From the IMG/VR virus record IMGVR_UViG_3300025853_000283, positions 1 through 36,054 of that record: DNA of 36,054 bases; one strand, 5' to 3'. This DNA comes from a virus. The first letter of the stretch is position 1. Each line of letters begins with the position of its first letter. Shown in pieces: positions 1 to 36,054 of the stretch. The position numbers were made by a program, and so were the translations under genes. Under the pieces are notes generated by a model, which saw only the letters and a list, made by a program, of their open reading frames with translations, did not search any database and had not been told where the DNA came from.

Positions 1-989
1 ATCACGACCTTATCAGTCGTATTGCCACTGATCCCATTGGCAATCTTTGTGAATGGGAGGCTGCTTCCGAACCTTGGTGTTTTCTTGCTGCTTGCGAAGA
101 GTATTATGCTTGTTTTATTGATTGTAGTCGCAGTTTTACCTGCCTACCTATCGCTGTTGACGCCACTTGCTCAGGATTACAAGTCTTGGCAGGGCTCGCC
201 AGAGATAGATCAACGGCTCGATTGGTTAATGTACTCCCTGGGGAGAAACCTCAGGATGCTTACAGAGTCATTGCAGAGGAATCGAAACCACACATTCCAG
301 AACGTTTACTTGAGCACTGGGACCGCAAAGCGGTAAAACGTACTGTAATGACTGTTCCTTACAACGCAAAGCCTATCTCCAACCGTGGTTACATTAAAGA
401 AGCACTGAAGGAGAAAGGTGTTGAGGTTGATAAGGATGAACTTACGGTAATTGTTAAAGCGGTTCGCGAAGCAATGGATCGGATTGTACCCGGTCCAATG
501 CGTGTAATGAAATGGATCGAGATTGAGGTTGCCGCTGCTATTAAACGCGGTGCTACATTTTTACAGTGGGAGACACCCTCTGGTTTTGTCGTCCATCAAA
601 AACTAAATAAATACAAGACCAAGCAAATAGAACTGCAACTACTTGGTCGATGTGCCATGAAAATTGGTGAGGAAACAGACGTGGTTGATGTCAATCACCA
701 TAAAAACGCTACTGCCCCAAATCTTATCCACTCCCTTGATGCATCACTATTACACCTATCTGCAATCCGCTTTGACGCACCGCTGGCCCTCATACACGAC
801 TCGGTTTTGTGTCGTGCTACTGACATGGGTGTTCTTTCATCCATCGTCAGAGAAACTTACATGCACCTTTTTGCAGAGCAAGACTATCTAAAAGATTGGG
901 CAAAACAGATTGGTGCCCTTACTGAACCTCCGATCGTGGGTGACCTAGCTCCCGAATCGGTTATTGAATCTACTTACTTTTTTTGCTGA
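1..989 (+). CDS. T7-like single-subunit RNA polymerase, 3' part (5' end outside window)
   Basis: C-terminal 328 residues of the phage DNA-dependent RNA polymerase that transcribes the middle and late genes. The reading frame is open from base 3 to a TGA at 987-989. Family landmarks by comparison with T7 RNAP are all present: the first catalytic Asp in AVDATCSG (codon at 159, T7 Asp537), Lys in VKRTVMT (336, Lys631), Tyr in VPYNAKP (360, Tyr639) and the HDS motif in ALIHDSV (His 795, Asp 798; His811/Asp812). The stretch matching the promoter specificity loop (LLGRCAMKIG through NATAPN) is about three residues shorter than in T7 and very different, so its promoters should differ from T7 promoters. 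The C-terminal foot ends TYFFC in place of T7 FAFA. The stop overlaps the next gene as TGATG. Only the missing N-terminus limits the call. Confidence 0.96.
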   Translation, partial: HDLISRIATDPIGNLCEWEAASEPWCFLAACEEYYACFIDCSRSFTCLPIAVDATCSGLQVLAGLARDRSTARLVNVLPGEKPQDAYRVIAEESKPHIPERLLEHWDRKAVKRTVMTVPYNAKPISNRGYIKEALKEKGVEVDKDELTVIVKAVREAMDRIVPGPMRVMKWIEIEVAAAIKRGATFLQWETPSGFVVHQKLNKYKTKQIELQLLGRCAMKIGEETDVVDVNHHKNATAPNLIHSLDASLLHLSAIRFDAPLALIHDSVLCRATDMGVLSSIVRETYMHLFAEQDYLKDWAKQIGALTEPPIVGDLAPESVIESTYFFC

Positions 990-1561
990 TGTCTAAACCA
1001 CCCTTTGTCACTGCTGATCCCGTTGTACTTGAGGGATTTCAAGCAGTTCTGTGTCCCGGTAAGTTTGGCTATAGCCTTACTGCCGTGGTTGATGATGAAA
1101 TGGTTCAACAACTAGAAGCTGATCGCACCGAAGTATTGAAGTGGTGTGAGTCAAAGCTTAAGAACCCGAAGCGTTCAACTCTTAAGCCCACCCCCTGGGA
1201 GGAAATTGAACCGGGTCGCAACAAACTTAAGTTCTCCTGGAAGGAGGATGCAAAACCTCCGATTGTTGACACCGAAGGTACACTTGTCACCGATGAAGAG
1301 ACCCCTCTTTATAGTGGGTCAAAAGTAAAGCTGGCATTCGTACAGAAACCCTACATCCTTAAGGATGGTGTGACTTATGGCACATCACTCAAACTTAAAG
1401 GTGTACAAATTATTGAGCTTGGCGGGTCCACTGGTGGTGGCGAAGCTGAGCTGAGTGCTGAAGCAGCTGCCGAACTGTTTGGTACCGCTGAGGGCTTCCG
1501 TGCTGGTGATCCCGCACAAGTCGTTAGTGGTTCAACGGAGGTGAGTGAAGATGACTTCTGA
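989..1561 (+). CDS. Single-stranded DNA-binding protein, gp2.5-like
   Basis: 190 residues (T7 gp2.5 has 232). It coats single-stranded DNA at the replication fork, anneals strands and organises polymerase and primase-helicase. Identity rests mainly on position, directly after the RNA polymerase and before the gp3-like endonuclease, on size, and on an acidic C-terminal tail ending EVSEDDF; T7 gp2.5 also ends in an acidic tail closing with Asp-Phe. The N-terminal half carries basic patches such as SKLKNPKRSTLK. A TTG two codons upstream (983) would also open the frame, but ATG 989 forms a TGATG stop-start overlap with the polymerase and is preferred. The fold cannot be confirmed from sequence by eye. 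Confidence 0.85.
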   Translation: MSKPPFVTADPVVLEGFQAVLCPGKFGYSLTAVVDDEMVQQLEADRTEVLKWCESKLKNPKRSTLKPTPWEEIEPGRNKLKFSWKEDAKPPIVDTEGTLVTDEETPLYSGSKVKLAFVQKPYILKDGVTYGTSLKLKGVQIIELGGSTGGGEAELSAEAAAELFGTAEGFRAGDPAQVVSGSTEVSEDDF

Positions 1562-1566
1562 ATTAG

Positions 1567-1923
1567 ATGACTGATTTCCGCTCAGGTCTGGAGAGAAAGG
1601 TTGCTGACCTTCTCTCTACCCTGGGGGTTGAATATGAATACGAAAGTAATACAGTACCATACGTACTAAAATGTAATTACACACCTGATTTTCTACTGCC
1701 TAATGGCGTCTATTTAGAAGCTAAGGGTCACCTGTCACCAGATGACCGGCGAAAGATGATCGCTGTCAAGAAACAAAACCCAGAGCTTGACATTCGATTT
1801 GTATTCCAAGCCCCTAACAATAAAATATACAAAGGATCTAAAACATCATACGCTAAATGGGCAGAGAGGAATGGGTTTCTCTGGGCTCACTATCACGCCA
1901 TACCAATTGAATGGCTGAGTTAA
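1567..1923 (+). CDS. Endonuclease I (Holliday-junction resolvase), gp3-like
   Basis: 118 residues; T7 gp3 has 149. It cleaves branched DNA and helps degrade host DNA, feeding the nucleotide pool. Strongly similar to T7 gp3 by eye: FRSGLERKV near the N-terminus, VPYVLKCNYTPDFLLPNG, then EAKG, and PELDIRFVF. Catalytic residues of the T7 enzyme (Glu20, Asp55, Glu65, Lys67) correspond to Glu9, Asp41, Glu51 and Lys53. It lacks the short N-terminal extension of T7 gp3 and its basic C-terminal tail, ending at IEWLS. The gene begins 5 bases after gp2.5 and its 3' end overlaps the primase-helicase start by 13 bases. Confidence 0.95.
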   Translation: MTDFRSGLERKVADLLSTLGVEYEYESNTVPYVLKCNYTPDFLLPNGVYLEAKGHLSPDDRRKMIAVKKQNPELDIRFVFQAPNNKIYKGSKTSYAKWAERNGFLWAHYHAIPIEWLS

Positions 1924-3488
1924 CTTCTGAATTCCTAAGGCATGAACCGTGTAACAGTTGTGGCAGTAGTGACGCTAACTCTTTGTACAGCGATGGCCAT
2001 TCCTATTGCTTTTCGTGCCACACCTACACACATGGAGAAGATTACGACCCAATGCCCGTTAATCACAACATCCAGATTCAAGGGGAACCGGTACGGCTAG
2101 TAAAACGTAAGTTATCCGCAGAAGTGTGTCGTCAATATAAGATACACAGAGACGGCGATCTTCTGCGGTTTTATTATTGTGATGAGAACGGTCGTGTTGT
2201 TGGTTGTAAAACAAAGACCAAAAATAAAGATTTTAAATACGAAGGAAAGGTTCCAGGTACCTTATTTGGCCAGCACTTGTTTGCTTCCAAGGGTGTCCGC
2301 TTAGTAATCACAGAAGGTGAGTTGGATGCCGCCAGTGTTATGGTTGCTATGCCAACATGGCAGCACGTAAGCTTGCCAAGTGGGGCAGCTTCTGCCAAGA
2401 AATCAATTCAAAAACAACTCAGCTGGTTACAAGGCTGGGATGAGATTGTACTTTTCTTTGACAACGACGACGCTGGTAAACAAGCAACCGAGGAGGTTGC
2501 AGCAATCCTTCCACCTGGAAAGGTCTTTATAGCAAACCTGGATCATAAATACAAAGATGCAAGTGATGCCCTACAAGCAGGTGATGCAGAGGCTATTCGT
2601 CAAGCAGTGTGGAATGCAAAAGCCCACCGACCGGATGGAATTGTTGACGCAAAATCCCTACTGTCAATTGTAACTACACCAAACCCACCGAATGATCATG
2701 ACTACCCCTTCAGCGGCCTTCAAGCCTTATTACACGGTATCAGATACGGAGAACTTATCACAATCACTGCAGGATCTGGTATCGGCAAGTCATCTTTCTG
2801 CAGGGAGCTTGCAGCTTCACTTTTACAGAGCGGAGAACGGGTCGGCTATTTGGCTCTTGAAGAATCGAATAGACGGACTGCACTCGGCTTGATGTCGGTT
2901 GCAGCAGGTAAATCATTACACATTGGAGAACATAGTGTCAAAGAGCTTACGCAGATTTACGACGACACTATTGCTAATTGGAATTTGTTCTTATTCGATG
3001 GCTTTGGTTCCTATGATCCAGATCTTATATACAACAGAATCGAATATCTTGCACAGGGACTCGACACCAAGGTAATTTTCCTTGATCACCTTTCAATCCT
3101 TTTAAGTGGACTTGATGGTGATGAGCGTCGAATGATAGATACCACAATGACAAAGCTTCGCAGCCTTGTTGAGCGTACGGGTATTTCATTGTTCCTGGTG
3201 TCCCACCTAAGGCGCTCAATGAACGATCAAGGACACGAAGAAGGTGCACGAGTTACGCTTGGACAACTTAGAGGAAGTGCAGCGATTGCACAGCTTTCTG
3301 ACGGAGTTATCGCTCTCGAAAGGAATCAACAGAGTGGATCTAATGACTCTATTACAACTGTTAGAGTCCTCAAAAATAGATACTCTGGCGAAACTGGTAT
3401 CGCCTGCACACTTAAATACGATTTAGATAAATGTAAATTCTATGAAAAACCAGCAGAGCAGTACTTTGACACCGAAGGGGATTTCTAA
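1911..3488 (+). CDS. DNA primase-helicase, gp4-like
   Basis: 525 residues (T7 full-length gp4 has 566). Bifunctional replisome enzyme: it synthesises RNA primers and unwinds DNA as a hexamer. Domain order: a Cys4 zinc-binding primase finger (Cys14, Cys17, Cys33, Cys36); a TOPRIM fold with VITEGELDAA (Glu135) and FDNDDAG (Asp184, Asp186); then a RecA-like helicase with Walker A GSGIGKS (Lys293), the VIFLDHLSIL strand with Asp392, and LFLVSHLRRS. The intact zinc finger right after ATG 1911 supports that start, 13 bases inside the gp3-like gene. The protein ends in YFDTEGDF, an acidic tail closing with Phe as in T7 gp4, where the tail contacts DNA polymerase. Confidence 0.97.
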   Translation: MAELTSEFLRHEPCNSCGSSDANSLYSDGHSYCFSCHTYTHGEDYDPMPVNHNIQIQGEPVRLVKRKLSAEVCRQYKIHRDGDLLRFYYCDENGRVVGCKTKTKNKDFKYEGKVPGTLFGQHLFASKGVRLVITEGELDAASVMVAMPTWQHVSLPSGAASAKKSIQKQLSWLQGWDEIVLFFDNDDAGKQATEEVAAILPPGKVFIANLDHKYKDASDALQAGDAEAIRQAVWNAKAHRPDGIVDAKSLLSIVTTPNPPNDHDYPFSGLQALLHGIRYGELITITAGSGIGKSSFCRELAASLLQSGERVGYLALEESNRRTALGLMSVAAGKSLHIGEHSVKELTQIYDDTIANWNLFLFDGFGSYDPDLIYNRIEYLAQGLDTKVIFLDHLSILLSGLDGDERRMIDTTMTKLRSLVERTGISLFLVSHLRRSMNDQGHEEGARVTLGQLRGSAAIAQLSDGVIALERNQQSGSNDSITTVRVLKNRYSGETGIACTLKYDLDKCKFYEKPAEQYFDTEGDF

Positions 3489-3564
3489 ACCAAAACCACC
3501 AACCCCGGAAATGGTTGAACGTGCTCAATTCAAAGACAAAACGTATGTCTGGAATTACAAGTGA
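3442..3564 (+). CDS. Small hypothetical protein between primase-helicase and polymerase genes
   Basis: A 40-codon frame from ATG 3442 to TGA 3562-3564, beginning MKNQQSSTL and ending DKTYVWNYK. It overlaps the primase-helicase end by 47 bases. An internal ATG at 3511 gives a 17-codon version beginning MVERAQFK with no overlap. The stop is shared with the exonuclease start as GTGA (3561-3564), which suggests coupled translation, and it fills a gap of 72 bases that would otherwise be empty. The N-terminal part is Pro/Lys-rich; the C-terminal part is charged and aromatic. Not recognised. It could be only a leader peptide delivering ribosomes to the GTG start of the next gene. Confidence 0.45.
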   Translation: MKNQQSSTLTPKGISKPKPPTPEMVERAQFKDKTYVWNYK

Positions 3565-4076
3565 ATCTTGTTTTTGACATAGAAACAAACGGACTACTAC
3601 ATGACCTTACCACAATCCATTGTATTGGCATACATAATCTTGACACCAAGGAGAATCATGCATTCAATGATGTCGGTGGTGAACCAATCACTCGGGCGAT
3701 AGCCATGCTTGAAGAGGCGTGCCACGTTGTCGGGCACAACATAATTAACTTTGACATCCCAGCTATTAATTCGCTATACCCGTTCTTTTGTAAAACAAGT
3801 GGTGTAGTAGATACTTTGTTGCTGTCACGATTGTATAAAACCAACCTTTTGGAAATCGACAAGCAACGAAGATTTAATGGTATGCCAGAGAAGTTGTACG
3901 GCAGGCACAGTCTTGAAGCATATGGCTATCGGCTCGGTACTTACAAAGGAACCTTTGGAAAGGAAACCGATTGGTCAAATTGGTCACAAGAAATGCAGGA
4001 TTACATGATGCAAGACGTTGCAGTGACTACAAAACTATGGATGTATTTCCAGAAATACCTAAGTGGGTCCAATTAG
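3561..4076 (+). CDS. DNA polymerase, 3'-5' exonuclease part (gp5 N-terminal domain)
   Basis: 171 residues matching the proofreading domain of T7 DNA polymerase. Exonuclease motifs: FDIETNG at residues 5-11 (metal-binding Asp6 and Glu8), HNIINFDIPA (Exo II Asp), DTLLLSRL, RHSLEAYGYRLGTYKG and YMMQDVAVTTKL (Exo III Asp). The GTG start at 3561 is required because the first catalytic motif begins at residue 5; GTG overlaps the stop of the preceding small frame. The frame ends at TAG 4074-4076 just after the exonuclease domain, while the polymerase domain continues in the -1 frame. Either a two-polypeptide polymerase, a programmed -1 shift, or a one-base sequence error in a run of four A (4031-4034) explains this. 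Confidence 0.92.
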   Translation: MNLVFDIETNGLLHDLTTIHCIGIHNLDTKENHAFNDVGGEPITRAIAMLEEACHVVGHNIINFDIPAINSLYPFFCKTSGVVDTLLLSRLYKTNLLEIDKQRRFNGMPEKLYGRHSLEAYGYRLGTYKGTFGKETDWSNWSQEMQDYMMQDVAVTTKLWMYFQKYLSGSN

Positions 4077-5317
4077 AAACCCGCGTTGCACAAATCCTAA
4101 CTGAACAAGAACTACATGGATGGTACTTTGACAAGAATGCTGCATGGCAACTTGCATCAACTCTCCGAAGTGAGTTGGAGGGCATTACTGAGTTACTACT
4201 CAACCGGCACCCTTTCGTACCCGGAGAAACTTTCACTCCTAAACGATCTAATCGAACCAAGGGTTACGTTGCAGGAGCAGAGTTCTTAAAACTTAAAGAC
4301 TTAAATCCAACATCACGAGACCACATTGCATGGATCCTAGAGGAGAAGTATGGGTGGAACCCTACGATTTACACAGCAACTGGGAAGCCAGTTATCGACG
4401 AACCGATCCTCAAGGATTGCGTGACGAATGGGATCGAGATTGCCCAGCAGTTCCTGAGGATGTTGGAGATTACGAAGAGCCTTGGGATGATTTCCGAAGG
4501 CGCGAACGCATGGCTGAAGCTATGTACGAAATCTAATCGTATCCACCACCATTGCAGCGTTGCTACTAATACGCATCGTTGTGCACATAGACACCCAAAT
4601 CTTGCGCAAACACCAAGTGATGAAAACTTTAGGAAATTATTTAGAGCTTCGCCGGGACTTACCATGGTGGGTGCCGACCTTAGTGGTATTGAGCTGCGTA
4701 TGCTTGCCCATTATTTGGGTCGGTATGATGAAGGTCGCTATGCCGACATCCTACTCAACGGAGACATCCATCAAGTCAACGCAGATAAAATTGGAGTCTC
4801 CCGTAAATTAGTTAAAACAATTACCTACGCCTTTTTGTACGGAGCGGGTGATGTCAAGATAGGTCATAGTTATGACAAACAACTTTCTACATCCAAAGCC
4901 CAGAAAAAGGGTAAGGAAATACGTGCTGCTTACATCGATGCTATTCCGGGTTTGGCTGAGTTGCTTAAGGCTATCACTAAAGCTGCTGATCGTGGCTTTG
5001 TACGCAGTATTGATCGACGTAAAATTCTTGTTGACAGCCCCCACAAGGCGTTGAATTACTGCCTGCAAAGTGGAGCCGGCACCATCGCAAAGCGGTGGAT
5101 GGTAATAGCAAATGACACTGTAAAGCAGTGCAAATTAGAAGCACACCAGCTTGCCTTTGTGCATGACGAGCTGCAATACGAAAGTCACCACCATCATGTT
5201 GATGACCTTAAGTTTGCTCTTGAAATGTCTGCTGCAGTTGCTGGTGAATACTACAACCTACGAATACCCATTGCAGCGGAAGCTGGTAGTGGGCCAACTT
5301 GGAACGACACCCATTAA
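4037..5317 (+). CDS. DNA polymerase family A, polymerase part (gp5 C-terminal domain)
   Basis: 426 residues from ATG 4037, which lies 40 bases inside the exonuclease frame and in the -1 frame relative to it. Polymerase motifs: motif A VGADLSGIELR (Asp214), motif B KTITYAFLYGAG (Lys260, Tyr264), motif C FVHDELQYE (Asp377), and the ending GPTWNDTH, like T7 gp5 GPNWAICH. Family homology begins at about QLETRVAQILTEQELHGW, close to the ATG. The insertion that binds host thioredoxin in T7 is much shorter here: only about 40 residues separate ELLLNRHPF from NPTSRDHI, where T7 has about 80. A fused product made by -1 slippage would have about 585 residues; T7 gp5 has 704. The TAA overlaps the next ATG as TAATG. 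Confidence 0.93.
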   Translation: MDVFPEIPKWVQLETRVAQILTEQELHGWYFDKNAAWQLASTLRSELEGITELLLNRHPFVPGETFTPKRSNRTKGYVAGAEFLKLKDLNPTSRDHIAWILEEKYGWNPTIYTATGKPVIDEPILKDCVTNGIEIAQQFLRMLEITKSLGMISEGANAWLKLCTKSNRIHHHCSVATNTHRCAHRHPNLAQTPSDENFRKLFRASPGLTMVGADLSGIELRMLAHYLGRYDEGRYADILLNGDIHQVNADKIGVSRKLVKTITYAFLYGAGDVKIGHSYDKQLSTSKAQKKGKEIRAAYIDAIPGLAELLKAITKAADRGFVRSIDRRKILVDSPHKALNYCLQSGAGTIAKRWMVIANDTVKQCKLEAHQLAFVHDELQYESHHHHVDDLKFALEMSAAVAGEYYNLRIPIAAEAGSGPTWNDTH

Positions 5318-5448
5318 TGAAAGTAAAAAAATCACCCACCAAACAAGATTTTGAATCCAAAGCAAAATTTAAACATACGGCACAAGGTAACGGTAGGCGC
5401 TCTAAACCATCGCACGGTAGAAAACTGTTGCGAGGTCAAGGTAAATGA
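5317..5448 (+). CDS. Small basic protein, unknown function
   Basis: 43 residues from ATG 5317 to TGA 5446-5448. It begins MKVKKSPTKQDFESK and ends SHGRKLLRGQGK. About a third of residues are Lys, Arg or His, clustered at both ends, with acidic residues only in the middle, which suggests nucleic-acid binding. Both ends are shared with neighbours: the polymerase TAA overlaps its ATG (TAATG) and its TGA overlaps the exonuclease ATG (ATGA). This exact tiling, and the otherwise empty 127-base gap, argue that it is a real gene. No family recognised. Its place between polymerase and exonuclease suggests, but does not prove, a replication accessory role. Confidence 0.65.
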   Translation: MKVKKSPTKQDFESKAKFKHTAQGNGRRSKPSHGRKLLRGQGK

Positions 5449-6197
5449 GCCTGCTGATTGATGCCGATTACATTGTATATAAAGCCTGTGCAGCAAACGA
5501 AACCGAAATTGATTACGGAGACGATGTTATCGTCGTCACTTCAAACTTCAGCGACGCCTATGAAGCCGTCCTCAGTGAACTCTATGGGATCGCTGAATGC
5601 CTTGGATGTTTTGATGATAGTATCCTTTTCTTTTCTGATAGTCGCAACTTCCGTAAGCTGTTATATCCAGCGTATAAGGGACAGCGTAACCGCAAAAAGC
5701 CCTGTGGATACAAGCGCGTCATCAATGCGCTTAAACAAGACTTCCAGGTAATTTCATACCCATCATTGGAAGCAGATGATGCTATTGGTATTTATGCCAC
5801 AAAATTTCCAGGGAATATAGTTGTAAGCCCGGATAAAGACATGCGTCAGATTCCCGGTGATCTTTTTAACCTTACAGATCCTGTTATCACAATCACGCCT
5901 AATGAAGCAGATCGTTGGCACCTCGTACAATCAATGGCTGGCGACCAAACGGATGGTTATGGAGGCATACCGACTATTGGTGTAAAACGTGCAATTGCAC
6001 TGCTGGATAAGAATGGTTGGAGCTGGGAGACAGTGGTTAAAGCCTATGAATCAAAAGATTTAACAGAAGATGATGCCCTTATGAATGCTCGTCTAGCAAA
6101 AATCTTACACGCTAAAAACTATGACGAAGAAACAGGAACAATTGCCTATTGGACCCCCTCCCCCGGTTACCGACTTGACGATGGAGCAGCAGTTTAA
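5445..6197 (+). CDS. 5'-3' exonuclease, gp6-like (FEN/T5-type)
   Basis: 250 residues (T7 gp6 has 300). It removes RNA primers and degrades host DNA, supplying nucleotides and recombination ends. Motifs of the flap-nuclease family: LLIDADYIV near the N-terminus (Asp6, Asp8), the arch region FRKLLYPAYKGQRNRKKPCGY, SLEADDAIG (Glu109, Asp111, Asp112), VVSPDKDM (Asp130, Asp132) and AGDQTDGYGGIPTIG (Asp167, Asp170), the helix-hairpin-helix entrance. These are in T7 gp6 order. The C-terminus runs past the AYW(T/R)P end of T7 gp6 by about a dozen residues, and this tail overlaps the next gene by 17 bases. The start overlaps the preceding stop as ATGA. Confidence 0.94.
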   Translation: MSLLIDADYIVYKACAANETEIDYGDDVIVVTSNFSDAYEAVLSELYGIAECLGCFDDSILFFSDSRNFRKLLYPAYKGQRNRKKPCGYKRVINALKQDFQVISYPSLEADDAIGIYATKFPGNIVVSPDKDMRQIPGDLFNLTDPVITITPNEADRWHLVQSMAGDQTDGYGGIPTIGVKRAIALLDKNGWSWETVVKAYESKDLTEDDALMNARLAKILHAKNYDEETGTIAYWTPSPGYRLDDGAAV

Positions 6198-6408
6198 GTT
6201 GCGTCAAATAGAGGATGCTCTGAAAAAGCCAGAATCACAAAAAGAAGATATTATTACCGTATTTATAGCACTGCAACATCAGTGCTTTGTCCTCTCCAAT
6301 ACAGTATCAAATTTAGTCAAAAAATGGCCAACAGTCCCACCTACTACACCCGAGGGAAAATCGAAGTTTGGGATTTTATTCGAGACCAACGACTCAACTA
6401 CCACCTAG
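6181..6408 (+). CDS. Small helical protein, possible NblA-like phycobilisome degradation adaptor
   Basis: 75 residues from ATG 6181. The N-terminus MEQQFKLRQIEDA resembles the signature of NblA proteins (hydrophobic-Glu-Gln-x-Phe-x-x-Arg-x-x-Glu), and what follows (KEDIITVFIALQHQCFVL, then NLVKKW) has NblA-like spacing: two amphipathic helices of about the right length. NblA proteins are roughly 60 residues and hand phycobilisomes to Clp protease. Viral NblA homologues are known from cyanophages. Residues after KKWP are a Thr/Pro-rich tail not expected in NblA. An upstream ATG at 6121 would add 20 residues (with LTMEQQF matching LTLEQ-type NblA starts), wholly inside the exonuclease gene. The alternative is an unrelated conserved cyanophage small protein. 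Homology is judged by eye only. Confidence 0.45.
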   Translation: MEQQFKLRQIEDALKKPESQKEDIITVFIALQHQCFVLSNTVSNLVKKWPTVPPTTPEGKSKFGILFETNDSTTT

Positions 6409-6623
6409 GGTGCGCCATTAAATATATATGCCGCGCAGGTTACAAAGGGTACGATCAACAATCCCTGCAAACTGCATACATCAATGACCTGCAAAAGGCT
6501 ATCCACTACCTTCAAGATGAATTGAATGCAAACACTACAAGCACAGGCGATCCAGTTTCGTCAAGCGTACGGGATCAAAAACAACCCAAACAACTCAAAT
6601 ACACAGTTGACTTTGATCGCTGA
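6324..6623 (+). CDS. DUF3310-family small protein
   Basis: 99 residues from ATG 6324. Its core, PTYYTRGKIEVWDFIRDQ, then HLGCAIKYICRAGYKG and NDLQKAIHYLQDEL, matches the pattern of DUF3310 proteins common in phages (Tyr-x-x-Gly-x-ile-glu-x-x-Asp-phe, Gly-x-x-x-Lys-Tyr-x-x-Arg, Asp-leu-x-Lys-Ala-x-x-Tyr-Leu). Members are often found beside nucleotide-metabolism genes and are sometimes labelled nucleotide kinase, without biochemical proof that I know of. The start cannot be much later because the conserved motif begins at residue 4. It therefore truly overlaps the upstream gene by 85 bases and the MazG-like gene by 98 bases. The C-terminal 30 residues are polar and probably disordered, and are the part shared with the MazG-like gene. 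Confidence 0.72.
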   Translation: MANSPTYYTRGKIEVWDFIRDQRLNYHLGCAIKYICRAGYKGYDQQSLQTAYINDLQKAIHYLQDELNANTTSTGDPVSSSVRDQKQPKQLKYTVDFDR

Positions 6624-6888
6624 AGAGTACGAAGAATTTAGAGATGCTCTACACACACAAGGACAAGAAGAAGCTTTAAAAGAACTGGCAGATCTTGTGT
6701 ATGTTTGCTTTCAATATGCAGAAAACATGGAATGGGACCTAGATACAGCAATGGTCCGTGTCCATGAATCGAATATGTCAAAACTTGGCGCTGATGGAAA
6801 GCCTATCCGCCGAGCTGATGGCAAGGTCCTTAAAGGTCCTAATTACAAACCCCCCGTATTGTCTGATTTAGTCGATGTCAATTACTGA
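6526..6888 (+). CDS. MazG-like nucleotide pyrophosphohydrolase
   Basis: 120 residues of the all-alpha NTP pyrophosphohydrolase superfamily. The metal-binding pattern is visible: AEEYEEFRDAL (EExxE) followed by ALKELADLVYVCFQ (ExxD). The C-terminal part, MSKLGADGKPIRRADGKV then LKGPNYKPP, is a hallmark of phage and cyanobacterial MazG-like proteins. The family hydrolyses (d)NTPs to the monophosphate plus pyrophosphate, and cyanophage members have been proposed to act on dGTP/dCTP or on the alarmone ppGpp. Substrate here is unknown. It lies immediately before the ribonucleotide reductase genes, overlapping nrdA by 14 bases, consistent with dNTP-pool management. The N-terminal 33 codons overlap the DUF3310 gene in another frame. 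Confidence 0.82.
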   Translation: MQTLQAQAIQFRQAYGIKNNPNNSNTQLTLIAEEYEEFRDALHTQGQEEALKELADLVYVCFQYAENMEWDLDTAMVRVHESNMSKLGADGKPIRRADGKVLKGPNYKPPVLSDLVDVNY

Positions 6889-8248
6889 TCTTATTGCTCG
6901 TACTGGCCGAGTTCAATCCTGGATCGATGACCCCACCTCTCGCCTGCCCGTGTCATGCACGGTGTTTGTTGTAGAAGATAGTATTGAAGGTCCGAATGGT
7001 ATTGAAGCCAGTTGGCGCTTTGTAAGCCATGCCTTGCGATTTGGTGCAGGGTGCGCCGTACACCTTTCCAAGCTGCGCCCAAAGGGCTCACAAAACGACA
7101 AAGGACTTGTGGCAAGTGGTCCCGTGTCCTTTGCAAAAATATATTCCACACTTAATGAAATCCTCCGCCGTGGTGGTGTTTACAAGAACGGTGCTGTGGT
7201 ATGTCACCTTGATGTTAACCACCCTGATGCTCTTGAATTCATTACTGCGAGTCGTAGCGAACTTCCCTGGGTCAAGCGATGCATCAACATCACCGAAGAG
7301 TGGTGGAACAAGTGCACATTCAAAGAACAACTCCTAGACGGTATTCGTCGTGGAGATATTTGGTTGAACAAAGTTAAGTACGAAGGTAACAAGCGTGTCT
7401 ACGGTAATGTATGTCTCGAAGTATATCTACCTTCTCGCGGCACTTGCTTGTTGCAGCATATTAATTTGGGTGCCTGTGATGTGGGTGATCTTGAGTCTGC
7501 ATTTGTTGAAGGCATGACTCAGCTGTGCGACCTGCACGGTAAAACAAATGTAGATGAAAGTGGTGAATACCTCAGTCCGGTAGAAGATCGTCAAGTTGGT
7601 CTTGGGATGCTTGGACTTGCCAATCTTCTGCGTCGGTACAAAATTACCTACAAGGAGTTTGGCCAGGGGCTTGAAGACCTACTTAAAGGCAGGCTCAGCG
7701 CTAGTGCTGGATATGCCCTCGCAGATGCGCTTAGGATCGCCGTGGAGGGGGCTGCAACGGTCGCCCGAAACAATGGCATGGTTCGTGCATTTGCAGTGGC
7801 TCCTACGGCCTCCTGCAGCTATCGGTATAGAGATGCTGATGGCTTTACTACTACCCCCGAACTTGCTCCCCCTATCGCTCGTCACGTAGATCGTGATAGT
7901 GGTACCTTTGGTGTCCAGTCGTATGATTATGGTGATGTAGAAATCGCATCCGAAGTCGGCTGGGCAAATTATTTACGAGTAGTTAATGGTATTGTAAAAC
8001 TACTCGACAACACGGGACTTCTTCACGGTTACAGCTTCAACTCTTGGAGTGACGTTGTAACCTACGACAATGCGTTCGTTGAAGAGTGGTTAGCATCTCC
8101 GCAGACTTCCCTTTACTACAGCTTGCAGGTAATGGGAGACACTCAAGACAAGAGTAATGTTTATGCTGCTCTTGACGAGTCAGATGTCGATACATACCTG
8201 GAGCAACTTCTTAATGATCCTGTTCCTGATTGTAATTGCGGCGAATGA
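6875..8248 (+). CDS. nrdA: Ribonucleoside-diphosphate reductase alpha subunit (class I, short form)
   Basis: 457 residues, much shorter than cellular NrdA (about 760). The ATP-cone and most of the N-terminal helical domain are missing and the active barrel starts almost at once. Catalytic residues are in place: Cys28 in PVSCTVF (E. coli Cys225), NVCLE with Asn178, Cys180 and Glu182 (thiyl-radical site Asn437/Cys439/Glu441), Cys191 in RGTCLL (Cys462), the Tyr414-Tyr415 radical-transfer pair in SLYYS, and a C-terminal Cys453-x-Cys455. The double Tyr and the adjacent beta gene indicate class I. The related cyanophage P-SSP7 enzyme was once labelled class II (B12) and later corrected to class I. 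It should convert ribonucleotides into deoxyribonucleotides for phage DNA. ATGA overlap with the beta gene. Confidence 0.94.
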   Translation: MSITDLIARTGRVQSWIDDPTSRLPVSCTVFVVEDSIEGPNGIEASWRFVSHALRFGAGCAVHLSKLRPKGSQNDKGLVASGPVSFAKIYSTLNEILRRGGVYKNGAVVCHLDVNHPDALEFITASRSELPWVKRCINITEEWWNKCTFKEQLLDGIRRGDIWLNKVKYEGNKRVYGNVCLEVYLPSRGTCLLQHINLGACDVGDLESAFVEGMTQLCDLHGKTNVDESGEYLSPVEDRQVGLGMLGLANLLRRYKITYKEFGQGLEDLLKGRLSASAGYALADALRIAVEGAATVARNNGMVRAFAVAPTASCSYRYRDADGFTTTPELAPPIARHVDRDSGTFGVQSYDYGDVEIASEVGWANYLRVVNGIVKLLDNTGLLHGYSFNSWSDVVTYDNAFVEEWLASPQTSLYYSLQVMGDTQDKSNVYAALDESDVDTYLEQLLNDPVPDCNCGE

Positions 8249-8961
8249 ACCCTTATCAAAAACTATTTAATCGTAAACGTACATGGACACCCGTGGAATG
8301 CACTGCGGGTGACGTAAAGGAGGGAGCAGAAGAAACCCTCCGCCGTGCCCTTGCTATTCGGCACATGGAACTACCAGTTGGTGATTTTATTAAAGATGCC
8401 CTCAAGAATGATGTCCCTGAAGCGTCGCGTTCTTTACTCCTATCCAACATCAAAGACGAGGAAAAGCACGACCTTGCTCTTGGTTACATTGCCAATGCTT
8501 TCGGAGTTGATGAAACAGCTGAGGCCGAAGCGTTACGACTCAAAGACGCATGGAATGCTCATCCTGATCACACGATCCTTAAAGCAATGGTTGCCGAGCG
8601 TGCAATTTTTTTCGTGCTCCTCCCGTTCTTCCGATTTAACGGTGATGCTGCAATGCGAACAGTCAGTGCGGACATAAGCCGAGATGAACAAGTACACGTG
8701 GCAACCAATAGTCTTGTTGCTAGGGAGTTGGGGCTTAGTATCAGTCCTTCTCTTGATAAACTCCGTAAGGCAACTATCAACTGGATCCTTCAGCCCCTAG
8801 GTAATAATACCCAGGACAAATATTTGGACAAAAAATTTTGGCTGGATCAAAGTGACAGTCTTATGTACGCAGGTAGGGCTGAAGGCCTTTTAGAAACACG
8901 CCGTGCACGTATGCCGGCATTCTTTGAACATAATAATGTCAATCTCCCTCAATACGCTTGA
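8245..8961 (+). CDS. nrdB: Ribonucleotide reductase beta subunit (class I, atypical)
   Basis: 238 residues, shorter than cellular NrdB (about 375). Ferritin-like di-metal carboxylate protein that generates the radical for the alpha subunit. Metal ligands visible by pattern: Glu72-x-x-His75 (DEEKHDLAL), Glu118 (VAERAIFF) and Glu148-x-x-His151 (RDEQVHVA); Glu42 at MELPVGDF is a likely first ligand from the spacing. The residue four after His75, where E. coli NrdB has the radical Tyr122, is Leu79. The enzyme therefore cannot hold a tyrosyl radical at that site and should use another oxidant, perhaps a heteronuclear metal centre. ATG 8245 overlaps the alpha-subunit stop (ATGA); a TTG three codons upstream is unlikely. 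Easily mistaken for a hypothetical protein. Confidence 0.85.
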   Translation: MNPYQKLFNRKRTWTPVECTAGDVKEGAEETLRRALAIRHMELPVGDFIKDALKNDVPEASRSLLLSNIKDEEKHDLALGYIANAFGVDETAEAEALRLKDAWNAHPDHTILKAMVAERAIFFVLLPFFRFNGDAAMRTVSADISRDEQVHVATNSLVARELGLSISPSLDKLRKATINWILQPLGNNTQDKYLDKKFWLDQSDSLMYAGRAEGLLETRRARMPAFFEHNNVNLPQYA

Positions 8962-9121
8962 AACTTTTGGCTTTACAACCAAGCAAATCATAACCGAAAT
9001 GGAGGAAAACTTCCCCCCGTTTAACCCATCTCCTTCGGATTCAATGCAAGTTCTTATGTATAAAGCTGGGCAAAGATCCGTGGTTGAGTGGTTTATTGAT
9101 AAACTTCAAGAACAAGAATAA
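8936..9121 (+). CDS. Small hypothetical protein
   Basis: 61 residues from ATG 8936, overlapping the 3' end of the reductase beta gene by 26 bases. It starts MSISLNTLETFGFTTKQ and ends SVVEWFIDKLQEQE. The sequence is predicted helical with acidic runs (EMEENFPPF) and a central DSMQVLMYKAGQRSVVEW segment. It has no signal peptide, Cys or membrane segment. An in-frame ATG at 8903 would lengthen the overlap and is less likely. It is followed one base later by the gp7.3-like gene. Not recognised; the location between nucleotide metabolism and virion genes does not settle its role. Confidence 0.65.
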   Translation: MSISLNTLETFGFTTKQIITEMEENFPPFNPSPSDSMQVLMYKAGQRSVVEWFIDKLQEQE

Positions 9122-9122
9122 C

Positions 9123-9422
9123 ATGTACACACAAGCAGAAATTGCAGCCGGCTCAACGTATGGGATTGTTGGTTACAACAGAAAAGGTAAAGCAATTTAT
9201 GGGCACACTCCAATAAACCCTGCGCTTATTCCACCTGAACCCCCAGCGCCACAAGCTGTTCCAAAGCCACCGTTACGTATTTCTAAAACACAAACTATGG
9301 GTGTAAAGCGTAACACTAAAACTAAAAATAAATCAAAAAACAATCTTCGGATTGGTCGATCAGCAAACGTCCAACCACTCCAAGCGGGTGCAGTTGGTTA
9401 CACCGGACTCAGAATTAGTTAA
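9123..9422 (+). CDS. Small structural protein, possible gp7.3-like tail assembly factor
   Basis: 99 residues, the same length as T7 gp7.3, and in the same place, directly upstream of the portal gene. Three parts: an N-terminal MYTQAEIAAGSTYGIV segment, a Pro-rich linker (PPEPPAPQAVPKPP), then a Lys/Asn/Arg-rich stretch (about residues 60-77) leading into NLRIGRS and a C-terminal Gly-rich end finishing GLRIS. T7 gp7.3 likewise has a basic stretch followed by SLSVARS and a Gly-rich C-terminus. T7 gp7.3 is a virion protein needed for tail assembly. The similarity is short and compositional, so synteny carries much of the argument. ATG 9123 is chosen over upstream starts inside the preceding gene. 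Confidence 0.5.
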   Translation: MYTQAEIAAGSTYGIVGYNRKGKAIYGHTPINPALIPPEPPAPQAVPKPPLRISKTQTMGVKRNTKTKNKSKNNLRIGRSANVQPLQAGAVGYTGLRIS

Positions 9423-9424
9423 TC

Positions 9425-11044
9425 ATGACAGCACGATCTAGGTATGAACTCCTGACTAAATACCGTCATCAGTTTCTAGACATGGCTGTTCAATGCTCTG
9501 AGCTGACCCTTCCATATCTCATTCAACGTGACGAGACACGGATCACATACAAAAACATTATTACGCCGTGGCAATCGGTAGGCGCCAAGTGTGTCGTAAC
9601 TCTAGCAAGTAAGTTGATGCTTGCATTGCTACCACCACAGACAACGTTCTTTAAACTACAAGTAAGGGACGACAAACTTGGCACCGAACTGCCAGCAGAG
9701 ATTCGATCCGAATTGGATCTTAGCTTTGCAAAGATTGAGCGTATGGTGATGGATAGTATTGCTGCATCAAGTGATCGAGTCACTGTGCATCAAGCTATCA
9801 AACACCTTGTGGTTGGTGGTAACGCACTGCTTTACATGAGCAAGGAAGGAATCAAGCATTACCCATTGAACCGTTATGTTGTAGACAGAGATGGAAACGG
9901 TAATGTCGTTGAGATTGTTACCAAAGAATTGATTCACAAAACACTACTACCAAAAGAGCATGTACAACCTAAGGATTACATGCACGATGGGGCTGCAGAA
10001 GAAAATGAAGTAGCCATTTATACTCATGTTAAACGCGATGGTAATCGTTGGGTGTGGTATCAAGAATGCTACGACCAAATCATCAAAGGTTCTGAAAGCA
10101 AAGCTCCTGCAGATGCATCGCCTTGGATTGTACTTAGGTTTAATTCAATCGATGGTGAGAACTATGGACGAGGACGAGTAGAAGAATTTTTTGGTGATCT
10201 CAAATCATTTGAGGGTCTTTCTCAAGCCATGGTTGAAGGCAGCGCAGTAGCTGCAAAAGTTGTCTTTACAGTATCCCCTTCTAGTACAACTAAACCAAAG
10301 ACATTATCCCAAGCTGGAAACGGTGCCATTATCCAGGGAAGACCTGATGATATTGGTGTTGTCCAAGTGGGTAAAACTGCAGACTTTGCTACTGCGTTGC
10401 AACAAATGCAGACACTAGAGCGTCGTCTTGCGGAAGGTTTTCTTGTACTTACGGTGCGGCAAAGTGAACGTACCACTGCAGAAGAGGTGCGGCTTACACA
10501 AATGGAATTGGAACAACAACTTGGTGGACTTTTCAGCCTGCTGACGGTTGAGTTCCTGGTTCCGTATTTGAATCGTAAGTTGTTGGTCTTGCAACGCAGC
10601 GGTGAGTTACCACGTATTCCCAAGAACCTTGTTAAACCTACTATTGTTGCAGGTATTAATGCACTTGGTAGAGGGCAAGACAGGGAATCGCTTACTGCAT
10701 TTATTACTACCATTGCACAGACACTTGGACCCGAAGCTTTAACTACGTATCTCAATGCTGATGAAGCTATTAAGCGATTGGCTGCAGCTCAAGGTATTGA
10801 TGTATTGAACCTAGTTAAATCGATGGAAGAGCGTCAACAAGAGTCGCAAGCAGCAATGGCACAGCAGCAGCAAATGGAACTTACTAAACAAGCAAGTGCG
10901 TTTGCTCGTTCACCACAAGCTGATCCAACAAAGAATGTAAATGCACCACCTGTTTTAAATGGCCAGCAAGCGCAGCCGGAAGCCCCCGGAACAACCCAAG
11001 AAGGAACCAACACCGTTCAGTCAATTCCTGAATCCTCCTCCTAA
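9425..11044 (+). CDS. Portal (head-tail connector) protein, gp8-like
   Basis: 539 residues (T7 gp8 has 536). Forms the dodecameric ring at the special vertex through which DNA is packaged and ejected. Clear T7-like segments: TPWQSVGAKCVVTLASKLML near residues 40-60, HLVVGGNALLYM, YVVDRDGNGNVVEIVTKE, NYGRGRVEEFFGDLKSFEGL, GRPDDIGVVQVGKTADF, ERTTAEEVRLTQMELEQQLG and INALGRGQDRESL. The C-terminal 90 residues are Gln/Ala/Pro-rich and low-complexity, as in T7 (EERQQESQAAMAQQQQM). Starts 2 bases after the preceding stop. Confidence 0.97.
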   Translation: MTARSRYELLTKYRHQFLDMAVQCSELTLPYLIQRDETRITYKNIITPWQSVGAKCVVTLASKLMLALLPPQTTFFKLQVRDDKLGTELPAEIRSELDLSFAKIERMVMDSIAASSDRVTVHQAIKHLVVGGNALLYMSKEGIKHYPLNRYVVDRDGNGNVVEIVTKELIHKTLLPKEHVQPKDYMHDGAAEENEVAIYTHVKRDGNRWVWYQECYDQIIKGSESKAPADASPWIVLRFNSIDGENYGRGRVEEFFGDLKSFEGLSQAMVEGSAVAAKVVFTVSPSSTTKPKTLSQAGNGAIIQGRPDDIGVVQVGKTADFATALQQMQTLERRLAEGFLVLTVRQSERTTAEEVRLTQMELEQQLGGLFSLLTVEFLVPYLNRKLLVLQRSGELPRIPKNLVKPTIVAGINALGRGQDRESLTAFITTIAQTLGPEALTTYLNADEAIKRLAAAQGIDVLNLVKSMEERQQESQAAMAQQQQMELTKQASAFARSPQADPTKNVNAPPVLNGQQAQPEAPGTTQEGTNTVQSIPESSS

Positions 11045-11091
11045 ATTTGACTTTAAGAGGATAAACCCTTTCAATAATCCACCAAAATCTA

Positions 11092-11820
11092 ATGGCTAAT
11101 ATTCTTACACGTGATACTAGTGAACCCGAAATTGTAACTGAAGAGCGTGCAGCAGAAGAAGCTGATTCACTCCGCGTCGGAGAAGAACTACTTGCCGCTC
11201 AAGACCAACTGCTAGCAGGTAAGTACCGAGACGCTCAAGAGCTAGAAAAAGCTTATATCGAACTGCAGAGTAAACTTGGAGAAAAACAACCAGAGTCTGA
11301 ACCAGAGGCACAAGAAGAACAAGCACCTTCTACTGCAGAATTGCTGAGAAAGTACCTCGATGGTGATAACGATGCGTTGGAAGGTCTTTCGGTTGAAGAC
11401 ATGGCGGAGTTATTCCGACAGCAACAACCAGAGCAACAACCGAAAGATGTTGATCTTAGTGATGACCAAGTAAACACAATCTTTGACTCAGTTGGCGGTG
11501 AACAAAACTACCAATCTCTTATGCAATGGGCTTCACAAAATCTCGATAAAGCTCAAATTGCTGCTTATGATTCCGCTGTTGATTCAGCAAACATGGCAGC
11601 TATAAACTTAGCGCTAAGAGGTTTGATTAGTGCATATCAAGATGCCAATGGTGTCGAAGGTCAAACTATTCAAGGTAAAGCTTCACCCAATAAAGCTAAT
11701 AGTTACCGTTCTCATGCAGAACTAATCGCAGCAATGAGCGACCCACGATATGAAACCGACCCGGCATATCGAATGGACGTTATGAGCAAACTCGAAATGT
11801 CTCCCGAACTACAATTTTAA
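11092..11820 (+). CDS. Capsid assembly scaffolding protein, gp9-like
   Basis: 242 residues, acidic and Gln/Glu-rich, between portal and capsid as in T7 (gp9, 307 residues). Scaffolds direct procapsid assembly and leave the head before DNA packaging. The recognisable phage scaffold pattern is AGKYRDAQELEKAYIELQSK, followed by long charged helical stretches (KQPESEPEAQEEQ; FRQQQPEQQPKDVDL) and a C-terminal NSYRSHAELIAAMSDPRY then AYRMDVMSKLEMS, typical of T7-like scaffolds. A 47-base gap separates it from the portal gene and holds AAGAGG at 11055-11060, too far from the ATG to be a ribosome site. Its TAA overlaps the hli start (TAATG). Confidence 0.92.
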   Translation: MANILTRDTSEPEIVTEERAAEEADSLRVGEELLAAQDQLLAGKYRDAQELEKAYIELQSKLGEKQPESEPEAQEEQAPSTAELLRKYLDGDNDALEGLSVEDMAELFRQQQPEQQPKDVDLSDDQVNTIFDSVGGEQNYQSLMQWASQNLDKAQIAAYDSAVDSANMAAINLALRGLISAYQDANGVEGQTIQGKASPNKANSYRSHAELIAAMSDPRYETDPAYRMDVMSKLEMSPELQF

Positions 11821-12014
11821 TGTCAACTATTACTGAAGACGGCAATCGTCAAAACATCTACCCCAAAGAACCTCGAATGTATATGGACCCAAACTATCTT
11901 CAATCACATAACGAACGAGCAGAATTGATCAACGGACGCTTGGCAATGCTTGGTGTTATCGCTGCTATTGGTGCGTACGTAACCACTGGTCAATTGATTC
12001 CTGGTGTATTCTAA
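11820..12014 (+). CDS. hli: High-light-inducible protein (Hli, one-helix chlorophyll-binding)
   Basis: 64 residues with a single transmembrane helix. The chlorophyll-binding signature is ERAELINGRLAMLGVIAAIG (Glu35-x-x-Asn38-x-Arg40), then GAYVTTGQLIPGVF. Hli proteins sit in thylakoids, bind chlorophyll and carotenoid and quench excess excitation around photosystems. Cyanophage copies are thought to protect the photosynthetic apparatus during infection, working with the phage D1 encoded 1 kb downstream. The N-terminal 30 residues are polar and presumably stromal/cytoplasmic. Translationally coupled on both sides (TAATG at each end), it is embedded between scaffold and capsid genes and so is probably expressed with late genes. 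Confidence 0.95.
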   Translation: MSTITEDGNRQNIYPKEPRMYMDPNYLQSHNERAELINGRLAMLGVIAAIGAYVTTGQLIPGVF

Positions 12015-12682
12015 TGACTATTAAACTTACCGATGCCGCTGTTTATTATGGCGGCCTAGAACATCAACGTGAAGCTTGGGAGTTCTTGCAAAGTAAACTC
12101 ACCTCGGAAGTGTTGGATGAGTTTGGTAAGTTGTATAGGAAAAAAGAATCACGTCCGGTTTATGTAACTCTTTCTCAGTTGGCACACATTTGGGATTGTG
12201 ATGAAAGTCTCATTCAACCACGTGAAATTGATGAACTCAATAGTTGTCTTGAGGAATTTGAAATTACCACGCCACTACGGATCAGTCATTTCTTAGCACA
12301 AACTGCCCATGAATCCGGTGGTGGTCGTTGGAAAAAAGAATTGTCGGATGGTTCCTATCTTGAAGGTAGGTGGGATCTAGGCAATAAAAAGACTGGTGAT
12401 GGCCCCCGCTTTAAAGGTGCCGGCTATATCCAGCTCACTGGAAGAGAAAACTATCAACGCTTTTCTGATTACCTTGGTGATGCGAAAGTAATGGATGGTT
12501 GTAATTATGTAGCGGAAGTATATCCGTTTACATCTGCTGGCTTCTGGTGGAAAGATAACAACATGAATGAATTGTGCGACACACATCCAACAGTCAAACA
12601 AGTCACTCTTAAAGTTAACGGTGGTTATAACGGTCTTGATGACCGACAAAAATATTTCTCTCGTTGCTTAGATGTTATCTAA
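12014..12682 (+). CDS. GH19-type (chitinase-like) endolysin
   Basis: 222 residues. The catalytic region, from about residue 75, matches glycoside hydrolase 19-type phage lysozymes: RISHFLAQTAHESGGGRW (catalytic Glu100), GSYLEGR (second Glu117), GDGPRFKGAGYIQLTGRENY and LKVNGGYNGLDDRQKYF. These enzymes cut glycan strands of peptidoglycan at lysis. The N-terminal 70 residues (AAVYYGGLEHQREAWEFLQ) form a separate small helical module whose function I do not know. No signal peptide or anchoring helix is visible, so release would need a holin, and none is recognised in this window. Overlaps hli by one base (TAATG). T7 has no such enzyme here (its lysozyme is the gp3.5 amidase). Confidence 0.9.
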   Translation: MTIKLTDAAVYYGGLEHQREAWEFLQSKLTSEVLDEFGKLYRKKESRPVYVTLSQLAHIWDCDESLIQPREIDELNSCLEEFEITTPLRISHFLAQTAHESGGGRWKKELSDGSYLEGRWDLGNKKTGDGPRFKGAGYIQLTGRENYQRFSDYLGDAKVMDGCNYVAEVYPFTSAGFWWKDNNMNELCDTHPTVKQVTLKVNGGYNGLDDRQKYFSRCLDVI

Positions 12683-12702
12683 GTCCTGTATTTTATTTTA
12701 TT

Positions 12703-13008
12703 ATGCTATCTACACTTATTGCTTCTGCTGCTATCTGGACCGCTTCTTGGTATGGACCTGGCTATCACGGTAAAATTACCGCTAATGGTGAAGTCTTTAA
12801 TCAATGGGGTTCAACTGCTGCACACAAAACCTTGCCCTTCGGGACTCGCGTAAAAGTATGCAACAGGGATCTATGCGAAACAGTAAGAATTAATGATCGC
12901 GGACCTTTTATTTACGGAAGGGACATCGACCTTTCCCAAGGAACTGCTGAGCGCATTGGTATTATCAACCAAGGCGTTGCTCCTGTAACTTACACAATTA
13001 TCAATTAA
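12703..13008 (+). CDS. RlpA-like double-psi beta-barrel protein (putative lytic transglycosylase)
   Basis: 101 residues from ATG 12703. Almost the whole protein is an RlpA-type barrel: ASWYGPGYHGKITANGE, STAAHKTLPFGTRVKVCN (His41), VRINDRGPFIYGRDIDLS (Asp65) and GVAPVTYTI. His and Asp are the residues needed for activity in bacterial RlpA, which cuts glycan strands lacking stem peptides. The SPOR domain of bacterial RlpA is absent. Cys53 and Cys58 could form a disulphide, fitting a periplasmic location. The ATG start leaves a short hydrophobic lead (MLSTLIASAAIW). A TTG at 12664, 19 bases inside the endolysin gene, would give MLRCYLSPVFYFIMLSTL plus IASA, a more convincing signal peptide with a possible cleavage site. 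Paired with the endolysin, it looks like a second lysis or wall-remodelling enzyme. Confidence 0.85.
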   Translation: MLSTLIASAAIWTASWYGPGYHGKITANGEVFNQWGSTAAHKTLPFGTRVKVCNRDLCETVRINDRGPFIYGRDIDLSQGTAERIGIINQGVAPVTYTIIN

Positions 13009-13019
13009 TTCAATAATCA

Positions 13020-14084
13020 ATGACCGCTATTGCAACCACTTCTAGTCAACGGCGGTCATCACTGTGGGATTCCTATCTCAACTGGGTGACCTCTACCGAC
13101 AATCGTATTTATGTAGGGCATTTTGGTGCTCTAATGATTCCGTGTATCCTCACGGCTACAACCGCATTTATCTTGGCATTCATTGCCGCTCCACCCGTAG
13201 ACATTGATGGCATTCGTGAACCAGTCGCCGGCTCACTTCTGTACGGCAACAACATCATCTCCGGTGCAGTTGTCCCAAGCAGTAACGCCATCGGGCTGCA
13301 CCTATACCCCATCTGGGAAGCTAGTTCGCTTAGCGAATGGCTATACAACGGCGGACCTTATCAGCTTACCGTCTTCCACTTTCTTATCGGTGTCTTTGCT
13401 TACATGGGACGCGAATGGGAACTTAGTTATCGACTTGGAATGAGGCCCTGGATCAGTGTTGCCTATTCTGCTCCAGTCGCGGCTGCAACAGCCGTATTCC
13501 TTGTGTATCCTTTTGGTCAAGGTTCCTTCTCTGATGGAATGCCGTTGGGTATCTCGGGAACTTTCAATTATATGCTTGTGTTCCAGGCAGAACACAATAT
13601 CCTCATGCACCCATTCCACATGCTTGGCGTGGCGGGTGTATTCGGTGGCAGCCTTTTTAGTGCGATGCACGGCAGCCTTGTCACATCCAGTCTTGTTCGT
13701 GAAACGACTGAAAACGAAAGCCATAACTATGGTTATAAGTTTGGTCAAGAAGAAGAAACATACAACATTGTAGCCGCACATGGATACTTTGGTAGACTCA
13801 TTTTCCAATACGCTTCATTCAACAATAGCCGTAGCCTTCATTTCTTTCTTGCTGCTTGGCCCGTTGTTGGTATTTGGTTTGCTGCTTTGGGCGTTTCGAC
13901 CATGGCTTTCAATCTTAATGGTTTCAACTTTAACCAGAGTATTGTCGAAAGTGAAGGACGTGTTATCAACACTTGGGCGGATATTTTGAACCGCGCTGGT
14001 CTTGGTATGGAAGTAATGCACGAGCGAAACGCTCACAACTTCCCGCTAGATCTTGCAACACATACCGCCCCATTAGTTGGGTAA
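13020..14084 (+). CDS. psbA: Photosystem II D1 protein
   Basis: 354 residues, full length, very close to cyanobacterial D1 with five transmembrane helices. Numbering is +2 against standard D1. Functional residues are intact: TyrZ (Tyr163), Asp172, Glu191/His192 and His200 in [14 protein letters not shown], and the C-terminal manganese ligands in [15 protein letters not shown]. Processing after that Ala would remove an 8-residue tail (THTAPLVG). Glu132 (standard 130) is the high-light type, where the low-light form has Gln. His34 replaces the usual Trp32 in YVGWFG. Phage D1 replaces photodamaged host D1 so that photosynthesis continues during infection. No intron is seen. It starts 11 bases after the RlpA-like gene with no ribosome site. 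Confidence 0.99.
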
Positions 14085-14093
14085 TAATTAGTT

Positions 14094-14122
14094 CAAGGGG
14101 CACCTCAGAGTCGGACCCCTTG
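14094..14122 (+). promoter_or_regulatory. Hairpin in the capsid leader (7-bp stem)
   Basis: CAAGGGG (14094-14100) pairs with CCCCTTG (14116-14122) around a 15-base loop, 10 bases after the psbA stop. There is no T-run after it, so it is not a standard terminator; it may protect the 3' end of psbA mRNA or be a processing site. Confidence 0.5.
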
Positions 14123-14159
14123 TCCATTGGCAACAAGCCCTTACGAGGACACCTTGCTG

Positions 14160-14171
14160 CCGTCATGACGG
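14160..14171. promoter_or_regulatory. Perfect 12-bp palindrome CCGTCATGACGG
   Basis: An uninterrupted inverted repeat at 14160-14171, extendable by G-U pairs in RNA. It could be a protein-binding site on DNA or the tip of a longer stem in the capsid leader. Confidence 0.4.
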
Positions 14172-14205
14172 TGGGATAGACCACAAAAATATAACAACTA
14201 AATAA

Positions 14206-14221
14206 CTCAAAGCGCTTTGAG
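14206..14221. promoter_or_regulatory. Perfect 16-bp palindrome CTCAAAGCGCTTTGAG
   Basis: A 16-base perfect inverted repeat. As RNA it can form a 6-bp stem closed by a GCGC loop. Its last three bases (GAG, 14219-14221) are also the first three of the terminator-like stem that follows, so the two structures cannot form together. Confidence 0.55.
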
Positions 14222-14247
14222 ATAATGTAAATCCTTATCTCTTTTTT
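14219..14247 (+). terminator. Terminator-like hairpin directly before the capsid ATG
   Basis: GAGATAA (14219-14225) pairs with TTATCTC (14235-14241) around a 9-base loop and is followed by six T (14242-14247). This has the form of an intrinsic terminator, though A/T-rich and weak. The capsid ATG is only 7 bases after the T-run. It could stop read-through from psbA, act as a conditional attenuator, or be an mRNA 5' structure after processing. Confidence 0.5.
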
Positions 14248-14254
14248 AATTACA

Positions 14255-15430
14255 ATGGCTAACATGAATACCTGGAGTTACGGTTCTAGCGCCGCTCCAG
14301 TTCTTACTAATACTTATCCTTCCGGCGTACAGCCTATTGCTGATAAGTACGCAACTTATCTGAAACTGTTTAGTGGTGAGCTTTTCAAGGCTTACCAAGA
14401 TGCACAAGTTGCAAAAGGTACTGTAACTAGCCGTACCCTGCGTAACGGTAAGTCTATGCAGTTCATCTTTACTGGTGGGCTTGATAGTCATTACCATACC
14501 CCCGGTACTCCTATTCTTGGTCAAAAGACTGATAGTGGCGGCGTACAGCCTGGTGCAACAGGTTATGGTGACTTGACTGGTGATGGCGGCCCTGTGACTA
14601 ATGGATTGCCCGTAGCAGAAAAGACTATCATTTGTGATGACCTGCTGATTGCTAGCACCTTCGTCTACAACCTTGATGAAGTGTTTGCTCATTACGATCT
14701 GCGTGGTGAAATTGCCCGCAAGCTCGCATACGCACTGGCTAATCGCTACGACCAAAACATCTTTAAGACCGTTGCACAAGCTTCTCGTGAAGCAGCTGCT
14801 GTTACTGGTCAGACTGGTGGTAACGTCCTTTACATGGGCTCTGGTAATGCTTCTAACGCCGAAGCACTTGTGCAATCTTTCTACCGTGCTGCACAAATCT
14901 TCGACGAAAACAACATTCCTTCCAATGGACGTGTTGCTGTACTCTCCCCCGAGCAGTACTACGCATTGATTACCCAGGTCTCCAATAATGTGATCTCTCC
15001 CATCAACCGTGACGAGCAAGGCACTGCTGTGCGCTCTGGTGAGTGGGGTTATCAAATTGCTGGTATCACCATCAAGAAGTCGAACAATGTAATGGCTGAT
15101 CGTTTCGATCACGTACGTGTTGCTGGTGAAAACAATGACTACCGCATCACTGGTGCCGATGGTACTGGTAATGGTGCTGGTACCTGTGGTCTTATCTACC
15201 ACAAGGATTCCGTGGGTGTTGTTGAAGCTGTTGGTCCTCAAGTGCAGACCACCAATGGTGACGTTTCCGTGATGTATCAGGGCGACCTGATCGTCGGTAA
15301 GGTTGCTATGGGTGCCGGTACTCTGAACCCTGCTGGTGCTATCTCCCTGCAAGCCGGTGCAGCTGCAAGTGCTGGATCTGGCCGACTGCATAGTTGGGAT
15401 GCGACCAATAAGGTCTGGACTACCCCCTGA
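14255..15430 (+). CDS. Major capsid protein, gp10-like
   Basis: 391 residues (T7 gp10A has 345), building the icosahedral head. Recognised by T7-like signatures: LKLFSGELFKAYQDAQV, SRTLRNGKSMQFIFTGG, EKTIICDDLLIAS, YDLRGEIARKLAYALANRYD and a C-terminal domain with SPINRDEQGTAV and GYQIAGITIKKSNN. Codon choice looks more even and C-rich than in neighbouring tail genes, as expected for a very highly expressed gene. No gp10B-type frameshift is apparent: both shifted frames stop within a few codons of the TGA. A strong terminator follows at once, isolating capsid transcription from the tail genes as in T7. Confidence 0.97.
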   Translation: MANMNTWSYGSSAAPVLTNTYPSGVQPIADKYATYLKLFSGELFKAYQDAQVAKGTVTSRTLRNGKSMQFIFTGGLDSHYHTPGTPILGQKTDSGGVQPGATGYGDLTGDGGPVTNGLPVAEKTIICDDLLIASTFVYNLDEVFAHYDLRGEIARKLAYALANRYDQNIFKTVAQASREAAAVTGQTGGNVLYMGSGNASNAEALVQSFYRAAQIFDENNIPSNGRVAVLSPEQYYALITQVSNNVISPINRDEQGTAVRSGEWGYQIAGITIKKSNNVMADRFDHVRVAGENNDYRITGADGTGNGAGTCGLIYHKDSVGVVEAVGPQVQTTNGDVSVMYQGDLIVGKVAMGAGTLNPAGAISLQAGAAASAGSGRLHSWDATNKVWTTP

Positions 15431-15453
15431 TAACTAAATAGTTTTTGTCTTTT

Positions 15454-15486
15454 GGGAGTCTCCATTACGGGGGCTCCCTTTTTTTT
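15454..15486 (+). terminator. Strong intrinsic terminator after the capsid gene
   Basis: GGGAGTCTCC (15454-15463) can pair over 10 positions, including G-U pairs, with GGGGGCTCCC (15469-15478) around the loop ATTAC, followed by eight T (15479-15486). It occupies the position of the T7 terminator behind gene 10. Confidence 0.88.
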
Positions 15487-15503
15487 ATTCCAAATTGAGA
15501 GAT

Positions 15504-16118
15504 ATGTCTAATCCTACAAATGCTGTGTCCACTGAACTGGATGCTGTAAATCAAATACTTAGCAGTGTGGGACAGGCACCTGTCTCCACTTTGGATATGC
15601 AAAACCCAGAAGTATATATTGTACTTTCTACACTTCGGGAAGTAAACAAACAAGTACAATCCGAAAGTTGGACTTTTAATACCGAGCGTCACGTAGAACT
15701 ATCTAGGGATGGTAATAACAAAATTAAAGTTCCGGCTTCTGCTCTTTCGGTAGACGCCAACGTACAAAAATACAACGATAAATATAATATTGTACGCAAG
15801 CAGGGATACCTGTACGACATGTATCAACACACTGATGTCTTTGATGAAAATCTTGTTGTAGATATTGTTTGGTTAGTTACTTTTGCTGACCTTCCCCCTA
15901 TTGTACAATCCTATGTTGTTGCACGTGCTGCACGTATTGTCTCGGTAAAACTTGTCGGTGACTCTGAAATTTTTCAACTGTTGCAAGAACAAGAACTGCA
16001 AACCAGAGTTGCACTTATGGAGTACGAAACCCAGCAGGGTGACTACTCTATGTTCGGCTTCCGAGAAGAAGATAATTACTACACCAGCTACCAACCGTTT
16101 ACCACGCTTACTCGATGA
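15504..16118 (+). CDS. Tail tubular protein A (adaptor), gp11-like
   Basis: 204 residues (T7 gp11 has 196). Forms the ring below the portal that joins head to nozzle. Typical opening: STELDAVNQILSSVGQAPVSTLD, then EVNKQVQSESWTFNTERHVEL and VVDIVWLVTFADLPPIVQSYVVARAAR, the phage gp11 pattern. The ending contains DYSMFGFREEDNYYT. ATG 15504 follows GAGAGA (15497-15502), a possible weak ribosome site; a start three codons upstream is not an ATG. Its TGA overlaps the next ATG (ATGA at 16115-16118). Confidence 0.94.
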   Translation: MSNPTNAVSTELDAVNQILSSVGQAPVSTLDMQNPEVYIVLSTLREVNKQVQSESWTFNTERHVELSRDGNNKIKVPASALSVDANVQKYNDKYNIVRKQGYLYDMYQHTDVFDENLVVDIVWLVTFADLPPIVQSYVVARAARIVSVKLVGDSEIFQLLQEQELQTRVALMEYETQQGDYSMFGFREEDNYYTSYQPFTTLTR

Positions 16119-19100
16119 CAGCAATCTCCCAGAAAATACCAAATTTATTTGGTGGTATTAGTCAACAACCAGATGAGAAGAAAGTTCCGGGTCAAGTAAG
16201 AGATCTAGTAAATGGCTATCCAGAGTTCTCTCTTGGATTGATCAAGCGTCCCGGTGCCAAATATGAAAATGAACTTTACGATGCAGGGGTAGAAGGGTAC
16301 ATACAAGACACCGTAAGTTTGAGGAAACCTACGGGTAAATGGTTTCATATTAATCGTGATGAAAACGAAAAGTATATCGGTCAATTTTATATCGATACTA
16401 CAACAACCAATGTCACAGTTCCTCGCTTAAAAATTTGGCGGCTCAGAGATGGGCTTGTTATGTTTGTCGATTTGAGTGATCTTGTTGATGGTAATTCAAC
16501 TCTTGAAGGTTTACGTACTGATGCGTTAATTGCATGGACTGGTACTACCACCCCATCGTATGTTAGATCTGCAGAAGAATCACTGTCGGATTTTACAGCT
16601 GAAATTGATGACTACATTGCTGATTGCCATTACTATTGCTATAACACTTTTAATTTACCGGAAGATCGTTCTTATTTTAAAATTTCAAACACCTACGATT
16701 ACGGAGATATTTATTCATCCGTTTATGATGGTGTTGCGGAAATTTCTGGTGAATACATTTATTATAGAAATGGTCAGTCTTTAACGTCAACTACTGGGTA
16801 TTCAATTGGTAACGAGCGTACCGATGATGTTCCGCAATTAGCAGTGCAGGGTTACAAGCTTTATGAAATTATAGAACCTACAGATGACAACAGTTGGTCT
16901 GCAAGTATTCCTACTTTTCAGCAGCCTCCGCTAACCTGGAGGGACATATTCACTTCCCTTACACATCCTGAATACGACAATTATATAGATGAGGCCGATG
17001 AGTTTAACGAGGCTCTGCTAAATACTGTTTATCAACCGAGCACTTACCTCGAACCTAACCCCGTTAACACTTGGGATAATAGTTACTTTAGTGGGTTGCA
17101 GGATGTAAACAACATTGAGTTCCTTACGGATAACGATGTTACCTACGTTCTCAATAAAGAGAAAGTGGTAACGATGGACACTACTCCTTCTGATTCCGGT
17201 GATCCTAATTCGCACCTTATTGTGTTAGATGTATTTGTTCCAAGTGCTAACTACACAATTAATATTACCGGTGTCGATTCAAACGGAAGCTTTTCAATTC
17301 CCAGTACAGCAGGTCAAGTTTCTGGTGCAACTCTGGATCAGTTGTACGAAAATATTTCAGGGAAACGAGATGCTAATAATAACCTTGTAGGTCATCTGGA
17401 CCATACTCAATTAGTGGTTGAACGTTACGAAAATGTATACAAGATTACCCCAGCAACTGGAGTTACGATCGACAAGATTGAAGTTGTCGGCCCTCAAGAT
17501 GACGCAATCCGCCACCTTAAACATGAGGTACGTGCGGTAACTTCTCTTCCACTCTATGGACCACATGGCTACAAGGTAAAAGTATCTAACATTGATTCAA
17601 TTGATATTGATGATATGTGGGTCAGGTTTGAAATTACAGATTGGGATGATACAACTCAATATCCAACTGAACCCATCGGAACAATGGGAGAAGGTTCGTG
17701 GGTTGAGTGTGTTGCACCCGGCATTAAATACAAACTAGACAAAAAGACACTACCGCATAAACTTGTACGTGATCCAGTATCTGGTCATTTTAGACTTATA
17801 CCAATTGAGTGGGAAGATCGTCGTGTAGGTGACGAAACGACAAACCCAGACCCGTCGTTTGTTGGCAAAACAATTAACGGGATGTTCTTCTACCGGAACC
17901 GCTTTGGTGTCCTTAGTGGATCCAACGTCTGTATGACCCGTGCAAACCACCTAGAGGACTTCTGGAATAAGTCGGCTATGGCAGTGGGTAATGATGATCC
18001 AATCGACGTTACAGCCGTTTCTACGCAGCCTACAGACCTTTCTTATGTATCACCTACTGCTGCAGGTTTGTTGTTGTTTGGCACAAACGAACAGTTTATA
18101 CTTAATGTTGGTAACGACATCCTTGCACCAGAAACTGCATCTATTAATACTATTAGTAAATACGAAGTAGATACTAGGATGGAAGCGTTGACAATGGGTA
18201 CGTCAAGTATCTTTGTCTCTAAAACTGGTGGCTATCTTTCGTTGTACGAATATCTAAATCTTAGCACCCAGCAGGCTCCCAACGTACTTGAGCTTACAAA
18301 TATTGCACCAGAACTTATACCGTCAACCGTTGATAATATTACTGTATCCAATTCCAAATCGGTCATCAGTATTGGTCAAACATTTACAGACACGCTATAT
18401 CAATATCGGCACCTAAGAGTAGCTGATAAAGAACTAGCAAATTCTTGGTATAAGTGGAAACTACCCGGCAAATTGGTCTATCAATTCTTTGATAATTCAA
18501 AACTGTATTGTGTAGTCTTTCATCAAAATATAACTGAAGACAAAAACAGATTTTACCTCATTAGTTTTGAGTTAAATCAACAAAATCAAAACGGATTGTT
18601 ATCTGGACCAAATGGGTTAAAGTTTGATCCATGTCTAGATATGTGGACCGTAAGTCCAAAGGCATATTATGACGGTAATGTTTTTACAAAATTCTATTTA
18701 CCATATACTAGTTCTCATGAAGACCCACATCTTAAACTATATGCAGTTGTGTTAGATACAGCTGATGGTAAGTCTTTAACAAACACAACTACATATGTAT
18801 CCGCAGGAGGGATTAACACTGTTCCGGGAGCTACTCAACACCCAGCAACTGAATCAGAGGATGTCTCTGTACAGCGGATATTTAATGTTTATGAGATTAA
18901 TGGTGGTTATATGATTTGCCAATTTAACGAAAACCTCCTTGGCAGGGACGTTATCTTTGGCTACAGATATGACATGGAAGTAGAGCTTCCAACGTTTTAC
19001 TTGCAGAGTGGCGACGGTCAAAATGTTTCTACTGATATTGAAAGTAATCTAATCATTCAACGTCTTAATGTACTTACTGGCCCCAGTGGTCCAATTAGAT

Positions 19101-19336
19101 TCAATATAAATATTGATGGTATTGATGCCTACAATTACATTACCACCAATACCGATGCCGGTGTTTACAATCTTGATGCACTTAATATTTCTAAATCTGA
19201 TCAAAGCAGTGTGCCAATTTACCAACGAAATAAGAATGTAACCATTAAAGCCGTTGCTGATTCTCCACTGCCGGCAAATATCTTGTCTCTTTCTTGGGAG
19301 GGAAGAGCCACCAATAAATATTACAAACGAGGATAG
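16115..19336 (+). CDS. Tail tubular protein B (nozzle), gp12-like
   Basis: 1,073 residues, larger than T7 gp12 (794) as is usual in cyanopodoviruses. It forms the hexameric nozzle of the short tail. Family signatures: an N-terminal IPNLFGGISQQPDEKKVPGQ then VNGYPEFSLGLIKRPGAKY, the central GMFFYRNRFGVLSGSNVCMT and PTAAGLLLFGTNEQFIL, and VLELTNIAPELIPSTVDN. Extra length appears spread over several acidic loop regions between about residues 150 and 480. It is coupled to gp11 by an ATGA overlap and ends two bases before the next gene. Confidence 0.95.
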   Translation: MTAISQKIPNLFGGISQQPDEKKVPGQVRDLVNGYPEFSLGLIKRPGAKYENELYDAGVEGYIQDTVSLRKPTGKWFHINRDENEKYIGQFYIDTTTTNVTVPRLKIWRLRDGLVMFVDLSDLVDGNSTLEGLRTDALIAWTGTTTPSYVRSAEESLSDFTAEIDDYIADCHYYCYNTFNLPEDRSYFKISNTYDYGDIYSSVYDGVAEISGEYIYYRNGQSLTSTTGYSIGNERTDDVPQLAVQGYKLYEIIEPTDDNSWSASIPTFQQPPLTWRDIFTSLTHPEYDNYIDEADEFNEALLNTVYQPSTYLEPNPVNTWDNSYFSGLQDVNNIEFLTDNDVTYVLNKEKVVTMDTTPSDSGDPNSHLIVLDVFVPSANYTINITGVDSNGSFSIPSTAGQVSGATLDQLYENISGKRDANNNLVGHLDHTQLVVERYENVYKITPATGVTIDKIEVVGPQDDAIRHLKHEVRAVTSLPLYGPHGYKVKVSNIDSIDIDDMWVRFEITDWDDTTQYPTEPIGTMGEGSWVECVAPGIKYKLDKKTLPHKLVRDPVSGHFRLIPIEWEDRRVGDETTNPDPSFVGKTINGMFFYRNRFGVLSGSNVCMTRANHLEDFWNKSAMAVGNDDPIDVTAVSTQPTDLSYVSPTAAGLLLFGTNEQFILNVGNDILAPETASINTISKYEVDTRMEALTMGTSSIFVSKTGGYLSLYEYLNLSTQQAPNVLELTNIAPELIPSTVDNITVSNSKSVISIGQTFTDTLYQYRHLRVADKELANSWYKWKLPGKLVYQFFDNSKLYCVVFHQNITEDKNRFYLISFELNQQNQNGLLSGPNGLKFDPCLDMWTVSPKAYYDGNVFTKFYLPYTSSHEDPHLKLYAVVLDTADGKSLTNTTTYVSAGGINTVPGATQHPATESEDVSVQRIFNVYEINGGYMICQFNENLLGRDVIFGYRYDMEVELPTFYLQSGDGQNVSTDIESNLIIQRLNVLTGPSGPIRFNINIDGIDAYNYITTNTDAGVYNLDALNISKSDQSSVPIYQRNKNVTIKAVADSPLPANILSLSWEGRATNKYYKRG

Positions 19337-19338
19337 TA

Positions 19339-20028
19339 ATGAGTTTTGTTCAAAGCCTTGAATCGCTATTTGGTATTGATTACGATCAACAAATGGCATC
19401 CGCAAGGAAACAATATAATGAACGTGAACGAGTTGCTCGTATCCAGCACAGCCTTGGCGTTGAAGCAACTAACAAACGAAATGCTTACAACTTAAAAATA
19501 TATAATCTCCAACAGCAGATGCATCAGCAGCAGATGCAATGGAACCAACAGTTTGCTCAAGAAGCTTACAACAACGCTCAAACTCAGTTCAACAATGCAG
19601 TTGCTTCTGCAATGCTTAATGGAACTGCGATGACACAGCAGTTGATGGAGGCGGAAGGTACAGCAGCAGCAAGTGGTTCCACAAGCAGGTCTGCATTACG
19701 TGCTGAATCAATCCGTACCCTTGGAGAATATGGAAGGCAAAGTGCAATTCTGGATGAAAACATTTACGGCAGCTATAAAGGCTTACAGCGTTCACTTGAA
19801 TCTATTACCAATCAATGGAATATTGCTAATCAACAGTCGTACGCGAATGTTGCTATTGCACCCATGATGGAAGAAGCTGCACCATACATTGCATCTCAAT
19901 TTAATGCACCACAGCAGCGTAGTATCTGGTCCCGTGCCCTTGATTCAACGTTTAAAACAGCGGCAGCTATCGAGCCGTTTATGCCGGACACTGACAATGT
20001 AATTAGTACCTTGGCCAAATTTGCTTAA
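19339..20028 (+). CDS. Internal virion (core) protein, gp14-like
   Basis: 229 residues (T7 gp14 has 196). Assigned by position between the gp12- and gp15-like genes and by composition: an N-terminal charged helix, a Gln/Met-rich segment around residues 55-75 (YNLQQQMHQQQMQWNQQF) and an Ala-rich helix (AVASAMLNGTAMTQQLMEA), consistent with a helical protein ejected into the outer membrane to start the DNA-translocation channel. GAGG at 19329-19332 is one of the few plausible ribosome-binding sequences in the window. Sequence similarity to T7 gp14 is not obvious by eye. Confidence 0.8.
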   Translation: MSFVQSLESLFGIDYDQQMASARKQYNERERVARIQHSLGVEATNKRNAYNLKIYNLQQQMHQQQMQWNQQFAQEAYNNAQTQFNNAVASAMLNGTAMTQQLMEAEGTAAASGSTSRSALRAESIRTLGEYGRQSAILDENIYGSYKGLQRSLESITNQWNIANQQSYANVAIAPMMEEAAPYIASQFNAPQQRSIWSRALDSTFKTAAAIEPFMPDTDNVISTLAKFA

Positions 20029-20036
20029 AAGTATAA

Positions 20037-22688
20037 ATGTCTTTTAAAACAAGAGTACCGTATCAAGGCACACCGATTGGACCTGGCTCTAGTCCTGCAC
20101 GTGTACCTGATCCAACTCCCGCGTTACGACGCAACATGGAGACCGAACTACGGTCTCTTCAAAATAGAGCCAATCAATTTCAAGACTATACGCAGCGACA
20201 GCAAGCTATAGATGAAATTACCGACAAGATTTCTCAAGCTAATCAAGTAGCAGACCTTCGGTCTTTCTCCAAAACTCTTGACACCGCTCTTAAAATTGGC
20301 GGTGAGATGTATGTAGAAAATCAACAAGCCCAAGGTCTAGCTTTTGTTGAAGCTAATCGCGAGCAACTTGATGAACTTAATTTAGCAGAATTAGCGAAGA
20401 AACAGCGCGATCAAGAACTGAACGATAAGGCGGTAGAGCTTTCTAAAAACACGCAGAACTACGGAATCATTCACGCAGTTAAACAGCTTAGTGGTCATAA
20501 GCGTAACGTAGTTTACCAGTATCTTTTTAGTCAGATTGGTGAAAAATACCTACCTTCTTTTTGGGACTTTTATCGCTCTGCCCCGCGTCCTGCTAACGAT
20601 GAGCCTGAATTTCGCGCAGTAATGGCGGAGTTCCGTCAAGCCTCTTTAAAAGAATTTGCTGAACTACCTCCAGCATATAGAGCTAAATATCTAGAGCCCG
20701 GCGTAACAAAGGCTGAGGCACAGATTATCAAGCAATGGCGTGATGAAAACAACCGAATTCTTTCGGAGAAAGATAGTAATGATAATCTAACTATCTTTCG
20801 CCAAACAAGAGATATTAATCAATTTCTAAAGTCAGAAGCATCCGTACTTCAACCACGTAATAATTCTTGGCAGCCAAAGCTTTTCAACGGTGCTTGGGAA
20901 ACGCTTATGAATAATATTAAAGGCATGATTGTGACGGGTGAGATTAACTCTATAGATGAGATTATCAAATTAGGAAAACAAACTATTGAAGGTCAAACGG
21001 GATCTAAAGGCGAGGCACTTGTATTTTGGGATGATAACGGTGAGAAGATTATTGGTCACCATGCAAGTAAAGGTGCAGAGTTAATTCAATACTTTGAAGA
21101 CCATCGAATGAAGGAGTTCCGTGACCAACAAAATCTTGAAACCATGGAGCAGGTTGCGCTTAATGAAACCATTAAAAAAGAATTAATGGAACTTGCAAAG
21201 AGTTCTCCAGATGGTTTGTTAGATCCAGAATATGTCAAAAGTTTACCGAGTGTTCAACGTTACATAGATATGTATGGTTCGGAACCTTCAGCACTGAGCA
21301 TTGCATCTAGTCGTAACCGAGATCAAAAAGTACGTAAATACAAACAAGAGTTAGTTGATGCTTTGGCTTTGCGTTTGGATTTGAATAGGCAGACTCTTAA
21401 GGACATTGCTGGCGAAGATGCGAAGTTTTATTTTGATAACCTAAATCGTGTTACTTCAATTGAACAGTCACGGAAAGAAGCTGGTATCAGTGATCGCATT
21501 GCAGAAGTTGAAGGCGAGATTGATACAGTTATGAATCTTGGGCCCGATTCAAACAAAGGTGTGGATCGTGGTGCTGTTAAAGCTGAAGCCGCTAATAGGT
21601 TTATTTCATATCTTAATCTATTGCGGACTCAAATGGACCTGCAATCTGCAGGTATGGAGGCTGCCAAACGTGTAAGGGATGAAATTAAAGCTGGAGCTAC
21701 TGATCAAAACAGTGTGTTCTTCCAAGGTCCCTTAAAGAACTTTCCTAAAATTACTCAATCTAGCTCTCAAGCCGTTCAAGCGCGTGACGCCTTGATTCAA
21801 AAAGCACGTAAAGAAGTATATGCAATTAATCAAGCTGCTATGAAATATGGTTCTGCCGCCATGGATCAACCGGGGTTGTTTGGGTCGTTAGAGTTGTTGA
21901 TGAAAAATGCAGAACAACTAAAAACTACTGGTACTTACGACAACAAACTGCTTGACTATGCGGTCCATCAATTCGGCTTGAATGGTAGGACTCACGCTTT
22001 GCAGCGGGCACTCGGTGCGTATGGTAAAACGTTTTCCTTTAGTTTGCCAAAGGAGACGCTACCACGAAATGTAAAGCGCACACTTCTTGATCCCAAAGCC
22101 ACTCCGCGCCAGCAAGCAAGAGCTGCTTATGGTACTTTTCATAATGATCCACTGCCTACATTGGGTGGTGTATTGCCTGCCTCTTATGATCCTAACAGTT
22201 CCTCTCTAGTCGCTAGCGCAAACAACTTAACTCCTGAAGAAATCGCATGGTTGCGTACTATTCGATTTGCTGAAGGTACAGATAAAGTCAACGGTTATAG
22301 CATAATGTTTGGAGGTGGTACTTTTGATAACAACGGGCCACACCCAAATAGAGTTGTAAAAACTTCTGGTTATGCTAGTGCTGCAGCTGGTGCTTATCAA
22401 TTTTTACCTGGCACATGGAATGAGCTTGGTGGTGGCTCTATGACACCTATGCGTCAAGATGAGTATGCCATTAAACTTATTATTAGAAGGGGAGTCAATC
22501 CTAAGAAACCACTTGATAGGAACTCATTAAACAAATTGGCACCTGAATGGGCAAGTCTACCGACACTTAATGGTCGTAGTTATTATGGCCAACCAGTAAA
22601 ACAATACAATGTACTTTTCAATTATTACCAACGTGAACTAGAGCGGGCGCGTCAACATCAAATGATTCGATCTGGTCAAATTATTTAA
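20037..22688 (+). CDS. Internal virion (core) protein, gp15-like, with C-terminal muramidase domain
   Basis: 883 residues (T7 gp15 has 747). The N-terminal 720 residues are mostly charged helices, as in the ejected core protein that spans the periplasm. The last 150 or so residues (from about 731) are different: WLRTIRFAEGTDKVNGYSIM, then FGGGTFDNNGPHP and SAAAGAYQFLPGTWNELGGG match the lambda endolysin R fold (GH104-type lytic transglycosylase), with the catalytic Glu expected at Glu746 in FAEGTD. The domain would cut peptidoglycan at DNA entry. In T7 the entry transglycosylase is of another fold and sits at the N-terminus of gp16. Lysis-time use is less likely because the domain is part of a core protein. 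Confidence 0.9.
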   Translation: MSFKTRVPYQGTPIGPGSSPARVPDPTPALRRNMETELRSLQNRANQFQDYTQRQQAIDEITDKISQANQVADLRSFSKTLDTALKIGGEMYVENQQAQGLAFVEANREQLDELNLAELAKKQRDQELNDKAVELSKNTQNYGIIHAVKQLSGHKRNVVYQYLFSQIGEKYLPSFWDFYRSAPRPANDEPEFRAVMAEFRQASLKEFAELPPAYRAKYLEPGVTKAEAQIIKQWRDENNRILSEKDSNDNLTIFRQTRDINQFLKSEASVLQPRNNSWQPKLFNGAWETLMNNIKGMIVTGEINSIDEIIKLGKQTIEGQTGSKGEALVFWDDNGEKIIGHHASKGAELIQYFEDHRMKEFRDQQNLETMEQVALNETIKKELMELAKSSPDGLLDPEYVKSLPSVQRYIDMYGSEPSALSIASSRNRDQKVRKYKQELVDALALRLDLNRQTLKDIAGEDAKFYFDNLNRVTSIEQSRKEAGISDRIAEVEGEIDTVMNLGPDSNKGVDRGAVKAEAANRFISYLNLLRTQMDLQSAGMEAAKRVRDEIKAGATDQNSVFFQGPLKNFPKITQSSSQAVQARDALIQKARKEVYAINQAAMKYGSAAMDQPGLFGSLELLMKNAEQLKTTGTYDNKLLDYAVHQFGLNGRTHALQRALGAYGKTFSFSLPKETLPRNVKRTLLDPKATPRQQARAAYGTFHNDPLPTLGGVLPASYDPNSSSLVASANNLTPEEIAWLRTIRFAEGTDKVNGYSIMFGGGTFDNNGPHPNRVVKTSGYASAAAGAYQFLPGTWNELGGGSMTPMRQDEYAIKLIIRRGVNPKKPLDRNSLNKLAPEWASLPTLNGRSYYGQPVKQYNVLFNYYQRELERARQHQMIRSGQII

Positions 22689-22697
22689 TTAACCTAT

Positions 22698-25600
22698 ATG
22701 GAACCAAATAATCCTTACGAGGAGGTTTTAGGTAATGTTGGGGGGTTTTCTCCCGAAGACTTAAAACGAGCAGAGATCGTTGAATCTGCTGCTAATCTTA
22801 CTACTCAAAATAACCAACAAGAGCTACAAAATTCTGAGGATGGCGTCGTTGATGCTACGGCTCAAGATGACCCACAAAAGAAGCAGGAGGAACAACGAAG
22901 ACTCACTCTTAAGGATATGCAAAAAGGAGTGGAAAAAACTCTTGATCTTGCCAATCAAGGAAGGGAGTTGTTCCAATCACCTGCTGCAGGTCTTATGGAT
23001 TTTGGTATTGATTTTCTTAATGCTTTCCCGAAACGTCGGGAAATGGAAAGCATCTACCAAAAGAATAGATCAGGTCTTATACCTGTAGACAACGAAGGTA
23101 ACATTAAACGTCTACCTAAATTTAAAAATCCAATTGCTCAAGCATTCAGAGACATCGCATCGTTTGTAGTACCAAATGTATTACTTGGTCGTGGTGTCTC
23201 TTCAGCGGTTGGAGCAGCAAAATTACCAACGTTTGCAAAAGATCCATTGGTGCAACTTTTAGGTGGTACCGCTTTATCTGCTGGTGTTGGTGCTGGTGTT
23301 GATTTTACTAACATTAATAGCAAAGAAGGTGATAATCTTGGCGGTACATTGAAGAAGGCAAGCCCCGAATTATTTTGGTGGATTCCAAATAGTATCGCTA
23401 CTTTAGACTCTGATTCACCAGATATTAAACGAGCAAAGAGTGTTCAAGAAGGAGCTATTTTAGGACCTTTTACCGATCTTCTGTTGGGTGCCGCAACTAT
23501 TGTTAGGGGTGTCAAAGGGATGATGGGTATTAAAAGCAAGTTTATCCCGGAGAATGAAACTGCTAAGGCATTCTGGAAAAACCCAGCTCAACATGCAGAT
23601 AAAACTAAAACTGAGCTTGCGAAATCACCGCTTGATGTGCAGGCGTTATCCAAAGCAGAGACTGGAAATGAAATGCTAGCTCTTCTTGGTAAATCTGAAG
23701 AAGCGGTTGAGCAGTCTGCAAAAGCACGTGCTGATGCACTAGATGAACTCGGTTCATACAACAGCTACATGGATCCAACTTTAGATCAACCTATGTTGGG
23801 TGTACATGATGTCTTTGAACCAACTGAAACTGCTATTCGATCCGTCGATCCCCATGGTGTTCACGGTGCTGCTGTAGATGCCGCTCGCATCCAAAACAAC
23901 ATCGGTACTAGTTATGGTCGTTTGGGCAGCATCATTACGGAAGCAGCCCTGAAGCATGGTCTAGACGGTGACTCCATCATTCGTCGTGACTTCATCAATA
24001 TGATTAAGAAGTCACTTCAAGAAGGTGGTGACTACTCTTACAAGGGGTTGATACATGTATCAAGTAAACAGATCAAAGATGCTGGAGAAAATCTAGCCTC
24101 TGTACTTGTTGACCCACGTATGGATGTAACCAATATGCGTGCCATTTTGGAAGATTATCGAAACGAAATGGAGGGCATTAAAGTTCTTGACAAGGCTGGT
24201 TACCAAGGTGTTTTTAAAGCAATGAAGGCATACACCGATGAATACTTTAACCTTGATACCCTAAAGGCACAGGCATACCTTGCACATTCCCTTTCGGGAC
24301 AAGTAAGTGATATGGCTGAAGGTATGCGTCTAGTGGATGGTACTGATGCTGTTGAACGAGCACAAGAGCAAATCATTGATCGACTTACTTATTTGTTTGC
24401 CGAAAAGGGACTCGCTAGCAAGCTTGGTGGTAGCAACCTACGAAATATGCGGATGTGGAAGGCGGTAAAAAACGCTGATCCAAAAGACGGAAAGGCTGCC
24501 GTGGAGGCTATGCATGAGGAAGCTCGTGATGCTCTTTCTGACACCGTACGTAGAGCCCGTGATTATAGGGATACTCTCAACAACATCCGCAAGGACAACC
24601 CGGAGTTTTTGAAGCCACTGATGTTCGTTAATGAACTTACAGATGGTAATGTTGATTCAATGTATAAATTAAATAATTGGGTCGCCAATAAGTTGGGTCT
24701 TTTAAATAAAGCATTTATTGATGGTCAACCGGAGATCCCCTCGGAAGTAATGAAGGGTATCTGGGGTAACTATTACAACTCCATTCTTTCTGCTTTCGCT
24801 ACTCCATTTAAAGCAGCTTATAGTTCTGCGGCATTGCTGCTGGAAAAACCAGTTGCAGTGATTGCGGGTGCTGCAATTGGCAGGGATATGAAGACAATGC
24901 GTCGTGGTTGGTATCAATACAGTGCTGTAATGGATACCCTTTCAAAGGGTTTCAACCATATGGGATTGGTATTCCGCAAAGCTTCTGCTGATCCAAATAG
25001 TGTTCCCTATATTATTCGTGATGATATTGCTGTTAAGAATAAAGACACAATTCAAACTCTAAAAATGTATGCAAATGCTGCTGCAGAAAATGGTGAGTTT
25101 GGTCCACAAATTATGGTTGATCTTGCGGAGAACTTAAATGCATTAAGTGAGCACCCATGGCTACGCTTCAGTGTTAATGCTATGTCTGCAATGGATGGTT
25201 TTACACGAGCTGTTATTGCTAATGCAGAGGCACGGGGTAAAGCATTTGACGATATGCTGGAATCATCTGGAGGAAAGATCGACGGTGCCGTATTAAAGAA
25301 AGCATCAAACGACTATTATAACTCCATGTTTGATAGCACCGGATTTATTACCGATGAAGCTGTTGAATATGCTACACGTGAAGTAGCAATGAGTCTTGAC
25401 TCACCAGTGGTTAACGCCATGAGTGGTGCTATTGCCAGGTACCCAATGTTGAAACCATGGATGATGTTTCCTCGTACTAACGTTAACATTTTGAGTTCAT
25501 TTTGGAATCAAAGCCTGTTAAGCGCCTTTGTTGGTGACTACAATAAAATTGTAGGTCATGAAGGTAAACAGCATACTGTTGCTGAAATTAAGGAGATCCT

Positions 25601-26735
25601 TAAATCACGAGATATCCCATTCGATGATCATGCAATGCCGCGATTTAGGTCCCTGCAAGCAGAAATCAAGGGACGAGTAGCTATTGGTTTTACAGCTACA
25701 GCCATGGCTACGTTCATGTTCATGAATGATAGGTTGCGTGGTAATGGTCATTTTGACAAAGCACGCCAACAACAACGATTAAAAATGGGTTGGAAACCCA
25801 AAACTTTTAAAGCACTTGACGGTAAATGGTATAGCTATGGAGAGATTGGTCCACTTGCAGATTGGTTGGCTACAACTGCTGATGTAATGGATAATTTTGA
25901 TCTACTTAGTGTTGCTCAATTTGAAGAATTTAGACGTAAAACTGGTTTTATTCTTGGTGCAGCCTTGTTTAACCGCTCGACTCTTGCAACTTTAGAACCA
26001 CTGATGGACATTCTTTCGGGCAACCCTGTGGCATCTAACCGCTGGGCAGCAACGATGGTAAGCGGCTTCATGCCTCTCTCTGGTCAACGTAACGAGCTGG
26101 GTCGTCTTCTGTACCCAGAGCTGCGCATCATGGATCAGGAGTTTGGTGAACTGCTTCGCAATCGCAATAACTTCCTAGATGGTCTTGATCCAGCTGGTGC
26201 ACTGCCGGTTGCTTATGACTATATCGATGGAACCCCAATCAACAAACCAGAAGGATTCTTTAGCCGATTAATGCATGCATATCTACCAACCAAAGTTTAC
26301 GAGGATATTTCACCAGAACGTCAGTTTATGATTGACATTGAATATGATGCACAACCTACATTTATGAAAAGTAGTGATGGTAGTGTTAGGTACACACCCC
26401 GTCAACGAGCAGAGTTGTTTTCGTTGGTTGGTAAACATCAACATTTCCACGATAAGTTGGTTGAGATTAAACGTGATGCAGACAAACTCAAGATGGTTGA
26501 AACATTAAGGCGTGCACGTAAAAATAACCTAACCTCTGATCAAGAATCTTTAGAGGAGTTTGGTGGCATTTATAGGCGTATTGATAGAGCTCTTACGGAA
26601 GCCAAACGAATGGCAGAGGCTGAGCTTAGTGACCGTGCAGTTATTCAGCAAGAAGCTACAGACATGAGGTCGCGTGATTACACTAATCGCCAAGGTTTGT
26701 TAAACAGCGATGTGCTTGATTTAACCAACAAATAA
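22698..26735 (+). CDS. Internal virion (core) protein, gp16-like
   Basis: 1,345 residues (T7 gp16 has 1,318). Ejected protein expected to form the inner-membrane part of the DNA translocation channel. Assigned by size, order and helical content. The N-terminal 70 residues are acidic and Gln-rich, likely disordered. Hydrophobic Gly/Ala stretches occur at about residues 150-200 (FVVPNVLLGRGVSSAVGA; LGGTALSAGVGAGVDF), 260 and 700-730. A conserved-looking segment near residue 870 reads SNDYYNSMFDSTGFITDEAV. The soluble lytic transglycosylase domain that begins T7 gp16 is not visible; the wall-cutting function appears to have moved to the gp15-like protein. Confidence 0.88.
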   Translation: MEPNNPYEEVLGNVGGFSPEDLKRAEIVESAANLTTQNNQQELQNSEDGVVDATAQDDPQKKQEEQRRLTLKDMQKGVEKTLDLANQGRELFQSPAAGLMDFGIDFLNAFPKRREMESIYQKNRSGLIPVDNEGNIKRLPKFKNPIAQAFRDIASFVVPNVLLGRGVSSAVGAAKLPTFAKDPLVQLLGGTALSAGVGAGVDFTNINSKEGDNLGGTLKKASPELFWWIPNSIATLDSDSPDIKRAKSVQEGAILGPFTDLLLGAATIVRGVKGMMGIKSKFIPENETAKAFWKNPAQHADKTKTELAKSPLDVQALSKAETGNEMLALLGKSEEAVEQSAKARADALDELGSYNSYMDPTLDQPMLGVHDVFEPTETAIRSVDPHGVHGAAVDAARIQNNIGTSYGRLGSIITEAALKHGLDGDSIIRRDFINMIKKSLQEGGDYSYKGLIHVSSKQIKDAGENLASVLVDPRMDVTNMRAILEDYRNEMEGIKVLDKAGYQGVFKAMKAYTDEYFNLDTLKAQAYLAHSLSGQVSDMAEGMRLVDGTDAVERAQEQIIDRLTYLFAEKGLASKLGGSNLRNMRMWKAVKNADPKDGKAAVEAMHEEARDALSDTVRRARDYRDTLNNIRKDNPEFLKPLMFVNELTDGNVDSMYKLNNWVANKLGLLNKAFIDGQPEIPSEVMKGIWGNYYNSILSAFATPFKAAYSSAALLLEKPVAVIAGAAIGRDMKTMRRGWYQYSAVMDTLSKGFNHMGLVFRKASADPNSVPYIIRDDIAVKNKDTIQTLKMYANAAAENGEFGPQIMVDLAENLNALSEHPWLRFSVNAMSAMDGFTRAVIANAEARGKAFDDMLESSGGKIDGAVLKKASNDYYNSMFDSTGFITDEAVEYATREVAMSLDSPVVNAMSGAIARYPMLKPWMMFPRTNVNILSSFWNQSLLSAFVGDYNKIVGHEGKQHTVAEIKEILKSRDIPFDDHAMPRFRSLQAEIKGRVAIGFTATAMATFMFMNDRLRGNGHFDKARQQQRLKMGWKPKTFKALDGKWYSYGEIGPLADWLATTADVMDNFDLLSVAQFEEFRRKTGFILGAALFNRSTLATLEPLMDILSGNPVASNRWAATMVSGFMPLSGQRNELGRLLYPELRIMDQEFGELLRNRNNFLDGLDPAGALPVAYDYIDGTPINKPEGFFSRLMHAYLPTKVYEDISPERQFMIDIEYDAQPTFMKSSDGSVRYTPRQRAELFSLVGKHQHFHDKLVEIKRDADKLKMVETLRRARKNNLTSDQESLEEFGGIYRRIDRALTEAKRMAEAELSDRAVIQQEATDMRSRDYTNRQGLLNSDVLDLTNK

Positions 26736-26760
26736 TTAAACATAGACTTATTAACAAACA

Positions 26761-29700
26761 ATGAAGGATCTAATTAATCTTACTCCAGGCAATGTTGGAC
26801 CATATGATTTTTCGTTTGACATTAACGACGAAGATGATGTAAGGCTTTTGAAATCAGATGCTGGTGAAAACGACTTTCCTATTGCACCAGCAGGTGGTAC
26901 GTTTTCTGTTAATGCACCAAATAAAACTATTACGCTTTCAGCCGGCCATACATTTAGTGGTCAGTACATTATTTACAGAAACACCTCACACGACACTAGG
27001 AACACCTTCTACCCCTCTGGTGCTATTCGAGCGGATGATTTAAATAAGAACTTTGAGCAGGTAATGTATGCCGCCGAAGACAAGGTGCCACTGGTTAATC
27101 CAGTAATGGAAGACAACCTGGATATGGGTGGTCATAGGATTACCAACTTAAAAGGTACATTTACCGGACAAAATTTAGAAGATGGTGCAATCGATAGCTA
27201 TGACGACGGTGACGCCGCAAGTATTGGTTTTGTAAAACATTTCTTTTTTGACAGTGGTGCTGAGACAATCCTTCAGGGTGAGCCTTGGCCAGTCGAAAGT
27301 AATACTAAAATTGCTACTACCAAAGCTGTAGACTATCGTGTCCGTGATGAGCTGCAAAACGCTTTAAATACAAAAGTAGTACCTGATCTTGAAAGTGGTA
27401 TTACTGTTACCCCTGGTGCTACTGTTCCAGGTCAAGTTAATCCAATTACCCTTGGTCTTGCAGATGGTGGTATTGAGATTGAAAAAATCAATCCAGCTGA
27501 CATCAATACTGCAGCAGATACAGTTTATTCGGTAAACAATAATGTACCAGAGGCAACTACTGATTGGACCACTTCTGATGCTGAAATTGCAACACTAGCT
27601 GCAATTGCTAAACGTCACGATGGTTATGTCCAACAAGATGCTCCTGCTGGTACAGATTATCTCCCTGGTACCATTTGGTTAAGTGAGCAGGGTACATCTA
27701 CAGGTGCACAGGTTCAATCCGTAAATGAATTTGGTGAAAGGCTAAACAAATACTTTGCTATTTGGAACGGTCAAGAGTGGGTTGGTGTAGCAGGTGGTGG
27801 TACCTGGATTAACCAAAATCGTTTGATCTGGGTTGACGCTGGAAACGGTGACGACAGCAACGACGGTCACCGTGTGATTTCACCAATGAAGACCATCCAA
27901 GCTGCTGTTAACACGGCAGATGATGGGGATATGATCTTCGTTCAACCGGGTATTTACAGCGAATATTTACCTATTGATCTTGGTCGTAAGAAGAACGTAT
28001 CGATTATTGGTTTGTCGATGCGTAGTGTGTTCGTACATCCTAATCCTACTAATCGTTGGATTGTAGATACCGGTAGGGATATTTCAGTTAACTCTAACAA
28101 AGTGATGACAGAAGGTCCTCACGGTGGTATCGACACAACTACAAGCTCCGAGTACGAAGTTATGTTCCAGCTTGGTTCTGGTTCATTCGTTGCCAACATG
28201 ACCCTTTCGGGTATGAAGGCAAGAGGTACTCGTGGAGATGCCGATACTGATAGTTTTGCTCATAACCCCAACGATGCAAGCGAATGGCAAGGGTGGCAGG
28301 GTTGGTACTTTGCTTTCTCTCCAACTGCTGATGGTACAACTGGTAATAAAGTTAGATTTACCAAGAGTCCATACATTCAAAATGTAACTGCTTTTGCCGA
28401 TACTGGTATTGATAATACCGCGTTTGAACCACACATTACAAACCTAAATCCACAAGATAAAGGTTTTGCTGGAGACAAAACATCCGGTATGACTGGTGGT
28501 GCAATGATTGTTGACGGTAGTGTTCCTCACCAAGACTCACCACTACGATCATTCCTTACGGATGCATTTACTGTTATTTGCTTGGATGGTCCTGGTTTCT
28601 TGGTCAGGAATGAGGGTTATGCACAGCTTGTAAGTACATTTGGTCATTTCTGCCACTACCACGCTAAGTCAGAAAGTGGTGGTATGATCAACATGAGTAA
28701 TTGTACGACTGACTTTGGTCGTTATGGTTTGATTGCTGATGGTCAAAGTACTAACGCTATTTTTGAAGGTACGGTTACTACGCTTCATGAAAATACTAAG
28801 GTTATTCATGTTGCTACAACTCAAAATCCTTCAGTAGTTTGGGCTGCACGTGGGTCAACCATTCCTGTCAACCACATGGTACTTAGGTTTGGTACCACCT
28901 ATTATCCGATTAGAAGTGTTTCCAATAACACAGACGGCGGTTATAATGTAGAGCTGTACACCGAAGTTCCAAATATTCCCGGACCTGATTCTACGGTTTA
29001 CTTCTACCTACAGTCTTTGATTACTACTGGTGGTCACGTGTTTGAGTTTGCTGGTAGTGGTACTGATTATCGAGCACATCCTGATAATGGTGGACAACCA
29101 AATCCAGATAATCAAGTTATTACTAACCACCCCGGTGCAGTATATATTTCAAGTACTGATCACAACGGTAACTTTAAAGTTGGCACAGTCTTCAAGGTTA
29201 ACAGTGATGCTGAAACTACTGACGTAACCGGTACTTTTAGTGTTAGTGGTAATACTACTATTGGTGGTAATACTACTATTGGTGGTAATGCTTCCGTTGG
29301 TGGAACATTAAACGCCGCTACGCTTCAAATCAATGGTGTCGAGACAAAGGGTAGTTCAACTTTCTTTGATGAAAATGACGACATTAAAGATTCATCGCTA
29401 CCGGATGTCACAGGTTTGCCAAATGGTGCACAAGCTTATCCATCGTCAGTGACCCTCGACGCAAAAGGACGCGTAACTTCAATCAGTTCTGGTACTGAGC
29501 CAGTTACTTCAGTTAATGTGTCTGATCCAATTACGGGTGACAGTACTAGTAAAACACCCACTATTGGTGTCAAAGAGTTTGGTGCTACGGAAACTGTTGA
29601 CGGCAATCAGGTTACTATTTTAAAAGGTGTCGTTAATGCAACAGCTAATGACTCTGGTAAGTTCCTTAAAGGTGACGGTACCTGGGCTAGTCCCACACAA

Positions 29701-32322
29701 GCTTCTTTTAAAATTCAACTGGACACCAACGAATCAAATTCTAATTGGGTTGATCTAGATCTTACGGATGCGTCTACTCCGGCAAACGTAGTTGACACTG
29801 TTACTTTTAAACCTGGACAGAACATTACACTTTCTAGGCTTAATGACGAGCTGACTATTAACGCTCTCTCTGCTAATGCGAACGTACATGTTGGATCTAG
29901 CCTTGATATGCCCGCTTCACCATCTCCTGGTCAGCTTTTCTGGGATATTGAGACTGGTGAAGCATACATTTACTATAGCGAGGCTATTCCAGACCCGGAT
30001 GATCCAAACTATCCAAACGGTGCAAATATTGGTACTGATGCACAGTGGATTCAATTTGCACCACAACAACGTGGAGCTGGTAACGGTACGGTAACTAGCA
30101 TTCAAGTAACTGGTGGGACTGGTCTTAGTGTTGATAACGCTAATGCAGTAATCGCTTCTGGTACCTATGAAGTTACTCTTGATGACACTGCTGTAACACC
30201 TGATCAGTATGGCACCGCTAGCGCTGTTCCTCAATTTAGTGTGGATCAACAAGGTCGGATTACGGCAGCCTCTGATGTAAACATTGATATCAGTACGACT
30301 GCAGTATCTTCAGGTACATTCGCACCCAGTCGTATTGATCGTACTGAGACATTTACTCTTACACAAATCGAAGTACCACAAGGCACTTCAGACGGTCAAA
30401 CTCCTCCTACTTATATTGGTCCAGTCACTGTTACTTGTAACCTAGCAAATGCAAACGATAAACTTTCCGTTAATGATACGGTTTCTATTACCGGTAATAC
30501 GGGAAACGCTTCATCTAATCAAGCATTTTTAAACACTACTCATGTAGTTACAAATGTCACTTCTACGACTTTTGCGTTTGTTATTGGTACAGTTGAGGAT
30601 GAATTTCCAGCACTTGATACAGCAACCGCAAATCTAGGTACTTGTGTCAGGGATTCTAGGGTAATTGATAGTTCTCAAGTAGCCACAGGTATTCTTAATG
30701 TTGATCGTATTCCAGGTCTTCCTGGTGAAAGGTTGACATCGGGTACAATTAATGCAGATAGACTGCCTAGTAATATTGCTAAAACAAATATTGCCAATAC
30801 TGGTGAATGGGATGTAGATGAGATTCCTAGTTTGGCTGGAAATGGTAGTCTAACAAAGACTTATCTAGAATCAGTTAATGCAGACCTTACTCCCGAATTG
30901 GGAGGAAACCTAGACGTACTTTCTAACAAGATTGTTTCTTCTACTAATCGTGATATTAAACTTGAGGCTCACGGCACTGGTGCTGTAGTAATTGAAGGTT
31001 ATGTTGATGGTGCTATTACCACCTTTACACAAGCTGTTTCAATTGTACAGAGGGTTCCGAATACATATACTGTAACGGGATTATCTGGCAACATTAACGG
31101 TGTTGGAGCAGCTTTTACAGTTCAAGTTCTTTCAGGATTAGGTCCTACTTACCCTGTAAACGTTACTTTAACAAACCCTGGTAATGGATTCGTTGCAACT
31201 GAAACTATTACTATTCCTCAAGCAGAAATCGGTGGCGGCGCTGATCTTGTAATTACTGTAGACAGCGTAAGTACAGCTTCAACTAGAGGCGGTAAGCTTG
31301 TATTGGATCATAATGGTAGTAGCAATAACAACATTTCATTTGAAGCACCGACTCTTACTAAGAATATTGCTTTAACTCTTCCTAATGATATAAACACCAC
31401 CTTAGTCAACCCGGTCTTGGCTTTTGCTAATGCTCAAGTAACTAGTACTGAAAAATCTGCTGATTTAACGTTTGTTGAGCAAATTATTTATACTTCTGAT
31501 ACCTGGGATACTAGTGTCGCATTGGCTAATAGAACTGCTGGTCTAGTACCCGCAACAGGAGCTAATGACGCCAACAAATACCTGCAGAGTGACGGTACTT
31601 GGGGTGCAATACCCGCACCTCCAGATCCAATTCCTGCAGGTTCAATTCAATGGTGGCCTGGTCTTTCTGCTAACGTCCCAAGTGGATGGATCCCATGTGA
31701 TGGACGTGTATATCAGTATGCAACCAGAGTAGATGATGGGCAAGGTAATATTACTACAACTTACCTTAACGAAGCCAATACTAATCTATCACTTAAACGT
31801 CTCAGGGATGCACTAGCCTCAGGTATTTCGGAAAGTTCTGGTTGTATCTATGACAATCAACGTGATCCAAGCGCTAATACTATTAGCAGGCCTGAAGGTG
31901 ATTGGACAAGAGGTAATGTCACACCTATAGATCCACTCAACCTACCGACTTTTGATGTCTTAGAGCACTTTGCAGTACCCGATCTACGCGGTGAATTCAT
32001 CCGTGGTTTTGACGACAATCGTCAAGTTGATGAGGATTATGAGGCACGTGATTTGGGTTCGGCTCAAGCGGATCAATTCCAAGGCCACTACCACTCAGCG
32101 TCCAGCGTTAGTACCACAACCGCTACCGTTAATGGTGCAGGCCAAAATGTCCCTTCCGGTAGTAGTATCGCCGCTACGGCACAGAAGGCTGGTTCCGCAG
32201 GTACTGTGTCTACAACAACAACTGTTACTACACCATCAAGCGACGGTACTAACGGCACTGTCCGCTACGGTAATGAAACCCGTCCTCGTAACATCGCAAT
32301 GATTGCTATTATCAAACTATAA
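26761..32322 (+). CDS. Giant tail fibre, gp17-like N-terminus with beta-helix and tail-collar domains
   Basis: 1,853 residues, over three times T7 gp17 (553). Order: a T7-fibre N-terminal attachment domain (1-115) with YIIYRNTSHDTRNTFYPSGA and RADDLNKNFEQVMYAAED; a helical/linker region; from about 355 a pectin-lyase-like beta-helix opening WVDAGNGDDSNDGHRV then MKTIQAAVNTADDGDMIFV; a short GAVYISSTDHNGNFKVG segment at about 792; three GNTTIG-type hexapeptide repeats (830-847); a long Thr/Asn-rich beta region; and from about 1625 a phage tail-collar domain (PAGSIQWWPG, VPSGWIPCDGR, PDLRGEFIRGFD) ending RPRNIAMIAIIKL. It is the primary receptor-binding fibre. The collar domain is typical of T4-like short fibres, so the gene looks mosaic. 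Confidence 0.93.
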   Translation: MKDLINLTPGNVGPYDFSFDINDEDDVRLLKSDAGENDFPIAPAGGTFSVNAPNKTITLSAGHTFSGQYIIYRNTSHDTRNTFYPSGAIRADDLNKNFEQVMYAAEDKVPLVNPVMEDNLDMGGHRITNLKGTFTGQNLEDGAIDSYDDGDAASIGFVKHFFFDSGAETILQGEPWPVESNTKIATTKAVDYRVRDELQNALNTKVVPDLESGITVTPGATVPGQVNPITLGLADGGIEIEKINPADINTAADTVYSVNNNVPEATTDWTTSDAEIATLAAIAKRHDGYVQQDAPAGTDYLPGTIWLSEQGTSTGAQVQSVNEFGERLNKYFAIWNGQEWVGVAGGGTWINQNRLIWVDAGNGDDSNDGHRVISPMKTIQAAVNTADDGDMIFVQPGIYSEYLPIDLGRKKNVSIIGLSMRSVFVHPNPTNRWIVDTGRDISVNSNKVMTEGPHGGIDTTTSSEYEVMFQLGSGSFVANMTLSGMKARGTRGDADTDSFAHNPNDASEWQGWQGWYFAFSPTADGTTGNKVRFTKSPYIQNVTAFADTGIDNTAFEPHITNLNPQDKGFAGDKTSGMTGGAMIVDGSVPHQDSPLRSFLTDAFTVICLDGPGFLVRNEGYAQLVSTFGHFCHYHAKSESGGMINMSNCTTDFGRYGLIADGQSTNAIFEGTVTTLHENTKVIHVATTQNPSVVWAARGSTIPVNHMVLRFGTTYYPIRSVSNNTDGGYNVELYTEVPNIPGPDSTVYFYLQSLITTGGHVFEFAGSGTDYRAHPDNGGQPNPDNQVITNHPGAVYISSTDHNGNFKVGTVFKVNSDAETTDVTGTFSVSGNTTIGGNTTIGGNASVGGTLNAATLQINGVETKGSSTFFDENDDIKDSSLPDVTGLPNGAQAYPSSVTLDAKGRVTSISSGTEPVTSVNVSDPITGDSTSKTPTIGVKEFGATETVDGNQVTILKGVVNATANDSGKFLKGDGTWASPTQASFKIQLDTNESNSNWVDLDLTDASTPANVVDTVTFKPGQNITLSRLNDELTINALSANANVHVGSSLDMPASPSPGQLFWDIETGEAYIYYSEAIPDPDDPNYPNGANIGTDAQWIQFAPQQRGAGNGTVTSIQVTGGTGLSVDNANAVIASGTYEVTLDDTAVTPDQYGTASAVPQFSVDQQGRITAASDVNIDISTTAVSSGTFAPSRIDRTETFTLTQIEVPQGTSDGQTPPTYIGPVTVTCNLANANDKLSVNDTVSITGNTGNASSNQAFLNTTHVVTNVTSTTFAFVIGTVEDEFPALDTATANLGTCVRDSRVIDSSQVATGILNVDRIPGLPGERLTSGTINADRLPSNIAKTNIANTGEWDVDEIPSLAGNGSLTKTYLESVNADLTPELGGNLDVLSNKIVSSTNRDIKLEAHGTGAVVIEGYVDGAITTFTQAVSIVQRVPNTYTVTGLSGNINGVGAAFTVQVLSGLGPTYPVNVTLTNPGNGFVATETITIPQAEIGGGADLVITVDSVSTASTRGGKLVLDHNGSSNNNISFEAPTLTKNIALTLPNDINTTLVNPVLAFANAQVTSTEKSADLTFVEQIIYTSDTWDTSVALANRTAGLVPATGANDANKYLQSDGTWGAIPAPPDPIPAGSIQWWPGLSANVPSGWIPCDGRVYQYATRVDDGQGNITTTYLNEANTNLSLKRLRDALASGISESSGCIYDNQRDPSANTISRPEGDWTRGNVTPIDPLNLPTFDVLEHFAVPDLRGEFIRGFDDNRQVDEDYEARDLGSAQADQFQGHYHSASSVSTTTATVNGAGQNVPSGSSIAATAQKAGSAGTVSTTTTVTTPSSDGTNGTVRYGNETRPRNIAMIAIIKL
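29248..29301 (+). repeat. Three tandem 18-base repeats in the tail fibre gene
   Basis: Two identical units of GGTAATACTACTATTGGT (29248-29265 and 29266-29283) and a diverged third (29284-29301) encode GNTTIG, GNTTIG and GNASVG. Such hexapeptide units form beta-rolls or short rods in fibres; the near-identity of the DNA suggests recent slippage expansion. Confidence 0.85.
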
Positions 32323-32324
32323 CT

Positions 32325-33161
32325 ATGACACTTAATTTTCCAACAAGTATTTATACCAACGATGATGCAGAGACTGCTCTTGGTCCTAATACAGTATTAA
32401 CTCCTACTGATGGAGACACCATTACTATCGGTAGTTATGGCTATACGTTTGATGACGACAGGGTTGATAGTAACGGTCGTTGGGTATTGAATAGTGGCTC
32501 CACCTACTCTTTAACGGGTGGGGCCACCTACACCTGGGACTTGTATAAGTGGAAAGCATCGAACATTCCAGATAGTTCAAATGTTGTTCAAACCACTAGT
32601 ACCCCAAACTCTGGTGATGTTTTAACGTACAATAATGGCGTTGTTTGGCAGGCACCTGCCGGTGGTATTAGTTTAACTGACTTAAGTGTAGGAGCTGAAG
32701 GTACAGCGTCTGGTGATGGTGAAGTCGCTTACAACGACACTACTGGTGTGTTTACTTATACACCGCCTGAAATTGCTAGTAAAACTGTTCCCACTGGTGA
32801 CTTAGTTGGCACCTCTGACGCTCAAACGTTGTCAAGCAAAACGCTAAGTAAGCCAATTGACAGCCGTACCCAGTACGCAGTTAGTGGCAGTACAACTGCA
32901 AACAAGGATTGGAACAATATTGAGGAATATGATTGCTCTAGCATGACGCAATTGACTTTAAACTTTACCAATACCAACTGGGTCAGCGGGCGCAACGTTT
33001 TATTTGTACTTACCAACCTTACTTCTAGTTTTACACTTGTTGTCCAAAATGCTTCTTGGTTTGGCGGTTCTGCTCCTACGCTACCAACAAGCGGCACGGT
33101 TGCCTTTGAAGTCTTTAAAGTTGGAAGCACAACCTATGCAGCTTATATTGGGAGCGTGTAA
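32325..33161 (+). CDS. Tail fibre-like protein
   Basis: 278 residues, Thr/Ser/Gly/Asn-rich and beta-structured, right after the main fibre gene. Recognisable fibre phrases: GDTITIGSYGYTFDDDR, SGDVLTYNNGVVWQAPAGG, then GEVAYNDTTGVFTYTPPE and VGTSDAQTLSSKTLSKPI, all common in structural proteins of marine cyanophages, including T4-like ones. No catalytic motif is visible. It may be a secondary fibre or an attachment subunit on which the LamG protein sits. It begins 2 bases after the fibre stop and ends 3 bases before the next ATG. No T7 counterpart. Confidence 0.75.
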   Translation: MTLNFPTSIYTNDDAETALGPNTVLTPTDGDTITIGSYGYTFDDDRVDSNGRWVLNSGSTYSLTGGATYTWDLYKWKASNIPDSSNVVQTTSTPNSGDVLTYNNGVVWQAPAGGISLTDLSVGAEGTASGDGEVAYNDTTGVFTYTPPEIASKTVPTGDLVGTSDAQTLSSKTLSKPIDSRTQYAVSGSTTANKDWNNIEEYDCSSMTQLTLNFTNTNWVSGRNVLFVLTNLTSSFTLVVQNASWFGGSAPTLPTSGTVAFEVFKVGSTTYAAYIGSV

Positions 33162-33164
33162 TAC

Positions 33165-36054
33165 ATGAGACAAAACTATCTACGTGCTGCGGCTGGTTAT
33201 CGTATTAATCAGCCAACAGCTGATGGTGATGAACACATTGCAAACACAGAATTACTGCTTAAAGGCGAGGGTAGCAACGGTCAAACCAACAACACGTTTG
33301 TAGACAGCAGCGCCAGCAGCCACACAATTACTCGCAACGGAGACACCACTCAAGGCAGCTTCAGTCCCTTTTCACCCAAGGGATGGAGTATGTATGTGGA
33401 CGGAAATTCCACCACTCATGGTATTTTGGGGCCAAATGTTACTGATACGTTAGGCGACGGTAAAGGTAATTGGACTATTGAGCTTTGGCATTATCTTGAC
33501 GAAAACACTGTAAATAATGGCACTGCTCACAACGGAATCCGACTTGTAAATAATTGGTATTTTTACAACAACATTGACGGATGTTTTGAAATAATTTTAA
33601 ACTCAAACAGGCAATATGCTTGCGGTGTTCAACGTGAAACTGGATACGGTCCACATAACGCCAATTCTTTTAACACGGGAATTGGCATTACGGGAACCTC
33701 TACTGCAGTACTGAACACCTGGAACCATGTTGCAATGGTTAAGCAGGGCGACGTTTTGAGGTTGTATGTTAATGGCGTACAAGAAGGAACCGTAGATGTT
33801 ACGCTTTTAACAACCTGGGGTTTTATGACCCAATCACGCGCTAATAATATTGCAGTTGGGAGGTGGTTTAATTATGGAAGCAATTCGCCTGTAAACTCTC
33901 GATACGGTCGTGGTTATTTTTCTAATTTGCGGATAACGCAAAATGCCGTTTACCCAGACGGCACCACTTTTACTCCAGACACTGAACCACTTACGGCAAT
34001 AACAGACTGCACACTGCTTACACTGCAGGACAATCGTTATGTAGACAATAGCTCTCTAAATTCAACTATTACTGCCTACGACGACGCTGCCATCAAACCC
34101 ACAAGTCCATTCAGTGGTAATCGGGAGTACCCAAAGGCGAGTTACTTTAGTGGGAAGTTTGACGGAAGTAATGATTACCTCAATTGCGGTTCAAATTCTG
34201 ACTTTGCATTTGGTACTGGTGAGTTTACTGTTGAAGCTTGGGTATACAGCAATGGAACGCAAGCAACTGCTGCTGCTATTTTTTCAATAGGTAGCGCTGG
34301 AGGTGATACCGGAAGTTGGCAGTTAGATGCCTCCATGGGCTCTTACCCTTCCAAGTGGGGATTCGGTACCGCATACCATGCCAACTATGTGACTAGTTCT
34401 AGTAACATAGTTCACAACCAATGGACTCATCTGGCTGTAAGTCGTGACTCAAGTAATGTAGTCAGGTTGTTTGTTAACGGTGTTTTAGATGACTCGCAAA
34501 CTATATCAACCAATTTATCTACAACAGGCCCTTTTAAGATAGGTGTTAACCGTGGTACTAATGCTTATTTTGATGGTTATATCTCTAACGCACGTGTAGT
34601 TAAAGGAACCTGTCTTTATACTACCACTTTCACACCACCCACTGCACCGCTCACACCCGTTGCTAACACCAAGCTGCTAACCCTGCAGGATAACTACCTT
34701 GTTGACCACAGCCCAAGCGGACACAGCATCACCAACAACGGTGGTGTAACGCTTGAACCGGAGTCACCGTTTGATAATTCAACATATCCGTTAAGTGGGA
34801 CGTTTTATAGCGGTTATTTTAACGGTACTAGTGATAATCTGACTATTTCTGATAGTGCTGATTTTGATTTTGGTAGTGGTGATTTTACTGTTGAAGGTTG
34901 GGTGAAACCACTGAGTAATAATGACACCATGTATTTTGGTCAATGGGTTGGACTGGCATGGTTCTTTGGTGTATCAAACGGTACCCTTCAGTTTTCTTCT
35001 TATAGTGGTGGAAATTATTACGTTGAAAATTCTGGAGTATCTGCCTCCACTTATTACAACAAGTGGACACACATTGCTGCAACAAGAGAAGGGAACACTC
35101 TAAGAATCTTTGTAAACGGTGAAAAGAAGGGTGGTGATCACACAATATCCCATACTTTCAACAATAGTAGCGGTAACTTTGAAATTGGCGCGAACAGTGA
35201 AACATCACCAACGCAATACTACAACGGATACATCAGTAACGTTCGTATTGTAAAAGGGACCGCTCTTTACACCACCGACTTCACCGTACCTTCTGAACCA
35301 CTCACTGCCGTCAGCGGTACAAAACTGCTCACCCTGCAAGACGCAACAATTCAAGACAACAGCGCTTCTAGCCACTCTATTACTAACAACGGAGCAACTG
35401 TCACCGAGATTGCACCATTTGGAACCGCGTTGATTGATCGTGCGGGGAGTGTTTATGCTTCTGGTTCTTATGATTATTTAAGAGCAAATACAGGATATCA
35501 TTCTGATTTTGCGTTTGGAACTGGTGATTTTACTGTTGAGGGTTGGGTATACCCACTTTCTGCTAATGACAATTTCTTTGACACTAGGACAACTCTTACT
35601 AACGCTGGTTTTGGGTTTGGAATTGGCAATGGTACTAGCACTAAACCTGGTGTATGGGATGGAGCTGGTATCAATTGGGAGCTTCAATCTACAGGTGCTT
35701 ACGTTAGGCGAAATGAGTGGACTTATATAGCTTTTGTCCGCAAAAGTCAAGTTTTAAAAGTATATATTAATGGCATTGAATCTGGTAGCGCTACATCAAC
35801 TCGTGATCTTACTGCTGGCGGTAGTAATATTATGACTAGCATTAATGCTGTTGTTGACCCTAACTATACTGGCGACACATTTAATGGCTATCTTTCTGAC
35901 CTTCGTGTCATCAAGGGAACCGCGCTCTACACCTCCAACTTCACACCACCTACCGCTCCACTGCAACCAATTACCAATACTAAGTTACTGCTAAATGGTA
36001 ACAACGGTGGTGTTGAAGATTCGTTGGGTAAACAAAACCTTTCAACTGGTGGCG
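33165..36054 (+). CDS. LamG (concanavalin A-like lectin) repeat protein, 3' end outside window
   Basis: At least 963 codons from ATG 33165, still open at the window end. The first residues are MRQNYLRAAAGYRINQP. Then come four complete LamG-type modules and the start of a fifth, each opening with an (L/K)LLTLQDN-like strand and a VD(N/H)S motif, followed by FGTGEFTVEAWVY (or DFTVEGWV), a W(T/N)H(L/V)A strand, LFVNGV, and closing with YISNARVVKGTCLYTTTFTP. LamG folds bind glycans or proteins and are common in cyanophage adhesins. No signal peptide or membrane helix is seen in the visible part. It is probably a virion-attached host-recognition protein, but a non-virion role cannot be excluded. 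It is not a T7 gene. Confidence 0.85.
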   Translation, partial: MRQNYLRAAAGYRINQPTADGDEHIANTELLLKGEGSNGQTNNTFVDSSASSHTITRNGDTTQGSFSPFSPKGWSMYVDGNSTTHGILGPNVTDTLGDGKGNWTIELWHYLDENTVNNGTAHNGIRLVNNWYFYNNIDGCFEIILNSNRQYACGVQRETGYGPHNANSFNTGIGITGTSTAVLNTWNHVAMVKQGDVLRLYVNGVQEGTVDVTLLTTWGFMTQSRANNIAVGRWFNYGSNSPVNSRYGRGYFSNLRITQNAVYPDGTTFTPDTEPLTAITDCTLLTLQDNRYVDNSSLNSTITAYDDAAIKPTSPFSGNREYPKASYFSGKFDGSNDYLNCGSNSDFAFGTGEFTVEAWVYSNGTQATAAAIFSIGSAGGDTGSWQLDASMGSYPSKWGFGTAYHANYVTSSSNIVHNQWTHLAVSRDSSNVVRLFVNGVLDDSQTISTNLSTTGPFKIGVNRGTNAYFDGYISNARVVKGTCLYTTTFTPPTAPLTPVANTKLLTLQDNYLVDHSPSGHSITNNGGVTLEPESPFDNSTYPLSGTFYSGYFNGTSDNLTISDSADFDFGSGDFTVEGWVKPLSNNDTMYFGQWVGLAWFFGVSNGTLQFSSYSGGNYYVENSGVSASTYYNKWTHIAATREGNTLRIFVNGEKKGGDHTISHTFNNSSGNFEIGANSETSPTQYYNGYISNVRIVKGTALYTTDFTVPSEPLTAVSGTKLLTLQDATIQDNSASSHSITNNGATVTEIAPFGTALIDRAGSVYASGSYDYLRANTGYHSDFAFGTGDFTVEGWVYPLSANDNFFDTRTTLTNAGFGFGIGNGTSTKPGVWDGAGINWELQSTGAYVRRNEWTYIAFVRKSQVLKVYINGIESGSATSTRDLTAGGSNIMTSINAVVDPNYTGDTFNGYLSDLRVIKGTALYTSNFTPPTAPLQPITNTKLLLNGNNGGVEDSLGKQNLSTGG
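33249..36054 (+). repeat. Tandem LamG-module coding repeats (period about 650-760 bases)
   Basis: Module starts lie at about 33249, 34011, 34671, 35322 and 35982, judged from the repeated LLTLQD-type strand. Spacings are 762, 660, 651 and 660 bases. The modules differ throughout at DNA level, so they are old duplications and not recent slippage. The first is the longest and most diverged; the fifth is cut off. Confidence 0.8.

What the first reader, a model, noticed from the sequence alone, without database searches (positions are those of the whole stretch)
22200..22660. Cell-wall hydrolase sits on gp15 instead of gp16, with a different fold
T7 carries its entry transglycosylase as an SLT domain at the N-terminus of gp16. 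Here the gp16-like protein starts with a disordered acidic region and no such domain, while the gp15-like protein ends in a lambda-R-like GH104 domain (FAEGTDK, FGGGTFD, SAAAGAYQF). This implies a non-homologous replacement and relocation of the peptidoglycan-piercing activity within the ejectosome.
Basis: partly seen in the sequence, partly recalled or inferred. Interest (0 to 1): 0.65.

Follow-up and report, generated by a model that had tools for sequence, protein, structure and literature searches.

The report
Swappable wall-cutting domain on cyanophage gp15
A marine cyanophage carries its presumed cell-wall-cutting entry enzyme as a lambda-lysozyme-type domain at the end of one injected protein (gp15), where its relatives carry several other, unrelated wall-cutting enzymes, so this is a plug-in slot; the gp15 location was already known from other T7-like phages, but I found no description of the range of swaps.

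Summary
The 883-aa gp15-slot protein (20037-22688) ends in a lambda-R-type (GH104) domain: E about 1e-8 to lambda R in the PDB, with Glu746 aligning to lambda Glu19. The gp16-slot protein (22698-26735) has no detectable SLT. A lysozyme on the gp15 equivalent instead of gp16 is published for SP6, K1-5/K1E, phiKMV and PhiM1, and in this clade it is the rule. Across 64 relatives the gp15 body is shared, but its C-terminus carries SLT (commonest; T7's own SLT hits it directly, E 2e-11), SLT+M23, Hydrolase_2, GH104-type, Phage_lysozyme2-type or glucosaminidase domains. About 20 class changes are needed on the gp16 tree, and swap footprints lie at the gp15/gp16 junction. The order [gp15 body]-[hydrolase]-[gp16 body] is the same in T7; only the gene boundary lies on the other side of the cassette. 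A separate endolysin gene (12014-12682) argues that the GH104 domain serves entry. Unexpected: named Prochlorococcus podophages (0 of 6) and low-GC relatives (0 of 17 in all) show no recognisable hydrolase there, against 54 of 56 higher-GC ones. Enzyme activity and ejection are inferred, not shown.

The parts
20037..22688 (+). gp15-slot ejection protein, 883 aa
   Evidence: ORF; synteny between gp14 slot and gp16; body homologous to 62 other gp15-slot proteins; T7 gp15 tunnel ranks 1 and 3 in the PDB fold search, not significant
20037..22106 (+). gp15 body, residues 1-690
   Evidence: shared with relatives of every terminal class; residues 160-670 modelled with pLDDT mostly 70-96
22107..22232 (+). 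variable linker, residues 691-732
   Evidence: 44% identity to L002 against 85% in the body
22233..22616 (+). GH104 (lambda-R-type) domain, residues 733-860
22272..22274 (+). predicted catalytic Glu746 (= lambda R Glu19)
   Evidence: alignment with lambda R, S-T4, ZF40, Ssp-JY37
22698..26735 (+). gp16-slot internal virion protein, 1345 aa, without SLT
   Evidence: phrog_6651, 1015 bits; no SLT
19339..20028 (+). gp14-slot protein, 229 aa
   Evidence: position and size; phrog_29086, function unknown
12014..12682 (+). separate lysis endolysin (chitinase-like families)
   Evidence: phrog_181 endolysin 5.3e-40
13020..14084 (+). psbA (photosystem II D1): marks a cyanophage
   Evidence: phrog_182 7e-187

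Best explanation
The gp15-slot protein carries the phage's virion-associated cell-wall enzyme as a C-terminal lambda-R-type (GH104) lytic transglycosylase. It is packaged in the head core, leaves through the tail ahead of the DNA, and opens a local hole in the host cyanobacterium's peptidoglycan so that the gp15/gp16 channel can cross the periplasm. The enzyme sits in an exchangeable cassette at the gp15/gp16 gene junction: the two flanking ejection-protein bodies are retained while the hydrolase between them is swapped for unrelated wall enzymes. Shown by sequence: domain identity and catalytic residue, location, absence of a detectable SLT in gp16, one shared gp15 body with many terminal domains, swap footprints. 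Inferred: enzyme activity, packaging and ejection, role at entry.
For: GH104 identity and Glu746; purifying selection, dN/dS 0.16; a separate endolysin for lysis; no SLT in gp16; known precedent for gp15-equivalent lysozymes acting at entry (PMC5380687, PMC11440229); one gp15 body with 16 terminal groups, several of them wall enzymes; about 20 class changes on the gp16 tree; L036/L028 and L020/L039 differ at the end of gp15 between similar flanks.
Against: No experiment. gp15 and gp16 names rest on synteny and size; no sequence homology to T7, SP6, phiKMV or PhiM1 was found and the fold match to T7 gp15 is not significant. The GH104 part of the model has low confidence. Some relatives have no recognisable enzyme in the slot, so an enzyme there is not universal.
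Confidence: 0.82

Rival explanations
1. The GH104 domain is also the lysis enzyme: gp15 made late, or cleaved, helps release progeny as lambda R does.
For: GH104 is best known from endolysins; most database hits are free lysis endolysins.
Against: The window has a separate endolysin gene, 12014-12682; the domain is fused in frame to an ejection protein in every member of its lineage.
Confidence: 0.06
2. The domain has lost catalysis and serves as a structural or peptidoglycan-binding part of the tunnel.
For: No biochemical data.
Against: The catalytic Glu and 23 other invariant GH104 columns are kept; dN/dS is 0.16; neighbours carry other wall enzymes at the same place.
Confidence: 0.05
3. gp16 has a second, unrecognised wall enzyme that does the piercing, and GH104 on gp15 is accessory. 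PhiM1 is reported to have an endolysin-like domain inside its gp16 equivalent (PMC11440229).
For: Residues about 280-480 of the gp16 model include a few strands and higher confidence.
Against: No family, sequence or fold match to a wall enzyme; but the model is of modest confidence, so this is weak.
Confidence: 0.1

Closest known systems
phiKMV gp36 and PhiM1 gp42 (Autographiviridae gp15 equivalents with C-terminal lysozyme)
   Same: Same gene order, similar size (898 and 904 aa), wall enzyme at the C-terminus, gp16 equivalent without SLT
   Different: Different enzyme family by profile (phrog_2083/phrog_13211, not phrog_90) and no detectable homology of the bodies
SP6 gp36 / K1-5 gp15 equivalents
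   Same: C-terminal lysozyme on the gp15 equivalent, gp16 equivalent lacking the SLT part (PMC5380687, PMC8954989)
   Different: Enzyme is Phage_lysozyme PF00959, not GH104
T7 gp16 N-terminal SLT
   Same: Presumed entry role; enzyme encoded at the gp15/gp16 junction; the same SLT family is common on gp15 in relatives of this phage
   Different: Enzyme belongs to the other protein and another family
Lambda R endolysin (GH104)
   Same: Same enzyme family and catalytic Glu
   Different: Free lysis enzyme, not part of the virion
S-CBP4, S-RIP2, Syn5 and other Synechococcus podophage gp15-slot proteins
   Same: Homologous gp16 in all, homologous gp15 body in all but Syn5 (no body link found), wall enzyme at the gp15 C-terminus
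   Different: Other enzyme families in the slot
Synechococcus phage S-T4 putative muramidase
   Same: Nearest GH104 relative found (38% identity, E 1e-11), also inside a larger protein, near a baseplate gene
   Different: T4-like cyanomyovirus (Kyanoviridae); unrelated carrier protein

Membership tests
GH104 (lambda R) lytic transglycosylase | significant sequence match to the family | tested here: met
   E 1.5e-8 to 3d3d/1am7; phrog_90 4.5e-21
GH104 (lambda R) lytic transglycosylase | catalytic Glu and invariant motifs | tested here: met
   Glu746 = lambda Glu19; EGT, GY, HP, YQ, QD and WAS.P columns kept
GH104 (lambda R) lytic transglycosylase | lambda lysozyme fold | tested here: inconclusive
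   low-confidence model of this part, no fold match
GH104 (lambda R) lytic transglycosylase | 1,6-anhydro product | not testable with these tools
   needs muropeptide analysis
Virion-associated lysin on the gp15 equivalent (phiKMV gp36 / SP6 gp36 type) | C-terminal wall enzyme on the protein encoded just before gp16 | tested here: met
Virion-associated lysin on the gp15 equivalent (phiKMV gp36 / SP6 gp36 type) | sequence homology to phiKMV, SP6 or PhiM1 gp15 equivalents | tested here: not met
   profile comparison without signal
Virion-associated lysin on the gp15 equivalent (phiKMV gp36 / SP6 gp36 type) | present in virion and ejected | not testable with these tools
   needs proteomics or cryo-EM
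T7 gp15 (ejectosome tunnel) family | gene position between gp14 and gp16 slots, size | tested here: met
T7 gp15 (ejectosome tunnel) family | sequence homology | tested here: not met
T7 gp15 (ejectosome tunnel) family | tunnel fold | tested here: inconclusive
   7k5c_A and 6yt5_A rank 1 and 3 of 350,542 chains, E 0.11 and 0.31
T7 gp16 with N-terminal SLT | SLT at the N-terminus of gp16 | tested here: not met
   no SLT in the window gp16 or 73 homologues
Marine picocyanobacterial podovirus | cyanopodovirus-type gp16 and a cyanophage psbA | tested here: met
   psbA; gp16 hits 48 records, named ones Synechococcus and Prochlorococcus phages

The most novel reading that the evidence does not exclude
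The gp15/gp16 junction of T7-like phages is a general plug-in slot for the entry wall enzyme: the flanking ejection-protein bodies stay, the gene boundary may fall on either side of the cassette (T7: enzyme on gp16; cyanophages, SP6, phiKMV: on gp15), and the enzyme is swapped among unrelated families. Podophages of Prochlorococcus have repeatedly lost it or replaced it by something unrecognisable, perhaps because of their hosts' thin wall.
Probability: 0.5. Interest if true: 0.65.

Novelty: new variant of a known kind. Interest (0 to 1): 0.5.

Why it matters
It turns an apparent oddity of one phage into a testable rule about how short-tailed phages adapt entry to host walls: one protein scaffold with an exchangeable wall enzyme (SLT, GH104, SleB-like Hydrolase_2, Phage_lysozyme2-type, glucosaminidase, M23). 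That diversity offers natural chimaeras for enzyme work and clear questions: does the terminal enzyme track host peptidoglycan, and do Prochlorococcus podophages enter without a wall enzyme? It also corrects the reading of the T7 arrangement as the ground state.

Tried and rejected
Reading the finding as a unique relocation: rejected after the isolate and metagenome survey and the literature. The domain as lysis endolysin: disfavoured by the separate endolysin. Sequence homology of this clade's gp15/gp16 with T7, SP6, phiKMV and PhiM1: none found. Fold confirmation of GH104: failed, probably because only eight divergent sequences cover that part of the alignment. Raised synonymous divergence in the GH104 part as evidence of recent recombination: dropped, because windows elsewhere in gp15 are as high. 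The first locus search with all nine gp16 failed for lack of conserved stretches. Two family searches failed on wrong frames and were repeated. Claiming that T7's SLT and the cyanophage gp15 SLT are the same cassette that slid across the boundary: not claimed, because other phage SLT families match the gp15 SLT about equally well.

Full report
What is there. The window (36,054 bp IMG/VR virus record) encodes a cyanopodovirus structural module: portal, scaffold, tail tube, gp14-, gp15- and gp16-slot proteins and a large fibre-like protein, plus psbA. The gp15-slot protein is 883 aa. Residues about 733-860 are a lambda-R-type GH104 domain: E 1.5e-8 to lambda lysozyme structures, phrog_90 4.5e-21, hits to lambda-type endolysins and to an S-T4 muramidase. 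Glu746 aligns with lambda Glu19, and 24 columns are invariant across seven sequences including lambda R, S-T4, ZF40 and Ssp-JY37. The domain is under purifying selection (dN/dS 0.16).

gp16 has no detectable SLT. Pfam finds none in the window's gp16 while it finds T7's (1.7e-31). T7's SLT and a profile built from it find none in the window's gp16 or 73 homologues, but the profile finds 25 SLT domains on gp15-slot proteins. A hidden enzyme elsewhere in gp16, as reported for the gp16 equivalent of PhiM1 (PMC11440229), is not excluded.

The location is known. [quoted passage not shown] PMC5380687 lists SP6 gp36 and phiKMV gp36, the latter with a C-terminal lysozyme. PMC11440229 describes a lysozyme-like domain (718-903) in the gp15 equivalent of PhiM1. 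I checked these on the sequences: SP6 gp36 has PF00959 at 770-905; phiKMV gp36 matches a tail-lysozyme family at 755-877; and the gp16 equivalents of SP6, phiKMV and PhiM1 start matching the T7 gp16 family profile only at position 206, 168 and 192, so they lack the SLT part.

The same slot in relatives. From 80 viral contigs carrying a gp16 homologue plus named isolates I took the ORF just upstream of gp16; the two genes nearly abut (-14 to +42 nt). Of 64 full-length gp15-slot proteins, 63 are joined through their bodies by phmmer, Syn5 being the exception. C-termini fall into 16 groups. Recognised enzymes: SLT alone or with M23; Hydrolase_2; GH104 type (nine, in two subtypes); Phage_lysozyme2-type (weak in Pfam); glucosaminidase; a phrog_1200 endolysin type. 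S-CBP3 has SLT_3 and S-SRP01 FlgJ-like plus M23. S-RIP1 and S-TIP37 give only weak GH104-type matches in a very small database. T7's SLT hits these gp15 proteins directly, best E 2.3e-11.

Swapping. On a gp16 tree of 73 rows the terminal class needs 22 changes for 17 labels; SLT needs 6, Hydrolase_2 4 and GH104 5, forced by well-supported branches. Two labels are imperfect (L028 proved to be a phrog_1200 type, L079 is a fragment), so 'about 20' is the fair reading. Two pairs show the footprint directly: L036/L028 have 50-76% identical bodies, then 4-22% over the last 170 residues, then similar gp16; L020/L039 are mostly 80-100% identical over gp15 but 22% in the segment after the SLT, and their gp16 DNA is 88-100% identical. 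In the window's own lineage the four R-type GH104 members form one clade (100% support), next to an SLT-bearing relative.

A model. In T7 the SLT is the first domain of gp16; in the others the hydrolase is the last domain of gp15. In every case the gene order is [gp15 body]-[hydrolase]-[gp16 body]. The change between T7 and this phage can therefore be described as a gene boundary on the other side of an exchangeable cassette. This is an inference: sequence homology of the bodies between T7 and this clade was not detected. The only structural hint is that T7 gp15 tunnel structures rank first and third among 350,542 chains, without significance. I do not claim which arrangement is ancestral.

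An unexpected pattern. No low-GC (<39.5%) member, six named Prochlorococcus podophages included (P-SSP7, P-SSP3, P-GSP1, 9515-10a, P-SSP10, NATL1A-7), shows a recognisable terminal hydrolase (0 of 17). Of the higher-GC rows 54 of 56 do, counting S-SRP01 after and the weak S-TIP37; the exceptions are L052 and L056. Five independent pairs on the tree, none opposite, cannot reach 0.05, and divergence or composition could hide a domain. That Prochlorococcus has a thin wall is my own knowledge, not tested here.

Verdict. The window is one case of a slot of unusual enzyme diversity. I found no paper describing this diversity in cyanopodoviruses, but the held library covers open-licence papers only, so novelty of the diversity itself is provisional.

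Noticed in passing
gp15-slot proteins of low-GC loci L009, L011, L042-L044, L063, L065, L067, L068, L077, L085, L086, L089, L103-L106: No recognisable terminal wall enzyme in any low-GC member, named Prochlorococcus podophages included, while 54 of 56 higher-GC members have one. Five independent pairs agree, too few for significance.
   Followed up: partly
L020:3925-6711 and L039:3786-6683: Near-identical gp15/gp16 pairs that share the SLT but differ in the last domain: M23 in L039, an unidentified domain in L020 (reads like an M15-type peptidase by eye, untested). A very recent swap.
   Followed up: partly
window 12014-14084: Lysis endolysin and psbA lie between the scaffold gene (11092) and the major ORF at 14255, inside the structural module.
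   Followed up: no
window 33165-36053: Open frame of at least 963 aa running off the contig, with repeated modules that look LamG/concanavalin-like by eye; perhaps a second receptor-binding or tail protein.
   Followed up: no
window 186-989 and 3561-5317: The RNA polymerase match covers only the C-terminal part of the family (the contig probably starts inside the gene), and the DNA polymerase region is spread over two overlapping frames, perhaps a split gene or a frameshift.
   Followed up: no
L100:2200-4365: The nearest GH104 relative is inside a 721-aa protein near a baseplate gene of the T4-like cyanophage S-T4, so this enzyme type may be shared between tail types as a virion enzyme.
   Followed up: partly
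L052:3954-6698 and L056:3025-5760: gp15-slot C-termini of about 200 aa with no enzyme match (L052 also none in the PDB) although sister lineages carry Hydrolase_2; possibly an unrecognised wall enzyme.
   Followed up: partly
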